The notes beneath the pieces are model-generated. The model saw only the letters and a list, made by a program, of their open reading frames with translations, was not told the DNA's origin and made no database searches. This document shows, in pieces, positions 1 through 64,000 of a stretch of DNA of 64,000 nucleotides. Each line of letters starts with the position of its first letter. Positions within the stretch are counted from its first letter, which is position 1. Both the position numbers and the translations under genes were made by a program. Source of the stretch: Acidimicrobiia bacterium (GTDB lineage Bacteria > Actinomycetota > Acidimicrobiia > Acidimicrobiales > Acidimicrobilacustridaceae); NCBI GenBank assembly GCA_020832495.1, contig JAFIEP010000052.1, positions 62,001 to 126,000 on the forward strand, given 5' to 3'.

Positions 1-635
1 TCGGGCTCGCCCAAGGCCTGCTGGGCGACGGTGTCCTCGAAGAGCACGGCGTCGGCGCCGGCGAAGTTGTCGAGCTCGCCGAAGCGGGCCACCCCGCTGA
101 CGGTGAAGGACTCGGCTCCTGTCGGCAGGTCCACGACGAGGGTGTCACCCGGGCCGACCCCGGCGTCCTCGGCGGTGCGTAGGTCCACCACCACGGTGTC
201 GCTGGCGTGGGGAGCGTCGCCCTCCACCAGGGTCCAGGCGTTGAGTCTCGGGTCGTCGATCCAGTTCAGGCCGAACGTCGGTGGGCCGCTGTCGGGGTTG
301 CCGATCGGTCGGCCCTCGTCGTCCACGACGCGGACGAAGCTGCGCACTTCGCCCGCAGCGGCGGCCACGCCCGGCACCGCCCGGACCTGCTCGAGCGTCG
401 CCGCGTCGATGCGCATCCGTTGCCCGCCGAAGGGGCTGGCCATCTCTCGGCTGGCCCGGACGACGGCGTCGAGGCTCTGGTTGATGTCGGCGAACGCCTC
501 GTCGAAGCTGACCCGCAGCGTGGCTCCGAGCAGTTGCGTGCCCACCATGAAGCCCACGGCCAGCACGATGGCCACCACGGTGGCGGCCAGCCGCAACACG
601 TGGCTGCGGATGCCTCGGAGCACGACGGTCAGCAC
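1..635 (-). CDS. FtsX/MacB-type ABC transporter permease, N-terminal part (cut by window edge)
   Basis: Only the first ~211 codons are in the window; the gene continues beyond position 1. The start is GTG at 635, because an in-frame TAG lies just upstream (645-647) and a -10-like box sits 12 nt before it. The N-terminus (VLTVVLRGIRSHVLRL) runs into a hydrophobic segment ending VLAVGFMVGTQLL. A periplasmic-type domain follows, with GDTLVV and VSGVARFGELDNF, which closely parallels GDTITV and VVGLARFGTIDRP in the complete permease at 1516-4053. This identifies a MacB-like extracellular domain after the first membrane helix. It is probably a second permease of the same export or lipoprotein-handling system and lies on the same strand. 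Substrate unknown. Confidence 0.85.
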   Translation of the reverse strand, partial: MLTVVLRGIRSHVLRLAATVVAIVLAVGFMVGTQLLGATLRVSFDEAFADINQSLDAVVRASREMASPFGGQRMRIDAATLEQVRAVPGVAAAAGEVRSFVRVVDDEGRPIGNPDSGPPTFGLNWIDDPRLNAWTLVEGDAPHASDTVVVDLRTAEDAGVGPGDTLVVDLPTGAESFTVSGVARFGELDNFAGADAVLFEDTVAQQALGEP

Positions 636-641
636 CGGTTC

Positions 642-647
642 AGACTA
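642..647 (-). promoter_or_regulatory. -10-like box TAGTCT, leaderless spacing
   Basis: Read on the minus strand, TAGTCT is followed by six bases and then the GTG at 635. The first T is 12 nt from the start codon, the spacing seen at ten other genes here. No Shine-Dalgarno sequence lies between, so leaderless transcription is inferred. Confidence 0.45.
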
Positions 648-657
648 GGACCACCCT

Positions 658-818
658 GCCAACTGACGGCGATCTGGGACACATATGGAGCGAACCGCCG
701 GCAGTTCGAGGGAGGGTCACGGTGAGTGAGTGGATCACCACGGTCTGTGGTTGCCCCGCCAACTGCCGGCGATCTGGGACACATATCGAGCGAATCGCCG
801 GCAGTTCGAAGGGTGGGG
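658..818. repeat. Two direct copies of a ~60-bp palindromic element, ~100 bp apart
   Basis: Copies lie at about 658-718 and 759-818 between the permease and tmk, with the core GGCGATCTGGGACACATAT shared exactly. Each copy is an inverted repeat. In the second copy the arms AACTGCCGGCGAT (761-773) and ATCGCCGGCAGTT (794-806) match perfectly over 13 bp around a 20-base loop. In the first copy the arms have two mismatches. It looks like a REP-type interspersed element or an attenuator/terminator pair downstream of tmk. No further copy was noticed in the window. Confidence 0.75.
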
Positions 819-823
819 GGTCC

Positions 824-1444
824 TCACCCCAGGCGAGGGGTGAGGGTGTGCCAGAGACGCTCGGTGACCGTGGACGGGGCGTCGGTGCCGTCGACGATGG
901 CCACGCCGGCCCGGGCAGCCTCGGTGGCGAAACCCTCGTTCACCCGTTGGTGGAAGTGGTCGTCGGCCGCCTCGAAGCGGTCGGTCACCCCCCGGGCCGA
1001 CCGTCGGGCGGCGCTCACGGCGGGATCCACCGCCAGCACCACCTCGAGATCGGGCGGGCACAACGACACGGTGACGTCGCACACCGACCGGGCCCATTCC
1101 AGATCCACCCCTCGCCCGTGGCCCTGGTAGGCCAGCGTGGACAGGCGCCCCCGGTCGGCGATCACCCAGGTCCCGCCAGCCAGCAGGGGTCGCACGACGG
1201 CGACCAGCAACTGAGCCCGCATGGCGTTGAAGGCGAGAACCTCGGCTTCGGGCGTGCGGGGGATCGGCCCCAACAGCAGCTCCCGGCCGGCTTCGGCGAA
1301 GGGATCCCCACCGGGTTCGCGCACCACCCGCACCCGGCGACCGGTCTCCGACAGGCGCTTGGCCAGCCGGTCGGCCTGGGTGGTCTTGCCGGTCCCCTCG
1401 CCGCCTTCGAGGACCACGTAGCGGCCCGGTCTCGGTGCTCCCAC
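824..1444 (-). CDS. tmk: Thymidylate kinase (dTMP kinase)
   Basis: Phosphorylates dTMP to dTDP with ATP in the cytoplasm, an essential step of dTTP synthesis. The ~206-residue product has the usual length. It carries the P-loop GGEGTGKTTQ near residue 12, the dTMP-site segment REPGGDPFAEAGRELLL, and DRGRLSTLAYQG, the counterpart of the family's DR[YF]xxSxxAYQG (Gly-Arg replaces the usual Tyr/Phe region). I chose GTG at 1444 because a CAGAAT box lies 12 nt upstream and the protein then begins just before the first beta strand. An upstream TTG at 1480 would add 12 unconserved residues. It sits between two permease genes on the same strand, with the palindromic repeats downstream. Confidence 0.9.
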   Translation of the reverse strand: MGAPRPGRYVVLEGGEGTGKTTQADRLAKRLSETGRRVRVVREPGGDPFAEAGRELLLGPIPRTPEAEVLAFNAMRAQLLVAVVRPLLAGGTWVIADRGRLSTLAYQGHGRGVDLEWARSVCDVTVSLCPPDLEVVLAVDPAVSAARRSARGVTDRFEAADDHFHQRVNEGFATEAARAGVAIVDGTDAPSTVTERLWHTLTPRLG

Positions 1445-1450
1445 CCGGCG

Positions 1451-1456
1451 ATTCTG
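1451..1456 (-). promoter_or_regulatory. -10-like box CAGAAT before tmk
   Basis: CAGAAT on the minus strand, then six bases, then GTG at 1444. The 12-nt spacing matches the other leaderless candidates. The first base departs from TANNNT. Confidence 0.35.
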
Positions 1457-1515
1457 TGCCGTGGCACCGCCACGAGGCAACGTGGGCGAGCCTGGACGCA
1501 GCGGACGGGGCCGGA

Positions 1516-4053
1516 CTACTCGGTCTGGATGGCGTCGAGCACGTCGAGACGCGAGGCCCGCCAGGCGGGGAGCAGGGAGGCCAGCACGCCGGCGCCGGCG
1601 GCGATCAGCACGATGAGGACCAGGCGGGCCACCGGGAGCGTGAACACCTCGAGGCCCTCGCTGCCCAACGCCTGCACGAGTGCCCAGCCGAACACCGTGC
1701 CGATGACCAGGCCCAGCAGCGTGCCGTAGACGGCGATCACCACCGACTCCCAGCGGATGGTCGAGGTGAGCTGCTTGCGGGTCATGCCCACGGCCCGGAG
1801 CAGGCCGAGTTCGCGGGTGCGCTCGTGGATGGACAGGGCGAGGGTATTGGCGATGCCCACCAGGGCGATGACGATGGCCAACAGCAACAGGGCGTAGATG
1901 AGGTTGAGGAGTTGGTCGATCATGGCCGACTGCGACTCCTTGTACTCGGTCAGGTCTTGCAGCTCGGCGTTGGCGTAGCTGGCGGTGAGTCCCTCGATGA
2001 CGGCCACCACCTCGTCGGCGTCGGCGTCATCGGTGAAGCGCACGAACACCTGCAGGTCCACCGTGCCCGGTTCCACTGCTTCGATGCCGCTGTGGTCCAT
2101 GAGCCAGTCACCGGCCACGATGTCGTTCTCGAAGATGGCTCCCACGGTGAGCGGCGCCACTCCACTGGCAAAGCTCATCTCGACCGTGTCGCCGAGCGCC
2201 AGGTCGTGTGCCTCGGCCTTGCCGGTCGAGATGGCGATCTCGCCCACGCCCAGGGAACGCAGGTCGCCCTCGACCACCTCGGGGTCGGCGATGTCCTCGA
2301 ACACGTCCACGTTGGCCGAGCCCACGAACGCCGGTTGGCCATCCACCGAGCCGAAGGCGAAGCGGAAGCCGCTCACCGCGTCCACGCCGTCGACCTCGCT
2401 CACCTGGGCGGCCAGTTCGGGGCTGAACCCGCCCATCCCGAAGTTGCCGGAGCTGATGATGAGGTCGCCGGTCACGGCGTCGTCGAGGATCTTGTCGATC
2501 GACGACTGCACCGAGGCTGCCGTCACGGTGATGAAGCCCACCAGACCGACGCCGATCATGAGTGCGGCGGCGGTGGAGGCGGTCCGTTTGGGGTTGCGGA
2601 TGGCGTTCTCACGGGCCAGGTTGCCGGTGACGCCTCGTAGCCGGGGGAGTGGCCACGCCAGGAGGCGAGTGGTGGGGCGGGCGATGACCGGCCCCAGCAC
2701 CGCCACGCCGATGAACACGCACAGGGCGCCGAAGCCCACGCCGACTGCGGCGTTCCCACCCTCGGCGGCGAGACCGGCGACCAGGTTGAGTGCGCCCAGA
2801 CCGATGACCAGCAGACCTCCCACCACCCGCGCAACGGACATCGAACTCCGGTCGATGGCCACGTCGCGCAGGGCGGCCAGGGGCGGCACGCGTGACGCCT
2901 TCACGGCCGGGGCCACCGCCACCACCACGGTGATGACGAAGCCGGTGAGCACGGCGGTGAGCAGCGAGCCAGGGAGGATGACCACGCCGTTGGTGGGGAG
3001 CTCCACCCCGAAACCACCGAGCATCGCCTTGAGACCGAGGGCGATGCCCACACCCGAGAGCGCGCCGATGACCGATGCCCCCAGACCGACCAGGACGGAT
3101 TCACCCAGTAGCGAGGCCAGGACCTGTCGGCGACTGGCCCCGATGGCCCGCAGGAGGGCCAGCTCACGGCTTCGCTGGGCCACGATGATGGTGAAGGTGT
3201 TGTAGATGATGAAGCAGCCCACGAACAGCGCCACCAGGGCGAAGGCCAACAGGAAGGTGTTGATGAAGCCGAGTGCCTGTTGGAAGGATTGCTGGTCCTC
3301 GGCAGTCTTGGCCTCGCCCGTGATGGCCTCGACACCGTCAGGGAGCACCTTACCGATGGCGGCGACGGCATCGTCCTGGGTCATGCCATCGACGGCGACG
3401 ACACCGATCTCACTCACCTGTCCCTCGAGGTCGAACAAGGTCTGGGCCACCGGCAGATCGAACAGCAGCACCGAGGCGCCACCGGGTCGGTCGATGGTCC
3501 CGAACCGGGCCAGGCCGACCACCTCGAACTCCGCCGGTTCCTGGCTCGACAACACGGTGATGGTGTCGCCCACCGTGGCGCCGGCTTCCTCGGCGGTCGA
3601 GGGATCGAGCACCACCTCGCCTGGTCCCGACGGCGGGGCGCCGTCGACGATCACGAAAGGGTTGAGTTGCTCGACGGTGATCCAGCCGAAGCCGAAGGTC
3701 GGGGCGAACCCGCCCCCCACGGCCTCACCCTCGACGCTCACTGCCTGTGCGAAACCTTGGACGAAGCCCTCGGCGGCCACCACGTCACCGACGGTGAGCA
3801 GCTCGTCCACCAGTGCCTCGTCGAGAGGGGCCCGCAAGGTCTCGCCGAAGCCGGTGTCGACACTGTCGGCGGAGCGGATGACGGCGTCGGTCTCAGCGTA
3901 GATGTCTGACACCAGGTCGTCGAAGGTGCGGCCGACGGTGTCGGTGAGCACCAACGTGCCCGACATGAGCCCGACGCCCAGGATGATGGCCAGCGCCGTC
4001 ATGGCCAGGCGGCTCTTGTGCGCGCCCAGGCTGCGCAAGGTTGCTCTCCACAT
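1516..4053 (-). CDS. ABC transporter permease with two FtsX domains
   Basis: An 845-residue membrane subunit of a MacB/LolCDE-type exporter. The N-terminal helix (residues ~15-40) is followed by a large extracytoplasmic domain. A first FtsX block starts near residue 265 (FLLAFALVALFVGCFIIYNTF), with the conserved RSRELALLRAIGASRRQV loop. Helices near 400-470 follow, then a second extracytoplasmic domain and a C-terminal FtsX block with the matching loop RTRELGLLRAVGMTRKQL. This duplicated architecture is typical of actinobacterial permeases of this family. ATG at 4053 has GAGGA just upstream. The ATPase gene (4138-4908) is immediately upstream on the same strand, so the two very likely form one transporter. 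A two-component system precedes them. Substrate not identifiable. Confidence 0.92.
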   Translation of the reverse strand: MWRATLRSLGAHKSRLAMTALAIILGVGLMSGTLVLTDTVGRTFDDLVSDIYAETDAVIRSADSVDTGFGETLRAPLDEALVDELLTVGDVVAAEGFVQGFAQAVSVEGEAVGGGFAPTFGFGWITVEQLNPFVIVDGAPPSGPGEVVLDPSTAEEAGATVGDTITVLSSQEPAEFEVVGLARFGTIDRPGGASVLLFDLPVAQTLFDLEGQVSEIGVVAVDGMTQDDAVAAIGKVLPDGVEAITGEAKTAEDQQSFQQALGFINTFLLAFALVALFVGCFIIYNTFTIIVAQRSRELALLRAIGASRRQVLASLLGESVLVGLGASVIGALSGVGIALGLKAMLGGFGVELPTNGVVILPGSLLTAVLTGFVITVVVAVAPAVKASRVPPLAALRDVAIDRSSMSVARVVGGLLVIGLGALNLVAGLAAEGGNAAVGVGFGALCVFIGVAVLGPVIARPTTRLLAWPLPRLRGVTGNLARENAIRNPKRTASTAAALMIGVGLVGFITVTAASVQSSIDKILDDAVTGDLIISSGNFGMGGFSPELAAQVSEVDGVDAVSGFRFAFGSVDGQPAFVGSANVDVFEDIADPEVVEGDLRSLGVGEIAISTGKAEAHDLALGDTVEMSFASGVAPLTVGAIFENDIVAGDWLMDHSGIEAVEPGTVDLQVFVRFTDDADADEVVAVIEGLTASYANAELQDLTEYKESQSAMIDQLLNLIYALLLLAIVIALVGIANTLALSIHERTRELGLLRAVGMTRKQLTSTIRWESVVIAVYGTLLGLVIGTVFGWALVQALGSEGLEVFTLPVARLVLIVLIAAGAGVLASLLPAWRASRLDVLDAIQTE

Positions 4054-4137
4054 GGTGGTTCCTCGTTCGGATGAGAAGCGGTGGGCGGGTGCTCAGCGAC
4101 CGGATCGTCGAGCAGCCCAGGGGTGGTCGGTGGTCGA

Positions 4138-4908
4138 TCAGTCGCCGAGCTGCTTCAGGCGGTCGAGCACGCGGTCGGCAGTGGGGTCGGCCATCTCGTC
4201 GACGATCTTGCCGTCGGCCAGGAACAGGACCCGGTCCGAGTAGGCCGCCGCCACCGGGTCGTGGGTGACCATGACGATGGTCTGGCCCAGCTCACGCACG
4301 GCATTGCGCATGAAGGCCAGGATCTCGGCCCCGGCGCGGGAGTCGAGGTTGCCGGTGGGCTCGTCGGCGAAGATGATCTCGGGTCGGGCCGCCAGGGCAC
4401 GGGCCACCGCCACACGCTGTTGCTGCCCACCGGACAGCTCGCTGGGTCGGTGGTCGAGGCGGTTGGCCAGGCCGACGGCGCGTACCACCTCGTCGAGGTG
4501 CTCCTGGTCCGGCTTGCGGCCGGCCAGGTCGACGGGCAGCGTGATGTTCTCGAGCGCCGTGAGGGTGGGCACCAGGTTGAACGCCTGGAACACGAAGCCG
4601 ATGCGGTCACGCCGGAGCTGGGTGAGCTGGCGTTCGCCGAGTTCCCCGAGGGCGGTGTCGCCCACGAAGACCTGCCCCGAGGTCAGGTCGTCGAGTCCGG
4701 CCACGCAGTGCATGAGCGTCGACTTGCCCGAGCCGGACGGACCCATGATGGCGGTGAAGCGCCCTTTCTCGAACCCGCAGGTGACCCCGTCGAGCGCGCG
4801 TACCTCGGTGTCGCCGGAGCCGTAGATCTTGGTGGCTCCCTCGGCGCGGGCCGCCAGGGGGCCGGGCGGTGCCGATGCCGGCGGGTTGGGGGTCTCGGTG
4901 AGGCTCAC
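4138..4908 (-). CDS. ABC transporter ATP-binding protein, LolD/MacB type
   Basis: Cytoplasmic ATPase that powers the FtsX permease encoded 84 bp downstream. Motifs in order: Walker A GPSGSGKST, Q-loop FVFQAFNLVPTL, signature LSGGQQQRVAVARAL, Walker B IIFADEPTGNLDS and the H-switch VMVTHD. ATKIYGSGDTEVRALDGV at the N-terminus is typical of LolD/MacB ATPases. I chose GTG at 4908 (product beginning VSLTETPNPP) because GGAG lies about 8 nt upstream. The frame stays open to 4974, but those residues are not family-like. The 240 bp upstream, to the response regulator gene, holds no convincing gene. Confidence 0.9.
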   Translation of the reverse strand: MSLTETPNPPASAPPGPLAARAEGATKIYGSGDTEVRALDGVTCGFEKGRFTAIMGPSGSGKSTLMHCVAGLDDLTSGQVFVGDTALGELGERQLTQLRRDRIGFVFQAFNLVPTLTALENITLPVDLAGRKPDQEHLDEVVRAVGLANRLDHRPSELSGGQQQRVAVARALAARPEIIFADEPTGNLDSRAGAEILAFMRNAVRELGQTIVMVTHDPVAAAYSDRVLFLADGKIVDEMADPTADRVLDRLKQLGD

Positions 4909-5148
4909 AGGATCGCTCCAGGGAATCGAGGGGACATCGTGGGGGTGCGGTGCGCTGGCCGATCGGGTGGGCACTCACCACCGACGGTGGCGCACCGAGC
5001 ACGGCCGTTGCAGTGTCGGTGACGATACGGGTCTTGCACCGGCTGCACATCGGCCGATGGACTGATTCGTCGGTGGCTGTGGTGGTGAGGTCCACTGTTC
5101 CTCATCCTGGAGGATGATGACCGAGGTCACAGCTCAGCGGCGGGGCGG

Positions 5149-5862
5149 TCAGCTGCCGGGTCGGACCAGTCCGGACTCGTAGGCGGCCACCACCGCCTGC
5201 ACCCGGTCGCGCACACCCAGCTTGGCCAGGATGTGCCCCACGTGGGTCTTGACCGTGGGTTCGCTGACATACAGCTGCGCGGCGATCTCGGCGTTGGAGA
5301 GACCGGTGGCCATCACCTCGAGCACCTCTCGTTCGCGTGCGGTGAGGGTGGCCAGCTCAGGGATCGGGGTGGGTCGCGTGGGACGGTCGTCGGCCGGGTC
5401 GATGGGGGTGCTTGCGGGTACGTCGTCGGGTCCGGCAGCGAACGCTTCGATGAGGCGGCGGGTGACCGACGGGGCCATGAGGGCGTCACCCGAGGCCACC
5501 ACCCGGATGGCCCGCAACAGCTCGTCGGGTGGGGTGTCCTTCAGCAGGAACCCGCTGGCGCCGGCACGCAGCGCCGAGAACACGTAGTCGTCGAGGTCGA
5601 ACGTCGTCAGGATGATGACCCGGCAGGCATCTGCGGGCAGCGAGGCGGTGATCTGGCGGGTGGCTTCCACGCCGTCGCAGCTGGGCATGCGCACGTCCAT
5701 GAGGACCACGTCGGGTCGGAGCTCGCAGGTGGCCGCCACTGCTTCATTGCCGTCGGCCGCTTCCCCGACCACGGTGAGATCGTCCTCGGCGTCGAGGATC
5801 ATGCGGAAGCCGCTGCGCACCAGCGCCTGGTCGTCGACCACCAGGAGACGGATCTGCTTCAC
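5149..5862 (-). CDS. NarL/FixJ-family response regulator
   Basis: A 237-residue DNA-binding regulator. The receiver domain (1-~120) has the acidic pair D10-D11, phospho-acceptor D56 in VVLMDVRMP and the conserved Lys in GFLLKD. A linker leads to a C-terminal LuxR-type HTH (LTAREREVLEVMATGLSNAE ... VKTHVGHILAKL). The start is GTG at 5862, which overlaps the stop of the kinase gene in a GTGA tetranucleotide and so implies translational coupling. It is the partner of the histidine kinase just upstream. The LolD/FtsX transporter genes follow on the same strand and are the natural candidate targets, as with many LiaSR/DesKR-like systems; that last point is inference. Confidence 0.93.
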   Translation of the reverse strand: MKQIRLLVVDDQALVRSGFRMILDAEDDLTVVGEAADGNEAVAATCELRPDVVLMDVRMPSCDGVEATRQITASLPADACRVIILTTFDLDDYVFSALRAGASGFLLKDTPPDELLRAIRVVASGDALMAPSVTRRLIEAFAAGPDDVPASTPIDPADDRPTRPTPIPELATLTAREREVLEVMATGLSNAEIAAQLYVSEPTVKTHVGHILAKLGVRDRVQAVVAAYESGLVRPGS

Positions 5863-7220
5863 GGCCGTGCGGTCCCGTCGGTGCCGACGCTGGTCGCGGC
5901 GGCCACCGCGTCGGTGTCGGCGACGGTGAGGTCGGGGGGCCTCTCGGGTGTCGGTCCGACGATCGAGCTCGCCCCCAACGGCAGGGTGGCGGTCACCACC
6001 CATCCGCCACCGTCGCCCGGTCCGGCCCGGAGAGTGCCGTCGAAGAGGGCCACTCGCTCGCGCATGCCGCGCAGGCCGTTCCCCGGCTGCGCGTCAGTTG
6101 TTCGCAGCGCCGATGCGGCACCGCGACCGTCGTCGCTGATCGACACCTCCAGCGCGTCGTGGGCCAACTCGACCCGGACCACGGTGTGTGCCGGCCCGGC
6201 GTGCTTGGCCACGTTGGTGAGGGCCTCCTGGCAGATGCGGTAGGCACAGAGGTCCAGCCCCGGGGTGAGACGGTCGGACTCGACCTCCATCGACAGTTCG
6301 ATGTCCAGGCCCGTGGCGCGCCAGGAGTCGGCCAGTGCAGGGAGCTCAGCCACGCCTGGCTGCGGTGCGGTGGTGGCGCCGTTGTCCTGTTCGCGCAGCA
6401 CAGCGAGCAGGCGTCGCATCTCAGCGAGCGACTCGCTGCCCGTTCGTCTGATGTGTTCGAGCGCCTCGGTGGCGGCCTCCGGGTCACGTCCGAGAACCCG
6501 CTGCGCTGCTGCGGCCTGGATCACCATCACGCTCATGCCGTGGGCCACCACGTCGTGCAGTTCGCGGGCGATCAGGGCGCGGTCGGCCGCCACCGCCAGC
6601 GCCGCTTCCTCGGTGCGAAGTCGCTCGGCGGTGTCGACCCGTCGCCGCAACTCGGCGGTGTACGCCCGGCGGTTGCGCAGCGCCTCGCCGATGGCGAACA
6701 CCCCCACCACCATGAACACGTTGGCCACGGCCACCGCAGGGGGCAGTGCTTCGTCGACGACACCGGCCACGAGGAGCAGAGCGAAGATGCCGATGGCGCT
6801 GCCGCCGGCGATCAGCGAGCGGGGCCGTTCACAGTGGGCGGCCACTGAGTAGAGCGCCCACAGAGGTCCGAAGGCGGCGAACCCCTCCGGGTAGCCGAGG
6901 GCGAGAGTGGGCAGCAGGCAGGCGAAGGTCACGACCAGCACGAGCACCGGCGTCCGGCGTCGCCAGGTCACGGGCAGCGCCATCCCGGCGAGGAGTAGCC
7001 ATCCGAGGGGATCGATGGCACGCAACCCGGCGGGATAGATGGTGGGGTCGGGGTCGGTGGCGAGAGGGATGCTCACCGCGAACAGCGCCGCCCCGACGGT
7101 GCCGTCCGCCACCTGGGGGTGGGCGCGAATCCACTCCGCCAGCCGGCTCCACGGCGTCGCTCCGTCAGGCACGGCGTCAGAGCCGCCGCGCGCTGTGGTG
7201 TTGACCGGTGGGCTGCCCAT
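5859..7220 (-). CDS. Sensor histidine kinase (HisKA_3 / NarL-type partner)
   Basis: A 453-residue membrane sensor kinase. About five hydrophobic segments lie between residues 35 and 190 with almost no extracytoplasmic domain, suggesting intramembrane sensing. The dimerisation domain has the phospho-acceptor His in ALIARELHDVVAHGMSVMVI, and the HATPase domain has the N-box EALTNVAKHA and G-boxes ISDDGRGA and GNGLRGMRERV. The frame is open up to 7415, but I place the start at ATG 7220. A TAGGAT box lies 13 nt before it, and longer versions would overlap the gene at 7366-7653 and add Arg/Pro-rich unconserved sequence. It overlaps the response regulator gene by 4 nt. Confidence 0.9.
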   Translation of the reverse strand: MGSPPVNTTARGGSDAVPDGATPWSRLAEWIRAHPQVADGTVGAALFAVSIPLATDPDPTIYPAGLRAIDPLGWLLLAGMALPVTWRRRTPVLVLVVTFACLLPTLALGYPEGFAAFGPLWALYSVAAHCERPRSLIAGGSAIGIFALLLVAGVVDEALPPAVAVANVFMVVGVFAIGEALRNRRAYTAELRRRVDTAERLRTEEAALAVAADRALIARELHDVVAHGMSVMVIQAAAAQRVLGRDPEAATEALEHIRRTGSESLAEMRRLLAVLREQDNGATTAPQPGVAELPALADSWRATGLDIELSMEVESDRLTPGLDLCAYRICQEALTNVAKHAGPAHTVVRVELAHDALEVSISDDGRGAASALRTTDAQPGNGLRGMRERVALFDGTLRAGPGDGGGWVVTATLPLGASSIVGPTPERPPDLTVADTDAVAAATSVGTDGTARP

Positions 7221-7365
7221 CAGCCCGATCCTATGGCCGGGCTCGACCGGAGGCATCGGTCCTGAGGTGGAGATCGAGGGATGGCTGGGGGTGTCGCCGG
7301 CGTCACGCCTGCGAGCGTGGCCGTCGGCACCGCCGCCGGTCGGCGACGACCTACGGTGCGTCGCT

Positions 7366-7653
7366 CTATGGTGCGTCGCTGTCCGTGTCGTCGTGCGCCT
7401 CGGGCCGGGGCGCACCGCTCGGCAGGCGAGTGTCGATCGGTGACGGCTCGGGTTCGAGGAACACGGCTCCCGACCGCACGGGTGTCCACAGCTCGTCCGC
7501 CGCAGCGATGAGGCGGGCGCTGGTCACCCACAGGTCGCTGGCCAGTTCCACCGCTCCGTCCCCTGCGGCTCGGCTGGCCATGTCCTCGCATTCGAGTGCC
7601 AACGCATCGAGTTGCTCGATGATGGTCGATCTCACATCCGCCGATGAGGTCAC
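7366..7653 (-). CDS. Small hypothetical protein (95 aa)
   Basis: An acidic 95-residue protein beginning MTSSADVRSTIIEQLDALAL, mostly helical in appearance, with no signal peptide or membrane segment and a disordered acidic tail ending DDTDSDAP. I do not recognise a family. Support for a real gene is the coding-like composition, lack of overlap with the preferred kinase start, and a TACATT box exactly 12 nt before its GTG start. It lies upstream of the two-component genes on the same strand but is separated by about 145 bp. Confidence 0.55.
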   Translation of the reverse strand: MTSSADVRSTIIEQLDALALECEDMASRAAGDGAVELASDLWVTSARLIAAADELWTPVRSGAVFLEPEPSPIDTRLPSGAPRPEAHDDTDSDAP

Positions 7654-7659
7654 ACGGCG

Positions 7660-7665
7660 AATGTA
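7660..7665 (-). promoter_or_regulatory. -10-like box TACATT, leaderless spacing
   Basis: TACATT on the minus strand with six bases to the GTG at 7653. It is one of the set of boxes at 12-nt spacing, with no ribosome-binding site between. Confidence 0.45.
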
Positions 7666-7778
7666 GGCGAAAGCGCTGCTCGGGACCCTCTGCGGTGCCT
7701 CAAGATTTGCTCAAGTCGTCGATGGGGGGTGTCCTCCGGCCCAGGCGCGGCGATGCAGGATGATTCCTTCGACTCATG

Positions 7779-7810
7779 TTGACAGTTCCAACTGTAACGG
7801 TTCATACTGT
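7779..7810 (+). promoter_or_regulatory. Promoter with tandem dyad operator for the AurF-like gene
   Basis: A consensus -35 TTGACA (7779-7784) and a -10-like CATACT (7803-7808) are 18 bp apart. CATACT begins 12 nt before the ATG at 7815, the leaderless spacing used elsewhere here. Over the promoter lie two related 14-mers with a 15-bp period: ACAGTTCCAACTGT (7782-7795), a 6-2-6 perfect dyad, and the imperfect ACGGTTCATACTGT (7797-7810). A dimeric repressor bound here would cover both promoter boxes. The MerR-family gene at 8788 is the nearest regulator, but TetR-type regulators also use such dyads, so the binder is unknown. Confidence 0.7.
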
Positions 7811-7814
7811 CGGT

Positions 7815-8777
7815 ATGACCATCACCGAGTCGTCCCCCGCCACGGCGCCGTCGATCCCGGATGTTGAGCCTGGGTCGACCGCCGCTGATCGCTCCCGACC
7901 GACCGTTCCCCTCGCTGATCGAGCACGTCGACTGGTGGCCGCTTCCGAACGCGCCTCGTTCGATCCGTTCACCGAGATCGACTGGTCGCAGCCCATCACC
8001 GACGAGCAGTACCACCTGCCGCCGGAGATCCTGCCGCTGTACGGCACGTCGCAGTGGGAGGCGATGGACGAGGCCGAGCGCCGGACCTACAGCCGTCACG
8101 AGTGCGCTGCGCTGTGCGCTGCAGGCATCTACTTCGAGAACATCCTCATGCGGTTGGTCCTCGAACACCTGGCGGTCATGGGCGCCGATGATCCCTCTCA
8201 TCGGTACCTGCTGGTCGAGACGGCGGACGAGTGCCGGCACTCGGCCATGTTCGGCGAGTACATCCGCCGGGCAGGCACACCGTCGTACCAGCCGGGCCTG
8301 CACCTGCAGCTCGGCCGGTCGCTGATGCTTGCCGTGGCCGGGCGGGCCGAGGGCTACGTGGCCATCCTGGCAGCCGAAGAGCTGCTCGACATCTGCAACC
8401 GGGCCACCATGTCCGACGAGCGGGTGAGTCCCCTCAGCCGGGCCATTGCCAAGATCCACGTCATGGAGGAGGCCCGCCACATGTCCTACGCCCGGGCCTG
8501 GCTCACCGAGAACTGGTCGACCGTCGGGCGTCTGGACCGCCTGCGTGCATCCACCGATGCTCCCTTCATCGTGGCAGGCGTCGTGGACGCCATGGTGAAC
8601 CCTGCGGTGTACCGCCACCTCGACATCGCTGGAGGGTGGCGGGCCGCACGCTTCGGCCCCTGGCGGGAGCGGGTCACCACCGATCTCGAGCGGCTGACCG
8701 ACTTCTTGTCCACCACCGGGGTGATCACCGGGGTGACCCGGCCGGTCTGGCAGGCGCTGGGGTTGGTCCGCGGGTGA
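7815..8777 (+). CDS. AurF-family diiron oxygenase
   Basis: A 320-residue non-haem diiron protein related to the p-aminobenzoate N-oxygenase AurF. The ferritin-like four-helix metal site is visible as successive carboxylate/His motifs: SRHECAALCAAGIYFEN, VETADECRHSAMFGEYI, AAEELLDI and KIHVMEEARHMSYA. Members oxidise amines or other substrates with O2; the substrate here cannot be read from sequence. ATG at 7815 is preferred. An upstream in-frame start (7776) would place the promoter/operator inside the gene. It stands alone behind a strong, operator-covered promoter and is followed by a MerR regulator gene 10 bp later, suggesting inducible expression in response to a small molecule. Confidence 0.88.
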   Translation: MTITESSPATAPSIPDVEPGSTAADRSRPTVPLADRARRLVAASERASFDPFTEIDWSQPITDEQYHLPPEILPLYGTSQWEAMDEAERRTYSRHECAALCAAGIYFENILMRLVLEHLAVMGADDPSHRYLLVETADECRHSAMFGEYIRRAGTPSYQPGLHLQLGRSLMLAVAGRAEGYVAILAAEELLDICNRATMSDERVSPLSRAIAKIHVMEEARHMSYARAWLTENWSTVGRLDRLRASTDAPFIVAGVVDAMVNPAVYRHLDIAGGWRAARFGPWRERVTTDLERLTDFLSTTGVITGVTRPVWQALGLVRG

Positions 8778-8781
8778 CAAT
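8776..8781 (+). promoter_or_regulatory. -10-like box GACAAT before the MerR gene
   Basis: GACAAT overlaps the stop codon of the oxygenase gene and begins 12 nt before the ATG at 8788. This would allow independent leaderless transcription of the regulator. Confidence 0.35.
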
Positions 8782-8787
8782 GGGGTG

Positions 8788-9810
8788 ATGGACGACATCC
8801 CGAAGCCCAGGTCACGGTCGGGCGCATCGCGCAGCCGAGGCACCAGCCACGGTGCCGCCGCTCCGGGTCGTTCCCGCTCGCCTCGCCGCAGCGGCGGCAC
8901 GGGCCAGTCGGCCTCCCGATCGACCGGTGCCGCCGACGGTGCCGTCGCCGCGCCCTCCGGTGAGGGTTCCTCGGCAGCCATGTCGCCAGCCACATCGGTT
9001 GCCTCGACGGCCGACACCGCTGAAGGGTCAGTCGACGGGCAGACCCCGCCGACAACGGAGGAACCGACGCCGACGTACACGATCGACGAGCTGGCTGCCA
9101 CGACCGGCGTGCCCAGCCGGACGATCCGCTACTACCAGTCGAAGGGCACGTTGCCCGCCCCGGAACGGCAGGGCCGGGTGGCCGTGTACGGGCCCGAGCA
9201 CGAGCGTCGGCTGGAACTGATCGCTGAGCTGCAGCGCAGGGGACTTCGCCTCGACGCCATCCGCGACGTCATCGACGAGATGGAACAGGGCCGCGACTCG
9301 CTCAACGAATGGTTGGGGGTGGGGGACCACCTCCAGGCGGCCTGGACCGACGACCGACCCACGGTCCTCGAAGAAGATGAGCTGCAGCGCCGCACTGCAG
9401 CGGCGCGACCGTTGTTCCTCAACGAGGCGGTGCGCCTCGGCATCGTTCGGCGCCAGGGGGACACGCATCCGCCCTCCTACCTGGTCCCCAGCCCCCGCAT
9501 GTTGGAGCTGGCGGTTCGGCTCGACCTGGCGGGCATCGACCTTGAGACGGCCATGGGGGCCGAGGCCATCGTGCGCAAGCGGATGGCCAAGGCAGCCGAC
9601 GAGCTGGTCGAGTGGTTCACCGGCCACATCGGCCAGGGCTTCGGCGGTCCTGGCGATGCCGGGAGTGTCTCGCGCTCGGTCGACGCGCTCCGGCCGACCG
9701 GTGTGGAGGCCGTGCAGCTCATCTTCGCCCAAGAGATGCAGCGGGCCCTCCGTCGTTTCGTCGAGAGTGGGCGGGTCATGGAGAACCCCAAGCGCAACCG
9801 TCGGTCCTGA
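8788..9810 (+). CDS. MerR-family transcriptional regulator with long disordered N-terminus
   Basis: A 340-residue regulator. The first ~95 residues are low-complexity (Ser, Arg, Pro, Ala). A MerR winged helix follows, YTIDELAATTGVPSRTIRYY then GRVAVYGPEHERRLELI, with a coiled-coil dimerisation helix near GLRLDAIRDVIDEMEQG. The ~170-residue C-terminal region is larger than a metal-binding loop and may be a ligand-sensing domain; no Cys cluster is present, so metal sensing is unlikely. It lies 10 bp after the AurF-like gene, and the dyads upstream of that gene are the likely operator if the pair is a regulatory unit (inference). Confidence 0.85.
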   Translation: MDDIPKPRSRSGASRSRGTSHGAAAPGRSRSPRRSGGTGQSASRSTGAADGAVAAPSGEGSSAAMSPATSVASTADTAEGSVDGQTPPTTEEPTPTYTIDELAATTGVPSRTIRYYQSKGTLPAPERQGRVAVYGPEHERRLELIAELQRRGLRLDAIRDVIDEMEQGRDSLNEWLGVGDHLQAAWTDDRPTVLEEDELQRRTAAARPLFLNEAVRLGIVRRQGDTHPPSYLVPSPRMLELAVRLDLAGIDLETAMGAEAIVRKRMAKAADELVEWFTGHIGQGFGGPGDAGSVSRSVDALRPTGVEAVQLIFAQEMQRALRRFVESGRVMENPKRNRRS

Positions 9811-9882
9811 CCGCCGCCGCTATCGTCCCCTCACCGACGACCGCTCCGCCCGGTTCGGTCACAGCGCCTTGCAGGAGACCCA

Positions 9883-10557
9883 ATGAGCGACGACGCCCCC
9901 ACCGAGCCGAAGGCCTTCTTCCTGAGCAACGAGTTGGCCGACTACGTAGCGGCACACAGCCGAGGAGTCGACCCGGTGTTGGCCGAACTGGTCGAGCAGA
10001 CGAACGCGCTCGGCGAGGTGGCGCGTATGCAGGTGGCGCCCGACCAGGGCGCCTTTCTGACCGTGCTCACCCGGGCGCTGGGGACGACCCTGGCGGTGGA
10101 GGTGGGAACATTCACCGGCTACTCGTCGATCTGCATCGCCCGAGGGATGGCCGAGGGGGCTCGACTCATCGCCTGTGACCTCTCCGACGAGTGGACCACG
10201 ATCGCTCGCCGAGCGTGGCTCGATGCCGGGGTGGCCGACCGGATCGAGCTGCGACTCGGTCCGGCGCTCGACACCTTGCGCCGACTACCGACCGAGCCGG
10301 TCATCGACCTGGCCTTCATCGACGCCGACAAGGGCGGCTACCTCGACTACTACGAGGAACTGCTCCCGCGGCTCCGCCCGGGTGGGGTTCTCCTGGCCGA
10401 CAACGTGCTGTGGAGTGGCCGGGTGGTGGACGATGCGGCCGATGACGCCGACACCGTTGCCTTGCGCGCCTTCAACGACCATGTAGCCCGCGACGATCGT
10501 GTGGACGCAGTGCTCCTCACGATCGCCGATGGCCTCACCATGGCAACGAAGCGCTGA
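9883..10557 (+). CDS. Class I SAM-dependent O-methyltransferase (family 3, CCoAOMT-like)
   Basis: A 224-residue cytosolic methyltransferase of the catechol/caffeoyl-CoA O-methyltransferase family (Methyltransf_3). The SAM site is seen in AVEVGTFTGYSSICIARGM, then CDLSDEWTTIARRAW, with the metal-binding and catalytic segment LAFIDADKGGYLDYYE and the following PGGVLLADNVLWSGRVVD. Divalent-metal-dependent methylation of a catechol-like hydroxyl is the family activity; the true substrate is unknown. ATG at 9883 is preceded by AGGAG at about 9 nt. It stands alone, convergent with the small gene at 10609-10842. Confidence 0.9.
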   Translation: MSDDAPTEPKAFFLSNELADYVAAHSRGVDPVLAELVEQTNALGEVARMQVAPDQGAFLTVLTRALGTTLAVEVGTFTGYSSICIARGMAEGARLIACDLSDEWTTIARRAWLDAGVADRIELRLGPALDTLRRLPTEPVIDLAFIDADKGGYLDYYEELLPRLRPGGVLLADNVLWSGRVVDDAADDADTVALRAFNDHVARDDRVDAVLLTIADGLTMATKR

Positions 10558-10558
10558 G

Positions 10559-10597
10559 GGCCAGCCCGCCGGGTCGACGAACTGGCCCGCGCTGGCC
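10559..10597. terminator. Possible bidirectional terminator hairpin
   Basis: GGCCAGC (10559-10565) pairs with GCTGGCC (10591-10597), with a nested alternative CTGGCC at 10582-10587. It lies exactly between two convergent stop codons. No T-tract is present, as is common in high-GC genomes. Confidence 0.3.
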
Positions 10598-10608
10598 TCG
10601 CCTGTTCG

Positions 10609-10842
10609 TCAGCTGGCGCGGCGCCGACGCCGGCGGGCGGCGTCGATCTTGCGGGCACTGTCCACCAAGGCCGTCTGGTCCTTGCGGATCTTGGCCTTCC
10701 CCGACACCACGTCGACCAGTTCGAGGCCGTACGCCTCGAGCAGTCCGGACACGGACACGCCTTGTTCGGCGGCGAACTCATGCCATGCTTCGTGAGCGTC
10801 TCCGCTCAGGTAGGCGTGGAGCGCTCGTCGTTCATCTGCCAT
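10609..10842 (-). CDS. Small basic-tailed hypothetical protein (77 aa)
   Basis: The product begins MADERRALHAYLSGDAHEAW and has helical, RHH-like periodicity (HEFAAEQGVSVSGLLEAYGL), ending in a cluster of seven arginines in IDAARRRRRRAS. The pattern resembles small nucleic-acid-binding proteins of actinobacteria, in which an Arg-rich tail contacts DNA, but I cannot assign a named family. ATG at 10842 is preferred to the ATG at 10863 because GGAGGGAG lies 5 nt upstream. The 187 bp on to the acetyltransferase gene at 11030 carry no other convincing gene. Confidence 0.6.
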   Translation of the reverse strand: MADERRALHAYLSGDAHEAWHEFAAEQGVSVSGLLEAYGLELVDVVSGKAKIRKDQTALVDSARKIDAARRRRRRAS

Positions 10843-11029
10843 GGAACTCCCTCCCTCGGGCACGACATCCCCATCCGGGGCCCGCCGCCGTGCTGTTGTC
10901 TGTCGCCCTTATCATCGTCCTGCCACATGCGAACGGAACCCCGTCGATGCACGTCGGGCAGCCCGCACCCGTTCGCAACCTTGAGCTTACCGAAGGTGCA
11001 GGTGAACCAGCCACATCGGAGAACGGATC

Positions 11030-11671
11030 TCAGACCGGTGTCGGATCTCGCCACATGCCCCACAGGGTCGGACCGTCGGGAAGGGTGATCTCCTCGGTCA
11101 CGGCGAAGCCGAAGCGCTCGTAGTAGGGGAGGTTCACCACGTTGGACGATTCAAGGTAGGCGCCCACCCCGTCGCGGTCGGCCAGGGCGAGCCCGGCGTG
11201 GATCAGCTTGCGGCCGGCTCCGGTTCCGCGGCGGGCGGGGTCGGTGCCGACGGTGGCCAGGTACCAGTGCGGCTCTCGCGGGTGGGCTCGCTCGACGCGA
11301 CCCATGCCCGACACCGCAGCTCGCCAGCGATTCGGTGGTACCGAACCGGCGCCCACCACCATTTCCCGTGCGGCGTCGAGGCCTCGGCTCCGCCACTGGC
11401 CGGGAGCGAACCAGAGCGCGCACCCGGCGCCGTCGTCGGCCACCAGGGAACGGCCGCAACGGCGAGCGTGGACGACTTCCCAGGAGAACAGGCGTCGGGC
11501 GCGGTGTGCTCGAGACGTGGGCTGAGGGAGCAGCCAGGACATGAAGGGGTCGTCGTGGAATGCTGCAGCGAGCAACCCCGCCGCCCACACCTCGGCGTTC
11601 GGTGCCAGGTCCACCACACCGTCGAGTGCGGCGTCGTCATCCGGCCGGTTCGCTCTCCGTTCGCTGGTCAT
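11030..11671 (-). CDS. GNAT-family N-acetyltransferase
   Basis: A 213-residue acetyl-CoA-dependent acyltransferase. The GNAT fold is recognised from HWYLATVGTDPARRGTGAGRKLIHAGL (beta4 strand followed by the acetyl-CoA pyrophosphate loop, R-x-x-G-x-G) and the C-terminal AYLESSNVVNLPYYERFGF typical of the family. The acceptor is unknown. The ATG at 11671 overlaps the stop of the FGGY kinase gene as ATGA, so the two are co-translated; the frame extends far upstream of this but only antisense to the kinase. Pairing with a sugar kinase does not by itself reveal the substrate. Confidence 0.85.
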   Translation of the reverse strand: MTSERRANRPDDDAALDGVVDLAPNAEVWAAGLLAAAFHDDPFMSWLLPQPTSRAHRARRLFSWEVVHARRCGRSLVADDGAGCALWFAPGQWRSRGLDAAREMVVGAGSVPPNRWRAAVSGMGRVERAHPREPHWYLATVGTDPARRGTGAGRKLIHAGLALADRDGVGAYLESSNVVNLPYYERFGFAVTEEITLPDGPTLWGMWRDPTPV

Positions 11672-13302
11672 GAGTCGGCAGCGTGTGTCGTGAGCCGGCG
11701 ATGGATGCCGCGGTTCTTGCGGTAGATGGCAACCAGCGCGGCGAAGTGCTCGTCGTAGACCGCGCGGTGCGCTCGATCGGGTCGGTAGGTGTGGTTGATG
11801 GTCACGGCCCCCTCGACGTCGGGCCAGCGCAGGTGTCCCAGGGTGACCGCTGCGCTCAACGCCGCGCCACGCACGTTGGCCAGGACCGGATCTGCCACCT
11901 GGCGGATCGGCCGGTCGAGCACGTCGGCCATGATCTGGCACCACAGCTCCGACCGGGCGCCGCCGCCGACGAAGGTGACGTGCTCGAAACGGGTGCGGCT
12001 GAAGCGCTCGGCGGCCTCGAGCATCCAGCGGGCGTTGAGCGCCACTCCTTCGAAGGTGGCGCGTACCAGGTCGGCCCGCGTGGTGGTGAGGCCCAGGTGG
12101 TGCCAGCCAGCGCGGATGGTGTGGTCGTCGACCGGGGTGCGCTCGCCGTTCAGCCACGGGGTGAACACCACCCCGTTGCTCCCCGCCGGCACTCGGGCCG
12201 CCACCTCGTTGCAGCGTTCCAGCACATCGGGTGGCATCGGCGGGCCGAGGCCGTCGTCGGGGTACAGCACGTTCTCGGCCAGCCAGGTCAGGCACTTGCC
12301 GGCAGTGTCTTGTTCCGTGGCCACCCAGTAGCGACCCGGGACACCGGCGGGTAACGAGGTGATGTTGTTGCGCAGGTCGGTGCGCTTGGTGGGCGTGTGA
12401 CAGCTCAGCCACGACGACGTGCCGACGTAGAGGTGCGCGTCCAGGTCGCGGACCGTCCCCGCACCGATGGCGGCCGACGCAGTGTCACCGGTGGCGGTCA
12501 CCACCGACACGTCGGTCCCGAGCCCCAGTTCCTCGGCTGCCTCGGGGGTGAGCGTGCCCACCACGCTGCCCGTGGGAAGCAGGTCGGGCAGCTTGGTGGG
12601 GTCGACGTCGATCCACGACACGAGTTGTTCGTCCCAGCGGACCGCGCCGAGGTCCCGGTTGTCGGTGGCCCAGAAGCCCACGGCGGTGTCGAACGACGCC
12701 GACGCCCGACCACACAGCCGCAGGTTCAGGTAGTCGGGGACGTCGAGGAACACCTTGGTGGCGGCGTAGCGCTCGGGTTCGTTGTGGCGGATCCAGGCGA
12801 TGTGGCCGACCGGGTCCTTCCCGCTCAACGAAGGAACACCGCCGGTCAGCCGCAGCCAGGAGCGGAGCTTCACCGGGTCGTAGCCGGCGACGCTGGCCCG
12901 CCCGCCCAGACGTCCGCTCACCAACTGACGGACGTGAGGGGCGCCGCGGGCGTCCATCCAGATGAGGGCGTTCCCGAGGTGCTCACCGTGCTCGTCGACG
13001 GCCACCGTGCCCATCCACTGCGACGTCACGGCCACTGCCACCACCCGGTCGGCTGCCACCGCGTCGTCGGCGAGCACCTCTCGGGCCCCGTCGACGATGG
13101 CCTTCCACCACGCAGCAGGGTCCTGTTCCACGCCGTCGTCGGGGGTGAAGACGAGGTCACAGGTCCGAGTGGTGTGGGCCAGGACGACGCCGTCGGTGGT
13201 CACCACCGCCACCTTGGGTCCGCCCGTGCCCAGGTCCACGGCGAGTATGGACGGCGCCGGAGGTCGCTGAGGTGCGGCAGTGTCGGGGCTCAACGGCGTC
13301 AC
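11668..13302 (-). CDS. FGGY-family carbohydrate kinase
   Basis: A 544-residue ATP-dependent sugar kinase of the xylulokinase/glycerol-kinase superfamily. The N-terminal FGGY domain starts with the phosphate-1 motif ILAVDLGTGGPKVAVV, and VAVTSQWMGTVAVDEHG and LIWMDARG line the sugar site. The C-terminal domain has TATGDTASAAIGAG and the adenosine motif FVGGGARSELWCQIMADVLD. The substrate is probably a sugar or polyol not predictable from sequence. The start is GTG at 13302, facing the ligase gene at 13358 with only a 55-bp divergent gap, so shared regulation with that operon is possible. Confidence 0.9.
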   Translation of the reverse strand: MTPLSPDTAAPQRPPAPSILAVDLGTGGPKVAVVTTDGVVLAHTTRTCDLVFTPDDGVEQDPAAWWKAIVDGAREVLADDAVAADRVVAVAVTSQWMGTVAVDEHGEHLGNALIWMDARGAPHVRQLVSGRLGGRASVAGYDPVKLRSWLRLTGGVPSLSGKDPVGHIAWIRHNEPERYAATKVFLDVPDYLNLRLCGRASASFDTAVGFWATDNRDLGAVRWDEQLVSWIDVDPTKLPDLLPTGSVVGTLTPEAAEELGLGTDVSVVTATGDTASAAIGAGTVRDLDAHLYVGTSSWLSCHTPTKRTDLRNNITSLPAGVPGRYWVATEQDTAGKCLTWLAENVLYPDDGLGPPMPPDVLERCNEVAARVPAGSNGVVFTPWLNGERTPVDDHTIRAGWHHLGLTTTRADLVRATFEGVALNARWMLEAAERFSRTRFEHVTFVGGGARSELWCQIMADVLDRPIRQVADPVLANVRGAALSAAVTLGHLRWPDVEGAVTINHTYRPDRAHRAVYDEHFAALVAIYRKNRGIHRRLTTHAADS

Positions 13303-13357
13303 CTTCCGTTCGGGGACCTCGCGACACTATCGGCCCGGTTGCCTACACTCGCTCGAC

Positions 13358-14728
13358 GTGAGCGACTCCAGCGATGCCACCCGAGCCCTCGTCGACGAAC
13401 TGCACGGCGACCCGGCCGACTACGTGAAGGTGGCCATCGTCGACATCGACGGTGTGCTCCGGGGCAAGTACCTCGACAAGGCCAAGTTCGTCAGCGCGCT
13501 GGCCGACGGGTTCGGCTTCTGCGACGTGGTGTTCGGGTGGGATTCCGCCGACGAGTGCTACGACAACGGCAGCTACACGGGCTGGCAGAGCGGCTATCCC
13601 GACGGCACGGTTCGGATCGATCCGACCACTCACCGCCGGGTGCCGTGGGAGGGCGGCCGGCACTTCTTCCTGTGCGACTACGTGGGCTCCGATCCGGCCA
13701 CGGTGGTGTGCCCCCGGCGGTTGTTGCAGCGGACCATCGATCGGGCGGCGTCGGCGGGCTACCGCTCGTTCCAGGGCATGGAGTTCGAGTGGTTCAACTT
13801 CCGCGAGAGCCCCCAGACCCTTCACGACAAGGACTTCCGCCATCTCGAGCCGCTGTCACCCGGCATGTTCGGCTACTCGGTGTTGCGCCAGACCCACGGC
13901 CAGGACTTCTTCGGGGCGCTGCTCAGCGACCTGCGGGCGTTCGACGTGCCGCTCGAGGGACTCCACACCGAGACCGGTCCTGGGGTCTACGAGGCGGCGC
14001 TCATCTACAGCGAGGCGCTCGAGGCCGCTGATCGGGCCGAACTGTTCAAGTCGGGCGCCAAGGAGATCGGCCACCGCTTCGGCATCCTCCCCACCTTCAT
14101 GGCCCGGTGGAACACCGACCTCCCGGGCTGTTCGGGCCATGTGCACCAGAGCCTGCGGGCGCTCGAGGGGGAGGCCAACCTGTTCCACGACCCCGAGGCT
14201 TCCGACGGCATGAGCAGCCTGTTCCGGTCGTACCTGGCCGGCATATTGGAGCTCCTCCCCGAAATGCTCGTGTTGTTCGCCCCGACGGTGAACTCCTACA
14301 AGCGGCTGGTCGACGGGTTCTGGGCCCCCACCCGACCCACGTGGGGCATCGACAACCGGACGGTGGCCTGCCGGGTCATCCCCGGCGGACCGAAGGCCAC
14401 CCGCCTCGAGTTGCGGGTACCCGGTGCCGACGTCAACCCCTACCTGGCGGTGGCCGGCGGGCTGGCGGCGGGGCTGTGGGGTGTCGAGCAGGGACTCGAG
14501 CTCGACCGTCCGCCCACGCAAGGGAGCGGCTACGCCGACGAGTCGGTGGCGCGGCTGCCGCGCACGCTCATCGAAGCCACCCGCCTTTTTGCCGACTCCG
14601 AGCGGGTCCGTGGCCTGCTGGGCGACGACTTCGTCGACCATTTCGCCGCCACCCGCGAATGGGAGTGGCGCCAGTTCGTCGATTCCGTCACCGACTGGGA
14701 GCTCCGCCGCTACCTCGAGATCATCTGA
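13358..14728 (+). CDS. Glutamine-synthetase-family gamma-glutamyl-amine ligase
   Basis: A 456-residue GS-fold enzyme of the PuuA/GlnA3/GlnA4 group, which joins glutamate to an amine with ATP. Motifs: MEFEWFNF and HTETGPGVYEAAL (metal/glutamate site), FMARWNTDLPGCSGHVHQSL (ATP/His loop), NSYKRLVDGFWAPTRPTWG and LELRVPGADVNPYLA. No adenylylation-type C-terminus is apparent. The start is GTG at 13358; a TACACT box lies 14 nt upstream. The three downstream genes complete an oxidation-and-hydrolysis pathway. Because one is an iron alcohol dehydrogenase, an amino alcohol such as ethanolamine (as for GlnA4 of Streptomyces) fits better than a simple diamine; this is inference. Confidence 0.88.
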   Translation: MSDSSDATRALVDELHGDPADYVKVAIVDIDGVLRGKYLDKAKFVSALADGFGFCDVVFGWDSADECYDNGSYTGWQSGYPDGTVRIDPTTHRRVPWEGGRHFFLCDYVGSDPATVVCPRRLLQRTIDRAASAGYRSFQGMEFEWFNFRESPQTLHDKDFRHLEPLSPGMFGYSVLRQTHGQDFFGALLSDLRAFDVPLEGLHTETGPGVYEAALIYSEALEAADRAELFKSGAKEIGHRFGILPTFMARWNTDLPGCSGHVHQSLRALEGEANLFHDPEASDGMSSLFRSYLAGILELLPEMLVLFAPTVNSYKRLVDGFWAPTRPTWGIDNRTVACRVIPGGPKATRLELRVPGADVNPYLAVAGGLAAGLWGVEQGLELDRPPTQGSGYADESVARLPRTLIEATRLFADSERVRGLLGDDFVDHFAATREWEWRQFVDSVTDWELRRYLEII

Positions 14729-14773
14729 CCGCCCCGCTCGTCCTACCTCGCCCGCCATCACCCCGGAGACACC

Positions 14774-15919
14774 GTGAGCATCGACACCTTCAGCTTCCCG
14801 ACCACCATTCGCTTCGGCGTGGGTGCTCGTGACCTGCTGCCCGCCGAGCTGGCCGCTTCGGGGGTGTGTCGACCGTTGGTGGTGACCGACAAGGGCGTGT
14901 CGGGGCTGCCGTTCTGCGGCGAGATCCTGGCGCTCGCCGGATCGGGTGGCAACGACGCCGCGCTGTTCGACGGGGTGTGGGGCAACCCCGTGGCCAGCCA
15001 GGTGGCAGCGGGGGTGGAGGCCTACCGTGCCCACGACGCCGACGGTGTGGTGGGACTCGGCGGCGGGGCCGCGCTGGACGTGGCCAAGGCCGTGGCGCTG
15101 ATGGCCACCCATCCTGGCGAGCTGTTCGACTACGAGGACGAGAAGCCGGGTGGTTCGGTGGTGACCGACGCCGTCTGCCCGATCGTGGCCGTCCCCACCA
15201 CGGCGGGCACCGGCAGCGAGGTCGGTCGGGCTGCCGTCATCTCCGAGGACGACACCCACGTCAAGCGCATCATCTTCGGCCCGGCCCTGTTGGCCCGGGT
15301 GGTGCTGGCCGATCCGCAGCTCACCGTCGACCTGCCGGGCCCGATCACGGCCGCCACCGGTATGGACGCGCTGACCCACAACGTGGAGGCGTACCTGGCG
15401 CGCCACTATCACCCGATCTGCGACGGCATCGCCCTCGAGGGCATCCGCCAGGTGGCTACGCATCTCGAGCGGGCCGTGGCCGAGCCGGGCGACCTCGACG
15501 CCCGCGGCGGCATGCTCATGGCCTCGATGATGGGCGCCATTGCCTTCCAGAAGGGCTTGGGCCTCGTGCACTCGTGTGCCCACGCCCTCGGTACCGTGGC
15601 CGATGTGCACCACGGTCTGGCCAACGGGGTGATGATCGACCTGGCGCTGCCGTTCAACGTGGAGGCCGTGCCCGAACGGTTCGAACACATGGCCACCGCC
15701 GCCGCCATCTCCGACGTCAGCCCGGCGGGCTTCCTCGGTTGGCTGGCCGACCTGAAGGCGGCGGTGGGCATTCCCCGCGCGCTCGTCGACCTGGGCATCG
15801 ATCCGGACCTGCAACCCGAGTTGGTGCGGGTGGCGGCCAACGACGCCTGTCACCCGAACAACCCGCGGCCGGTGACGGCAGCCGATTTCGATGCCATCTT
15901 CACCAAGGCCTTCGCATGA
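14774..15919 (+). CDS. Iron-containing (group III) alcohol dehydrogenase
   Basis: A 381-residue NAD(P)-dependent dehydrogenase. The dinucleotide site is GVVGLGGGAALDVAKAVAL, and the conserved VPTTAGTGSEV precedes the iron site. The metal ligands are the Asp and His of ATGMDALTHNVEAYL plus the His residues of GLVHSCAHALG and DVHHGLANGVM. The C-terminal motif NDACHPNNPRPV is typical of the family. It probably oxidises the free hydroxyl of a gamma-glutamylated amino alcohol to an aldehyde for the downstream aldehyde dehydrogenase (inference from context). GTG at 14774 follows a GGAG. Its stop overlaps the next gene as ATGA. Confidence 0.92.
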   Translation: MSIDTFSFPTTIRFGVGARDLLPAELAASGVCRPLVVTDKGVSGLPFCGEILALAGSGGNDAALFDGVWGNPVASQVAAGVEAYRAHDADGVVGLGGGAALDVAKAVALMATHPGELFDYEDEKPGGSVVTDAVCPIVAVPTTAGTGSEVGRAAVISEDDTHVKRIIFGPALLARVVLADPQLTVDLPGPITAATGMDALTHNVEAYLARHYHPICDGIALEGIRQVATHLERAVAEPGDLDARGGMLMASMMGAIAFQKGLGLVHSCAHALGTVADVHHGLANGVMIDLALPFNVEAVPERFEHMATAAAISDVSPAGFLGWLADLKAAVGIPRALVDLGIDPDLQPELVRVAANDACHPNNPRPVTAADFDAIFTKAFA

Positions 15920-16710
15920 GCGACGCTTCGGCCGACCGGCCGCTGCGTATCGGTGTGTCGGCAAACTTCTTTCCACCCGACCCGCAGCGCATGATCTACC
16001 CCCACAGTCGACTGCTCTACGCCGATGAGGCCATGGCGAACTGGTTCGCCTCGAGCGGAGCGGTGGTCTACGTGCTCCCCACCAGCGGGAGCGATCCCCG
16101 GCGGTTGGCCGACTACGTGGCCGACCTCGACGGGCTGGGGGTCACCGGTGGTGCCGACGTGTGTCCCCGCAGCTACGGCGAGGAGCCACTCCGACCCGAG
16201 TGGGAGGGCCAAGCCGAGCGCGACGCGTACGAGATCGAACTGGTGCAGCGCTTCCTCGAGGCGGGCAAGCCGGTGCTCGGCGTGTGTCGCGGCGAACAGA
16301 TCCTCAACGTGGCCCTCGGCGGCACGCTGTACCAGGACATCAGCACGCAGGTGGACACCACCCGGGTGCACCGGTCCCAGGAGCTCTACCACCGCAACCT
16401 CCACGAGGTGGACCTGGTGGCCGGGTCGGGCCTGGCCGGGCTCTATCCCGGGGTGGCCACCGCCACGGTGAATTCCATCCACCACCAAGGGGTGAAGGAC
16501 GTTGCCCCCGGTGTGGTGGTGGAGGCCCGTTCCAGCGACGACGGCGTGGTGGAAGCCATCCGCCTCGAGGGATCAGGGGTGGGCACCGGCACCTATGCCG
16601 TGGGGGTGCAGTGGCATCCGGAGTTCTTCCACCTCGTCGACGACGTGCCACTGCTCGACACCGCTCCGCTCCGCGACGAGTTCTACGCGGCGGCTGCGGC
16701 CGCCCGTTGA
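15916..16710 (+). CDS. Class I glutamine-amidotransferase-like gamma-glutamyl hydrolase (PuuD type)
   Basis: A 264-residue peptidase C26 hydrolase. The nucleophile Cys lies in VLGVCRGEQILNVALGG, the catalytic His in VGVQWHPEF, and a C26 oxyanion segment is seen in LGVTGGADVCPRSYGEEP. Members cleave the gamma-glutamyl bond, for example gamma-glutamyl-GABA in the Puu pathway, releasing glutamate and the oxidised amine. In this operon the expected final reaction is release of an amino acid from its gamma-glutamyl form. The ATG overlaps the dehydrogenase stop by 4 nt, so the two genes are translationally coupled. Confidence 0.9.
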   Translation: MSDASADRPLRIGVSANFFPPDPQRMIYPHSRLLYADEAMANWFASSGAVVYVLPTSGSDPRRLADYVADLDGLGVTGGADVCPRSYGEEPLRPEWEGQAERDAYEIELVQRFLEAGKPVLGVCRGEQILNVALGGTLYQDISTQVDTTRVHRSQELYHRNLHEVDLVAGSGLAGLYPGVATATVNSIHHQGVKDVAPGVVVEARSSDDGVVEAIRLEGSGVGTGTYAVGVQWHPEFFHLVDDVPLLDTAPLRDEFYAAAAAAR

Positions 16711-16761
16711 CATGGCCCGCAGCGGCCTGATGTGTCCGGTGACCGACCGAGGAGACCACCC

Positions 16762-18138
16762 GTGCAGATCGTGAACCCCGCCACCGGAGCCGTGCTCGAC
16801 GAGGTGCCCGAGACCACCGTCGACGGGGTGGCCGCCGCCTACGAGACCGCTCGCGCCGGACAGCCGGCCTGGGCGGCGCGACCGCTCCCGGAGCGCATCG
16901 ACGCCGTGCGGCGCTTCGCTGCGTCAGTGGAGGCCCAGCGCGACCAGTTGGCTCCCATCCTCACCGCCGAGACCGGCAAGCCGATTGCTCAGGCCGCCGG
17001 GGAGATCACGGCCACGTTGGCCCGTATCGAGTTCTTCGTGGACCACGTGACCGGGGTGACGGCCGACCAGGTGGTGCACGAGAGCGACGGGCTCCGCGAG
17101 GTGATCCGTCGTGAGCCGCTCGGGGTGGTGGCCAACATCTCGGCGTGGAACTACCCGTGGTTCGTGGGCACCAACGTGTTCGTGCCGGCGCTGCTGTGCG
17201 GCAACGCCGTGCTCTACAAGCCGTCGGAGTACGCCACCCGGACCGGGCTGGCCATTGCGGATCTGTTGCACGCCGCTGGGGTGCCCGAGCCGGTGTTCGC
17301 TGCCCTCCCCGGCGGCGGTGCCACCGGGGCAGCGCTGCTCGACCAACCCATCGACGCCGTGTTCTTCACCGGTTCCCATCCGACGGGGAGGCGTATCGCC
17401 GAGGCCGTCGCCGGTCGCATGGTGAAGGTACAGCTCGAGCTCGGCGGCAAGGACCCGGTGTACGTGGCCGACGACGTCGACGTGACCGCCGCGGCGGCAG
17501 CGTTGGCCGACGGGGCGTTCTACAACAACGGCCAGTCGTGCTGCGCGGTCGAGCGGATCTACGTGCACGAGGCCGTGCACGACGAATTCGTCGAGGCGTT
17601 CGTGGCCGAGGTGGAGCGGTTCGCCATGGGCGACCCCACCGACCCGACCACCTACCTCGGGCCGCTCACCCGGCCACAGCAGGCCGAGGTGCTCGCTGCC
17701 CAGGTGGCCGACGCCGTCGACCGGGGCGCCATCGTGCGCACCGGCGGGGGCGTGCTCGACGACCGAGGGGGTCCCGCCGGCGCCTGGTTCGCCCCCACCG
17801 TGCTCACCGGTGTCGACAACATCATGGTGGTCTTCCGTGAGGAGAGCTTCGGCCCGGTGATCGGCATTGCCTCGGTGCCCGACGACGACGCTGCCGTGGC
17901 CGCCATGGACGACACCGAGTACGGGCTCACCGCCGGGGTGTTCACCACCGACGAGGAGCGGGCCCGCCGGGTGCTCGACCGCCTCGACGTGGGCAGCGCC
18001 TATTGGAACTGCTGCGACCGGGTGAGCCCCACGCTGCCGTGGACCGGTCGACGCCACTCGGGTATCGGCTCGACGCTCTCGGTCGAGGGCATCAGTACGT
18101 TCACGCGGCCGAAGGCGTACCACCTGCGTCGTCCGTGA
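16762..18138 (+). CDS. NAD(P)-dependent aldehyde dehydrogenase
   Basis: A 458-residue ALDH-superfamily enzyme. Visible motifs are the active-site entrance NISAWNYPWFVGTN, cofactor loop FFTGSHPTGRRIAEA, the Glu of QLELGGKDPVYVA and the nucleophilic Cys in NNGQSCCAVERIYVHE. EESFGPVIGIASV is the usual C-terminal motif. I chose GTG at 16762 because GAGGAG lies 8 nt upstream; an earlier GTG at 16732 would add ten basic unconserved residues. It should oxidise the gamma-glutamyl aldehyde produced by the iron dehydrogenase to the acid, which the hydrolase then splits. Confidence 0.92.
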   Translation: MQIVNPATGAVLDEVPETTVDGVAAAYETARAGQPAWAARPLPERIDAVRRFAASVEAQRDQLAPILTAETGKPIAQAAGEITATLARIEFFVDHVTGVTADQVVHESDGLREVIRREPLGVVANISAWNYPWFVGTNVFVPALLCGNAVLYKPSEYATRTGLAIADLLHAAGVPEPVFAALPGGGATGAALLDQPIDAVFFTGSHPTGRRIAEAVAGRMVKVQLELGGKDPVYVADDVDVTAAAAALADGAFYNNGQSCCAVERIYVHEAVHDEFVEAFVAEVERFAMGDPTDPTTYLGPLTRPQQAEVLAAQVADAVDRGAIVRTGGGVLDDRGGPAGAWFAPTVLTGVDNIMVVFREESFGPVIGIASVPDDDAAVAAMDDTEYGLTAGVFTTDEERARRVLDRLDVGSAYWNCCDRVSPTLPWTGRRHSGIGSTLSVEGISTFTRPKAYHLRRP

Positions 18139-18196
18139 CCGCACCGTCCGCAGGGTGAACCGCCGTGGGTGGCACCAAACTCTCCCACCATGGTCG

Positions 18197-18202
18197 TAGA
18201 CT
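18197..18202 (+). promoter_or_regulatory. -10-like box TAGACT before vapB-like gene
   Basis: TAGACT with six bases to the GTG at 18209, the 12-nt leaderless spacing. No clear -35 was identified. Confidence 0.45.
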
Positions 18203-18208
18203 AGGGGC

Positions 18209-18484
18209 GTGCCCCGTGGGAACCCCTCGCCGAAGATGGCCATCACGGTCGACCCCGACGTGCACGCCAAGGTGCTCGACGCTGCGGCTCGTGAGGGCAC
18301 GAGTGTCTCGGCCTGGATGACCGAAGCGGCCCGTCGAGCGCTCGTGGTGGCCGACGGGCTGGCAGCCGTCGCCGAGTGGGAGCGGGCCAACGGCGCCTTC
18401 ACCCCCGAGGAGCTGGCCGAGGCTCGTCTCCGGGTGGCCGAGGAACTCGCTGCCAGCGCTCCCGGCGTCAGCGACCACGCGTGA
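18209..18484 (+). CDS. VapB-like antitoxin
   Basis: A 91-residue protein with an N-terminal ribbon-helix-helix-like region (KMAITVDPDVHAKVLDAAA, then GTSVSAWMTEAARRAL) and an acidic C-terminal helix (FTPEELAEARLRVAEEL) suited to wrapping a toxin. The next gene encodes a PIN-domain protein and overlaps it as GTGA, the normal arrangement of a type II toxin-antitoxin operon in which the antitoxin is first. It would repress its own promoter and neutralise the RNase. The start is GTG at 18209, supported by the -10 box spacing. Confidence 0.82.
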   Translation: MPRGNPSPKMAITVDPDVHAKVLDAAAREGTSVSAWMTEAARRALVVADGLAAVAEWERANGAFTPEELAEARLRVAEELAASAPGVSDHA

Positions 18485-18861
18485 CGACGTTGTACGACGC
18501 CGGCGTACTGATCGCCGCCGATGGCAACGACCGGACCGTGTGGGCGCAGCACCGTGCCCGACTCGAGATCGGTCTGGTGCCCGTCACCACGGCGCCCGTG
18601 GTGGCCCAAGCCAGCCGGTCCGACCGTCAGGTGCAACTGCGACGGTTCCTCCGAGGGTGCGATGTGATCGCCTTCCACGGCGACCACGCGCACGTCGTGG
18701 GTGACCTGCTGGCCAGGTCGTCGTCGAACGACGTGGTGGACGCCCACGTTGTCGTCGCCGCATCTGAGGGTGGCGCGGTGGTGCTCACCGACGATCTCGA
18801 CGACATCAGGGCGCTGGCAGCACTCGTCGTGCCACCGGTCGTCGTGCGTGGTCTCGCCTGA
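18481..18861 (+). CDS. PIN-domain ribonuclease toxin, VapC-like
   Basis: A 126-residue PIN protein. Acidic metal ligands are seen in TLYDAGVLIAAD (first Asp), in NDVVDAHVVVAA (third Asp) and in VLTDDLDDIRAL near the C-terminus. VTTAPVVAQASR corresponds to the segment that normally supplies the conserved Glu; here that position reads Ala-Gln, so the second ligand is uncertain. Such proteins cleave tRNA or other RNA when freed from VapB. The GTG start overlaps the antitoxin stop by 4 nt. A longer frame begins at 18376, but it is antitoxin sequence read out of frame. Confidence 0.82.
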   Translation: MTTLYDAGVLIAADGNDRTVWAQHRARLEIGLVPVTTAPVVAQASRSDRQVQLRRFLRGCDVIAFHGDHAHVVGDLLARSSSNDVVDAHVVVAASEGGAVVLTDDLDDIRALAALVVPPVVVRGLA

Positions 18862-19006
18862 GATCCGCACGAGCCACGAGCCGCGAGCCCGAGCTTCGGG
18901 CCGCGCCTCGGTCGATCGTCCGGGGGCCTCTGGCGTCTCGGTGCGCACCGTGTGCCGCCGTCGTCGGTGTGATGGTGTGCCGTCAGGCTCATTCGGGGAC
19001 CGGCGA

Positions 19007-19012
19007 TAAGGT
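19007..19012 (+). promoter_or_regulatory. -10-like box TAAGGT, leaderless spacing
   Basis: TAAGGT, six bases, then ATG at 19019. It belongs to the set with a 12-nt spacing from first base to start codon. Confidence 0.4.
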
Positions 19013-19018
19013 GCATCC

Positions 19019-19318
19019 ATGTCGATCCCCACTGCGCCGGTCGTGGCCGGTTCCCTCATCGGCGGCTACCTGGTGGCCCGTGAGAGTGGCGTGCGCCCTC
19101 TCGGTGGGGTGGTGCTGGCTGCGGGCGTCGGCTGGTCGGCCACCCGTTGGTACCGCACGGGGGGTGCTCCGGTGGCCGCCGCGCTGACCACCGTGACCCT
19201 CGGCGGGTTCGGTGGTTCGCATCCGCTGGCCAAGAAGATCGGGGCGTGGCCGTCGGTGCTGTCGGTCAGCGCTGTGTCGGCCGGGGCCGCCTGGTTGCTG
19301 TCCGACCGCCACCGCTGA
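19019..19318 (+). CDS. Small multi-pass membrane protein (99 aa)
   Basis: The protein has about three hydrophobic helices: APVVAGSLIGGYLVARESG, PLGGVVLAAGVGWSATRW and a C-terminal segment VLSVSAVSAGAAWLL. A glycine-rich loop TLGGFGGSHPLAKKIG separates the last two. No catalytic motif or named family is recognised. It is monocistronic between the VapBC pair and the convergent SLH protein gene. The start is ATG at 19019, consistent with the -10 box 12 nt upstream. Confidence 0.65.
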   Translation: MSIPTAPVVAGSLIGGYLVARESGVRPLGGVVLAAGVGWSATRWYRTGGAPVAAALTTVTLGGFGGSHPLAKKIGAWPSVLSVSAVSAGAAWLLSDRHR

Positions 19319-19340
19319 GGTCCCTCGCTCCAGCTCTCGC

Positions 19341-19376
19341 GCCAGCGCCAACGCCAACGCCAACGCCAACGCCAGC
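19341..19376. repeat. Hexanucleotide tandem repeat (GCCARC)6
   Basis: Six consecutive units: GCCAGC, four GCCAAC, GCCAGC. It lies in the 119-bp convergent gap between the small membrane protein gene and the giant SLH gene. It is in no annotated frame, so length variation would not change a protein. Confidence 0.8.
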
Positions 19377-19437
19377 GCAGTGCGGATGCGGACGCTTCGG
19401 CGCAGTCAGGAGCGCTGCCGCGCCGCGCGCCGAGAGC

Positions 19438-22400
19438 TCAGGGGTCGCCGGGTTGCCGTTCGACGGCGCCGATGTCGCAACCGGTGCTTTGGGGGCGTTC
19501 GACGCCGCGTTGGTCGGCGCGGGTGGTGTCGTCGCACAGCTCGGGGGTGTCGGCGGGGATGGCGTCGACGGCCGGTGAGGTGGCGGCGGGCACCATGGTG
19601 GGGGTGGGTCCGCCGTGGTCGCCGAGCGGGCCGAGCTGCGGGTCCGTGTCGGCAAGGTCGGTTGGGTGGTCCAGCCCGCACGTGTCGTCGGATGACAGGT
19701 TGTAGCCGAGGGACGTGATGTGCTGGGCGCCGTGGCAGACGGGGCCGTCGCCGGTGCCGGCGATGATGGAGGCGGTGATGGTGGTCGGTTGCCACACCAG
19801 GAGCTGCTCGGCCCAGGTGTCGTGACTGGTCGTGTTGCCGGCGATGGTGCTGTGCTCGATGATGGTCGGCAGGTCGGTAAAGATGCCGCCCACCCCCCGG
19901 CCTTCGTTGCTGGCGATTGTGCTGTTGCGGAGCAGCAGCGCGCCTGTGGAGCCGGAGCCGTACGACCGCTCTGCTGCAATGGCGGGCCCGCCACCGGCGT
20001 TGTGGACGACGCTGGTGGTGTCGATGATGACCTGCGGGTCGTACAGGGCGACTGCTGCACCGTGACCGTTGATGTTGTGGGCCACGGTGCTGTTCCGCAG
20101 CTCGAGCGCTGCCCCGATCAGGAAGATCGCCCCTCCCTCCTCGTCGGCTTCGTTGTGGCTGATGACGGTGTCCTCGATGATCAACTCGACGTCGCCGAGG
20201 GCGCTGACGCCGCCGCCGGTCTGCTCCGAGTCGCCTGTGGTCTCACCGTTGTGGCTGATGGTGCTGTCGATGATGTGGACGGTCACGGTGTTGCTGGCGC
20301 TCCCCTCGCCCCAGACGGACAGCCCACCGCCGTAGCCGTTCATGAGCTCGATGTCGGAGAGTCGGTTGTGGGTGAGGGTGAGTCGTTCGGCGACGAGGTG
20401 GCCGTCGTGGGTGGCCAGCCCGCCACCGGAGGTCTCCATCCACGACGTGTGGACGACTTCGCCGAACAGGTTGTCGGTGATGGTGACGTCGGTGAGGGTG
20501 AGGGTGCCGGGGCTGTGGTGGTAGATGCCGCCGCCGCCGTAGTAGCCGGCGTCGCCGCCGGTGATGGTGAGGCCCGAGATGGTGACGTCGCCTTGGTGGA
20601 TGTGCAGGGGTCGGTCGGTGCGGTTGGCGTCGAGGGTGACGTCGGGGCCGTCGATGGTGAGGTCGTCGAAGATGTCGAGGTCGCCGTAGGCGTTGGTGTC
20701 GTCGTGGTCCCATTCGTCTTCGCCGTCGTGGGGCCGGTCGAGGGTGACGGTGTCGATGTGGGGGGCGAAGCGGACGGTGTGGTGGCCGTCGGTGGCGTTG
20801 GCCTCGTCGACGGCGGCGCGCAGCGTGCAGTTGCCGGCAGTGTCGGCACAGACGCCGTCACCGGGGTTGGCGGCCACGCTGTCGCCGGGGTGGTCGACGA
20901 CGAGGACGGGCTGTTCGCGTTCGACGGCGCCGATGTCACAGCCGGCGCCCTGTGGCCGTGCGACGCCGCGCTGGTCGGCGGGGGTGGTGTTGTCGCACAG
21001 CTCGGGGGTGCCGGCGGGGATGGCGTCGACGGCCGGTGAGGTGGCGGCGGGCACCATGGTGGGGGTGGGTCCGCCGTGGTCATCGAGTGGGCCGAGGTGG
21101 GGGTCGGTGTCGACCAGGTCGGTGGGCTGGTCGAGCCCGCAGGTGTCGTCGGACGACAGGTTGTAGCCGGCAGAGGTGATGTGCTGGCCGCCGTGGCAGA
21201 CAGGGCCGACGCCGCCAAGGATCGAGGTGGCGACGGTGGTCGGAGCCCCGGCCAACAAGGCGCTGGCCTGGCCGGTGGTATCGGTGTTGGCGGCGATGGT
21301 GCTGTGCTCGATGGTCGTGGGGACGTAGCTGGCCAGGATGATGTTGGTCGTGGCGTTGTGGGCGATGGTGGAGTTGCGCACCACGAGCGCACCGCTCCCG
21401 TCGAGTTCTCTTTCGACGATGAGCGCGCCGCCGTGGGGACCGTTGTCCACGATGCTGGTCCGTTCGATGAGCGTGGTCGTGCCGTAGAGGTCAATGGTCG
21501 CACCGGTGGCCTGACCGGTGTGGTGGGAAACGATGCTGTCTCGGAGCACCAGGCTCGTGTCGCCGATCCCGAAGATGGCGGGTGCATCCGTCGCCTTGTT
21601 GTGGCTGATCGTCGTGCCCTCGATGGTCACGTCGACGGTGCCACCGAAGTGGAGCCCTCCGCCGGTGCGGTAGGCACCGCCGTTGGGTCCGTCCCCGTTG
21701 TGGCTGATGGTGCTGTTGGTGATGTGCACGGTCGTCGCATCGGTGGGGTCGAGCCCCCAGATGGACAGGCCGCCCCCGATGGCGTCCAGTTGATCGTCGA
21801 TGCTGGAGGTCCGGTTGTGCGTGAGCGTGAGATGGTCGGCCACGAGGTGGCCGTCGTGGAGCGCGATGGCTCCGCCGGACTCCCAGCTTCGGTCTGCAGA
21901 CACCTCGCCGTAGCGGTTGTCGGTGACGGTGACGTGGGTGAGGGCGAGGGTGCCGGGGCTGTGGTGGGAGATACCGCCGCCGCCGTAGTAGCCGGCGTCG
22001 CCGCCGGTGATGGTGAGGCCCGAGATGGTGACGTCGCCTTGGTGGATGTGCAGGGCGCGGTCGGTGCGGTTGGCGTCGAGGGTGACGTCGGTACCGTCGA
22101 TGGTGAGGTCGTCGGTGATGTCGAGGTCGCCGTAGGTGTTGGTGTCGTCGTGGTCCCATTCGTCTTCGCCGATGACCGGCCGGTCGAGGGTGACGGTGGT
22201 GATGTGGGGGGCGAAGCGGACGGTGTGGTGGCCGTCGGTGGCGTTGGCCTCGTCGACGGCGGCGCGCAGGGTGCAGTTGCCGGCAGCGTCGGCACAGATG
22301 CCGTCACCGGGGTTGGCAGCCACGCTGTCGCCGGGATGGTTGACGACGAGCACCCCTGGTTCGTGGTGTGCGGCGTCGGTGAGGTCCCACAGGCGGTGGA

Positions 22401-22869
22401 GGAAGGCGGCCATGGCTTGGCGGCTGACGGGGTTGGTGGGTGCGAAGGTGCCGTCGGGGAAGCCGGTGGTGATGCCGGTGGCGGCGAGCCATGCGATGTC
22501 GTCGTGGAAGGGGTGGTCGGCGGGGACGTCGGTGAAGGTCGGGGTGGGGTCGTCGAGGGGTGGGTCGGGGAGGTCGGTGAGGTCCCACAGGCGGTGGAGG
22601 AAGGCGGCCATGGCTTGGCGGCTGACGGGGTTGGTGGGTGCGAAGGTGCCGTCGGGGTAGCCGGTGGTGATGCCGGTGGCGGCGAGCCATGCGATGTCGT
22701 CGTGGAAGGGGTGGTCGGCGGGGACGTCGGTGAAGGTGGGGGCGGGGTCGTCGTCGGCGACGCCCGGCGTGGTGGTCAGGCCGATGAGCAACGCCGCGCA
22801 AGCCACGAGGGTTGCCCAGCGGGAGGCAGATGGTTTCGTTGTGGCGGCCACGCCGCGTTCACCGTCCAT
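19438..22869 (-). CDS. Giant secreted protein: two SLH repeats plus duplicated beta-helix modules
   Basis: A 1143-residue exported protein. A signal peptide spans about residues 18-38 (core TLVACAALLIGL, cleavage near PGVA/DDD). Two nearly identical S-layer-homology repeats follow (from ~46 and ~112), each with FTDVPADHPFHDDIAWLAA and NPVSRQAMAAFLHRLWDLTD. Two ~487-residue parallel beta-helix modules come next. Each opens with NCTLRAAVDEANATDGHHTV (CSLREAV-like repeat start), continues with ISGLTITGGDAGYYGGGGI and short polymorphic coils, and closes with DQRGV and CDIGAVE. It is probably cell-surface bound through the SLH repeats, with the helices as adhesin- or carbohydrate-binding-like surfaces. 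I chose ATG at 22869 to place the signal peptide at the N-terminus; the frame is open to 22995. Confidence 0.85.
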   Translation of the reverse strand: MDGERGVAATTKPSASRWATLVACAALLIGLTTTPGVADDDPAPTFTDVPADHPFHDDIAWLAATGITTGYPDGTFAPTNPVSRQAMAAFLHRLWDLTDLPDPPLDDPTPTFTDVPADHPFHDDIAWLAATGITTGFPDGTFAPTNPVSRQAMAAFLHRLWDLTDAAHHEPGVLVVNHPGDSVAANPGDGICADAAGNCTLRAAVDEANATDGHHTVRFAPHITTVTLDRPVIGEDEWDHDDTNTYGDLDITDDLTIDGTDVTLDANRTDRALHIHQGDVTISGLTITGGDAGYYGGGGISHHSPGTLALTHVTVTDNRYGEVSADRSWESGGAIALHDGHLVADHLTLTHNRTSSIDDQLDAIGGGLSIWGLDPTDATTVHITNSTISHNGDGPNGGAYRTGGGLHFGGTVDVTIEGTTISHNKATDAPAIFGIGDTSLVLRDSIVSHHTGQATGATIDLYGTTTLIERTSIVDNGPHGGALIVERELDGSGALVVRNSTIAHNATTNIILASYVPTTIEHSTIAANTDTTGQASALLAGAPTTVATSILGGVGPVCHGGQHITSAGYNLSSDDTCGLDQPTDLVDTDPHLGPLDDHGGPTPTMVPAATSPAVDAIPAGTPELCDNTTPADQRGVARPQGAGCDIGAVEREQPVLVVDHPGDSVAANPGDGVCADTAGNCTLRAAVDEANATDGHHTVRFAPHIDTVTLDRPHDGEDEWDHDDTNAYGDLDIFDDLTIDGPDVTLDANRTDRPLHIHQGDVTISGLTITGGDAGYYGGGGIYHHSPGTLTLTDVTITDNLFGEVVHTSWMETSGGGLATHDGHLVAERLTLTHNRLSDIELMNGYGGGLSVWGEGSASNTVTVHIIDSTISHNGETTGDSEQTGGGVSALGDVELIIEDTVISHNEADEEGGAIFLIGAALELRNSTVAHNINGHGAAVALYDPQVIIDTTSVVHNAGGGPAIAAERSYGSGSTGALLLRNSTIASNEGRGVGGIFTDLPTIIEHSTIAGNTTSHDTWAEQLLVWQPTTITASIIAGTGDGPVCHGAQHITSLGYNLSSDDTCGLDHPTDLADTDPQLGPLGDHGGPTPTMVPAATSPAVDAIPADTPELCDDTTRADQRGVERPQSTGCDIGAVERQPGDP
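19458..22379 (-). repeat. 1461-bp tandem duplication encoding two beta-helix modules
   Basis: Corresponding sites (for example GTTCGACGGCGCCGATGTC at 19458 and 20919) are 1461 bp apart, or 487 codons. Long near-identical blocks occur at both ends of each unit, for example around 20480-20900 versus 21920-22340. The central coil-coding part has diverged. This is a recent in-frame duplication or gene-conversion pair. Confidence 0.8.
22381..22750 (-). repeat. 198-bp tandem duplication encoding two SLH repeats
   Basis: The block beginning GAGGTCCCACAGGCGG at 22381 recurs at 22579, a 198-bp (66-codon) period. The copies are almost identical for ~170 bp, differing for example at GGGAAGCC versus GGGTAGCC. 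It encodes the two SLH repeats of the giant protein. Confidence 0.85.
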
Positions 22870-23030
22870 GTCGACTCCACAGGTCCGCGGTCGACGACCC
22901 GCCGACGCGCCACGGGCGATGCAGTGTGTGCGGCGCACCGCCGCTGGGACTCTACATTCGTCGCTGAGTGGCATGCCGGTCGGTTCCATGTCCACGGACC
23001 GACCGCCGTTCGGGCAGCGCGTCGTCCGCG

Positions 23031-23240
23031 TCAGCGCATCCCAGCTACGTCGTAGCCGGCCTCGTCGATAGCGGCACGGACGGCGTCGTCGCTGGCGTCG
23101 CCGCTGACCGTCACCGTGCGGCTGGCAACGTCGACGGTCACGCGCTCGACTCCGGTCACGGGGGCCACCTCACCTTCGATGGCTGCCTTGCAGTGGTCGC
23201 ACGAGATGCCCGGGACCTCGTAGGTGCGCACGGTGGTCAT
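23031..23240 (-). CDS. copZ: Copper chaperone, HMA domain (CopZ)
   Basis: A 69-residue heavy-metal-associated domain with the Cu(I)-binding motif [13 protein letters not shown] near residue 11 and the usual beta-alpha-beta-beta-alpha-beta pattern. It carries cytosolic Cu(I) to the exporter CopA. Its ATG overlaps the stop of copA as ATGA, so the pair is co-translated from the CsoR-type promoter upstream of copA. Confidence 0.93.
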
Positions 23241-25663
23241 GTGAGCGTCCTCTCTGGTTGGTGATGGGGAGCGTCTGCCACGGCGCTGTCGAGCGACTCG
23301 GCTCGGCGCACGCTGCGGAACCGGCGGAGGCGCAGACTGTTGGTCACCACGAACACCGAGGACATGCCCATGGCACCAGCGGCGATCATGGGATTGAGGA
23401 CGCCGAAGGCGGCCAGGGGAATGGCGGCGGTGTTGTAGGCGAACGCCCAGAACAGGTTGCCCTTGATGGTGGCCAGCGTGCGTCGGGACAAGGCGATGGC
23501 GTCGGCCGCCGCTCGCAGGTCGCCGCTCACCAACGTCAGGTCGGAGGCCTCCATGGCCACGTCGGTGCCGGTGCCGATGGCGATGCCCAGATCCGCAGTT
23601 GCCAATGCCGGTGCGTCGTTGATGCCGTCGCCGATCATGGCCACCTGGCGGCCGCTGGCCTGCACCTGGCGCAGGTGCGTCACTTTGTCCTCCGGAAGGG
23701 CGCCGGCCACCACGGTGGTGATGCCGACCTGGCGGGCCACCGCCTCGGCGGTGGTGGCGTTGTCACCGCTCACCAGGTGGACGTCGAGGCCGAGCGCTTC
23801 CAGGGAACGGACGGCCTCGGTGCTGGTGGGCTTCAGGCGGTCGGCCACCACCAGCGCGGCGCGGGCCACCAGCGGGTGGTCACCCCCGGTGTTGGTGTCC
23901 GACGAAACGCCGAACGCGCCGCCGGGCAGGTCGCCGTCGGCAGGCACACCCGACGGCGTGGCAGCCGCCCAGCCGACGAACACGGTGGTATGGCCGTCGG
24001 CCTCCGCCGCGCTGGCCGCTGCTTCGACCGGCGCCGGCACCTCGTCGAACAGGCGTCGCTGACCGACGGCGGTGGACACGCCGTCGACGAGGCCCCGCAC
24101 GCCGGCCCCGGGCAGGTTCTGGAACCCGTCCACCGTCGGGAGTGCGAGTCCACGGTCCCGGGCGGCGTCGGCGATGGCGCGGGCGATGGGATGCTCGGAA
24201 CGGTCCTCCAGCGCGGCCGCTCGGGCGAGCGCCTCGAGGGACGCCGAATCGGCATCGCTCGTCGGCGTCGGGTCGATGCGCACGCCCACCAGCGACATCT
24301 GGCCCTCGGTGAGGGTGCCGGTCTTGTCGAGCACGGCCACCTCGACGGCCCGGGTCTGTTCCAGCACGGCACCACCGCGGATGATGATCCCGAGCTGGGC
24401 GGCCCGACCGGTGCCCACCATGATGGCGGTGGGCGTGGCCAGCCCCAGCGCACAGGGGCAGGCGATGATGAGCACCGCCACCGCGGCGGTGAACGCCTCC
24501 TCGGCGCTGTGGCCGGTGACCAGCCACCCGCCGAGCGTGAGCGCGGCGATGACGAGCACGGTGGGGACGAACACCGCCGACACCCGGTCGACGAGCCGCT
24601 GGACCTTGGCTCGTGATCCCTGGGCTTCCTCGACCAACCGAACGATCTGGGCGAGGGCGGTGTCGGCCCCCACGCGCTGTGCGTCGACGGTCAGGTGGCC
24701 GTTGCCGTTGATGGTGGCGCCGATGACCTCGTCACCGGGCGCGACCTCGACGGGCACCGGCTCTCCGGTGACCATCGACGTGTCGACGGCGCTGTGTCCT
24801 TCGACGATGACCCCGTCGGTGGCGATGCGTTCGCCGGGGCGGACCACGAAACGGTCGCCGACTTCGAGCGACGCCACCGGCACCTCGCTGCCGTCGACCA
24901 GACGCACGGTGTGGGCGCCCAGCCCGGCCAGGGCCCGGATGGCGTCACCCGAGCGGCGGGTGGCCCGGGCCTCGAACCACTTGCCCAACAGGATGAGGGT
25001 GATGATGACGGCTGCGGTCTCGTAGTAGACGTGGGCCACGTCGTCGGCTGCCATGTGGGCCAGACCGTCGTGGTGGGTGGGGTCGGCGGCGCCGAGGAAG
25101 AAGAGCGCCACGGTGGACCACGTCCACGCCGCCACGGTCCCCATGGACACGAGTGTGTCCATGGTGGCGGTGCGGTGGCGGAGGTTGACGAGCGCCGCCC
25201 GGTGGAACCCGGCGCCGGCGTAGAACACCACGGGGGTGGTGAGGACGAACGCCGCCCACTGCCAGCCCTCGAACATGGCGGCGGGCACCATCGAGATGAT
25301 GACCACCGGCACGGTCAGGGCGGCGGCGATGAGCAGGCGACGCTTGAGGTTGGCCAGGCGGCGGTCGGCCATGGCCTCGGCGTCGTCCTCGTCGGGGACG
25401 CTGTAGCCCAACTCGACGATGGTGGTGCGCACCTGGTCGCCGTCGGTGGCGGTCGGATCGAACACCACGCTGGCCCGGGCCGCCGCCAGATTCACGTCGG
25501 CGTCGACCACTCCGTCGAGGCGGGAGAGCTTGCGGCTGATGCGGGTGGCGCAAGCTGCGCAGGTCATGCCCTCGACGGGGAGATCCAGCCGCTGGGTGGT
25601 CTGCTCGCCGCTCTCGTGGGCGGAACGCCCGGCGGCCTGCGGAGCGGAGGGTTCGACGGCCAT
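23237..25663 (-). CDS. copA: Copper-exporting P1B-type ATPase
   Basis: An 808-residue membrane ATPase that pumps Cu(I) out of the cell. One N-terminal HMA domain ([15 protein letters not shown], ~residue 33) is followed by eight predicted membrane helices. The actuator loop has [10 protein letters not shown], the intramembrane site [14 protein letters not shown], the phosphorylation site [11 protein letters not shown], the nucleotide-domain motif [12 protein letters not shown] and the hinge [12 protein letters not shown] linker near 625-650 ([11 protein letters not shown]) looks like a small insertion. ATG at 25663 lies 13 nt after a TATCCT box embedded in a CsoR-type operator. The frame is open to 25804, but this stretch covers the operator. 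Confidence 0.96.
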
Positions 25664-25671
25664 GTCTGAAA

Positions 25672-25690
25672 GGATACCCCCCCATCCTAT
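25672..25690. promoter_or_regulatory. CsoR-type operator in the copA promoter
   Basis: GGATACCCCCCCATCCTAT differs at only two of 19 positions from the site overlapping the csoR start codon. The C-tract flanked by ATA/TAT ends is characteristic of CsoR/RcnR operators. Read on the minus strand, the likely -10 TATCCT is inside it, so CsoR binding would block copA-copZ until Cu(I) releases it. Confidence 0.75.
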
Positions 25691-25773
25691 CGACGCCAAC
25701 CGAGCGGCCTCGGGGGAGGCGGGGACGAGGTCGCCGATCGTTGGTCGGTCTGCCACGGTACGCTGCGCAGTTG

Positions 25774-27405
25774 GTGGCTGGTGATCCGCACAGGCGAGCA
25801 GCACCGTGGCTGTGCGCTGGGGCGTTGGCCCTGGTGGCGCTGCTCATCGCCCTCTTCTCTCTGAGCAGGATGACGGCCTGGCAGGCCGGCGCCGCGCCTG
25901 ACGGGATGAGTTACCTGGGGGCGGCGTCGAACCTCCAGGACGGTCGCGGCATCACCGGACCGTTCGCCACGTCGATCGACCCGTTCGGCCCGGCCGAGGC
26001 CGCGGCGTTCGACGGCGCCGTGCCGTTCATCCAGTGGCCGCCGCTCTACCCCGCCGTGCTCGCCCTCGTCAGTCCCGGCGACGTCGACCCGCGAATCGCC
26101 GCCGGCCTGTTCAACGCACTGGCCTTCGGCCTGCTCGTCGGTGGGGTGGCAGGCATCAGTACCCGACTCAGCGGCTCAGTGCTCGCCGGTGCCGTCGCCG
26201 GACTGCTGCTCGTCGCGCAACCCGACGTGCTCCTCCTACACCTGCTGGTGGCGGCCGAGCCGCTCTTCTTGGTGTTGCTCCTCGCCGGCACCTGGTGCCT
26301 GGCGCGCCGGTTGTCGGGCGCCTCGGGCCGTTGGTTGGTGGCGGCCTTCGCGCTGGCCGGATCGGCGGCCCTCACCCGCTATGCGGGGCTGCCGGTGGTG
26401 GTGGCCTTCGCCGCGGCGATTGCGCTCTGGGATCGAGGGTCGGCGCGCCAGCGGGTGCTGCGCGCCACCGGTGGGCTGGCGGCCGCACTCCCCACGCTGG
26501 CCTGGTCGTGGTGGACGTCGAACGCCGCCGGCGTGTCGAACCGACGCCTGGTGGTCCAGGCGCCCGACGACGCCCAGTGGCGGTTCGTGGTCGAGAACGT
26601 ACTGCGCTGGGTGTCGCCCCCCGATGCCGTCACCGCAGCCCGAGCGGTGGTGGTCGGCGCGGTGGTGGTGACACTGATCGGCGCCGCGGTGGCGCTGGTT
26701 GCCGCCGGGAACCGTCGCAGCACGCTCGCAGGAGGCGAGGATCCGCCGAGCGCCGACGCTGTCGACGAGGCCACTGCGTGGCTGCGGGTGGTTGCGGTGG
26801 TCGCCCCGGCGTACGTCGCCGGCGTGGTGGCCACCCATGTGCTCTTCGACCGAGGGGTGCCCATCGGCGGTCGGCTCATGGTGCCGCTGCTGCCCTGGCT
26901 GTTGCCGGTGATCGCCGTCGGTGTCGTCCGTCTCGTCGAAGCGGCGGCACCTCGGCACCAGCAGTGGGTGACCGGTGCACTGGTGGTGGTGGCCGCAGCG
27001 GTGATCCTTCCGGTGGGCAGCGGCGTGTGGGACGTGACCGGCCGCGACACCGTCCGTCCACCGGCGGAACAGACGGCGACGGCTGACTACCTCCGCTCGC
27101 TCGACACCGACGCGCTCGTGGTGTCGAACGACCCGGCGCTCGTGTGGTTCACCAGCGGTCAGGAGGCCATCCCGGTGCCGCGCCGCAGCGACGCCCCGAC
27201 GGGAGTGGCGAACGACGCCTTCGACGTGCATCTCGCCGAGGCGGCGGCGTTGCTCGAGGAGCGTGCGGGGGCCGTCGTGCTCTACCGGACGGCCACGCTC
27301 TTCGGACCTCACTTCGCTCGCGTCGAGGACTTCGAGGCCCATGGGTTCGCAGTGGTGAAGGAGGGTGACGAGGCCGTGGTGTTGGAACGCTCGTCCAGCG
27401 AGTAG
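25774..27405 (+). CDS. Polytopic membrane glycosyltransferase-like protein (GT-C/ArnT-like)
   Basis: About 543 residues with ten or more hydrophobic helices and a C-terminal soluble tail (~430-543). The N-terminal extracytoplasmic loop holds an acidic site followed by aromatic residues ([19 protein letters not shown] ... [15 protein letters not shown]), the layout of GT-C glycosyltransferases that use polyprenyl-phosphate sugars. No specific family or acceptor is recognised. The start is uncertain: GTG at 25774 has a TACGCT box upstream, and TTG at 25741 is possible. Its stop codon TAG supplies the first bases of the probable csoR -10 element, an unusually tight junction. Its place within the copper module may be incidental. 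Confidence 0.75.
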
Positions 27406-27423
27406 GATACCCCCCAACCCTAT
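27405..27423. promoter_or_regulatory. CsoR-type operator overlapping the csoR start codon
   Basis: GGATACCCCCCAACCCTAT runs into the ATG at 27422 and overlaps a TAGGAT box (27403-27408). With the matching site before copA it defines a two-operator CsoR regulon and implies autorepression. Confidence 0.75.
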
Positions 27424-27703
27424 GGCTGGTTATGCGATCTCCCGTGACGACTATCTCCGACGCCTCCGACGTATCGAGGGCCAGGTGCGCGGTCTGCAGC
27501 AGATGGTCGAGGACGACACCTACTGCATCGACGTCCTCACCCAGATCTCGTCGGTGACCAAGGCGCTCCAGGCGGTGGGGCTGGGATTGCTCGACGAGCA
27601 CGTGCGTCACTGCGTGCGCGACGCCGCCGAGGAGAGTCCCGAGGCAGGCGACGCCAAGGTGGAAGAGGCGGTGGCTGCGGTGGCGCGACTGCTGCGGAGC
27701 TGA
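27422..27703 (+). CDS. csoR: Copper-sensing repressor CsoR
   Basis: A 93-residue DUF156 regulator, an all-helical DNA-binding repressor that releases DNA when Cu(I) binds. The ligand set is intact: Cys35 in TYCIDVL and His60 and Cys64 in DEHVRHC, matching the Cys-His-Cys triad of mycobacterial CsoR. RRLRRIEGQVRGLQQMVEDD is the family's N-terminal signature. ATG at 27422 is favoured over an upstream frame start at 27365 because the upstream residues are antisense to nothing conserved and the operator overlaps this ATG. It regulates copA-copZ and itself. Confidence 0.95.
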   Translation: MAGYAISRDDYLRRLRRIEGQVRGLQQMVEDDTYCIDVLTQISSVTKALQAVGLGLLDEHVRHCVRDAAEESPEAGDAKVEEAVAAVARLLRS

Positions 27704-27831
27704 CGTCGCCGCAGTGCCCTCGGCCGTCGGGTGGCGCCACCGCCACTGCCGTGCGCTCCCTCACCGGTCGGGCTCGCCTACGATGCCCACCTCGGCGGGG
27801 TCGAACAGCCACTGAGGGGACCGGGGACCAG

Positions 27832-30042
27832 GTGACGAGAGCACGAGCGCTGAAGCTCGGGATGGCCGTGGTGACCGCCGGCCTCCTCGTGGTGTCCGTC
27901 CTGCCCGCCGGCGCGCAGCCTGACACCGTGGCTGACGGGTCCCGAAGCTGGGAGTCGGTGATCGAGGCCCCGGACTTCGCCACCGAGACCTATGGCGATC
28001 CGTGGGACTTCGCCAACCCCGAGGACACCCCCGTCGTCATCCAGAACCTCCCCGATGGCCCCGAGTACCTGATGCCCGAGCCCTCGGGTGGCTCGGTGAC
28101 CTACGAGAGCCCGAACGGCACCCAGCTCTGGTTGGTGCGCAACTGGGGGGCCGGGGCGTTGGCCACGAACCGGGACGGCCCCGTCCTGCCCATCGACGCC
28201 GATCGCTACCGACGGCTGTCGATGAGTGTCACCGTGAGCGGCACCAGGCCCGTCGGTGCGGGGGCGTTCTGGTGGGGGTGCGACCCGGACCTGTTGGGGG
28301 TGGCCACCCCGCCAGGGGTCACCGACACGCCTGCGGCCTGTGCCGAGCAGACCAGGGAACGCTTCGGCGGCACCCCGTTCACCCTCCAGCCGGGCACACA
28401 GGTGGTGGACATTCCCCTCACCCGTACCGAGGCCTTCGGCCCGGCCGACTGGTCGGGGCTCGTCAGCACGCTCCTGGTCACCACCAACGGCGGGGCGCCC
28501 GTCGACGGCGATGCCGACCCGTCGCTGCAGCCGGCTTCCATCACCTTGGACTGGGTGCGGCTCTACGCCCCCCAAGGCCGCCCGACCACCGATCCGCACC
28601 CGCCCGGTGCGATCGTGGACGGGCTGGGGGTGCTGCCACGGCCCCGGCCGGTCATCGTTGCGCCCGACGTGCGTGGTGACGAGGACTACGCCACCGTCGT
28701 GCGTGGCAAGGGCTGGGACATGGACACCCTCGACGACCTGTTCGGTTCGATCAACACAACGGTGTGGGTCAATCCCGAACTGGGGCGCATCGAGGGCACC
28801 ACCGCCGGCCCGACGTTCAACGACCCGGTCATCCGCTTCAGGAACCCGGGCCCGATCAACGCCCGCCGCTGGCACCGCCTCGAGTTCGTGGCCGGACTGG
28901 AGGGACGCTTCGACCTCGAGGACTACGAGGGTGGCGGGACCATGGCCCGGTTCGTGTGGCGCAACCCCAACGCCATCAGCGGGTCGAACGACGTGGGATT
29001 CCAGGAGACGAACGACATCGTCATGTTGCCCGGCGCCAACCGGATCCTGGTCGACCTGCACACCCACCCGGCCGGGCTGGTCACCGACGACGAGATCCCG
29101 TTCCGGCTGGGCTGGGGTGGCGGTGCCTCGCCGGTGGTGGACCACCCCGAGTTCCACCCGCACGAGGACCGTGGGGTGCGGGACTGGTGGATCTCCGAGC
29201 TCCGCTTGCGACGCAACCACCTGGCCGATCCCACGTTCGACGTCCGTTTCCGAGACGATGCCCACCAGGCGGGCACCACCGCCACCGTGGCGTTGGCCAC
29301 GACCCGCGGCGGTGACCCCGAGCACATCGTGGCCTCGGGCGTCCCGGTCAGCCCGGGTGAGAACGCGGTGCTGCTCGACAGCGCCACGCTGCCGTTCCAG
29401 CACCTGTTCTGGGTGCGCCTCACCCTGACCCGCCCGAACGGCGTGGCCACCACCACCTGGTCCAGCGGGCCGGTGGAGACTGGCACCCCGGTCGAGTTCA
29501 CCGACATGGTGCCGGGGAACGCTTTCTTCGACGACGTGTTCTGGTTGGTGAAGGCGGGCGTGGCCGACGGCTACTCGCCCGACACCTACGGCGCGGTGGC
29601 GCCGGTGTCGCGCCAGGCCATGGCGGCCTTCCTGCAGCGGCTGCTCGGTGGCGGCGCCGCGCCGACGTGTACAACGGCCCCCTTCGATGACGTGCCGGTC
29701 GGCCATCCGTTCTGCGGGGCGATCGCCTGGCTGGTCGAGGAAGGCATCGCCGACGGCTACGACGACGGGACGTTCCGTCCCACCAGGCCGGTGTCGCGCC
29801 AGGCCATGGCGGCCTTCCTCCATCGGGCGGTGACCGGCCAGGGGGTGGCGCCGACGTGTGAGGTGCCCGCGCACCGTGACGTGGACGGCACCTCGCCGTT
29901 CTGCGGTGAGATCGCCTGGCTGGGAGCGGCAGGCATTACCCGGGTTGTGTCGAGTGAGGACTTCCGGCCAGCAGACCCGGTGTCGCGCCAGGCCATGGCC
30001 GCCTTCCTGCGGAGGGTGCAAGGTGGGGGAGGGGGCCAGTGA
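27832..30042 (+). CDS. Secreted protein with C-terminal SLH repeats
   Basis: A 736-residue exported protein. The signal peptide covers residues ~8-30 (GMAVVTAGLLVVSVLPAGA/QPD). The large central region has beta-sandwich character, with GAFWWGCDPD and SITLDWVRLYAP suggesting a carbohydrate-binding or hydrolase-like surface domain, but I cannot name it. Three SLH repeats at ~570-736 carry FFDDVFWLVKAGVADGYSP and GHPFCGAIAWLVEEGIADGY, with VSRQAMAAFLQR-type ends. The second and third repeats contain paired cysteines, suggesting disulphides outside the cell. GTG at 27832 is weakly supported by GGGGA upstream, and a TACGAT box lies at 27779. Its stop overlaps the hydrolase gene as GTGA. Confidence 0.8.
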   Translation: MTRARALKLGMAVVTAGLLVVSVLPAGAQPDTVADGSRSWESVIEAPDFATETYGDPWDFANPEDTPVVIQNLPDGPEYLMPEPSGGSVTYESPNGTQLWLVRNWGAGALATNRDGPVLPIDADRYRRLSMSVTVSGTRPVGAGAFWWGCDPDLLGVATPPGVTDTPAACAEQTRERFGGTPFTLQPGTQVVDIPLTRTEAFGPADWSGLVSTLLVTTNGGAPVDGDADPSLQPASITLDWVRLYAPQGRPTTDPHPPGAIVDGLGVLPRPRPVIVAPDVRGDEDYATVVRGKGWDMDTLDDLFGSINTTVWVNPELGRIEGTTAGPTFNDPVIRFRNPGPINARRWHRLEFVAGLEGRFDLEDYEGGGTMARFVWRNPNAISGSNDVGFQETNDIVMLPGANRILVDLHTHPAGLVTDDEIPFRLGWGGGASPVVDHPEFHPHEDRGVRDWWISELRLRRNHLADPTFDVRFRDDAHQAGTTATVALATTRGGDPEHIVASGVPVSPGENAVLLDSATLPFQHLFWVRLTLTRPNGVATTTWSSGPVETGTPVEFTDMVPGNAFFDDVFWLVKAGVADGYSPDTYGAVAPVSRQAMAAFLQRLLGGGAAPTCTTAPFDDVPVGHPFCGAIAWLVEEGIADGYDDGTFRPTRPVSRQAMAAFLHRAVTGQGVAPTCEVPAHRDVDGTSPFCGEIAWLGAAGITRVVSSEDFRPADPVSRQAMAAFLRRVQGGGGGQ

Positions 30043-31037
30043 GCGACGTGCCGACCTGGCCCGAGCCCGTGGCGGGCAAACCCGACGCTGGTCGCCAGGA
30101 GCGCGGTGACACCGTGACGGGCGACGAGGCGGTCAGCGCGCTGGCCGGCGCGGTCGACCTCGAACCCCGATCCGAGGGCCGGGTGCGCCTGCACGGACGC
30201 CGTCGGCTGGGGTGGGCGGAGTACGGCGATCCCGACGGTCAGCCGGTGCTGTGGTTTCACGGCACACCTGGAGGGCGGCGACAGCTTCCGCCCTCGGCAC
30301 CGCTGCTGGCCGAGCGCCTGGGGGTGCGGCTCATCGGCATGGACCGTCCGGGCACCGGGTTGTCAACCACACACCGCTACGACCGGGTGGTGGACGTGGT
30401 GGACGACGCCGCGGCGGTGCTCGACCACCTCGAGGTCGCGCGATGTGCGGTGGCGGGACTGTCGGGCGGCGGTCCCTACGCCTTGGCGGTCAGCCACGCC
30501 ATGGCCGACCGGATCAGCGCTGCTGCGGTGCTCGGCGGGGTGGCGCCGACCTGCGGCCCCGAGCGCGCAGAGGGGATCGCCCGACTGTTGGTGCCGGGCG
30601 GTGCACTGTTCGGCGCATTGGCCGTACCGGCGGGCGAGGTGGTGACCATGGCGGCGCGTCCGCTGCGCCGCTGGATGAGCCCCATTTTCGACGTGTACGC
30701 CACGCTCGGGCCGGGCGCCGACCGCCCCCTGCTGCGTGACGCCTCACTGAAGACAGCGCTGCTGGCCGACCTGGCCAGCTCGCTCGAAGGCGGCTTGCGG
30801 GCACCGTTGTGCGACCTGGTGGTGTTCGGGCGGGACTGGGGGTTCTCGCTGGCCGAGATCGAGGTCCCGGTCACGTTCTGGCACGGCGATGCCGACGCCA
30901 TCGTGCCGTTCGACCACGGTGCCCACCAGGCCGACCTGGTACCGAACGGTGAGCTCCGCTGCTGCCCCGGCGGCGGCCACTTTGCCGGCTTTGTGCGCAC
31001 CGAGGAAGTGCTCACCACTCTCGTCGAGCGCTCCTGA
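30039..31037 (+). CDS. Alpha/beta-hydrolase fold protein
   Basis: A 332-residue cytosolic hydrolase. The oxyanion segment is VLWFHGTPGGRRQLPP, the nucleophile Ser is in VAGLSGGGPYALAVS, the acid in FWHGDADAIVPFDHG and the catalytic His in PGGGHFAGFV. The family covers esterases, epoxide hydrolases and related enzymes; this substrate is unknown. GTG at 30039 overlaps the SLH gene stop. The first ~40 residues look disordered, so GTG at 30114, giving VTGDEAVSALAGAV, is an alternative. Convergent with the aminotransferase gene, 14 bp away. Confidence 0.87.
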   Translation: MSDVPTWPEPVAGKPDAGRQERGDTVTGDEAVSALAGAVDLEPRSEGRVRLHGRRRLGWAEYGDPDGQPVLWFHGTPGGRRQLPPSAPLLAERLGVRLIGMDRPGTGLSTTHRYDRVVDVVDDAAAVLDHLEVARCAVAGLSGGGPYALAVSHAMADRISAAAVLGGVAPTCGPERAEGIARLLVPGGALFGALAVPAGEVVTMAARPLRRWMSPIFDVYATLGPGADRPLLRDASLKTALLADLASSLEGGLRAPLCDLVVFGRDWGFSLAEIEVPVTFWHGDADAIVPFDHGAHQADLVPNGELRCCPGGGHFAGFVRTEEVLTTLVERS

Positions 31038-31051
31038 ACGCGGCGCGACGG

Positions 31052-32290
31052 TCAGCGCTCAGTGGTGCACCAGTGCACCAGACGCTCCATGGCCTCGGTG
31101 ACGTCCTCGGTGGCGCCGGCGTAGGAGAGTCGCACCCAGCGGTGACCGCCGTCGGGATCGAAGTCGATGCCGGGCGTGACGGCCACGCCGAGCTCGTCCA
31201 ACCACCGTGCACACAAGGCCTGCGCATCGTCGGTGAGATGCGACACCTCGGCCCAGGCATAGAAGGCGCCGTCGGAGGGGGCGACACGGGTTGCCCCGCA
31301 GCGACGTAGGCCGTCGAGTACCAGCGAGCGGTTGGTGGCGTAGCGGGCAACGTGGGCGTCGAGCTCGTCGGTGGCGTCCATGGCCGCCAGTCCGGCCACC
31401 TGGGCCAACGTCGGTGGCGCCACGGTGAGGTTCTGGGCGAGGCGACGTACCGGGTCGACGAGCGCATCGGGCACCACCAACCAGCCCAGCCGCCACCCGG
31501 GCATGGAGAAGTACTTGGAGAACGAGTTGACGACGATGGCCGATTCGTCGACCTCGAGCACGCTGGGTGCGGACGTCCCGTAGGTGATGCCGTGGTAGAT
31601 CTCGTCGACGACGAGCCACGCGCCCGCGTCGTTGCACCACTGCGCCAGCGCGGTGAGGGCGTCGGTGTCGAGCACCGTACCGGTGGGGTTGGAGGGGCTG
31701 GCCACCACCAGCCCGTCGAGGTGACCGGCAGCGGCCAGGTGGGTCGGGTGGGGTTGGAAGCGGGTGCGTTCGTCGACCTCCAGCGGCACTGGCTCACAGC
31801 CGAGTGACGTCAGCATGGTGGGGTAGCAGGGGTAGCCCGGCTGGGCCACACCCACCCGGGCACCGACGTCGAACGCGACCAGGAAGGCCAGGACACACGC
31901 CCCCGACGCCCCGGTGGTGACCACCACCCGCTCGGGGTCGACGGCGAGGCCGTGCCGCTCGGCGTACCAGCGAGCGATCCGCTCCCGCAGCGACACCGTG
32001 CCCTCGGCGTCCGTGTAGTGCAGCGGGGTGTGCTCCAGTACAGCAGCCGCTGCTCGGCGGGCGACCGCCGGGGCGGGGGTGGATGGTTGGCCGACCTCGA
32101 GGTGCAGCACCCCGTGCCCGGCGGCTTCCCGTTCGCCGGCGGCACGCATCACCGCCATGACGTGGAACGGCGGTACGTCGGATCGGCGGGCCGGTGCACG
32201 ACGCTGTCCGGCTGCAGGTCCACCCTCGGACGAGCCGGCAGGCGACCCGCTCCCGGCTGGTCGGGATCCCGATCGGAGCGGTGACGACAT
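31052..32290 (-). CDS. PLP-dependent aminotransferase, class I/II
   Basis: A 412-residue fold-type I aminotransferase. The cofactor Lys is in VNSFSKYFSMPGWRLGW, the Asn/Asp pocket in SPSNPTGTVLDTDAL and VVDEIYHGITYGT, the substrate-carboxylate Arg near RWVRLSYAGATEDV, and the phosphate-binding turn in TTGASGACVLAF. It resembles aspartate/aromatic-type transaminases; amino donor not determinable. The first ~35 residues are Ser/Gly/Arg-rich and probably disordered, and a later start (VMAVMRAAGERE) is possible. Monocistronic. Confidence 0.9.
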   Translation of the reverse strand: MSSPLRSGSRPAGSGSPAGSSEGGPAAGQRRAPARRSDVPPFHVMAVMRAAGEREAAGHGVLHLEVGQPSTPAPAVARRAAAAVLEHTPLHYTDAEGTVSLRERIARWYAERHGLAVDPERVVVTTGASGACVLAFLVAFDVGARVGVAQPGYPCYPTMLTSLGCEPVPLEVDERTRFQPHPTHLAAAGHLDGLVVASPSNPTGTVLDTDALTALAQWCNDAGAWLVVDEIYHGITYGTSAPSVLEVDESAIVVNSFSKYFSMPGWRLGWLVVPDALVDPVRRLAQNLTVAPPTLAQVAGLAAMDATDELDAHVARYATNRSLVLDGLRRCGATRVAPSDGAFYAWAEVSHLTDDAQALCARWLDELGVAVTPGIDFDPDGGHRWVRLSYAGATEDVTEAMERLVHWCTTER

Positions 32291-32424
32291 GGACGTGGCA
32301 GGCTACCGACCATCGGCAGGTCGCGCTGGCGTCCTCGGCCCAACGGGTTGGCTGCACATCGTGGCGGCCCTGACCGGGTAGGACACCTCAACGATCGGCA
32401 GGCACCCACGACCCGGAGGTCCCC

Positions 32425-32682
32425 ATGAGCGAGCACGCGGTAGCCGAGGAAAGCCGTCTGGCGCAGACACAGGCGCAACTGGACCGGGCCCAGGCGGCCT
32501 TGGACCACGCTCAGCACGTCATGGACGCCGTCGAGAAGGTCGAGCAGGTCGTCCAGCGTTCCAGGAGCAAGCTCAAGGTGGGCGTTGCCGTCCTCGCCGT
32601 GGTCGCGGTCGTCGGGATCGCCGTGTCAGTGCGCCGGCGAGCGCGTCGCAAGGCCGACGACCGCAGCGACGCCAACGAGTGA
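32425..32682 (+). CDS. Small coiled-coil, single-membrane-helix protein (85 aa)
   Basis: An N-terminal coiled coil (residues ~8-45, with heptads in TQAQLDRAQAALDHAQHVMD) is followed by one transmembrane helix (VGVAVLAVVAVVGIAVSV) and a very basic tail RRRARRKADD. This predicts a cytoplasmic coiled coil anchored by a C-proximal helix. Family not recognised. ATG at 32425 follows GGAGG at 5 nt. Its TGA directly abuts the cobT stop codon (TGATCA at 32680-32685), so the genes converge with no gap. Confidence 0.7.
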   Translation: MSEHAVAEESRLAQTQAQLDRAQAALDHAQHVMDAVEKVEQVVQRSRSKLKVGVAVLAVVAVVGIAVSVRRRARRKADDRSDANE

Positions 32683-33765
32683 TCACCGAGGCGGTCGTGC
32701 CGTGCCAGCGTCCTTTCGGGTGACTCCTGCGCTGTCGAAGGTGGCCATCTCGGCCAGTAGCAGCGCAGCGCTGGTCACGATCGGCAACGCCGACACCGCA
32801 CCAGTGCCTTCCCCGAGGCGCATCGCGAGGTCCAGCACCGGCTCGAGGTCCAGCGCCTCCAGCGCTGCGGTGGCACCGGGCTCGGTCGAACGGTGGCCGG
32901 CGATGAGGTAGCCACCGGACTCGGGAGCCAGCGATGTCGCCACCAGCGCTGCGGCGCAGGCGATGACGCCGTCGACGAGTACCGGCACCTGGTGTGCAGC
33001 AGCACCCACGATGGCGCCCGCCAGCGCGGCGATCTCGAGGCCGCCCACGTCGGCCAGCACCTCGAGCGGCGTGCCGCCGCCGGCCCGCTGCGCGGCGGCA
33101 CGCACCACCGCCACCTTGCGGGCCAAGGTGGCGTCGTCGATCCCGGTGCCTCGACCGGTGACGACGGTGGCATCGGTGCCGCACAACACGCTGATCAGCG
33201 CCGCCGCCGAGGTGGTGTTGGCGATGCCCATCTCGCCGGTGAGCAGGCTGCGGTGCCCTGCAGCGATGGCCTCGGTGGCCACCTCGGCGCCGACGTCGAG
33301 CGCACGCCGCGCATCGTCGAGCGACATGGCCGGCCCGGTGGCCAGGTCGTCGGTGCCCGGGCGGACCCGCCGGTGCGTCACACCATCGATTCCGTCGAGG
33401 TCGGTGGCCACACCGACGTCGACTACTCGCACGGTCACTCCGTGTTGGCGGGCCAGCACGCTCACCGCCGCGCCGCCGGCAGCGATGTTGGCCACCATCT
33501 GGGCGGTCACGTCCTGCGGCCAGGGCGTCACCCCCTGCGCGTGCACCCCGTGGTCGGCGGCGAACACCACCAGCGCGGCGGGAGTGGGTGGCGGCGGTGG
33601 AGCCTCGCCGGCGATGGCGCTGAGCTGTGCGCCGAGCGACTCGAGGCGACCGAGCGCGCCGGGCGGCTTGGTGAGCTGGAGCTGCCGCTCGTCGGCTGCC
33701 TGTCGAGCCGATTCGTCGACGGGGACGACGCGGCGGACGGCTCGTTCGAAGCTGCTGGTGGTCAC
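32683..33765 (-). CDS. cobT: Nicotinate-nucleotide--dimethylbenzimidazole phosphoribosyltransferase
   Basis: A 360-residue enzyme of the cobalamin lower-ligand pathway; it moves phosphoribose from nicotinate mononucleotide to dimethylbenzimidazole. Family motifs: LTKPPGALGRLESLGAQL at the N-terminus, VVFAADHGVHAQGVTPWPQ, LLTGEMGIANTTSAAAL, TGRGTGIDDATLARK and HRSTEPGATAAL, with the catalytic Glu expected near GEGTGAVSALPI. GTG at 33765 is preceded by GAGGA. The frame stays open to 33885, but that stretch is antisense to nothing conserved. No other cob genes and no cobalamin riboswitch are next to it. Confidence 0.93.
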   Translation of the reverse strand: MTTSSFERAVRRVVPVDESARQAADERQLQLTKPPGALGRLESLGAQLSAIAGEAPPPPPTPAALVVFAADHGVHAQGVTPWPQDVTAQMVANIAAGGAAVSVLARQHGVTVRVVDVGVATDLDGIDGVTHRRVRPGTDDLATGPAMSLDDARRALDVGAEVATEAIAAGHRSLLTGEMGIANTTSAAALISVLCGTDATVVTGRGTGIDDATLARKVAVVRAAAQRAGGGTPLEVLADVGGLEIAALAGAIVGAAAHQVPVLVDGVIACAAALVATSLAPESGGYLIAGHRSTEPGATAALEALDLEPVLDLAMRLGEGTGAVSALPIVTSAALLLAEMATFDSAGVTRKDAGTARPPR

Positions 33766-33805
33766 GTCGCGATCCTCGTTGCGCCGGCGTCCAGGTGATC
33801 GCAGG

Positions 33806-34474
33806 CTACCGGTGGGGGTGGTCACTGCCGTCCAGGTCGGCGTGCTGGCGGATCCAGCTGTGCATGACGATGCCGGCGGCCACACCGACGTTCAGCGATC
33901 GAGTGGAGCCGAACTGGGTGATGGCCACGATCTGAGACGTCGCCGCCACGGCGTCGGGGGACAGCCCCGGTCCCTCCTGGCCGAACACCAGCATGCAGAC
34001 CTCGGGCAGAGACACGGTCTCGACCGGATCGGCTGCCGCCACGTTGTCCACACCGATGAGGGGTAGACCGTCCCGCTCCGCCCAGCTGGCCAACGCCTCG
34101 ATGCTGTCGTGATGGTGGACCTGCAGATACCGCTCGGTCACCATGGCCCCTCGCCGATTCCACCGTCGCCGCCCGACGATGTGGACCCCCGCCGCCCCGA
34201 AGGCGTTTGCGGTGCGGACGATGGTGCCGATGTTGCGGTCGTGTTGGTAGTTCTCGATGGCCACGTGGAACGAGTGCCGTCGTTGGTCGAGGTCGGCCAC
34301 GATGGCGTCGACCCGCCAGTAGCGGTAGTGGTCGACCACGTTGCGCCGGTCGCCGCCGGCCAGCAACTCGGGGTCCAGCCGAGGGTCGTCTGGCCACGGG
34401 AGGGGGTGGGGACCGACCCCGACCTGGTGGTCGACCCCTTCGTCGGGGTCTGCGTCGTCGTCGGCAGGGTCCAT
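33806..34474 (-). CDS. SPOUT-family (TrmH/SpoU) RNA 2'-O-methyltransferase
   Basis: A 222-residue knotted methyltransferase. All three family motifs are present: DRNIGTIVRTANAFGAAGVH, VFGQEGPGLSPDAV and SLNVGVAAGIVMHSW. The product methylates a tRNA or rRNA ribose; which RNA cannot be told. The N-terminal ~60 residues (acidic, then DHYRYWRVDAIVADLDQRR) are lineage-specific. ATG at 34474 is chosen; longer frames upstream run antisense to the DUF3039 gene. Divergent from that gene by 63 bp. Confidence 0.92.
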   Translation of the reverse strand: MDPADDDADPDEGVDHQVGVGPHPLPWPDDPRLDPELLAGGDRRNVVDHYRYWRVDAIVADLDQRRHSFHVAIENYQHDRNIGTIVRTANAFGAAGVHIVGRRRWNRRGAMVTERYLQVHHHDSIEALASWAERDGLPLIGVDNVAAADPVETVSLPEVCMLVFGQEGPGLSPDAVAATSQIVAITQFGSTRSLNVGVAAGIVMHSWIRQHADLDGSDHPHR

Positions 34475-34525
34475 CGGAGCAGCGTTCCCCACCGGGTCGT
34501 CTCGGCGCCAGCGCGCCGGTCGCCC

Positions 34526-34531
34526 TACGAT
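34526..34531 (+). promoter_or_regulatory. -10-like box TACGAT before DUF3039 gene
   Basis: TACGAT, six bases, GTG at 34538. This is the 12-nt leaderless spacing. Confidence 0.5.
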
Positions 34532-34537
34532 GGTCCC

Positions 34538-34795
34538 GTGACCGATCTCGGCGTCGACGAACGTCTCGACCAGCGCACCGACGAGCGGTTGGAGCCCGGC
34601 GACCACGAGCGCCTGGCCCACATCATCCGCAAGTCCGACCACATGAAGGCCTACGTGATGGGTGAGGAAGTCGTGGCGCTGTGCGGCAAGAAGTGGGTGC
34701 CGAGCCGCGACCCCGAGAAGTTCCCGGTCTGCCCGGAGTGCCGCAGCATGCTCGAGGCCCTCAGTGGTGCTCGGGGCGGCGGCGACCGTCGATGA
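34538..34795 (+). CDS. DUF3039 protein
   Basis: An 85-residue protein conserved in Actinobacteria as DUF3039. The typical core is HIIRKSDHMKAYVMGEEV, then ALCGKKWVPSRDPEKFPVC, then CPECRSMLEAL. The Cys of ALCGKKW and the CPEC pair look like a small zinc ribbon. The cellular role is unknown. GTG at 34538 is supported by the -10 box spacing; the frame is open to 34109 but that part is antisense to the methyltransferase gene. Confidence 0.85.
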   Translation: MTDLGVDERLDQRTDERLEPGDHERLAHIIRKSDHMKAYVMGEEVVALCGKKWVPSRDPEKFPVCPECRSMLEALSGARGGGDRR

Positions 34796-34843
34796 GCTTG
34801 GTGGACCGCAGGTCCCCGACGACGGTCTGATCAAGTCAGCTAT

Positions 34844-34858
34844 CTGACGGTCCGTCAG
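34844..34858. promoter_or_regulatory. Perfect 7-1-7 palindrome, TetR-type operator
   Basis: CTGACGGTCCGTCAG is perfectly symmetric about one base. It lies 20 bp before the TACCAT -10 box and overlaps the expected -35 region of the SDR-P450 operon. Such palindromes are typical for TetR-family repressors. No TetR gene is in the window. Confidence 0.65.
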
Positions 34859-34878
34859 CTTTCTGCGGCTGGCCGACC

Positions 34879-34884
34879 TACCAT
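34879..34884 (+). promoter_or_regulatory. -10-like box TACCAT before SDR gene
   Basis: TACCAT, six bases, GTG at 34891. The spacing is the same 12 nt, downstream of the palindromic operator. Confidence 0.45.
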
Positions 34885-34890
34885 GTCGTC

Positions 34891-35676
34891 GTGCTGCTCG
34901 ACCGCTTCCGTCTCGACGACCGCGTTGCCCTCGTCACCGGGGCCGGTCGCGGCATCGGGGCCGCCTGCGCCCGTGGGTTGGCCGACGCCGGGGCCGACGT
35001 GGTGCTCACGGCGCGCACCGCCGAGCAACTCGACGAGGTGGCCGCCGACGTGCGGGCCGCCGGGCGGCGAGCCCTGGTCCTGCCGGGCGACGTCAACGAC
35101 CTCGATCATCTCGCTGCGGTGGCTGCGGCGGCGATCGAGGGGTTCGGCCGCATCGACGTGGTGGTCAACAACGCCGGTGGCACGATGCCTCGCCCGTTCC
35201 TCGACACCTCGCCCGGCTACCTCGAGCGGGCCTTCCACTTCAACGTCACCACCGCCTTCGCCCTCACCAAGGCAGCGGCACCGTCGTTGCTCGAACACGG
35301 TGGATCGGTGGTCAACATCTCCTCGGCCATCGGGCGGCTGCGCGATCGCGGCATGGTGGCCTACGGCACGGCCAAGGCGGCGCTGGCCCACATGACGAAG
35401 CTGCTGGCGGCGGATCTGGCCCCGAAGGTTCGGGTGAACGCCGTGGCCGTGGGCTCCACTGCCACCTCGGCGCTCGAAGTGGTGCTCGAGAGCGACGAAC
35501 TGCACGACGAGATGGTGCGTCGCACCCCGCTGCGGCGGCTGGGGGACCCCGACGACATCGCGGCGGCCGTGCTGTACCTGGCCTCGCCGGCCGGCGGCTG
35601 GGTGACCGGCAAGGTGCTCGAGGTGGACGGGGGACTCGAGGAGCCGAACCTCGACCTGGGGATCCCGGACCTGTGA
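34891..35676 (+). CDS. Short-chain dehydrogenase/reductase
   Basis: A 261-residue classical SDR. The NAD(P)-binding glycine motif is [24 protein letters not shown] follows, with the catalytic Ser in [10 protein letters not shown] and Tyr/Lys in [13 protein letters not shown]. The C-terminal [14 protein letters not shown] matches FabG-like members. It oxidises or reduces a hydroxyl/keto group, substrate unknown. The GTG start is supported by the -10 box. Its stop overlaps the P450 gene as GTGA, so the two probably act on the same compound. Expression is probably controlled through the palindrome at 34844-34858. Confidence 0.9.
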
Positions 35677-36938
35677 GCGATCAGTCGACGCCACGAGCGG
35701 TGGCTGCCACCCCGCGTCCCGGTGTCGAGTTGGCCGGCCCCTTGTCCGACCCGGAGTTCTACGCCGGCGACCCGTTCCCGCTCTACGCCCGGCTGCGCCG
35801 CGAAGCCCCGGTGGCGTGGAACGACGACCTGGGGTTCTGGGCGCTGTCCCGCCACGCAGAGGTGCAGGCCGTGTCCCGCCAGGCCGAGCTGTTCTGCTCG
35901 TCGCAGGGCATCTTGTTGGGTGACATCGGGCGCGACCTGCCCGAGACCCCGGGGGCGTTGCTGTACGTCGATCCGCCCGAGCACACCCGTTACCGGCGAT
36001 TGGTGCAACCGGCGTTCGCCCCGTCGCGGGTTCGAGCACTGGAAGGCCCCATGCGTCAGCGGGTGCGAGCCCTGCTCGACGAGGTCCCCCTCGACGAACC
36101 GGTGGACATCGTCGACGCCCTGGCGTTGCCCTATCCGTTGGCGGTGATCGCCGACCTGCTCGGCTTGCCGGCGGACCGCTGGCGCACCTACGGCCGCTGG
36201 TCGGACGCCGCCATCGAAGCCGGCACCGCACCCACCGACGAGAACATGGCACTACTGGGGGACATGGCTGCCGAGTTGAGCGAGGTCATCGCCGCCAAGC
36301 GGGACGACCCCGCTGACGACCTCATCTCGACGTTGGTCACGGTGTCGGTGGCCGACCCCGACACGGGCGAGGAGGAACAGCTCACCGACGACGAACTCAT
36401 GATGTTCTGTGTGCAGCTGTTGGTGGCCGGCAACGACACCACTCGCAACCTGGTGGCTGGCGGGCTGGTCGCCCTGGCCGAGCACCCCGCCGAGTGGCAG
36501 CGCGTGCTCGAGACAGTGGACGACGTCGAGGCGGTCGGGGTGGCCGTCGAGGAGCTGCTGCGGTGGACGACGCCGGTCATCAGCTTCCTGCGCACCGCCA
36601 CCCGAGCAACCGAGGTGGGGGGCCAGCCCATTGCGGCGGGGGAGCACCTCCTGTTGTTGTACAGCTCGGCGAACCGGGACGAGGCCGTGTTCGGTCCCAC
36701 GGCCGGATCTCTCGACGTGCGGCGCCAGCCGAACCCGCACCTGGCCTTCGGGTTCGGCCACCACCACTGTCTCGGCGCGGCGCTGGCCCGCATGGAGGCC
36801 CGGGTGCTGCTCGAGGAGCTGGCCCCTCGGGTGCGGGCCCTCGAGTCGGCCGGGCCGGTGCACCGGCTCGCGACTGCCGGTGTGGTGGCCGGGGTGCTCG
36901 AGGCGCCGCTGGTGCTGCACCGCGCCGGCTCGACATGA
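35673..36938 (+). CDS. Cytochrome P450
   Basis: A 421-residue soluble bacterial P450 monooxygenase. The I-helix oxygen-activation motif is [16 protein letters not shown], the K-helix ExxR is in [11 protein letters not shown], and the haem-thiolate loop is [36 protein letters not shown] is the usual C-helix region of actinobacterial CYPs. The substrate is unknown; a lipid, steroid or terpenoid is plausible given the SDR partner (inference). No ferredoxin gene is adjacent. Translationally coupled to the SDR gene. Confidence 0.92.
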
Positions 36939-36962
36939 GCCGCTGCACCCGATCCGCTGAGT

Positions 36963-37160
36963 TCAGACGTCGGGTGGCACCACGCCGAGCTGGCGCAGGA
37001 GTCCGACCTGTTGGGGTTCGGGTCCGGCGGCTACGTGGTCGATGTCGTCGGGCGCGTAGAGTTCCTCGACCAACTCGAGCCGCCCCTGCCCCCAGATCTC
37101 GGTCAGCACACGCGGGCCGATGGTGCGGTTGGCGGCCAGCGTGTCGCCCTCGAGGCGCTG
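36963..37160 (-). pseudogene. Remnant of a SnoaL-like ester/polyketide cyclase gene
   Basis: Reading the minus strand gives an open segment ending at TGA 36963. Its middle, PRVLTEIWGQGRLELVEELY followed by APDDIDH, matches the N-terminal helix and first strand of SnoaL-like ester cyclases. Only ~60 residues of the expected ~130 are present, there is no good start codon before the conserved part, and the tail LLRQLGVVPPDV is unrelated. I read it as a truncated, decayed gene. A short functional peptide from an internal GTG cannot be excluded. Confidence 0.5.
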
Positions 37161-37228
37161 GGTGGCCGCACACCGCAGGGTAGAACACGGTGGGGTCCGG
37201 CCGCAGCGAGGCAGTAACGTCGGCAGCC

Positions 37229-38737
37229 GTGTCCGACCACCGACCGCCCACCGAGACCGCGCCCACCGAGACGCCGGCCGCCGAAGGGCAGGCCGCCTTC
37301 GCCCCGCCGGGGCGCTACGACGTCACGATCACCGCTGCCGCCGCCCGGGAGTCAGCGCTGGCGGCGGGCGCGCAGCACGACGCCGCCGTCGAGACGGACG
37401 AGCGGGTGCGCCTGGCCGGCCGCGTCATGTTGTGGCGCCACATGGGAAAGCGCCTGTTCGGCCAGTTGCTCGACCGCAGCGGCACCGTGCAGGTGGCGCT
37501 CTTCCGCGACGACTTCGCCGACCCCGAGGAGTACCGGCGTTTGGCCAAGGGCGTCCGCCTGGGTGACTTCCTCGGCGTGGAGGGCGTGCTGTTCGTCACT
37601 GACAAGGGCGAACCCACGCTCGGCGGCCTCGACGCCACCGTGTTGAACCGGGCGCACGAACCCCTGCCCGACAAGCACGCCGGGCTGGTCGACACCGACC
37701 TGCGCTACCGCAAGCGCTACCTCGACCTGCTGGCCAACCCCGACAGCCGCCAGCGCTTCCTGGTGCGTTCCGCCCTCATCAGCGGGATCCGTCGCTGGCT
37801 CGACGACCGCGAGTTCATCGAGGTGGAGACCCCCATGCTGCAGGCGGCGGCGTCGGGAGCGGCGGCCACCCCGTTCTCCACCCATCACGACGCCCTCGAC
37901 CGTGACTTCTACCTGCGCATCTCGCCGGAGACCTACCTGAAGCGGGCGGTGGCCGGCGGTCTCGACCGTGTCTACGAGCTCGGACGGAACTTCCGCAACG
38001 AAGGCATCGACTCCTCGCACCTGCAGGAGTTCACCATGCTCGAGTGGTATGCCGCCTACTGGGACTACCGCGACAACATGGTGGCGGTGCGCGAGCTCAT
38101 CGTGGACGTGCTGGGCACGGTGCTCGGCACCACGGTGGTCGACATCGACGGGCAGCAGGTGGACTTCGCCGCGCAGTGGCCCGAGTACGACTACCGCACG
38201 CTGGTGGCCGAGCACACCGGCATCGACCTGTCGGAGGTGCGCACGGTCGAGGCGTTGAAGGCGGCCATTTCGGAGCGGGGCATCGCCGAGGACCTGGCCG
38301 AGGCGCCGTCGTACGCATCGCTGGTGGACCTGCTCTACAAGCGCACGGTGCGGCCGTCGCTGGTGGCTCCCTGCTACCTGGTGCACCACCCCGCCGAGTT
38401 GGTGCCGTTGGCCCGGCGCAACGACGACGACCCCACGGTGCTCGACATGTTCCAGGTGGTGGTGAACGGCTGGGAGATCGTGAAGGCCTACTCCGAGCTG
38501 GTCGACCCCGTCGAGCAGGAGGAGCGGCTGCTCGAGCAGGTGCGCCTGCGCGAAGCGGGCGACGACGAGACCATGATGATGGAGGACGACTTCATCGAGG
38601 CCATGCGTCACGGTATGCCGCCCATGTCGGGCCTGGGCCTGGGCATCGACCGCTTGGTGGCGCTGGCCACCGGCGCCACGACGCTCCGCGACGTCGTGCT
38701 GTTCCCCCAGCTCCGTCAGGCGCCCGGCGCGAGCTGA
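37229..38737 (+). CDS. lysS: Lysyl-tRNA synthetase, class II
   Basis: A 502-residue class IIb aminoacyl-tRNA synthetase that charges tRNA-Lys. The N-terminal OB-fold anticodon domain (VRLAGRVMLWRHMGKRLFGQ) is followed by the catalytic core. Motif 1 lies near FIEVETPMLQAAASGAAATPF, motif 2 in GRNFRNEGIDSSHLQEFTML and motif 3 in GMPPMSGLGLGIDRLVALA. The Lys-specific KRYLDLLAN segment is present. I chose GTG at 37229 (VSDHRPPTETAP); a TAACGT box lies 14 nt upstream. The first ~50 residues are Ala/Glu/Thr-rich and may be disordered. Confidence 0.95.
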   Translation: MSDHRPPTETAPTETPAAEGQAAFAPPGRYDVTITAAAARESALAAGAQHDAAVETDERVRLAGRVMLWRHMGKRLFGQLLDRSGTVQVALFRDDFADPEEYRRLAKGVRLGDFLGVEGVLFVTDKGEPTLGGLDATVLNRAHEPLPDKHAGLVDTDLRYRKRYLDLLANPDSRQRFLVRSALISGIRRWLDDREFIEVETPMLQAAASGAAATPFSTHHDALDRDFYLRISPETYLKRAVAGGLDRVYELGRNFRNEGIDSSHLQEFTMLEWYAAYWDYRDNMVAVRELIVDVLGTVLGTTVVDIDGQQVDFAAQWPEYDYRTLVAEHTGIDLSEVRTVEALKAAISERGIAEDLAEAPSYASLVDLLYKRTVRPSLVAPCYLVHHPAELVPLARRNDDDPTVLDMFQVVVNGWEIVKAYSELVDPVEQEERLLEQVRLREAGDDETMMMEDDFIEAMRHGMPPMSGLGLGIDRLVALATGATTLRDVVLFPQLRQAPGAS

Positions 38738-38793
38738 TCGACCGGCGCGAGCTGAGCGATCGGCGCAACGCAACCGCCATCAAGGTGGAAGGT

Positions 38794-39297
38794 TCACACG
38801 CCGCCGGTCTCCTCGAGCAGCGCTCGCAGATACGGCAAGGCGCGACGGTCCTTCTCGCGGTCGGCGGCCTCCTTCGACCTGATGATCGCCTCCAAGCCGG
38901 CGACGAGGGTCAACGATCCGTCGACCAGTTCGACCTCCTCCGACTCCGAGAAGAGCGGTTCGAAGCCACCTTCGAAGCCAGCTGGTGCGAACGTGAGGTC
39001 GAGGTCGCCCGCATTCGTGACCAGGTTCAGCATGCGCGGCTGTGCTGCGAGGAACGCGCCGTCGATCGGGAACACCACGCCATCAGGCTCGGCTGTTCGG
39101 ATCCGGGCGTCGAGCTCGCGGAGCGCCGCCGCCAGCCGATCGAGGTTCTCGACGCTTCGATCCGGGGTGACGTCGACGTCGGTCGTGGGCAGCGGGGAGC
39201 CGTGCGCGACGGCGGCGAGGCCACCGATCAAGATGAACTCGACGCCATGCCGGTGCAGGGTGAGGAGCAGTCGCTCCGGGTCGAACGACGCCGTCAC
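38794..39297 (-). CDS. Nucleotidyltransferase-fold protein, probable toxin of a TA pair
   Basis: A 167-residue protein with a minimal nucleotidyltransferase signature: FILIGGLAAVAHGSPLPTTD followed by VDV (GG, then the paired metal-binding Asp residues). A second acidic strand lies at GDLDLTFAP, and the C-terminal SKEAADREKDRRALPYL is typical of DUF6036/AbiEii-like or MNT-type proteins. These transfer nucleotides to tRNA or to a partner protein. The GTG start overlaps the stop of the RHH gene as GTGA, an antitoxin-first arrangement. Convergent with lysS. Confidence 0.75.
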   Translation of the reverse strand: MTASFDPERLLLTLHRHGVEFILIGGLAAVAHGSPLPTTDVDVTPDRSVENLDRLAAALRELDARIRTAEPDGVVFPIDGAFLAAQPRMLNLVTNAGDLDLTFAPAGFEGGFEPLFSESEEVELVDGSLTLVAGLEAIIRSKEAADREKDRRALPYLRALLEETGGV

Positions 39298-39569
39298 GTC
39301 GCTCGCCGGGCCAACGCGAGGAGCCGGCGCGTCTCCTCGGCCATGGTCGCGATGCGCTGGGCCGGAGGCATCGCCAAGCGCCGAGCGATCTGCGTCCGAT
39401 CCACGCCGTCGTCCCTTCCAGTGGCCAGGGCGCGACCGAGCAACAGCCGGATCGCCTCAGCGCGCGAGACCCCGGCAGCCGCTGCCCGCCGGTCCACCTC
39501 GACGAGCATCTCCTCGGGGAGACGTACCGAGATCCGATCTCCGACTGGGGGTCGACCGATGCGTGTCAC
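39294..39569 (-). CDS. Ribbon-helix-helix antitoxin/regulator
   Basis: A 91-residue protein. The N-terminal RHH fold is GDRISVRLPEEMLVEVDRRA, then AAGVSRAEAIRLLLGRAL. The C-terminal ~35 residues (MPPAQRIATMAEETRRLLAL) form an amphipathic extension suited to binding the partner encoded next. It probably represses its own promoter: a canonical TATACT -10 lies 12 nt before the GTG start. Confidence 0.78.
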   Translation of the reverse strand: MTRIGRPPVGDRISVRLPEEMLVEVDRRAAAAGVSRAEAIRLLLGRALATGRDDGVDRTQIARRLAMPPAQRIATMAEETRRLLALARRAT

Positions 39570-39575
39570 GCCATG

Positions 39576-39581
39576 AGTATA
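39576..39581 (-). promoter_or_regulatory. -10 box TATACT, leaderless spacing
   Basis: On the minus strand TATACT, close to the sigma-70-type consensus, is followed by six bases and the GTG at 39569. It is among the clearest of the 12-nt leaderless set. Confidence 0.55.
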
Positions 39582-39629
39582 CGGCGCCGGAAACCTCCAC
39601 GGTCGTGCGTCGGCGAGGTCTGGGTCGCC

Positions 39630-41219
39630 TCAGCCCGACGACCGGCGTCGCGCCAGCACCCAGCGCACTGCCCACACCGCCACGCCCAGCGCCACCACCA
39701 GGGTGAGTGGTTCGGTCAACCAGCGGATGCGGTTGTTCTCGCCGTGTTCGAAGAGGATGGACGACACCGCCACGAACCCGACGGTGCCGGCTGCCACCAC
39801 CACGACGGTGCGCGCCGGACTGAGCCCCTCCCGTCGCCACCGCAGCGCTGCTGCTGCGCCGCCAGCCAGCACCACCATCGTGGCCGCCACCAGCGTGAGC
39901 GACAGGTGGTGACGTTCGTCGGGTGCCGAGAGCAGTACCGCCCAGGCACTCGGGATCTCGATCGGCGGTGACCACGGCACGTCGCCGAGGACGGTGTGAC
40001 GATAGAGGGTGTCGGCACCCTCGATGTGAGCCCGGTTGGGTAGCAGCGAGAAGTACAGCGATCCGGGGGTGACCCAGATGACGGCGCTGCCGGCCACGTT
40101 GCGGGCCACCGCCCGCGGTTCGGCGTCGAGGGTGGCTCGGGCGTCGTCGCCGAGCTGCGAATACCACAACAGGCGGCACTCGTCGTTGGGGTTCTCGATC
40201 TGCTCGGCGCCACGCTCGCCGCGTTGCCAGGTGCGGGCCAACACCTCCACGTCGGGCCGGTCGCGTGCGCAGTCCTCGGGCCAGATCGGGGCGACCAGTA
40301 TCCCCTCGTCGCGCAAGCGCTCCCGTTCTGTCTCGGACAGACCACCCACTGCCACCTGGTGCACGTTGTAGGGGAACCAGGAGCTGAGCTGTGGGGTGCC
40401 GAACAGCACCTGGTTCTTCACCATCAGCCCCCCGACCACCAGCACCGGGAGCACCAGGGTCAGCACCACTGCGGGGGACCACCGTGGGGGACGGCGTGCG
40501 AGGACGGCCACGCCGACCACGCCCGCCAACCACAGCGGGTGGAGCAGCGAACGGAAGAGCACACAGGCGCATGCCAGCGCCACCACGGCCACCAGCCAAC
40601 GGAGGTGTGCGGTGCGCACCCAGCGGGCCACCGCAGCGACGAGCGCCACGAGCATGGCGGCCACCGGATACTCGTACGACAGCCAGTTCTCGTAGAGCAC
40701 CACGACCGGGGCACAACCGATGACCACCGCCGCGGTCACCGCGCCCCACCGGGGGACGCCCAGGGTGCGGGCCACGTCATAGAGAGCCCACAGCAACAGT
40801 GCCCCGAAGGCGAGGTAGACGACCTGGAGGCTCACGGCCTCGGGGAACGGCGACCAACGGAGCGTGACCCCCACGAGGAGGTTGAACCCCGGCGGCTGGC
40901 TGTGGAAGTACCACAAGCTCTCGGCCATGCGGTCGGTGAGCAACGTCGGTTCCACCAACTGCACCAGGTAGAAGAGCGGTTCGGCGTCGAAGCGCACCCC
41001 GGCGGCTGCGTAGGCCGCCCGACTGGCCACGAAAGCGGCGGCCAGCGCAGCGAACGGCGCCCAGCCGTCGGCCGGTGGCCGCCGAGCTGACGGTGTCGAC
41101 CGCCGCCACCCTGGTCGCCGGGCCGCCCGGCCGACGGACGACGTGCCCGACGTGCCCGACGTGCCCGGCTCCGCCGTGGCGCTGGCCTCGGCCGCCTCGG
41201 GATCCTCCTCGTCGGGCAC
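39630..41219 (-). CDS. Polytopic membrane protein, GT39/ArnT-like glycosyltransferase
   Basis: A 529-residue protein with about eleven membrane helices. The first extracytoplasmic loop (GVRFDAEPLFYLVQLVEP and LWYFHSQPPGFNLLVGV) and the helix VLYENWLSYEYPVAAML resemble dolichyl-phosphate-mannose-type and related GT-C enzymes. A large extracytoplasmic domain lies at ~300-430. The acceptor is unknown. The N-terminal tail contains a 9-bp tandem repeat encoding GTSGTSGTS (41142-41170). GTG at 41219 is supported by TAGCAT 12 nt upstream. It is a distant relative of the other GT-C-like protein at 25774-27405. Confidence 0.75.
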   Translation of the reverse strand: MPDEEDPEAAEASATAEPGTSGTSGTSSVGRAARRPGWRRSTPSARRPPADGWAPFAALAAAFVASRAAYAAAGVRFDAEPLFYLVQLVEPTLLTDRMAESLWYFHSQPPGFNLLVGVTLRWSPFPEAVSLQVVYLAFGALLLWALYDVARTLGVPRWGAVTAAVVIGCAPVVVLYENWLSYEYPVAAMLVALVAAVARWVRTAHLRWLVAVVALACACVLFRSLLHPLWLAGVVGVAVLARRPPRWSPAVVLTLVLPVLVVGGLMVKNQVLFGTPQLSSWFPYNVHQVAVGGLSETERERLRDEGILVAPIWPEDCARDRPDVEVLARTWQRGERGAEQIENPNDECRLLWYSQLGDDARATLDAEPRAVARNVAGSAVIWVTPGSLYFSLLPNRAHIEGADTLYRHTVLGDVPWSPPIEIPSAWAVLLSAPDERHHLSLTLVAATMVVLAGGAAAALRWRREGLSPARTVVVVAAGTVGFVAVSSILFEHGENNRIRWLTEPLTLVVALGVAVWAVRWVLARRRSSG

Positions 41220-41225
41220 CCGACG

Positions 41226-41231
41226 ATGCTA
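41226..41231 (-). promoter_or_regulatory. -10-like box TAGCAT, leaderless spacing
   Basis: TAGCAT on the minus strand, six bases, then GTG at 41219. Confidence 0.45.
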
Positions 41232-41307
41232 CGGCCCGGGTGGGGAGCCCCCGCCTGATGCCCGACTCGACGGTGTGGTCGCTGTCGACCCCACTGCCCC
41301 GACGTAG

Positions 41308-41607
41308 GGGCCCGATCTCGGCCCACCGGCGGGACGTCGCCCAGTCTGCGTGCTCACCCGGGATGCTGCGGTCGAGGTCCTGACGGTCGTCACGTGCGCG
41401 CCCATCACCCGCACCATCCGCGGCATCCGATCGGAGGTGGAGGTGGGTCCCGAGCACGGCCTCCCCGAGACGTCGGCGATCTCCTGCGACAACGTGCTCA
41501 CCGTGCCCGTCGTGGCGCTGGACGCCGAGCCGATCGGGCACCTCGATCCGGCCACCAGGGCTGCGCCTGACGAGGCGCTCCGCTACGCCCTCGACATCCG
41601 CTACTGA
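41308..41607 (+). pseudogene. 5'-degraded mazF-like toxin gene
   Basis: The frame encodes DLGPPAGRRPVCVLTRDAA, then VLTVVTCAPITRTIRGI and SEVEVGPEHGLPETSAISCD, a clear MazF/PemK endoribonuclease fold. The expected opening (M-x-RG-[ED]-[IV]-WWADLG) is missing: an in-frame TAG (41305-41307) precedes GPDLGPP, and the bases upstream read CGACGTAGGGG, as if the Trp-Trp codons had been deleted. An 85-residue product from GTG at 41350 would lack the first strand. No antitoxin gene is adjacent. The C-terminal Arg of the APxTRTIRG segment is intact, so decay may be recent. Confidence 0.65.
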
Positions 41608-41684
41608 CCGAGGGCCGGTCTCGGCGGCGTGACGTGCGGCGACCACCCGGGAAGGATCTACAGCCCGCCGGTGTTGACCCGAAC

Positions 41685-43256
41685 GTGAAGGTTCTCGTCA
41701 TTGGCGCATCGGGCTACATCGGCGGACGATTGGTGCCCGCGCTGTTGCGCGCCGGCCACGAGGTGCGGTGCATGGCCCGCCGACCCGAGAACCTCGACGC
41801 CCTGCCCTGGCGCCACCAGGTGGAGGTGGCCGCCGGCGACGTCCTCGACGGCGACTCGTTGGCCGAGGCCTTCGCCGGGCAGGAGGCGGTGGTGCACCTG
41901 GTGCACGCCATGGGCGACACCGACGACTTCGCCGACGCCGACCGCCGGGGCGCCGTGAACGTGCGGGAGGCAGCAGCCGCCGGTGGTGCCCGCCAGATCG
42001 TCTACCTGGGCGGCCTCGGCCCCGAGGACGACGACGAACCTGGCGCCAGCGCCGGTGGAGGGGCGTTGCGCCGGCCGGGCAAACTGTCGCGCCACCTGGC
42101 CAGCCGTCACGAGGTGGGCGAGGTGCTGGCCGACGGGCCGGTGCCGGTCACCGAGCTGCGGGCCGCAGTGGTCATCGGCTCGGGCAGCGCCAGCTTCGAG
42201 ATGCTGCGCAGCCTGGTCGAGGTGCTGCCGGTGATGGTGGTGCCCCGCTGGGTGTCGCACACCCGTTGTCAGCCGATCGCCATCCGCGACGTCCTGCACT
42301 ACCTGGTGGCGGTGTTGGACCGGCCCGAGGCCATGGGCAAGGTGCTCGACATCGGTGGGCCCTCGGTGGTCACCTATCAGGAGATGATGCAGGTCTACGC
42401 CCGAGTGGCCGACCTGCCTCGACGGGTGATCATCGGGGTACCGGTGCTCAGCCCCGGACTCAGCTCCCACTGGATCAACCTGGTCACCCCGCTCCCCATC
42501 GGACTGGCACGACCCCTGGTCGACAGTCTCACCACTGACGTGGTGGTCCGGCCCGACCACGACATCCGCGACGTCATCCCCCACGAGCCGGTGGACCTCG
42601 CCGGGGCCATCGAACTGGCACTGGTGCGGGTGCGTGAACTCGACGTACTCACCTCGTGGTCGGGCGCCGCCCGACCCACGCAACCGGCTGAGCCGTTCCC
42701 GTCGGACCCCGGGTGGTCGGGTGGCACGCTGCTGTCGGACACCCAGACAGCCGAGACCGACGCGTCGCCCGAGGCGGTGTTCTCGGTGGTAGAGGGCATC
42801 GGCGGTGACCGCGGCTGGTACGTGGCCGACGTGCTGTGGCGACTGCGCGGGGTGGCCGACAAGCTGGCCGGAGGCGTCGGTATGCGACGTGGGCGCCGCC
42901 ACCCCGACCAGCTCCGTCCCGGCGACGCCCTCGACTTCTGGCGGGTGGAGGTGGTGGATCCGCCCCACGAGATCCGCCTGCACGCCGAGATGCGCCTTCC
43001 GGGCTCGGCCTGGTTGGACTGGCAGATCGAACCCCGCCCCGGTGGGGGTGCGACCCTTCGACAGCGGGCGCTGTTCGCTCCAAAGGGCCTGTTCGGTCGG
43101 GCCTACTGGTGGGCCATGCTGCCCTTCCACGCCATGATCTTCGGTCGGCTCTGCACTCGGTTGGCCGCCGAAGCACATCGGCGGCCGGCTGCGGATCGGT
43201 CCGTCACCGGTGCATCACACGGGACCGATCCTCTGGTTCGCTCACCCGATCGGTGA
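41685..43256 (+). CDS. NAD(P)-binding epimerase-like protein with C-terminal DUF2867-type domain
   Basis: About 523 residues. The N-terminal extended/atypical SDR domain has VKVLVIGASGYIGGRLVPAL, then MARRPENLDAL and VVHLVHAMGDTDDF. The C-terminal ~160 residues (DASPEAVFSVVEGIGGDRGW, and later LFGRAYWWAMLPFHAMIF) match the START-like domain found in the DUF2867/YbjT-like fusion proteins of actinobacteria, which may bind a lipid. Reaction unknown. The start is uncertain: GTG at 41685 sits right before the Rossmann strand, while GTG at 41634 would add 17 residues. Monocistronic. Confidence 0.82.
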   Translation: MKVLVIGASGYIGGRLVPALLRAGHEVRCMARRPENLDALPWRHQVEVAAGDVLDGDSLAEAFAGQEAVVHLVHAMGDTDDFADADRRGAVNVREAAAAGGARQIVYLGGLGPEDDDEPGASAGGGALRRPGKLSRHLASRHEVGEVLADGPVPVTELRAAVVIGSGSASFEMLRSLVEVLPVMVVPRWVSHTRCQPIAIRDVLHYLVAVLDRPEAMGKVLDIGGPSVVTYQEMMQVYARVADLPRRVIIGVPVLSPGLSSHWINLVTPLPIGLARPLVDSLTTDVVVRPDHDIRDVIPHEPVDLAGAIELALVRVRELDVLTSWSGAARPTQPAEPFPSDPGWSGGTLLSDTQTAETDASPEAVFSVVEGIGGDRGWYVADVLWRLRGVADKLAGGVGMRRGRRHPDQLRPGDALDFWRVEVVDPPHEIRLHAEMRLPGSAWLDWQIEPRPGGGATLRQRALFAPKGLFGRAYWWAMLPFHAMIFGRLCTRLAAEAHRRPAADRSVTGASHGTDPLVRSPDR

Positions 43257-43338
43257 GCTGCGCTCATTGTTCGTGAATGAACGGTGAAAGCGCAGTGGTC
43301 AACCCTGTCGTCGGCGTCACCCTCGACAGGAGCAAGCC

Positions 43339-45543
43339 ATGCGAACCCCCATCAGTCCTGCCCCCCGACGGGCGGGCACCGTCGTCGTCACCATGGCGTT
43401 GGCCGCCAGCGTGCTCGTCGGCCTCGGTGCCGCTCCTGCGGGCAGCGCCGACTTCGTTGTCAACAGCACCGCTGATCTCCCGCTCGACGAGGTGAACTGT
43501 CCCGGGTCGCCCTGCACGTTGCGTGGTGCCGTACAGGCAGCCAACGACGCCGGTGGCGGGCCGCACACCATCACGCTCGGGGCGGGCACCCACCTGTTGT
43601 CGCTCAGCGGTGCCAGCGAGGACGACAACGCCACCGGCGATCTGGACGTGCACGTGCCCCTCGAGATCATCGGCGCCGGCCCCGAGGCCACCGTCATCAC
43701 CGCCGACGACCTCGGCGACCGCATCTTCGACCTGCACGCCAGCCACGGCCCGGTGTCGTTCAGCATCGAGGGTGTGCAGCTCACCAGGGGGTCCCAGGGC
43801 GGCGGTGGGCGTGGCGGCGCCATCCAGTCGGCCACGGGCACGGTCAACGTGACGAACTCGACCATCTCGCACAACTCCGCCAGCGGTGACGGCGGCGCCA
43901 TCAGGGTCGGCAGCTCGTCCACCGTCACCATCGCCGGTACCACCTTTGATCGGAACTCTTCGGCCGACGACGGCGGTGTGCTCGACATGGGAAGTGGCTC
44001 GCTCGTCCAGATCGCCGGCAGCACCTTCACCGACAACTCGGCAGCGGGCGACGGCGGGATGATGGCCCTGAACAGCAGCAGTGAGGTGACGATCGCCTCG
44101 TCGGGGTTCTCGCGCAACACCGCTGGTGCGGACGGCGGCGCCATCCAGCTCAACAGCGGTGCTGTGCTGGGCATCAGCGGCAGCACGTTCTCGCACAACA
44201 CCGCTGGGGACAGCGGCGGCGCCGTGTCGCTCAACAGCGGGGCCACGATCACCATCACCGACAGCACGTTCGCCGACAACGTGGCCGGGGACGACGGCGG
44301 CGCCATGGAGACCGGTGGCGACACGACGCTCTCGGTGGGCGCCACCACCTTCGACGCCAACGACGCCGGTCGTCACGGCGGCGCCCTCGCCACCTCGGGC
44401 ACCAACGTGGTCACCGTCATTTCGAGCACCCTGTCGAACAATCGCTCGACCCGCGACGGCGGTGCGGTCAGGGCGGGTAGCGAATCCACGGTGGCCATGG
44501 CCAACACCACCGTGTCGACCAACACCGCCGACGAGCGTGGCGGCGCGGTGCTCCTCGGTTCCGGTGCGACCCTCGAGGCACTCCACGCCACCGTCGTCGA
44601 CAACGAGACGAAGGACACCACCAGCGCCGGGGGCATCGACGGCGCCTCGTTGGCGCTCACCAACTCGATCGTGGCGAACAACACCGGGGGCGACTGCGTG
44701 GGAGCGGTGGTCGAGGCGAACGGGGTGAACCTCGACGGCGACGGCAGCTGTGAGCTCGGCGCCGGGCACTTCAACGCCACCGATCCGGTGCTCGGACCGC
44801 TGGCCGCCAACGGCGGGTCCACCCGCACCCATCTGCCGCTCGCCGGCAGCCCCGCCATCGACAGCGCCGACAACGACCCCTGCCTGGCCACCGACCAGCG
44901 AGGTGTGGCCCGACCCCAGATCGGCGTCGCCGGCGGCGAGGCGGTCTGCGACGTCGGTGCCGTCGAGCGCACCCCGTGTGGCACCGTGCCCTTCTCCGAC
45001 GTGCCCCTCGGTCACCCCTTCTGCCCGGAGATCACCTGGATGGCCGAGGAAGACATCACCCGGGGCTATGCCGACGGCACCTTCCGGCCCACTGCCGATG
45101 TCACCCGCCAGGCCATGGTGGCCTTCCTCTACCGCCTCGACGGGGAGTCGCTGGGTGCTGATCCCACCTGCACCGAGGCGGCCTTCCCCGACGTGCCGGC
45201 CGACCACAGCTTCTGCGGCCACATCACCTGGGCCCGCGACACCGGCATCGTCTCGGGCTACGGGGACGGCACCTTCCGTCCCGGCGTGCCGGTGTCCCGG
45301 CAGGCGTTGGCTGCCTTCCTCTACCGCAGCGCCGGCTCACCCCAGGGTGCCGACCCGGTGTGCACCAGTGCCGAGTTCACCGACGTCCCGCTCAGCCATC
45401 CGTTCTGCGCCGAGATCGGCTGGTTGGTGGCCGCTGGGTTGGCCAACGGGTTCGCCGACGGTACGTTCCGTGGCGGCAACCCCATCAGCCGCCAGGCCAT
45501 GTCGGCGTTCGTCTTCCGCTTCTCGCTCATCGCTGCGGCCTGA
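43339..45543 (+). CDS. Secreted beta-helix protein with three C-terminal SLH repeats
   Basis: A 734-residue exported protein. The signal peptide covers ~12-37 (VVVTMALAASVLVGLGAAPAG). A CSLREAV-like opening (PCTLRGAVQAANDAGGG) starts a right-handed parallel beta-helix (~40-540) built of ~23-residue coils with repeated SGDGGAI, ADDGGVL and SGGAVSLNSGA turns. It ends in the choice-of-anchor-like segment DQRGVARPQIGVAG and VCDVGAVE. Three SLH repeats (~548-734) each contain paired Cys (GHPFCPEITW; DHSFCGHITW; SHPFCAEIGW). It is a likely S-layer-associated surface protein. ATG at 43339 has AGGAG 5 nt upstream. It shares architecture with the giant protein at 19438-22869, but the SLH repeats are at the opposite end. 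Confidence 0.85.
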   Translation: MRTPISPAPRRAGTVVVTMALAASVLVGLGAAPAGSADFVVNSTADLPLDEVNCPGSPCTLRGAVQAANDAGGGPHTITLGAGTHLLSLSGASEDDNATGDLDVHVPLEIIGAGPEATVITADDLGDRIFDLHASHGPVSFSIEGVQLTRGSQGGGGRGGAIQSATGTVNVTNSTISHNSASGDGGAIRVGSSSTVTIAGTTFDRNSSADDGGVLDMGSGSLVQIAGSTFTDNSAAGDGGMMALNSSSEVTIASSGFSRNTAGADGGAIQLNSGAVLGISGSTFSHNTAGDSGGAVSLNSGATITITDSTFADNVAGDDGGAMETGGDTTLSVGATTFDANDAGRHGGALATSGTNVVTVISSTLSNNRSTRDGGAVRAGSESTVAMANTTVSTNTADERGGAVLLGSGATLEALHATVVDNETKDTTSAGGIDGASLALTNSIVANNTGGDCVGAVVEANGVNLDGDGSCELGAGHFNATDPVLGPLAANGGSTRTHLPLAGSPAIDSADNDPCLATDQRGVARPQIGVAGGEAVCDVGAVERTPCGTVPFSDVPLGHPFCPEITWMAEEDITRGYADGTFRPTADVTRQAMVAFLYRLDGESLGADPTCTEAAFPDVPADHSFCGHITWARDTGIVSGYGDGTFRPGVPVSRQALAAFLYRSAGSPQGADPVCTSAEFTDVPLSHPFCAEIGWLVAAGLANGFADGTFRGGNPISRQAMSAFVFRFSLIAAA

Positions 45544-45562
45544 CGACGGGGCGGCACCGTCG
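45544..45562. terminator. Possible bidirectional terminator hairpin
   Basis: CGACGG (45544-45549) pairs with CCGTCG (45557-45562) around a seven-base loop, directly between the convergent stops at 45543 and 45571. There is no T-tract. Confidence 0.35.
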
Positions 45563-45570
45563 GCGGCGCC

Positions 45571-48500
45571 TCAGGGCAGCGGCGGCACGTCGATACCCAA
45601 GGCCGCCGCCTGCCGTCCTTCGGCTCGCAGCGCCGCAGCCCGAGCCTGCTCCACTCCCAGGCGCTCGAGCACGTCCGCCAGGCGGAGTTGGTCGAGGGCG
45701 GCGAAGGGGCGTGCCCCGATCCGCTCGTGGGTGGCCAGGGACTCCTCGTACTGGCGGCGTGCGCTGTCCAGATCGCCCGCCAGCGCGGCCAATCCGGCGG
45801 TGAAGCGCTCCACTGCTCCCCAGCACACGGCCCCGTAGCCGAACACCACCAAGTGGCCGGCCCGCATCGTCAACAGTGGCCGGACGATGGTGGCCACCTC
45901 GAGGTGTGCGGTGAGCACCGCGGCGTCGGCAGCCAACGCCATGGTGGCCGTCCACATGAAATCGCAAGGCACGGCGTCGAGGCCTCGTTCCGCCGTGGCG
46001 TCGAGCAGGTGTCGTGCGCCGGGGGTGTCGCCGCTGCGAGCGCGCAGCGCGGCGCGCGCCGCCACCGCCACGGGCCGATCCCGGTTGATCTCGTCCGCCT
46101 CGATGAGTTCGGCCAACCCCTCGGTGCGGCCCTGCAACGTTCGGATGGCACTGAGCTGCCCGACGTGGATGGGTGTGTACGAAGGGTCGGCCCCCATGAG
46201 CGTGAGGGCATCAGCGGCGTGCCGTTCGGCGGCCTCCAACTCGCCGCGGAGGATGGCGAGCATCGCCCGGCGCTGTGCACCGAGGGCCAACTGGGCAGGC
46301 AACTGGGACATGCCGGCCAGTCGGTCGGCGTCGGTCATGGCACCCACCGCGCCGGGCAGATCACCCAGCTCGAGCAGGGCGTTGGCGCGCAGGTTGTGGG
46401 CGGTGAGCTGGCTCTGGTGATCCCCGTGAGCCTCGGCAGTTGCCACCAGCGCCTCGGCGTCGGCCAGGCGACGTCCCGCCGGGCGTTCGAGCGGTGCCCG
46501 CTCCCAGTCGAAGATCTGCGCCAACGCCAGGGCGGGGACCACGTCGTGGACTTCGGCCAGCCGTCGGCCCTCGTCCACCGATGCCCGGGCGGCCGCCGGT
46601 GTCTCCTCCGCTGCGTGCCATCCGCGGGCAACCAGCAACCTGGCCTGCAGGGCAGCGATGTCGGGTCCGGTGTCGGAGGCGAGCGCATCCAACGCCGCGT
46701 TGTGGTGTACCACGAGGTCGGCGTCGGGACGCTGGTCGCCCAGCAGGAGCACGGCGTCGGCGGCCAGACGGGCATCGCCCGCAGCGGCGGTCGCCTCCAC
46801 CGCACGACCGATGGCGCCATAGGCGGCACCGTTTCCTGCGAGACGCAACGCCGTGGCTCGCCCGACCAGCAGTCGTCCCAGCTCCACCGGATCGGTGTCG
46901 TCGTCGACCAGGTCGAGGGCGAGATCGAACCGCCAGGCCGACTCCTCGAAGCGGTTGTCGGCCAGTGCGCGGCGAGCTGCGGATGCAGCGTGCCGCACGG
47001 CGCGGGTGCGAGCGGCCCGTTCGCCCGAGGCGCCGAGATGGGATGCCACCACCACCGCCGTGCTGTCGCTGCCCTCGGCCAGGTCGGCTTCGAGGATCTC
47101 TCCCACCTGTCGGTGCAGCCGCGCCCGCTGCGCCGGACCCAGCCCGTCGTAGACGATGTCGCGCGCCAACCCGTGGACGAAGGCACACGTACCCGGGCTC
47201 GCCCCTTCCCGCAGCAGCCCGGCGACGCACGCTTCGTCGACGCCCGCTTCGGCCCCGTCGCCTTCGATCGAGGTCACCACTGCCACCGGTACGTCGCCAC
47301 CGACCACTGCGGCCACCGCCACTGCGGCGGTGCCGTGGCGACCGAGCATCACCACCCGACGCGCAATGACCGTGCGCACCGTGGCGGTGGTGTCCCACCC
47401 GGCGACAGCACCGACGGGTCCTGCTGCCTCTCGTTCGAGGCGTTCGCTCACCACCGCGCCGACGAAGAGCGGGTTCCCGCCGGTGTGCTCGTGCAACGCC
47501 GTGTCGTCGCAGGTTGTGCCTCCCGGGCCGATCGAGCGTGCGAGCTCGCCCACCTCGGCCACCGACAAGCCCTCGAGGTGGACTGTGCAGGCGACGTCGC
47601 GGTCGCCGAACGGCGAGGCAGAGGGCGCGCCCCACGGTCGTCGCTCGGTGGCGATGATCGACAGGTCGTCGTGCCGGTGGGCCAGCATCGACACCAGGTG
47701 TGTGGTGCCCTCGTCCGCCCAGTGGAGGTCGTCGAGGATCAGCGTGAGTCCACCGCTCGTCGCCACGTGTCGGGCGAGTTCCGCCACTGCCGCCACTGCT
47801 CGCCGCCTGGCAGTGGCGTCGTCGACGGCCATCGGTGCCGGCGCTCCGGCGGCCGACGCCAGGTCCGGTACCAGCCGCCCCAGGTCAGGCATCTCCACCA
47901 AGAGATCGGCTCCTGCCGGCCCGAGCCTGGTCACGGCGTCGTTGAGCATCTCGACGAAGGGCTCGAACAACCACAAGGGTCGTTCGTGGCAGCGTCCGAA
48001 CCAGACGTGGTCACCGCTCAGCGCGCGTTCCCACCCGGCTTCGGCGACCAGCCGGGTCTTGCCGATGCCCGGTTCGCCGGTGACCACCGCCACGCCGCTG
48101 CGGTGCAGGCTGAGCTCGCTGAGGGCGTGGTGGCGGCCGACCAGCGGTCGTCCACGTTCGGCGGCCAGGGCGGCGGGAAACGAGGGGAGTGCGGCGTCGG
48201 CCTCGTGCTCGCCGCCTGGCGCCTCCTCGGTCGATTGGGTGCGCTCGATCGGCGACCGCACCAGGGTCGCGACGGTCCCCTCTGATCGCCTCGGTCGACA
48301 TCGCCCGAGCAAGGCAGGGAAACGGCTGGCCGTCGGGTGCGCCACCGCCAACGCCTCGAGCTCGGGGCGACAGGTGTCGTGGCGGCCGAGCCGCAGGTCC
48401 GCATCGATCCGGTCGGCAAGCACGTCGAGGCGTTCACGCTCGATGCGGCGCAGGTCGGATTGCACACACTCCTCATAGGTGACCTCGGCCAGCACAGGGC

Positions 48501-48897
48501 CTCGGAACAGGCGCAGGGCTTCGCTCAGCCGAACGGATGCGGTGTGCGGGTCGCCGCTGGTCGATGCGGCGCGGCCTGCAGCGACGAGGTGCTCGAAGCT
48601 GCCGAGGTCGCTCTCGTCGGGACGCAGCACGAGGGCGTAGGCGCTGCCGTGACGCTGCACTCGTGTGGGGTCGCCGAGCGCTCGGCGGAGGCGTGAGACG
48701 TAGGTCTGCACCGCGGCGCTGGGTCGGGCCGGCAGCGCATCGGGCCAGAGCGCCTCGATGAGCTCGTCGACCGAGACCGAGCCCGGCGAGCGCACGGCCA
48801 GCAGGCAGCACAGGAGCAGCACCTTGCGGTGCCGCAGCTCGACGCGTGCGCCGTCGTCGTCGAGCACCTCGACGGGACCGAGCAACCGGACGTTCAC
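45571..48897 (-). CDS. AfsR/SARP-type regulator with BTAD and AAA ATPase domains
   Basis: A 1108-residue regulator. The N-terminal OmpR-like winged helix (VRLLGPVEVLDDDGARVEL ... QTYVSRLRRALGD) is followed by a bacterial transcriptional activation domain (~95-200) and an AAA/STAND ATPase (Walker A VVTGEPGIGKTRL, Walker B LTLILDDLHWAD). TPR-like helical repeats fill ~600-1100. Such proteins integrate signals and activate neighbouring or secondary-metabolism genes. I chose GTG at 48897; a TACAGT box lies 13 nt upstream, and the frame is open to 48939. It is divergent from phnD across 168 bp, so it could also act on the phosphonate uptake genes (inference). Confidence 0.88.
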   Translation of the reverse strand: MNVRLLGPVEVLDDDGARVELRHRKVLLLCCLLAVRSPGSVSVDELIEALWPDALPARPSAAVQTYVSRLRRALGDPTRVQRHGSAYALVLRPDESDLGSFEHLVAAGRAASTSGDPHTASVRLSEALRLFRGPVLAEVTYEECVQSDLRRIERERLDVLADRIDADLRLGRHDTCRPELEALAVAHPTASRFPALLGRCRPRRSEGTVATLVRSPIERTQSTEEAPGGEHEADAALPSFPAALAAERGRPLVGRHHALSELSLHRSGVAVVTGEPGIGKTRLVAEAGWERALSGDHVWFGRCHERPLWLFEPFVEMLNDAVTRLGPAGADLLVEMPDLGRLVPDLASAAGAPAPMAVDDATARRRAVAAVAELARHVATSGGLTLILDDLHWADEGTTHLVSMLAHRHDDLSIIATERRPWGAPSASPFGDRDVACTVHLEGLSVAEVGELARSIGPGGTTCDDTALHEHTGGNPLFVGAVVSERLEREAAGPVGAVAGWDTTATVRTVIARRVVMLGRHGTAAVAVAAVVGGDVPVAVVTSIEGDGAEAGVDEACVAGLLREGASPGTCAFVHGLARDIVYDGLGPAQRARLHRQVGEILEADLAEGSDSTAVVVASHLGASGERAARTRAVRHAASAARRALADNRFEESAWRFDLALDLVDDDTDPVELGRLLVGRATALRLAGNGAAYGAIGRAVEATAAAGDARLAADAVLLLGDQRPDADLVVHHNAALDALASDTGPDIAALQARLLVARGWHAAEETPAAARASVDEGRRLAEVHDVVPALALAQIFDWERAPLERPAGRRLADAEALVATAEAHGDHQSQLTAHNLRANALLELGDLPGAVGAMTDADRLAGMSQLPAQLALGAQRRAMLAILRGELEAAERHAADALTLMGADPSYTPIHVGQLSAIRTLQGRTEGLAELIEADEINRDRPVAVAARAALRARSGDTPGARHLLDATAERGLDAVPCDFMWTATMALAADAAVLTAHLEVATIVRPLLTMRAGHLVVFGYGAVCWGAVERFTAGLAALAGDLDSARRQYEESLATHERIGARPFAALDQLRLADVLERLGVEQARAAALRAEGRQAAALGIDVPPLP

Positions 48898-49065
48898 CGA
48901 ACGAACTGTACGACCCCCGTGTCGTGGAGGGTGGTCCACGCCGCGGTCCTGTCGCCGGTCGAGGCTTCACCGACTGCACTGCCAGTTCTCATCCATCGGT
49001 CACCTGCCATTCACCCTGGTTCCGTACGGTCGCCGTGTTCGACATCCCGTGACAGGAGGCGTTGC

Positions 49066-50127
49066 ATGACCAGGTCCCGCAGATCCCCGTTCCTCGCGTT
49101 GTTGGCTGTGCTGGGGGTGTTCTCCCTCGCTGCCGCCGCGTGCTCGGACGACGACGGCGACACCAGCACCGATGGCGAGACGACGACCACCACCGCCGCT
49201 GGCGATGACGGCGGTGACGATGGCGGCGACGAGGCCGAGGGCGCGGCAGCGTCGACCGACGGGGATCGCAGCGACTGGCCCGACACACTCGTCCTGGCCG
49301 CAGTGCCTGCCGAGCAGGACGCCCAGCTGCAGGAGAGCTACCGCGTGACGCGAGAGATCCTCGAGGACGAGCTCGGCATCGAGGTCGAGTTCTTCCAGGC
49401 GGCCGACTACGCCGGCGTGGTCGAGGCCCTGATCGCCAGCCGGGTCGACCTGGCTCAGTTCGGTCCGTTCTCCTACGTCATTGCCGTGGCCAACGGCGCC
49501 GATGCCGCACCGGTGGGCGTCATGGTCGAGGAAGAGGGTGGCGAACCCGGCTACCAGTCGTACCTGGTGGCCCGCTCGGACAACGACGACATCAACGAAC
49601 TGGCCGACGTCGAAGGTCAGCGGGTGTGCTTCGTGGATCCGAGCTCCACCTCCGGCTACCTCTACCCGATCGCCGGCCTGCTGGCCATCGACATCGACCC
49701 CGAGAGCGACGTCGATCCGATCTTCGCCGGGGGCCACGATGCCTCCGCCATCTCGGTGGTGAACGGTGACTGTGATGCCGGCTATGCCTTCGACTCGATG
49801 GTCGAAGTGCTGCTCCCCAGCCGCGGCGAGATCGAAGAGGGCGACCTGAAGGTGGTGTGGGAGTCGGAGGTCATCGCCGGGTCTCCGATGACCATGCGCA
49901 ACGACCTCCCCGAGAGCCTGAAGGACGCCATCGCTGACATCTTCGAGAACAAGATCAACGTCGACTGGGCCTTCGACAACGGCTACTGCGAGAGCAACGA
50001 CCCCGCCGAGTGCTCCTTCTCCGACGAGGCCATCTGGGGCTACGTTCCTCGGGACGACTCGTTCTACGACGGGGTCCGCGTGGTCTGCCGCGAGACCGGC
50101 GCACCGCAGTGCGACGGGATCAGCTGA
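49066..50127 (+). CDS. phnD: Phosphonate ABC transporter substrate-binding lipoprotein
   Basis: A 353-residue solute receptor anchored by a lipobox (FSLAAAAC, residue ~23). An unusually long acidic/Thr-rich linker (ETTTTTAAGDDGGDDGGDEA) precedes the PhnD fold. Family features include TLVLAAVPAEQD, the phosphonate-binding loop PSSTSGYLYPIAGLL and the segment IASRVDLAQFGPFSYVIA. It captures phosphonates outside the membrane for PhnC/PhnE. ATG at 49066 has a perfect AGGAGG 6 nt upstream. The frame is open to 48829, but this is antisense to the AfsR-like gene. Its stop overlaps phnC by one base (TGATG). Confidence 0.93.
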   Translation: MTRSRRSPFLALLAVLGVFSLAAAACSDDDGDTSTDGETTTTTAAGDDGGDDGGDEAEGAAASTDGDRSDWPDTLVLAAVPAEQDAQLQESYRVTREILEDELGIEVEFFQAADYAGVVEALIASRVDLAQFGPFSYVIAVANGADAAPVGVMVEEEGGEPGYQSYLVARSDNDDINELADVEGQRVCFVDPSSTSGYLYPIAGLLAIDIDPESDVDPIFAGGHDASAISVVNGDCDAGYAFDSMVEVLLPSRGEIEEGDLKVVWESEVIAGSPMTMRNDLPESLKDAIADIFENKINVDWAFDNGYCESNDPAECSFSDEAIWGYVPRDDSFYDGVRVVCRETGAPQCDGIS

Positions 50128-51014
50128 TGGCAGCCACCCCGTTCCGCCGGTCCGGACCCTTCGATGGGGCCGGGCCGGCCGGACCGGGTCCCGGTGCGTC
50201 CCCCGAGGCTCCGGTCGTCTCGCTGCGCGACGTGCGCAAGGAGTTCGACGGCGGTGACGTGGTGGCGCTCGACGAGCTCACCCTCGACGTCAGCCCCGGT
50301 GAGCTGACCGTCATCATCGGCCTGTCCGGATCGGGAAAGTCGACCCTGCTGCGCCACCTGAACGGCCTCACCGCTCCCACGTCGGGCTCGGTGGAGGTGC
50401 TCGGCGTCGACGTGGTGGCGGCACGCCGTCGGGAGCTCCGCCAACTCCGCCGCGACGTCGGGTTCATCTTCCAGCAGTTCAACATCGTCGGCAGGTTGTC
50501 GTGCATGGAGAACGTGCTCTCCGGTGCCCTCGGCCGCCTGCGAGGTCCCCGCTACGGCGTTGTCAGCTATTCGAAGGCGCTGCGACGCGAGGCGCTCGAG
50601 CTCCTCGATCGTGTCGGGCTCGTCGACCAAGCCTTCCAGCGCACCGACACGCTGTCGGGTGGTCAACAGCAGCGGGTGGCCATCGCCCGCACCCTCATGC
50701 AGCACCCGAAGCTGGTCCTGGCCGACGAGCCGGTGGCCTCGCTCGACCCGGAGATCTCCGGTCAGGTGATGGACGTGCTGTTCCGGGTGTGCTCGGAGGA
50801 AAACCTGTCGGTGCTGTGCAGCCTCCACCAGGTGGACCTGGCGCTCGGCTGGGCCACCCGGCTGGTGGGTCTGCGCGACGGGAAGCTGGTGCTCGACAAG
50901 CCGGCCGAGGGTCTCACCACCGAGGACGCCATGGCGGTCTACAAGCGTCTCGATCCAGCGGGCGAGAAGGCGGCGGAGTACCGCGAACTGGTGGTGAGCG
51001 GACCTTCCGCATGA
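50127..51014 (+). CDS. phnC: Phosphonate ABC transporter ATP-binding protein
   Basis: A 295-residue ATPase of the phosphonate importer. Motifs: Walker A IIGLSGSGKSTLLRHLNGL, Q-loop FIFQQFNIVGRLSCMENVL (PhnC-like), signature TLSGGQQQRVAIARTL, Walker B LVLADEPVASLDPE and H-switch CSLHQVDLAL. The ~40-residue N-terminal extension (Gly/Pro-rich) precedes the usual VSLRDVRKEFDGGDVV. ATG at 50127 overlaps the phnD stop; its own stop overlaps phnE as ATGA. Confidence 0.95.
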   Translation: MAATPFRRSGPFDGAGPAGPGPGASPEAPVVSLRDVRKEFDGGDVVALDELTLDVSPGELTVIIGLSGSGKSTLLRHLNGLTAPTSGSVEVLGVDVVAARRRELRQLRRDVGFIFQQFNIVGRLSCMENVLSGALGRLRGPRYGVVSYSKALRREALELLDRVGLVDQAFQRTDTLSGGQQQRVAIARTLMQHPKLVLADEPVASLDPEISGQVMDVLFRVCSEENLSVLCSLHQVDLALGWATRLVGLRDGKLVLDKPAEGLTTEDAMAVYKRLDPAGEKAAEYRELVVSGPSA

Positions 51015-52918
51015 CTGCGACCCGCGTCGAGCCCGAGTCTGCCACCGCCGAGCGGACGACGATCCTCGATCGCCTGCCGCTTCGCCCGCCGTGGCCGTGG
51101 CGCAAGAAGCTGCTCGCCGGCATCGGGATCACCACCGTTGCCGCCTTCCTGTGGGGCTCACGGCGGGTCGGCTTGTCACCCGCTGCGCTGGCCGAGGGCT
51201 ACGGCGACTTCATGCGCCTCCTCGAGCGCATGCTGCCGCCGGAGTTCCGCAACCCCGACGAGATCGTCTCGCTGGCCATCCAGACCTTCTACATCGCCTT
51301 CATCGGCACGGCCATCGCCGTGGCGCTGTCGCTGCCGCTGGCATTCATGGCGGCCCGCAACACCACACCCAACCGTGTGGCCTACTCGCTGTCGCGGGGC
51401 TTCATCGTGGCCATGCGGGCGATCCCCGATCTCATCTTCGCCCTCATCTTCGTGCGGGCCATCGGCATCGGCGTGACCGCCGGTATCTTGGCCATCGCCC
51501 TCAACGCCATCGGCATGATCGGCAAGCTCTTCGCCGACGCCATCGAGCAGATCGACGAAGGACCACGCGAAGCGGTGCTGGCCGCCGGGGGCACCCGCCG
51601 CCAGGCCATCATCACCGGGGTCCTGCCCCAGGTGTTGCCCTCCTTCATCGGCACCACGCTCTACCGGTTGGACATCAACTTCCGGACCTCCACCATCTTG
51701 GGTTACGTGGGCGCCGGTGGCATCGGCTCGCTCCTTCAGCTGTACCTGGGCAGCCTCCAGTACAAGCGGGCGCTCGGGGTGACGCTCGTGATCGTCGTGC
51801 TGGTGCTGGTCATCGAGTTCGTCTCGGCCTGGATCCGCCGCAGCATCCTGGGCAGCGACGACTTCGAGGCGAAGCGCCTCAGCCGCCGGGCACACGCAGC
51901 GCTCCGGCGAGGTCGCGCCAGTGCTGGGAACGGTTCTGCGAGCGGCGTTCACGTCTCGTCGTCGAACGGGACCGGGCCGGCCGGCGTCGAAGTGGTCGCT
52001 CGGGACGGCGCGCCGATCGCCAGCGTGGTCGACAGTCGGGCGGCATCGGTGCTGGCCGACGTGGGCGGTGGTGGTGTGGACGGCGGCGCGTCGCCCAGCT
52101 CGCTCGGTGGTCTGTCCGCCGTTCCGTTGGCCGAACGACCCCTGAAGCCACCCTGGACGACCCAGCGCGTCCGCATGGCCGCCTTCGGCTGGGGCAGCCT
52201 CGCGCTGTTGGTCCTCAGCCTCGTGTCGACGCAGGTGAGCCCGTGGGCGCTGCTCACCTCCGTCGGTGACATCGCCAGCGTCGCCGTTCAGCTCGTGCCC
52301 ACCAACATGGACTGGTACGACTCGTTCATCCTCGAGGGCATCGTCGAGACCATCGCCATTGCGGTGGTGGCCACCTGTTTGGGTCTGGCGGTGGCCTTCC
52401 CGCTCGCCTACCTGGCGGCGCGCAACGTGGCGCCCGCCAGGTGGGTGTTCTACGCCGCCCGGTCGGTGGTGGTGATGGTGCGAGCTGTCCCCGAACTCAT
52501 CGTCGCCGTGCTGTTCGTGGCCGCCGTGGGCCTCGGGCCGTTCCCCGGCGCCATGGCGCTGGCCATCGGCACCGTCGGGTTCGCCACCAAACTGCTGGCC
52601 GATGCCATCGAGGAGGTGCGGCCCGGCCCCCGCGAAGGCGTGTGGTCGGTGGGTGCCACCCGCATGCAGGAGGCGGCCACCAGCGTGACGCCGCAGGCCA
52701 TGCCCTCGTTCGTGGGTACCAGCCTCTACGTGTTCGACATCAACATCCGAGCCGCCACCATCCTTGGACTGGTGGGCGCCGGCGGCATCGGCTTCTACCT
52801 GATCCAGGCCACCCGCACCCTCGACTGGGAGCGGGTGGGCGGCATCCTCATCATCGTCTTCGTCCTGGTCTACGCCATCGAGCGGTTGGCCGGCTGGGTC
52901 CGAAAGCAGCTCATCTGA
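51011..52918 (+). CDS. phnE: Fused double phosphonate permease (PhnE-PhnE)
   Basis: A 635-residue inner-membrane permease holding two complete PhnE domains in one chain. The first (~55-300) contains the EAA loop EQIDEGPREAVLAAGGTRRQ and GYVGAGGIGSLLQLYL. The second (~375-635) contains EEVRPGPREGVWSVGATRMQ and GLVGAGGIGFYLIQATR. A ~65-residue Ser/Gly-rich linker joins them (around VSSSNGTGPAGVEVVARDG). Ordinary PhnE is ~260-280 residues and acts as a homodimer or a PhnE1/E2 pair; here the pair is covalently joined. ATGA overlap with phnC. A strong hairpin 61 bp downstream ends the operon. Confidence 0.93.
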   Translation: MTATRVEPESATAERTTILDRLPLRPPWPWRKKLLAGIGITTVAAFLWGSRRVGLSPAALAEGYGDFMRLLERMLPPEFRNPDEIVSLAIQTFYIAFIGTAIAVALSLPLAFMAARNTTPNRVAYSLSRGFIVAMRAIPDLIFALIFVRAIGIGVTAGILAIALNAIGMIGKLFADAIEQIDEGPREAVLAAGGTRRQAIITGVLPQVLPSFIGTTLYRLDINFRTSTILGYVGAGGIGSLLQLYLGSLQYKRALGVTLVIVVLVLVIEFVSAWIRRSILGSDDFEAKRLSRRAHAALRRGRASAGNGSASGVHVSSSNGTGPAGVEVVARDGAPIASVVDSRAASVLADVGGGGVDGGASPSSLGGLSAVPLAERPLKPPWTTQRVRMAAFGWGSLALLVLSLVSTQVSPWALLTSVGDIASVAVQLVPTNMDWYDSFILEGIVETIAIAVVATCLGLAVAFPLAYLAARNVAPARWVFYAARSVVVMVRAVPELIVAVLFVAAVGLGPFPGAMALAIGTVGFATKLLADAIEEVRPGPREGVWSVGATRMQEAATSVTPQAMPSFVGTSLYVFDINIRAATILGLVGAGGIGFYLIQATRTLDWERVGGILIIVFVLVYAIERLAGWVRKQLI

Positions 52919-53335
52919 CCGCCGTCCACAGCCACCCACGGTGGAGGTGCGTCCGCAGCGCACCACGCCGTCCCCGGCCACTCGGGTGGGTCCGGTCCAG
53001 GGCTCGCCGGACCCACCCGAGTCGGGGTCGGCCACCGCTGCGTCAACAACAAGCACGCGGCGTCGAACGCTGCAATGGCGTCGCTCGCCGAGAGTTCTCC
53101 CTTGGGGCGTCGCTCGATGCGATCGAGGACCCCTTCGACCGTCGGCGTCGCGGCGATGGCGGCGAGCTGCCCGGCGGGGAACTGCTGCAGCAACTGCCCT
53201 GCCGACGCGGCGCGCCGAAGGAACGCTCCGTGTACCTCCAGCGGCACGTCACCGATGTCGGGTCGCAGCCAAGGCGCCGCTCGAACGTGCACCCCAGGTG
53301 ACGAGACTGTACGCGTGGGTGCCCCTACCGCCGGC
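52919..53335. other. 417-bp stretch between phnE and mazF; no secure gene
   Basis: It contains the terminator hairpin at 52980-53022. On the minus strand an open frame from GTG 53292 down to 52870 (140 codons, with coding-like text such as AASAGQLLQQFPAGQLAAI) covers most of the stretch. Its end overlaps the 3' end of phnE and runs through the hairpin. I recognise no family in it, so I leave it unassigned: a decayed gene 3' part or a chance frame. Confidence 0.4.
52980..53022. terminator. Strong terminator hairpin after phnDCE
   Basis: ACTCGGGTGGGTCCGG (52980-52995) and CCGGACCCACCCGAGT (53007-53022) are perfect 16-bp complements around an 11-base loop, 61 bp after the phnE stop. No T-run follows, but such GC-rich stems are typical actinobacterial terminators. 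It could also stop antisense-strand transcription from the mazEF side. Confidence 0.75.
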
Positions 53336-53656
53336 TCAGCAGTCAACAGTCGCCCGTAACGCCTCGCAGGCCTCGGTGAACCGCATCGGGTCGAGCGTGC
53401 ACTGCCGCTCGACGAGGTAAGCCTTGGCCACCACACGTAGGTTGTCGAAGCTCGCCGCGCACTCAGCCGGCATGCCATCACTCGTGCCCAGTCGGAGTTC
53501 GGTCGGGATGCCGCGGATCGTCCGTGTCACGGGCGCCGCGAGCACGCTGTGTAGGACGGGGATCGCAGCTGTCCGAGTCATCACGAGGAACGGCCGACGG
53601 CCGACGCCTTCGATCTCCCCCCACCAGACCTCACCTCGCCTCGGCTCGGTCACCAT
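53336..53656 (-). CDS. MazF/PemK-type endoribonuclease toxin
   Basis: A 106-residue type II toxin that cuts RNA at short sequences. The full fold is present: RRGEVWWGEIEGVGRRPFLV at the N-terminus, VLAAPVTRTIRGIPTELRL in the middle and SFDNLRVVAKAYL toward the end, each typical of MazF. The ATG at 53656 overlaps the antitoxin stop by 7 nt. The pair sits in the convergent gap between the two halves of the C-P lyase locus. It is a complete relative of the degraded copy at 41308-41607. Confidence 0.88.
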   Translation of the reverse strand: MVTEPRRGEVWWGEIEGVGRRPFLVMTRTAAIPVLHSVLAAPVTRTIRGIPTELRLGTSDGMPAECAASFDNLRVVAKAYLVERQCTLDPMRFTEACEALRATVDC

Positions 53657-53904
53657 GGCTCCTCTGCGATGGCGTTGCGCATCGACGCTATTGCGGCCGC
53701 CCTCTCGGCGTCCGTCGGAGGAGTACGACGGTAGCCCTCCACGATCGAGCGGTCATCCCGGCGCCGGCGATCAAGCTCCACGACCGCCTCGATGCCAGCA
53801 CGCACAGCGGCTGCTCGAGACTCGTACACACCGCGGTCCACGAGGTCATCGAGGACCTTGAGCTGCTGCGTCGGGAGGCGCACAGCGATCTGCTCGGTTG
53901 CCAT
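53650..53904 (-). CDS. Ribbon-helix-helix antitoxin (MazE/ParD-like)
   Basis: An 84-residue antitoxin. The RHH fold is EQIAVRLPTQQLKVLDDLVD, then GVYESRAAAVRAGIEAVVEL; the C-terminal tail (DAERAAAIASMRNAIAEEPW) is acidic and helical, the part that usually blocks the MazF active site. ATG at 53904 is chosen over 53916 because a TATGCT box lies 13 nt upstream inside the operator. It binds the inverted repeat at 53913-53943 and represses its own operon (inference from layout). Confidence 0.85.
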   Translation of the reverse strand: MATEQIAVRLPTQQLKVLDDLVDRGVYESRAAAVRAGIEAVVELDRRRRDDRSIVEGYRRTPPTDAERAAAIASMRNAIAEEPW

Positions 53905-53912
53905 GGCAGCGA

Positions 53913-53943
53913 GCATACCGTTCTGGTTGTCGGAACGGTATGC
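53913..53943. promoter_or_regulatory. Perfect inverted repeat, toxin-antitoxin operator
   Basis: GCATACCGTTC (53913-53923) and GAACGGTATGC (53933-53943) are exact 11-bp complements with a 9-bp spacer. On the minus strand the first arm contains the TATGCT -10 box of the antitoxin gene, so binding would occlude the promoter. Confidence 0.75.
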
Positions 53944-54053
53944 GACCTGAACCGTCCCCGAAAGCGGGATCAGCGGTCGGGATGGCTGTACCGGAACCCC
54001 CCGCGCCCGAATCGGCGGACCCCGAGGTACCGGACGCTGGCCTGCCGAGGACC

Positions 54054-54686
54054 TCAGCCAGCCGAACGGTTGGCGAGGTCGACCACCAGCGGGGCCCAGT
54101 CCTCGAGCGGCGCCACCCGGCGCCCGGGCACCTTGGCGGCCTCGTCGGCGTGTCGGAGTGCCACGGCATCTGCTGCGTGCGGTGAGGCCTCGAAGGCTGC
54201 CACCTCGGCCTCGTGGAGCGGTCCGCCCTGCAGTTCGAGGGTGCGGATGCTGCCGTGGCTGAGCCGTCGCCGGTAGCCAGCATCGGTGGCGACGAGGTAG
54301 CGCTTGGCGGCCACGTGCAGCTCCACCAGCGCCGCCACCCGCTCGCCCAGCAGTGGCCGCACGGCGTCGGCCCCGTGACGGCCGTGTCCGTCGGCGTCGC
54401 CCGGCACCAGCAGATGCCCGACGTCATGGACGAGACCGGCAACCACCAGCTCCTCGTCGTGGGGATGCCAGGTCTCGAGGATGTCGGCGCATTGGAGGCT
54501 GTGGGACAGCACGTCGATCACGTCGCCGCCCACCACTCCGTCGGCCACGGTGTCCGAGGTGGACACCAGGGCGAGGAGCGTCTCGACGTCGGCGAACGCG
54601 AACGGCGGTGTCGGGGCGCCCGAGGTCGCCGCGCCACCATCGGGGGGCCTCCGGTCCGGCGAGTCTGGTGACGCTGCGGCGCTCAC
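54054..54686 (-). CDS. HD-domain phosphonate-associated protein (PhnZ-like diiron oxygenase family)
   Basis: A 210-residue HD-fold protein of the phosphonate-operon-associated HDIG family. Motifs: LSHSLQCADILE (first His), GLVHDVGHLLVP (HD pair), ELHVAAKRYL (His and the Lys equivalent to the substrate-binding Lys of PhnZ), then LELQGGPLHEAE and DAVALRHADEAAKVPG (last Asp). Mixed-valent diiron PhnZ/TmpB enzymes oxidatively cleave 1-hydroxyphosphonates. The positions that correspond, by my alignment to the first His, to the Tyr and Glu lid residues of PhnZ read Val and Asp, so the substrate may differ. GTG at 54686 overlaps the phnLM stop. No PhnY-type hydroxylase gene is in the window. Confidence 0.85.
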   Translation of the reverse strand: MSAAASPDSPDRRPPDGGAATSGAPTPPFAFADVETLLALVSTSDTVADGVVGGDVIDVLSHSLQCADILETWHPHDEELVVAGLVHDVGHLLVPGDADGHGRHGADAVRPLLGERVAALVELHVAAKRYLVATDAGYRRRLSHGSIRTLELQGGPLHEAEVAAFEASPHAADAVALRHADEAAKVPGRRVAPLEDWAPLVVDLANRSAG

Positions 54687-56863
54687 GATCGATCGCCCGT
54701 GTCGCCCGGTGCCCGCTCGCCGGCGGGTCCTGCGGTGGTGCCGGCTGCTGGGGTGCACATGTCGATGGGGGCGGTCGTGCCCGGCGGTGGCAGGTCCGGT
54801 CGGGCGGTCGTGGCCGGTGTCGTCGGTGCTCGGTGCCGCAGGTCCACCCGAGGCCAGCGGCCGTCGAGGTCGAGCACGACCACGTCGGCTCGGGCGCCCG
54901 CCTCCATTCGTCCACGGTCGTGGCGGCCCAGCACCTCGGCCGGCCCGACGGTCACCAGCCGCACCGCCCCCACGAGGTCGGTGGCGCCGTGCTCCACCAG
55001 ACGGAACACCGCGGCGAGCAGCGTGGAGGGCTGGTAGTCCGATGCCAGGGCGCTGCACAGCCCCTCGGCCACCAGGTGCTCGGCCGCCACGTTGCCCGAG
55101 TGCGACCCACCGAGCAGCACGTTCGGCGCACCCATGACGGTCGGCATGTCGAGCTCCCTCGCCGCCTGCGCGGCATCGACGCTGAGGGGGAACTCTGCCA
55201 CGCGTGCGCCACGCCCGTGGGCCAACTGCACGTCCGCGGCGTCCTCGCAGTCGTGGGCCAGGAGTCGGACCAAGCCGGCATCGGCCAACGCCGTCAGCTG
55301 TTCGAGGTTGGCCACTCGGATGGCTTCGCGCGCATCGCCCTCGGCGATGGCGGCGGCCACGAAGTCGTCGAGGTCCATCCCGTCGGGCAGATCCTGTGGC
55401 CGGATGGCCGCCCGGAAGGTGGCGACGTCGCGGTACTGGCCCTGCCCAGGGGTGTGGTCCTCCACCGACAGCAGCGGTGGGGGCCGGGGGTGCAGGGGCG
55501 GTGGGGTCTCGAGCCACGGGAGGACGGCGGCGAGCCCGTCGGGGCTGCGCACCTCGAGGCGATGGAGTCGGCGGTGCTCCACCGGGCCGGCGAGACGGCG
55601 GGCCCGCTCGTCGATGGTGCGGCACAGCTCGTCGGCGCCGTCGATGCTGCGTCCGTAGCTGGGCTTGTGCTCGAAGCCGACGCCGTGCGCCACCGTGGTG
55701 ACCCCCGCCGCAGCCAGGCGGCCCTCGAAGGAGCGGAGGGCGAACTCGGGGACGAAGCGGGCAGTGGCGCGGGGCGACACCTCACGTTCGAGCCCGTCGC
55801 TGTGCACGTCGACCAGGCCGGGAAGACACCAGCGCCCCCGCCCGTCGACGGCACCGGCTGGCGGGGTGCAGCGGTCACTCACCTCGACGATGATCCCGTC
55901 CTCGCACACCACGGTGGCGTCATCGATCACGCCACCGGGCGTGACAGCCCGCACGCTGTGCACTGCCCAGCGGTCCGCGGGGGCGGGGTCCCCGAGAGGG
56001 CTCGTGAGCTGCGCGGGCGCCGCAGGGGAGCGACGCAGCTCGGTGGGCGGTCCCTGCCGGGCCACCCGGCCGTTGCGCAGCACCACCACCCGATCGGCGA
56101 GGCGCGCCATGGCCTCGTGGTCGTGGAACACCGACACCATCGACACCCCAGCGGACCGCAGGTCGTCGAGCAGGTCGACGACCGCGTCGCGGTTGGCCGG
56201 GTCGAGGGCGGAGAACGGCTCGTCGAGCAGTAGCAGCGGCGGGCACCGCAGGGTGCCGGCCGCCAGGTTGACCCGCTGCTGCTCGCCGCCGGACAGGAGG
56301 TGCGCTCCGATCGACCAGATCGCCGGCGTCAGGCCGAGGCGAGCCAGCATCTCCTCGGCCACCGCAGTGGCCTCCGGTCGCCCCAGACCACGTCGCCGGC
56401 CGGCGGCGGCCACGATCTCGAGGGCGCTGCGCCGGGGCTCGACCCGTAGGAACTGCGAGACGTAGCCGATGCGCCTGACCCGCAGGTCGGCCAGCGTGCG
56501 GTCGTCCACCGAGGCCAGATCGACCGGGGGCCGTCCAGGGGAGCGGAGCCACACCTCGCCGGAGGTCGGGAGGTAGGTGCGGTAGATGCAGCGCAGCAGC
56601 GACGACTTGCCTGCGCCGCTCGGTCCGGCGAGGGCGACGTGTTCGCCGGGATCGACGGTCAGGTCCACGCCGTGGAGGGCGTCCACAGCATGGCCGTCGA
56701 GGGCATGGATGCGGAACACCTTGTGCAGCGAGCGAACCTCGAGCACCGGCGCAGTCGCGGTGTCCCTCCCCGGGGGGCCGTCCGCTGCGTGCGCTGTGGC
56801 GTCGGGCGCCGGCGCGGCATCGACGAGCGTCGTCTCGGGTGCGATCTCAGCCACGGGCGGCAC
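54683..56863 (-). CDS. Fused PhnL-PhnM (C-P lyase ATPase subunit and RPnTP hydrolase)
   Basis: A 726-residue fusion. PhnL part (~40-280): VALAGPSGAGKSSLLRCIY, RRIGYVSQFLRVEPR, LLSGGEQQRVNLAAGTL and LLLLDEPFSALDPAN. PhnM part (~300-690): LPGLVDVHSDGLEREVSPR, VEDHTPGQGQYRDV, LLAHDCEDAADVQLAHGRG, VMGAPNVLLGGSHSGNVAAE and ALASDYQPSTLLAAVF, the amidohydrolase features of PhnM. PhnL works with PhnI to attach the phosphonate to ribose triphosphate; PhnM removes pyrophosphate to give the C-P lyase substrate. The two are normally separate adjacent genes. GTG at 56863 overlaps the phnJK stop by 17 nt; GTG at 56854 is an alternative. Confidence 0.93.
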   Translation of the reverse strand: MPPVAEIAPETTLVDAAPAPDATAHAADGPPGRDTATAPVLEVRSLHKVFRIHALDGHAVDALHGVDLTVDPGEHVALAGPSGAGKSSLLRCIYRTYLPTSGEVWLRSPGRPPVDLASVDDRTLADLRVRRIGYVSQFLRVEPRRSALEIVAAAGRRRGLGRPEATAVAEEMLARLGLTPAIWSIGAHLLSGGEQQRVNLAAGTLRCPPLLLLDEPFSALDPANRDAVVDLLDDLRSAGVSMVSVFHDHEAMARLADRVVVLRNGRVARQGPPTELRRSPAAPAQLTSPLGDPAPADRWAVHSVRAVTPGGVIDDATVVCEDGIIVEVSDRCTPPAGAVDGRGRWCLPGLVDVHSDGLEREVSPRATARFVPEFALRSFEGRLAAAGVTTVAHGVGFEHKPSYGRSIDGADELCRTIDERARRLAGPVEHRRLHRLEVRSPDGLAAVLPWLETPPPLHPRPPPLLSVEDHTPGQGQYRDVATFRAAIRPQDLPDGMDLDDFVAAAIAEGDAREAIRVANLEQLTALADAGLVRLLAHDCEDAADVQLAHGRGARVAEFPLSVDAAQAARELDMPTVMGAPNVLLGGSHSGNVAAEHLVAEGLCSALASDYQPSTLLAAVFRLVEHGATDLVGAVRLVTVGPAEVLGRHDRGRMEAGARADVVVLDLDGRWPRVDLRHRAPTTPATTARPDLPPPGTTAPIDMCTPAAGTTAGPAGERAPGDTGDRS

Positions 56864-58892
56864 TCACAAGACGTTGGCTGTAGGGGTGCTGTGGGTCGGC
56901 GAGGAGCTGATCGGTGAGCCCCTGTTCGACCACGCGCCCCTGGTGCATGACCAGCACCCGCCGGGTGAGGAGCTCGATGACGCCGATGTCGTGGGAGACC
57001 ACCACGGCGGCCACGCCGAGCTCGTCGAGCAGGGTGCGCAGCAGGTCCAGCACCCCAGCGGCCACCGAGGCGTCGAGGCCGGTGGTGGGTTCGTCGAGCA
57101 GGAGCAGCGGAGGCTCGTTGGCCAGTGCCTTGGCCAATTGCACGCGCTGGCGCATGCCGCCGGAGAACTCTCGTACCGGGTCGTCCATGCGCTCGAGGGG
57201 CACCTCGACCCGTTCGAGCAACTCGGCGGCTCGGTGGCGGATCTCGGCGAAGCTGCGCATGCCCGCCGCGGTCAGCCGGTCGGCGATGTTGCCGCCGGCG
57301 CTGACCGAGAGGTCCAATCCCTCGGCGGGATCCTGGTGGACGACCGAGAGGTGTGACACCCGCAACGCTCGGATGCGGGCGTCGTCGAGCGAGAGGATGT
57401 CGGTGTGGCCGTCGTCGACGCTGGCCAGGTGGGCGCGGCCGACGGTGGCCTTCTGTTCGCCGGCCAGGCACCGCAGCACGGTGGACTTGCCCGACCCCGA
57501 TTCACCGATGATGCCGAGCGCCTCACCGGGTGACACCTGCAACGAGACATTCCAGGCGCCCACCACCGCGCCCGACGTGGGGCTGACGACGGTGCCGAAC
57601 TCGGGCCCGGTGCCCTCCACATCGGCCGGGGAGCCGCGGCCGTAGATCCGCCCCAGCTCCTCCACCCACAGCGTCCACGGCGGGCTGTCGGGGTCGGCGG
57701 GCAGCGAGCCTTCAGCCGGGAGGCCCGTGCAGGGGATGCGTGAGGCCAGCCCATCGGGTGCGTTCGACGGTGATGTCGTCGGCGGTGCGAGGGTGGACCC
57801 GGGGTGGACGAGCACGTCGATCGGCGGTTGTCGAGGCCGGGCGATCGACCCGTCGTCGCCGGGTCGGTCGCTCACGTCGCCGGCGGCGCGAGCCAGTCTG
57901 CCGGCGGGGTGTTGCGCCGGGTCGGCCCGGCACAGCGCTGCGGCTGTGTCCACCGCGCCCTCCCGATGTCGTCGACACCAGTCGGTGTCGCTGCATACCC
58001 ACACGGTGTGCTCACCGTCGCTGCTCGGCACCTCCACGAGGAACGACGACGTCGATCCGCAGTGTCCGCAGCGGCTGTCGGGCGCACGCTCCACCTCGAA
58101 GGGGACATCGTCGAAGGTCAGTGGGACCACGTCGGTGTGGGGTGGGACGGCGTAGATGCGCTTCTCGCGGCCGGCGCCGAACAGGGACAGGTGGTCGGCC
58201 TGGTGCAGCGCCGGCACGTCCCACCGAGGGATCGGCGTGGTGGCGATGACGTAGCGGCCGGCCACGGCGCAGGGGTAGCCGGTGGTCCGACTGATCACGC
58301 CGTTGCGCACCTTGTCCTCGTAGAGGCTCACCCACATGCGGGCGTAGTCGGCCTCGGCGTGCAGCCGGCGTTGTTCACTCATGTCGCGCTCGACGCCGCG
58401 CAGCGGCTCGGGCACCGGCACTTGCAGCACGAGGGTCTGCCCGCTGCGCAGCGGATCCTCGGGGATGCGGTGGCGCGTCTGCACCACCGTGGCGGCCCGG
58501 GCGTCGTCGGTGGTCGACACCCCGGTGGTGGCGGCCACGAGTCGGCGCAGGTTGGTGGCGTTCACGCCGTCGTCGTCACCTTGGTCGATGACCTTCACCA
58601 CGTCGTCGGGGCCGACGATGGCCAGGGTGACCTGCAGCCCTCCGGAGCCCCAGCCCCGGGCCACCGGCATCTCCCGGGATCCGAATGGCACCTGGTAGCC
58701 GGGGACGGCCACCGCCGTAAGCGTCGCCCGGCGGATCTCGCGTGTGGATCCTTCGTCGAGAAAGCCGAAGGATCCCTCATCGCTGCCACGGTGCTGCTCG
58801 AGCAGTCGGTCGAGCAGGCCGACGCCCGCACCGCCGACGCTCGCATGTGCGGTGGTCGGCCCGTGCAGGGGGTCGCTTGGCTGGTCGCTCAT
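56847..58892 (-). CDS. Fused PhnJ-PhnK (radical-SAM C-P lyase and its ABC ATPase)
   Basis: A 681-residue fusion. PhnJ part (1-~315): YARMWVSLYEDKVRNGVISR, then RCGHCGS and VCSDTDWC. C275, C278, C300 and C306 keep exactly the 3-22-6 spacing of the four conserved Cys of PhnJ (iron-sulphur ligands plus the catalytic Cys). PhnK part (~390-681): LGIIGESGSGKSTVLRCLAG, EFSGGMRQRVQLAKALAN, LLLLDEPTTGLDAS and VVVSHDIGVI. PhnJ cleaves the C-P bond of ribosyl phosphonate phosphate; PhnK docks on the core complex. A ~70-residue Pro/Ser/Asp-rich linker joins them. ATG at 58892 overlaps the phnI stop as ATGA; the frame stays open far upstream, antisense to nothing conserved. Confidence 0.94.
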   Translation of the reverse strand: MSDQPSDPLHGPTTAHASVGGAGVGLLDRLLEQHRGSDEGSFGFLDEGSTREIRRATLTAVAVPGYQVPFGSREMPVARGWGSGGLQVTLAIVGPDDVVKVIDQGDDDGVNATNLRRLVAATTGVSTTDDARAATVVQTRHRIPEDPLRSGQTLVLQVPVPEPLRGVERDMSEQRRLHAEADYARMWVSLYEDKVRNGVISRTTGYPCAVAGRYVIATTPIPRWDVPALHQADHLSLFGAGREKRIYAVPPHTDVVPLTFDDVPFEVERAPDSRCGHCGSTSSFLVEVPSSDGEHTVWVCSDTDWCRRHREGAVDTAAALCRADPAQHPAGRLARAAGDVSDRPGDDGSIARPRQPPIDVLVHPGSTLAPPTTSPSNAPDGLASRIPCTGLPAEGSLPADPDSPPWTLWVEELGRIYGRGSPADVEGTGPEFGTVVSPTSGAVVGAWNVSLQVSPGEALGIIGESGSGKSTVLRCLAGEQKATVGRAHLASVDDGHTDILSLDDARIRALRVSHLSVVHQDPAEGLDLSVSAGGNIADRLTAAGMRSFAEIRHRAAELLERVEVPLERMDDPVREFSGGMRQRVQLAKALANEPPLLLLDEPTTGLDASVAAGVLDLLRTLLDELGVAAVVVSHDIGVIELLTRRVLVMHQGRVVEQGLTDQLLADPQHPYSQRLVSAARG

Positions 58893-60145
58893 CGGGCGCT
58901 GCTCGTCTCGTCGGCGGGAGCATTGCGTTCGCCGATGGTGGGCCGCCCATCGTCGTAGGCTGTTCGCCGGTGTCGTTGGCGGGCGGCCATGGCCACCTTG
59001 CGTTCCACCATCGAGCGGAACGTCACGTAGTGCGGCAGCTTGAGGTGCTCGAGGAAGCCCGAGGCATCGAGTCCGTCGGTGGTGACCAGCACCGACTGCT
59101 CGAGACCGCTGCGTCCACCGTCGCGATGCACGGCGATGTCGAGGTTGGCCATGGCGATGGCCTTGCGCTCGTTGTGTCCCGCACAGAGGCCGTAGCCGGC
59201 ATCGAAACGGGTGCGGTCCTCCTCGGGTCCGTCGAGATCCTCGATGGCCTCCACCTCGGTCACCCGAATGTGTCCGACCACCACCGGGCGCCCGCTGTGG
59301 GGATGGGTGACGGGCAACGGGAGGCGGGCGTGGCGCACCTCGCCGAGCGTCACCTCGTGGAGGTGGTCGTCGGGGCCGAGGATGTTGCGGTACCACAGGT
59401 TGACCAGCGCGCCGGTCTCGGCGCGGGCCATGGTGGCCAGGCGGGCCGAGCGAGGCACGCCCGGGCGGACCGGATCACGGGTGATGTCGTAGGGCGACGG
59501 ATCGTCGCGCCGTCGCCGATCGACGAGCAGGTCGAGGTCGCGCAGCAGGTCGAGCAGGCGGCCACATCGGGGCAGGCCATCGGCCGCGATCACCGGCTCG
59601 GCGGCTCCGGCATCGTCGGCACCGGGTTCCTGCGCGCGGTGGCCGTTGCCGGCGAGCTCGCCGTGACCGGCTGAGCGGTCGGTGATGTCGACATCGACGT
59701 CGACCACCGTCTCGTCCGCCGTGTCGTCCATCGCGCCGCTGGCTGGTGGACGGCACTCGAGGAGGCGTCCGGAGTAGTCCACCGTTCGACCGAGCAGCTG
59801 CGGGCCCGGTGGGTTCTGGTAGGCGGGGACGACCCTGCGGAGCAGTGGCGCGCCGGTGGGGTCGATCGGCTCGGTGGTGCCCAGCCGGGGCAGGGTCGAC
59901 CGGTGCGACCGCAGGAGCTGCGCAGCTTCGATGATGTCGCCTTCTGCCTGGATGAGCGCAGCGGCGGCCAGCGCCGGCGCCCACAGGCTCCCTTCGCTCA
60001 TCACCCGGTCGACCGCCAGGCGCTGGCGTTCGGTGAGCTGGTCGACCTGCAGCGGGGCGGCATCGCTGTGCCGGCGAGCGTTGCGCACCAGGTGCTCGGC
60101 GGCGGCGACCGCCGCCAGCCCGCCGCGGGCGGCGGCGTAGCCCAT
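58889..60145 (-). CDS. phnI: Carbon-phosphorus lyase complex subunit PhnI
   Basis: A 418-residue subunit, longer than the usual ~360. Conserved blocks: MGYAAARGGLAAVAAAEHLV at the N-terminus, MSEGSLWAPALAAAALIQAE, RRVVPAYQNPPGPQLLGRTV, then DITRDPVRPGVPRSARLATM and LVTTDGLDASGFLEHLKLPH near the end. The extra length is a ~60-residue acidic insertion (around DETVVDVDVDITDRSAG) before GLPRCGRLLDLLRDLDLL. PhnI is the nucleosidase-like subunit that, with PhnG, H and L, couples phosphonate to ATP ribose. The ATG overlaps the phnH stop by one base. Confidence 0.93.
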   Translation of the reverse strand: MGYAAARGGLAAVAAAEHLVRNARRHSDAAPLQVDQLTERQRLAVDRVMSEGSLWAPALAAAALIQAEGDIIEAAQLLRSHRSTLPRLGTTEPIDPTGAPLLRRVVPAYQNPPGPQLLGRTVDYSGRLLECRPPASGAMDDTADETVVDVDVDITDRSAGHGELAGNGHRAQEPGADDAGAAEPVIAADGLPRCGRLLDLLRDLDLLVDRRRRDDPSPYDITRDPVRPGVPRSARLATMARAETGALVNLWYRNILGPDDHLHEVTLGEVRHARLPLPVTHPHSGRPVVVGHIRVTEVEAIEDLDGPEEDRTRFDAGYGLCAGHNERKAIAMANLDIAVHRDGGRSGLEQSVLVTTDGLDASGFLEHLKLPHYVTFRSMVERKVAMAARQRHRRTAYDDGRPTIGERNAPADETSSAR

Positions 60146-60840
60146 CAGCGCTCCTCGCTGTGCAGCGCGGTGACCCGCAGGTTCGACGAGCGGGCCAGCG
60201 CAGCCACGGTGCCGTCATCGGCGGTCAGCCACACGTCGATGCCACAGGGGAACGCGCGGTTGGCCTCGGCGATGGCGGCCAGCACATCGGGGGACAGCCC
60301 GTCGACCTCCACCCGGCGGCGACCCGGCACACCTGGCCCGGCGACCTCGACCATGGTGGCTGCTGGCGGCCTGGGCCGCGGGGGTACCGGCCCGCTGGAG
60401 GGCAGCGGGACGAGGGCGTCGCAGCGGATGGCCAGCCTGGCTGCGGCTTCGGGGGCGTCTGGTCGGCCACGACGGAGTGCAAGGATCTGGCCGGGAGTGG
60501 GCTCGGTGAGAGCCACAGCGACGTGGGCCGCCTCGAGTACCGACGGACGCGCGCCGGTGGCGTCGCACACGGAACGGGTCCATCGGCCGTCGGCGTCGCC
60601 GGTGATGACCGCCACGGACTGGCTGGGGTCGCCCAATGCCAGCGGGAGGAGCAGGGCGGTGGGTGCACCGTCGGGCAGGAGATCACCCGGAGTGGTCGCC
60701 ACGGTGCCAGGTCGGCTGAGGGTGCGGAGGAGCACGTCGAAGAGCGCCTGGGAGCGGCGAGCGTCGGACCACGTGGTCCGCCACGCCGCCGCAGGTGCGA
60801 CCGTCGCGGCACGGTTGGCATCGGGTGGCGCGATCGTCAC
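60145..60840 (-). CDS. phnH: Carbon-phosphorus lyase complex subunit PhnH
   Basis: A 231-residue core subunit. The N-terminal half shows the family pattern AWRTTWSDARRSQALFDVLL followed by LSRPGTV and PTALLLPLALGDPSQSVAV. The C-terminal part has RRRVEVDGLSPDVLAAIAEA and NRAFPCGIDVWLTADDGTV, matching the conserved FPxGxD-like segment of PhnH. It is structural within the PhnG2H2I2J2 core. GTG at 60840 overlaps the phnG stop as GTGA. Confidence 0.9.
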   Translation of the reverse strand: MTIAPPDANRAATVAPAAAWRTTWSDARRSQALFDVLLRTLSRPGTVATTPGDLLPDGAPTALLLPLALGDPSQSVAVITGDADGRWTRSVCDATGARPSVLEAAHVAVALTEPTPGQILALRRGRPDAPEAAARLAIRCDALVPLPSSGPVPPRPRPPAATMVEVAGPGVPGRRRVEVDGLSPDVLAAIAEANRAFPCGIDVWLTADDGTVAALARSSNLRVTALHSEER

Positions 60841-61352
60841 CGGTCCAGCTCCTCGAACTGCACGGTGGTGGCGGCCAGGACGGACCACTCTTGGTGCTCT
60901 GCTGCGGCTCGCTCGTCGGCCACCCGGTCGCAGAGCGCCATCACCTCATCGGCCAGCGGCCGGCGAGCGGTGGCCTCGGCGTCCAGCACCGCAGCGGCCA
61001 GGGTCGGGATGGGTTCGTCGCCCAGGCGCATGGCCCACCCCCGGGTGCCGTCGAGGTCGATCTCGGCTCGGGTGGCCAGCACCTCGGTGAGGTGGAACCG
61101 GTCGCCGACCACGGGCTCGCGCACCTGCACCACCACCGTGCCGACCTCCGGGCCGACGATCAGCTGCGGTGGCGAACCTTCGGCCACCGCCCGCTCGGCC
61201 AGCCCGATGACGTCGTCGGGCGGCGCGGCGGCGAGCAGCTCGCAGCGTTGCTCGCGGGTCCACCCGCCGCCGTTGCGGCGTCCATCGTCGGTCGGTCGGC
61301 GGCGCGCCTGCTGCTCGCGCTCGGTGCGGGCGGGGGGATCGATGGTGCTCAC
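60837..61352 (-). CDS. phnG: Carbon-phosphorus lyase complex subunit PhnG
   Basis: A 171-residue core subunit. TREQRCELLAAAPPDDVIGL, the central QLIVGPEVGTVVVQVREPVV and GDRFHLTEVLATRAEIDLDG match the PhnG pattern; the tail WSVLAATTVQFEELDR is also typical. The first ~30 residues are a basic, disordered extension. GTG at 61352 overlaps the phnF stop (GTGA). Confidence 0.9.
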   Translation of the reverse strand: MSTIDPPARTEREQQARRRPTDDGRRNGGGWTREQRCELLAAAPPDDVIGLAERAVAEGSPPQLIVGPEVGTVVVQVREPVVGDRFHLTEVLATRAEIDLDGTRGWAMRLGDEPIPTLAAAVLDAEATARRPLADEVMALCDRVADERAAAEHQEWSVLAATTVQFEELDR

Positions 61353-62128
61353 GAGGCGGCCTCCAACCGGAACACGACCTTGAAGACGTCGGTGCGGAGC
61401 CACGAGCGGGCGAACTCGATGGGCCGTCCCTCGCCGTCGTGGTTGCACGACAGCAACCACCAGGCGAGTGGACGGCCGGAGAGCCCCAACAGGCTTGCGG
61501 CCTCGGGTGCGAGCACATCGAGTTCGGCAGTGCTCCACGCACGCCGAGGCGAGACGCGATAGTGCTCGACCAACGTGGTGTAGAGCGACGCACTGTCGGC
61601 GTGCCTGCTGCTGGTCTCGATGCCGTTGCTGGTGTCGCACGTGGTGCCATCGGCGCAGCCGTCCCCGGCGACCAGCTGTGCCGGCAGGTCTGTGAATCGG
61701 TCGGCTGGGAAGTGCGAGGAGCTGATGCCGGCCTGTTCGCCGTCGACCCAGCCTCGCCGGTCGACGCGCACCACGGGAGCGCCCGGGGCCAGGCCGAGGG
61801 CGTCCGCCACCTCCCCGTCGGCGGCGACGACCTCGGTGGCCAGCAGTTCGTTGCGGGGCACGCCGCCGGCGCGGCGGACGGTCTCGCTCCACGACGGGGG
61901 TGTGTCGGCGGCGATGCGGTACTCGATGCGACGGGCCACGAACGTGCCGGCGCCACGAACCCGCCGCACGAGGTGGCGGCGCTCGAGCTCTTGCAACGCT
62001 GCGCGGGCCGTGAGCCGGCTGATGCCGTGGAGGTCGACCAGTTCGTGTTCCGACGGCACCCGGCTACCGGGTACGGCCTTCCGTACGTCGACCTCGAGCG
62101 AGTCGGCGAGCGCCAGGTAGGTGGTCAC
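61349..62128 (-). CDS. phnF: GntR/HutC-family regulator of the phosphonate operon
   Basis: A 259-residue repressor-type regulator. The N-terminal winged helix (~5-70) contains PGSRVPSEHELVDLHGISRL, then TARAALQELERRHLVRRVRG and GAGTFVA. A UTRA effector domain (~90-255) follows, with APVVRVDRRGWVDGEQAGIS and FPADRFTDLPAQL. As the first gene of the minus-strand phn operon, it most likely senses phosphate or a phosphonate-derived ligand and binds the palindrome at 62152-62165. The start is GTG at 62128. Its stop overlaps phnG by 4 nt, so regulator and enzyme genes are co-translated. Confidence 0.9.
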   Translation of the reverse strand: MTTYLALADSLEVDVRKAVPGSRVPSEHELVDLHGISRLTARAALQELERRHLVRRVRGAGTFVARRIEYRIAADTPPSWSETVRRAGGVPRNELLATEVVAADGEVADALGLAPGAPVVRVDRRGWVDGEQAGISSSHFPADRFTDLPAQLVAGDGCADGTTCDTSNGIETSSRHADSASLYTTLVEHYRVSPRRAWSTAELDVLAPEAASLLGLSGRPLAWWLLSCNHDGEGRPIEFARSWLRTDVFKVVFRLEAAS

Positions 62129-62151
62129 ACCACCAACGGGACCACGACCGC

Positions 62152-62165
62152 GTTGTCATGACAAC
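62152..62165. promoter_or_regulatory. Palindrome upstream of phnF, probable PhnF operator
   Basis: GTTGTCATGACAAC is a perfect 14-bp palindrome centred about 30 bp before the phnF start. Its size and TGTC...GACA arms are like GntR/HutC operators. It is the only strong symmetric site in the 120-bp gap before the phn operon. Confidence 0.65.
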
Positions 62166-62248
62166 CGAACTCCGGTCGAACCTTGGGTGCCCCTCGATGA
62201 ACGAAAGGTGACCGATGAGCCGCGGGCGATGGTGGACCCTCGAGTGCG

Positions 62249-63430
62249 TCAGGTGGTGGTGTCGAGCACCTCGACCAGTCGGCGGAACAGTGTGGTCGGG
62301 ACGTGCTCGGAGAGCTGGGAGACGTTCATCACGATCACGACGGTGGTGTCGGTGTCGACGTCGTGCATGACGAGCGAGGTGAAGCCGAATCCTTCTCCGG
62401 TGTGGCCCCACCAGCCGGCCACCTCGCCGATGCCCAGGGCGTACTCGTCGTACACCGGACCCTCGTCGAGCGGTGCACCCTCGAGCCGGGCGGCCTGGGT
62501 GGCCTCGTCGAGCAGCGAGCCGTCGGCCAACACCCGACCCCACGCCGCCAGGTCGGCAACCGTGGCCACCATGGCCCCGGCGGGACCGAACACCGAGAAG
62601 TTCACCGGCTGGTCCTCGAGGTCACCGTCGTCGCCCGGCGCGTAGCCGATGACATCGACGTCCACGTCGTCGGGTCCGCTCGGGTAGACGGTGGCGTCGA
62701 GACCCAGCGGGACGAGGAGCCGCTCGTCGAGCACGTCGGCGAAGGCCTGTTCGGTGACGGCCTCGACCAGTTCGCCGAGGAGCACCGTGTTCAGGTTCGT
62801 GTAGACACGCTCGCTCCCGGGTTCGAACTGCATGGGCTCGTCGTCGACGAAGGCGATCAGCTCGTCGATGGTGAACCACCGGGTCGGGTCCTCGACGAAG
62901 GCCTCGACGAACACCTCGTTGGTGTAGTCGGGGAGCCCACTCGACATGTCGGCCAGTTGGCGGACGGTGACGCTCGGATCGCCGGGGACGTCGTCGAGGT
63001 AGTCCCCGATGGGGTCGTCGAGGTCGACCAGGCCTTCGTCCACCAGTTGCAGCACCAACGTCACGGTGAACGTCTTGGTGATGCTGCGCAGCGGCCATTC
63101 GCCGTCTGCCGTCAGGGGCTCGTCGGTATCGAGGTCGCCCACCCCCACGGCTCGGACGAGCTCGTCGTCACCTCGGGTGATGAGCACCACGGCGCCGGGA
63201 GCACCGAACTCCTCGAGGGTGTCGTCGATGACCTCGTCGACGGTCGCACCGAGCGATTCGAGGTTGTCATCGATGGTCGACTCGTCCACGGCGGTGTCGT
63301 TGCCCGTTGACGCGCCGTTCGATTCGTCGCCATCGGACCCGTCGTCCCCGGCGCACCCGGCGAGCACGAGGGCGAGCACAGCCGCCAGGGCAAACCACGT
63401 CGAGAAGCGGGAGGACGATCCATGGAGCAT
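62249..63430 (-). CDS. Serine hydrolase lipoprotein, beta-lactamase/penicillin-binding-like (class C fold)
   Basis: A 393-residue lipoprotein. The lipobox is LALVLAGC at ~25, followed by an acidic Ser/Asp-rich linker. The catalytic motifs of the class C beta-lactamase superfamily are SITK (nucleophile Ser and Lys, in LRSITKTFTVTLV), the YxN motif in RVYTNLNTVLLGE, and HTG in WWGHTGEGFGF. Such proteins are D,D-peptidases or esterases; real beta-lactamase activity is not implied. ATG at 63430 is backed by TACGGT 12 nt upstream; an internal ATG at 63423 is out of frame. It lies upstream of phnF on the same strand, but 120 bp and a palindrome separate them. Confidence 0.88.
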   Translation of the reverse strand: MLHGSSSRFSTWFALAAVLALVLAGCAGDDGSDGDESNGASTGNDTAVDESTIDDNLESLGATVDEVIDDTLEEFGAPGAVVLITRGDDELVRAVGVGDLDTDEPLTADGEWPLRSITKTFTVTLVLQLVDEGLVDLDDPIGDYLDDVPGDPSVTVRQLADMSSGLPDYTNEVFVEAFVEDPTRWFTIDELIAFVDDEPMQFEPGSERVYTNLNTVLLGELVEAVTEQAFADVLDERLLVPLGLDATVYPSGPDDVDVDVIGYAPGDDGDLEDQPVNFSVFGPAGAMVATVADLAAWGRVLADGSLLDEATQAARLEGAPLDEGPVYDEYALGIGEVAGWWGHTGEGFGFTSLVMHDVDTDTTVVIVMNVSQLSEHVPTTLFRRLVEVLDTTT

Positions 63431-63436
63431 GTCGGC

Positions 63437-63442
63437 ACCGTA
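63437..63442 (-). promoter_or_regulatory. -10-like box TACGGT, leaderless spacing
   Basis: TACGGT on the minus strand, six bases, then ATG at 63430; the 12-nt spacing again. Confidence 0.45.
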
Positions 63443-63480
63443 CCGAACGGCGCTGCACAGCGGTTACCGCGGGGTAGCGC

Positions 63481-64000
63481 CTACGTGTGTCGCCGGGCCA
63501 CGGTGACACCGGCATCCCACCCCGGCGCTCGACCGTCCGCCGGTGGCGTGCCGGCCGCATCGATCAGCCCGGCCCGTACGGCCACCCACGACACCACCGA
63601 GTTGGAGTTCCACATCTCGCCGGTGTCGAGTTCGTCGCGACCCCACACCGGCGTGGGCACCGACGCCACCAGGTCGAGCACGTTCTGCGCTCGAGCGCGC
63701 TCGTCGGTGAGGCGGATCGGGCTGGCCTCGGCGAAGGGGAGATCGGGGATCACGCCGCTCGGCCACCGGCGGATCTCGTAGCGGAACAGACGGACGCGCC
63801 CGATCAGCTTGGAACCCACCGGACCCTCGGCCACCACGCCGCGCTGCGCACCGTCGGCATCGGGGACGGGGGCCATCTCCACGCCGACCGACTGCCCGTC
63901 GATGGTGACCACCAATGCCGAGTGGTAGAGGGCCTGGGGCGGGCGGTGGGCCAGACGGGCGACGAGTCCCTCGTAGAGCCGACCACTGGTGCGCACCACG
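63481..64000 (-). CDS. Conserved hypothetical protein, C-terminal part (cut by window edge)
   Basis: At least 172 residues; the start is probably beyond position 64000. Visible blocks are ALYHSALVVTIDGQSVGVEM, then SKLIGRVRLFRYEIRRW and ELDTGEMWNSNSVVSWVAVR. The HSALVV strand with a later WNSNSVVSWV helix is reminiscent of permuted NlpC/P60-like papain folds, in which an Asn/His-rich helix follows, but no catalytic Cys is seen in this part. I therefore give no function. It is 50 bp upstream of the serine hydrolase gene on the same strand. Confidence 0.65.
   Translation of the reverse strand, partial: VVRTSGRLYEGLVARLAHRPPQALYHSALVVTIDGQSVGVEMAPVPDADGAQRGVVAEGPVGSKLIGRVRLFRYEIRRWPSGVIPDLPFAEASPIRLTDERARAQNVLDLVASVPTPVWGRDELDTGEMWNSNSVVSWVAVRAGLIDAAGTPPADGRAPGWDAGVTVARRHT

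Follow-up and report, generated by a model that had tools for sequence, protein, structure and literature searches.

Gene content and proposed reactions

The window, the whole 64,000-nucleotide stretch of DNA that was analysed, comes from an uncultured-type actinobacterium. Four genes are tightly packed on its + strand at positions 13358-18138. They encode, in order, a glutamine synthetase (GS)-like ligase, an iron-containing alcohol dehydrogenase (Fe-ADH), a peptidase C26 hydrolase and an aldehyde dehydrogenase (ALDH), and the gene calls bear out a preliminary description that had given this order. A sugar kinase gene lies beside them.

11668..13302, - strand: FGGY-family sugar kinase, divergent from the operon (PF00370/PF02782)
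13358..14728, + strand: GS-like gamma-glutamyl ligase, GTG start (PF00120, 1.6e-87)
14774..15919, + strand: iron-containing alcohol dehydrogenase (PF00465, 4e-43, and PF25137)
15916..16710, + strand: peptidase C26 (PuuD-like) gamma-glutamyl hydrolase (PF07722, 6e-54)
16732..18138, + strand: NAD(P)-type aldehyde dehydrogenase (PF00171, 7.6e-135)

The ligase and Fe-ADH genes are 45 bp apart and the hydrolase and ALDH genes 21 bp apart. The Fe-ADH and hydrolase genes overlap by 4 bp, the hydrolase ATG running into the Fe-ADH stop (ATGA). No permease, TRAP transporter or regulator (RpiR) gene adjoins the operon in the window. When 90 neighbouring ORFs were scanned for ethanolamine or lipid genes, nothing recurred beyond EamA transporter, HAD and GNAT genes. 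Elsewhere in the window, at 7776-8777 (+), there is a gene for an AurF-like N-oxygenase (PF11583) with a MerR-family regulator gene after it, and a GntR/UTRA regulator gene adjoins a gene for a beta-lactamase-family serine hydrolase (PF00144) at 61349-63430 (-).

All four proteins have the expected catalytic residues. Given as motif positions, the Fe-ADH has the metal ligands D198, H202, H266 and H280, the C26 hydrolase has C124, H234 and E236, and the ALDH has C270 or C271, E236 and N140. The hydrolase can be aligned with the PuuD structure 6vtv. The ALDH, assigned by PF00171 at the family level only, is 52-58% identical to the ALDHs of permease-linked operons. The cluster lacks a PuuB-type gamma-glutamylputrescine oxidase and has the Fe-ADH in that place.

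In the pathway we propose, the ligase would join ethanolamine to glutamate at the expense of ATP, giving gamma-glutamylethanolamide. The Fe-ADH would convert the hydroxyl of this product to an aldehyde, the ALDH would convert the aldehyde to gamma-glutamylglycine, and the C26 hydrolase would split the latter into glycine and glutamate, which would be recycled. We infer the substrate, the direction, which cofactors are used and which of the last two steps comes first. The genes very probably encode gamma-glutamylation of an amino alcohol in general; judged from sequence, the operon is probably one for ethanolamine catabolism by this means.

Phylogeny of the ligase and the alcohol dehydrogenase

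In an alignment with the canonical GlnA proteins of the same genome, the ligase retains the residues for metal, glutamate and ATP (E142, E144, E205, E212, H261, R316, R339 and E351). W322 replaces the GlnA ammonia-site residue E327 and F171 replaces Y179; the column for GlnA D50 aligned only loosely and D50 was left out of the evidence. Comparable loss of the ammonia-site residue has been published for GlnA4 (F331) and PauA7 (W296). With a Trp at the E327 position, the enzyme is therefore not an ordinary glutamine synthetase. For GlnA, type III GS and gamma-glutamylputrescine synthetase alike, its score is far under the NCBIfam cut-off.

The ligase tree falls into two groups across a well-supported branch (98/90). 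The first contains the marine ethanolamine-operon ligases and the nearest solved structure, 5dm3, which we take to be Csal_0679 of Chromohalobacter salexigens. The second contains the window type, the Legionella and Rhizobium types, and IpuC. The window-type ligases form a clade of their own (99/97) and are not nested among the C. salexigens and Phaeobacter ethanolamine ligases. Because the tree sets the window ligase outside the 5dm3 clade, function transfer from 5dm3 alone was dropped. The predicted chemistry matches the known pathway, but the key ligase is no orthologue of the ligases known to act on ethanolamine. Its placement outside their clade counts against the ethanolamine reading, as does its grouping with IpuC and with ligases that have aminotransferases and polyamine-type ABC transporters among their neighbours.

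The preliminary description had an alcohol dehydrogenase in the PuuB position, and the Fe-ADH gene does stand second in the operon, its product belonging to a sister clade of the Fe-ADHs of the known marine ethanolamine operon (91/80). The outside group of the Fe-ADH tree consisted of six unlinked plasmid Fe-ADHs with DhaT, YiaY and FucO. The operon-linked Fe-ADHs (window type, marine ethanolamine operon, Legionella/Photobacterium type) group together with a single origin in 90% of bootstrap trees, support that is good, not overwhelming, with some outgroup branches long.

Distribution of the operon and its probable substrate

A ligase-alignment scan, using one genome per species, found 80 named loci (54-71% identity). 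Sixty of them extend 5 kb or more beyond the ligase and could be assessed. Downstream of the ligase and on the same strand, an Fe-ADH is encoded in 54 of the 60, an ALDH in 50 and a C26 hydrolase in 45. All three partners are present in 44, always in the order GS-FeADH-C26-ALDH, and the arrangement is therefore not due to chance. The related loci are mostly from Pseudomonadota and Bacteroidota, and operon loci cover Acidimicrobiia, Burkholderiales, Bacteroidota, Bdellovibrionota, Verrucomicrobiota and others. Within the window's own order, 12 other genomes among 61 searched carry the operon (matches of at least 60%), several of the copies being incomplete through contig ends or intervening genes. 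One Acidimicrobiia relative (L037:10868-12343) has a patatin-like phospholipase gene between the ligase and the Fe-ADH, which would fit lipid turnover.

In 16 loci a gene for an ethanolamine permease homologue precedes the ligase gene in the same orientation, often within 150 bp. It is the immediate upstream neighbour in most Bacteroidota loci, in one Bdellovibrionota locus and in two from Betaproteobacteria. Eleven operon-linked permeases were scanned with TIGR00908, the NCBI curated ethanolamine permease equivalog, which assigns by homology rather than by transport assay. Nine, with 422-609 bits, pass its cut-off of 381.75 bits; they come from Bacteroidota, one Bdellovibrionota (L071) and two Betaproteobacteria (L113 and L131). 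Those of L118 and L139 scored below it (342 and 357 bits). The permease of a Photobacterium cluster with a sister-type ligase reached 545 bits. The window's genome has no match to TIGR00908. In two Bacteroidota loci (L087 and L141) the permease adjoins the ligase with no Fe-ADH or ALDH close by.

EutB (PF06751) has no match in the window's genome, which is 96.9% complete, and 22 of 23 operon-bearing genomes lack it too, in keeping with the earlier proposal that the route would not need the B12 ammonia-lyase. The permease beside the operon in genomes without EutB is the strongest evidence on the substrate, and is indirect for the window. Together with the Fe-ADH grouping, it upholds ethanolamine as the most likely substrate, as had been suggested beforehand.

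Another primary amino alcohol (3-aminopropanol, alaninol or serinol) could undergo the same chemistry, passing through gamma-glutamyl-beta-alanine or gamma-glutamyl-alanine to the free amino acid. We consider this unlikely, though it fares best among the alternatives. Fe-ADHs and ALDHs are often promiscuous, and among the members of the ligase clade is IpuC, whose annotation is isopropylamide synthesis. IpuC (gamma-glutamylisopropylamide synthetase) is on the window's side of the 98/90 branch but has a long branch of its own and adjoins P450 and ferredoxin genes, not an Fe-ADH. Ethanolamine also leaves the FGGY kinase unexplained. Its gene is 55 bp upstream of the ligase and divergent, and kinase and ligase genes adjoin in the window, in G002, G005 and G007 (window-type ligase) and in G044 and G056 (other clade), so that the adjacency recurs in Acidimicrobiia in three orientations and two ligase clades; G009 has both genes, kept apart. 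Families, solved structures and genomic contexts yielded no role for the kinase, and its unexplained adjacency leaves room for another substrate. Against a different amino alcohol, the operon-linked permeases belong to the ethanolamine equivalog, with scores above the cut-off in several phyla.

A Puu-like polyamine pathway, with the second step taken over by a different enzyme, is very improbable. The hydrolase and the ALDH are of the PuuD and PuuC families, and some ligase relatives at 47-48% identity adjoin aminotransferases and spermidine/putrescine-type ABC transporters. However, a diamine offers no alcohol to the Fe-ADH, the cluster has neither an amine oxidase nor an aminotransferase, the ligase reaches 191 bits where the cut-off for gamma-glutamylputrescine synthetase is 650, and operons of the same gene order carry the ethanolamine permease. 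Among the ligase relatives, L053 and L054 have as neighbours aminotransferases, P1 peptidases, spermidine/putrescine-type ABC transporters and an N,N-dimethylformamidase-like gene.

In 26 Burkholderiales loci (L074-L138) the gene for the 2-aminoethylphosphonate (AEP)-pyruvate transaminase PhnW directly precedes the ligase gene in the same orientation, 105-600 bp away and in most cases at 105-240 bp. Many of these loci have an AEP ABC permease, and one scanned Burkholderiales locus has the AEP transporter PhnU2 and a phosphonoacetaldehyde dehydrogenase nearby. This neighbourhood, with PhnW and not the permease, counts against the ethanolamine reading and could tie the substrate to AEP metabolism, an explanation we regard as slightly less credible still than the polyamine one. 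AEP carries no hydroxyl on which the Fe-ADH could act, and among the loci seen the PhnW link is confined to Burkholderiales, other lineages having the permease or neither; as a clue to the substrate it was dropped as lineage-limited. Shared lipid head-group nutrition would explain the neighbourhood, and we infer that the adjacency reflects co-location of lipid head-group catabolism.

The least plausible explanation of all takes the ligase for an accessory glutamine synthetase and the four genes for an incidental cluster: membership of PF00120 is in its favour, but the protein has W322 in place of E327, the genome already encodes two separate canonical GS enzymes besides the operon ligase, and the gene order is conserved over phyla.

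Relation to known routes of ethanolamine use

In Phaeobacter sp. MED193, an operon encoding ETAGA, GETADH, GAADDH, GGAH, EtoXVW and RpiR is predicted to provide the same four activities and is induced by phosphorylethanolamine; its binding protein was measured to bind ethanolamine (PMC10132767). According to that paper, related genes have been demonstrated in ethanolamine use in C. salexigens and Agrobacterium C58 (PMC10132767). Plasmid loci of this type agree in gene content with the published operon. The Phaeobacter-type and window operons share the four predicted reactions and sister groups of Fe-ADHs, but their ligases belong to different deep clades. The ethanolamine-operon copies of Ruegeria are 45% identical to the window's Fe-ADH and 41% to its ALDH, and only 36% to its ligase. 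The marine operons use a hydrolase of the N-formylglutamate amidohydrolase type instead of the C26 type, have a TRAP transporter and RpiR, which the window operon lacks, and differ in gene order.

GlnA4 of S. coelicolor has been shown to glutamylate ethanolamine, with the later steps predicted, and the SCO1610-SCO1615 region includes a predicted dehydrogenase of the short-chain type, SCO1611 (PMC6529630, PMC9397018). Like the window's operon, this cluster combines a gamma-glutamylethanolamide synthetase, a dehydrogenase, an ALDH and an amidohydrolase/amidotransferase gene, without eut genes; unlike it, the cluster uses a short-chain dehydrogenase for the second step and has its own regulator. 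In the tree sample, which includes relatives from Embleya and Arthrobacter but not the S. coelicolor ligase itself, these relatives are on the opposite side from the window ligase. The preliminary description had likened the operon to the GlnA4 route, which holds, and had taken the dedicated dehydrogenase as its distinction, which does not, as Streptomyces already has SCO1611 and Phaeobacter an Fe-ADH. With these dehydrogenases and the same four reactions already described, for Phaeobacter, C. salexigens and S. coelicolor, the pathway is known. The Puu pathway of E. coli shares the logic of ligase, ALDH and C26 hydrolase but has the amine oxidase PuuB at the second step and putrescine as substrate.

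The four-gene set is thus probably a further version of the already known B12-free ethanolamine pathway. It differs in its separate ligase clade, in its C26 hydrolase, where the marine operons have another type, and in having no transporter or regulator gene linked to it. Apart from the marine and Streptomyces cases, we found no description of the window's operon type in the open-access literature.

Ethanolamine is among the major head groups of membrane lipids. Ethanolamine-specific ligases may have arisen twice in the GS superfamily, once in the C. salexigens/Phaeobacter clade and once in the window-type clade; the window-type operon would then be a major B12-free route, apparently undescribed, among soil and freshwater bacteria. 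We advance this tentatively, as a possibility that falls a little short of even. If the ethanolamine assignment is right, many bacteria of several phyla without the B12 enzyme would still be able to use ethanolamine, including Bacteroidota whose operon begins with a predicted ethanolamine permease. Current annotation labels the ligase a glutamine synthetase and the other gene products generic dehydrogenases and amidotransferases, so the trait goes unnoticed. The operon would also allow a clean test of independent origin, with two clades of ligases arriving at one substrate.

Other gene sets occur with related ligases. The cluster of Rhizobium L052 encodes no Fe-ADH but a GMC oxidoreductase, likewise an oxidiser of alcohols, which suggests another enzyme for the same kind of step and is consistent with the oxidation of an alcohol in the pathway. 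In the clusters of Legionella lytica and Photobacterium (L050, L056 and L064), the ligase falls on the same side of the tree as the window's and is accompanied by another amidotransferase and by an Fe-ADH akin to that of the marine ethanolamine operon; these clusters are a third variant of the pathway.

Follow-up and report, generated by a model that had tools for sequence, protein, structure and literature searches.

Can proteins that meet in the known C–P lyase complex be made as single chains? The question is raised by a phosphonate locus in the genome of an Acidimicrobiia bacterium, of which a stretch of 64,000 nucleotides (the window) was analysed. An earlier note on this DNA had described three gene fusions, PhnE-PhnE, PhnJ-PhnK and PhnL-PhnM. 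At all three places the expected domains are matched by profiles, within joined frames that contain no stop codon. We consider it probable (about 0.8) that this is a working phosphonate uptake and C–P lyase locus in which partners that meet in the known complex became single chains.

Gene content and layout of the locus

The host assembly is a draft of 4.46 Mb in 147 contigs with 96.9% completeness, and it contains one phnJ and one strong phnM. On the plus strand, phnD, phnC and a two-domain phnE constitute the importer (Table 1), with an overlap of 4 bp between the latter two genes. On the minus strand, seven genes run from position 62128 downward in the order phnF, phnG, phnH, phnI, phnJ-phnK, phnL-phnM and a gene for an HD-domain protein. 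All seven core C–P lyase proteins (PhnGHIJKLM) are found by profile search to be encoded together at the locus, and the earlier statement that phnDCE and the C–P lyase genes through phnM are all present is borne out. PhnG, PhnH, PhnI and PhnJ score over the Pfam cut-offs and PhnM over that of NF011990, while the NCBIfam profiles of PhnK (TIGR02323), PhnL (TIGR02324), PhnG (TIGR03293) and PhnH (TIGR03292) rank first or near the top among named matches but stay below their curated cut-offs. Neighbouring genes overlap mostly by 1–4 bp, and by a few bases more between phnJ-phnK and the chosen start of phnL-phnM. Thus, the genes from phnF to the HD gene look like one translationally coupled unit. 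The GC content at third codon positions is about 0.73–0.97, in frame, over all three fusion junctions. Together with the lack of stops in both joined frames of the minus strand, this shows that each linker belongs to the coding frame of its fusion.

Table 1. Features of the phn locus in window positions, with supporting matches.
Feature	Positions	Strand	Match or remark
phnD, phosphonate-binding lipoprotein of ABC importer	49066-50127	+	PF12974 1.9e-55; TIGR01098 over cut-off
phnC, importer ATPase	50127-51014	+	TIGR02315 283.6 bits, cut-off 266.1
phnE-phnE, two permease domains in one chain, 635 aa	51011-52918	+	TIGR01097 matched twice, 503.6 bits, cut-off 216.7
HD-domain metalloprotein, PhnZ/TmpB type, 210 aa	54054-54686	-	TIGR03276 4.4e-41 (140.4 bits, below 214.6 cut-off); PhnZ 4mlm 4.5e-24
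phnL-phnM fusion, 723 aa	54683-56854	-	TIGR02324 7.3e-65; TIGR02318 2.9e-88; NF011990 over cut-off; continuous frame
phnJ-phnK fusion, 681 aa	56847-58892	-	PF06007 6.7e-122; TIGR02323 4.1e-68
phnI	58889-60145	-	PF05861 2.1e-88
phnH	60145-60840	-	PF05845 78.7 bits, cut-off 25
phnG	60837-61352	-	PF06754 71.6 bits, cut-off 32.4
phnF, GntR/UTRA regulator, first gene of the minus-strand unit	61349-62128	-	PF00392 and PF07702 over cut-off; TIGR02325 best NCBIfam match, below cut-off
perfect palindrome GTTGTCATGACAAC	62152-62165		upstream of phnF

The palindrome GTTGTCATGACAAC occurs only once in the window even when up to 2 mismatches are allowed (0.10 copies expected), and its core TTGTCATGACAA is found once in each of 10 other phn loci, which makes it a good operator candidate for PhnF. 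Further upstream of phnF, at 62249-63430, a gene was assigned by eye, from its sequence only, to a serine beta-lactamase-like lipoprotein. Between the two phn units, the minus strand at 53336-53904 carries a regulator-like 84-aa ORF (no Pfam match; a ribbon-helix-helix antitoxin by eye) that overlaps a PemK/MazF-family gene (PF02452). This is likely a type II toxin–antitoxin pair, and an inverted repeat (TACCGTTC/GAACGGTA) lies upstream of it at 53916-53940.

The C–P lyase is sparse in the class and phylum of the host. PhnJ is present in 6 of 395 genomes of the class and in 15 of 397 of the phylum, and none was found in the 36 further genomes searched from the family. The nearest PhnJ relatives are from Acidimicrobiia metagenome genomes.

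PhnJ-PhnK and PhnE-PhnE: contacts, spread and origins

In the window, the PF06007 domain and the PhnK ATPase share one uninterrupted frame, with PhnJ at residues 41–310, a linker at about 310–405 and PhnK at about 406–679. The four cysteines of PhnJ for which an exact spacing had been claimed are indeed found, at positions 275, 278, 300 and 306 in the alignment to E. coli PhnJ, and their spacing of 2/21/5 is the same as that of the four C-terminal cysteines of the E. coli protein (PDB entries 4xb6/7z15). Both fused ATPase domains, PhnK and PhnL, carry the Walker A, signature and Walker B motifs, in line with the earlier view that the Walker motifs are intact and that the fusions look functional.

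In E. coli, PhnJ and PhnK are reported to bind each other through Glu149, Tyr158, Asp226, Asp228 and Asp229 of PhnJ and Arg78, Arg82 and Arg116 of PhnK (PMC9947105). Most of these residues are kept in the fused chain. In the alignment, Glu149 corresponds to Asp182, Tyr158 to Tyr191 and Asp228/229 to Asp261/262 on the PhnJ side, and Arg78 to Arg508 and Arg116 to Arg546 on the PhnK side. Two contacts are changed: Asp226 of PhnJ is Thr259, and Arg82 of PhnK is Val512, with Arg511 adjacent. The mostly kept contacts fit a tether between partners that would dock anyway. As the catalytic residues and most of these contact residues are kept, the proteins look functional, and the locus is a real, probably functional, compacted C–P lyase gene set of a high-GC actinobacterium. 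An AlphaFold model of PhnJ-PhnK built from 31 fused rows (mean pLDDT 54, pTM 0.33) is too poor to judge docking.

For comparison, genomes were scanned with the PhnJ of the window as query, which gave 80 actinobacterial loci; PhnJ-PhnK forms one uninterrupted frame in 36 of the 78 loci with both domains, a fraction of this set and not a population frequency. The search for PF06007 joined to an ABC ATPase proposed in the earlier note is thus positive, and the chains were placed on a tree. Among the carriers of the fusion are named isolates of Mycobacterium, Nocardia, Rhodococcus, Prauserella, Saccharopolyspora, Pseudonocardia, Amycolatopsis, Actinoplanes and Streptomyces. One Streptomyces locus (L087) was scored as unfused solely because its contig stops after PhnJ. 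In another genome (G040, L104:5588-7068), the PhnJ frame extends, with an 11-aa gap, over the first third of PhnK, which then continues in another frame; this ambiguous case, a broken or mis-assembled fusion, was left out of the count. Outside Actinomycetota, the plasmid matches listed either have PhnJ and PhnK annotated as two genes or are unannotated. PhnE has two domains in 44 of 52 actinobacterial loci, a set retrieved by PhnJ similarity. In the window the two domains are joined by a Gly/Ser-rich linker of about 100 aa, so that the permease pair would lie within one chain. PhnJ-PhnK and PhnE-PhnE are therefore recurrent, widespread layouts in Actinomycetota and not novel in nature.

The loci of Mycobacterium, Nocardia, Saccharopolyspora, Pseudonocardia and Streptomyces endocoffeicus resemble the window in having PhnJ-PhnK, mostly PhnE-PhnE, and a PhnF regulator, and no PhnP or PhnN match is found at these loci. 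They differ from it in their separate PhnL and PhnM, a J-K linker that is mostly shorter, and, in most of them, an inositol-monophosphatase-like gene after phnM. A metagenome actinobacterium (TL1-2.bin71, L018) has a PhnJ-PhnK that is 60% identical to that of the window in the tblastn alignment and a similar HD protein, whereas its phnL and phnM are separate, with an inositol-monophosphatase-like gene in between (L018:7263-8069). It is not the sister of the window in the PhnI-J-K tree, and a derivation of the window's fusion from that of L018 is rejected (window and L018 grouped, p=0.0005).

In the PhnI-J-K tree, 33 fused actinomycete rows form one clade with a support of 100. Forcing the window, L018 and this clade together is rejected (p=5e-5); the PhnJ-PhnK fusion therefore appears to have arisen at least two times, unless fusions were later lost. 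Whether the window itself represents an independent event is a closer call. A common origin with the actinomycete clade is compatible with the PhnI-J-K tree (constraint not rejected, p=0.24) and also with the PhnK tree (constraint not rejected, p=0.78), but the free trees put the window among unfused Acidimicrobiia, and the J-K linkers of the two groups differ. We consider a shared origin a serious alternative, at somewhat less than even odds.

The PhnL-PhnM fusion

In this chain the ATPase spans about residues 38–257 and the diphosphatase about 298–670, with a linker of about 30 aa. No other example was found. The fusion is seen in 0 of 72 actinobacterial loci with both domains, a whole-protein search of about 800 genomes from the class and the phylum gave the window alone as an uninterrupted two-domain match, and among the plasmid matches listed none is fused, the alignments being in separate pieces. 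The proposed search for an ABC ATPase joined to PhnM elsewhere was thus negative in these sets. The earlier note had implied that the set of fusions is new and had named their being common as a point that would count against this. Such is the case for PhnE-PhnE and PhnJ-PhnK; PhnL-PhnM, in contrast, is unusual. Of the three fusions it alone looks rare, and it is known from one draft assembly.

The relatives show how such a join could arise. Their phnL and phnM usually share a 4-bp overlap, ATGA, in different frames. In three genomes (G251, G616 and G589) the two genes are in the same frame and one stop codon apart; a fusion is ruled out in these three by that stop codon, and their arrangement makes stop loss an easy route to PhnL-PhnM. 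The fusion would be a rare further step, which could stem from the loss of a stop codon or from an indel in the usual overlap.

Where gene ends overlap, a fusion is easily reached by mutation. All the fusions could thus be neutral, the product of drift in genes that overlapped by 4 bp or were one stop apart, and tethering would bring no benefit. The variable length and sequence of the PhnJ-PhnK linkers and the single occurrence of PhnL-PhnM agree with this. On the other hand, PhnJ-PhnK is retained in 33 of 33 rows of a clade that spans several orders, and it arose more than once, between partners that bind each other. Neutral drift is in our view a less likely explanation, though one to be kept in mind.

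An assembly or base-call error, with PhnL and PhnM in truth separate as in all relatives, is highly improbable: the join is seen once, in a draft of 147 contigs, and some relatives are a single in-frame stop away from it, so that one wrong base could mimic a fusion, but the coding signal is unbroken across the junction, single-base consensus errors are rare, and all frames stay free of stops from the junction to deep within the PhnM domain, so that a one-base indel error would imply an overlap greatly exceeding the 4 bp that are usual in relatives. With the junction known from a single assembly, one wrong base at a former stop codon is possible.

Pathway end and a possible one-particle assembly

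Unlike E. coli, the host has no match over cut-off to PhnN or PhnP in its whole genome. Other C–P lyase operons also lack them, and the two are thus not essential to the C–P lyase family (PMC10574752). The HD protein, on which the earlier note is silent, is encoded by the last gene of the unit, with a 4-bp overlap at the phnL-phnM stop. It shares the metal-binding residues of the HD oxygenases PhnZ and TmpB (4mlm, 6npa), with the di-iron ligand positions of PhnZ conserved in sequence. It differs from PhnZ near the active site, where the Tyr24/Glu27 pair is replaced by Val and Asp, and no PhnY partner is seen in the unit. The HD proteins of four other loci (L018, L035, L008 and L009) also lack the Tyr/Glu pair, while those of others (L064, L079 and L085) keep Tyr-x-x-Glu, which suggests two subgroups of HD proteins in C–P lyase loci.

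Of the 51 actinobacterial C–P lyase loci that could be scored, 47 (e.g., L052) have an inositol-monophosphatase-like gene (PF00459) immediately after phnM in the same orientation, and such a gene is present in 48 of 62 loci over 11.5 kb. With one PhnP and two PhnN queries, the fetched actinobacterial loci gave one weak PhnN-like match (L093). The inositol-monophosphatase-like gene may stand in for the missing enzymes of the final steps; among the papers listed by our literature search, none links it to C–P lyase. The window has no such gene beside phnM, the best match in the genome being 33% identical and located elsewhere, and the HD protein is found in its place.

The E. coli Phn(GHIJKL)2 structures (PDB entries 7z15-7z19 and 4xb6; PMC9947105) share with the window the same subunits and motifs and most PhnJ–PhnK contacts. 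The window differs in having J and K, L and M, and the two permease domains as single chains. In E. coli, PhnK sits on the insertion domain of PhnJ, a PhnL pair is stacked on top of the PhnK pair, and ATP turnover needs both ATPases (PMC9947105). On this architecture, PhnJ-PhnK would keep the ATPase permanently beside its docking site, the PhnJ insertion domain. Each (GHI)2(JK)2 core would then carry its own PhnK pair, with PhnK and PhnJ fixed at 1:1. PhnL-PhnM could dock via PhnL on the PhnK pair, as E. coli PhnL does, and bring the PhnM diphosphatase to the same particle. Ribosyl-triphosphonate would be made at PhnI, trimmed by PhnM and cleaved at the C–P bond by PhnJ, all on one assembly. 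We infer from the fusions that one ATPase is tethered to the core (J-K) and the other to the diphosphatase (L-M). The 1:1 loading fits the known contacts, and the carriage of PhnM on the stack would follow from PhnL-PhnM. That PhnL-PhnM anchors the diphosphatase on the core, so that formation, trimming and cleavage occur on one (G-H-I-JK-LM)2 particle, is a tentative proposal which we hold at about one chance in three. If true, it would be a one-particle form of a pathway in which PhnM is otherwise only known as an enzyme of its own.

No description of a PhnJ-PhnK or PhnL-PhnM fusion was found in the open-licence literature, and every C–P lyase structure found has the E. coli form, with PhnK and PhnL as separate subunits. 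A survey that looks for phnJ and phnK as two genes can mistake fused clusters for incomplete ones. A 2021 review writes Streptomyces clusters as phnMLKIH... and phnMLJIH..., each without J or K (PMC7866108). Streptomyces endocoffeicus (L085) carries the PhnJ-PhnK fusion; thus, these clusters may hold unrecognised J-K fusions and be complete. The natural PhnJ-PhnK fusions could serve as constructs with a fixed 1:1 ATPase loading, and PhnL-PhnM, if true, would be a hint that PhnM is part of the complex.
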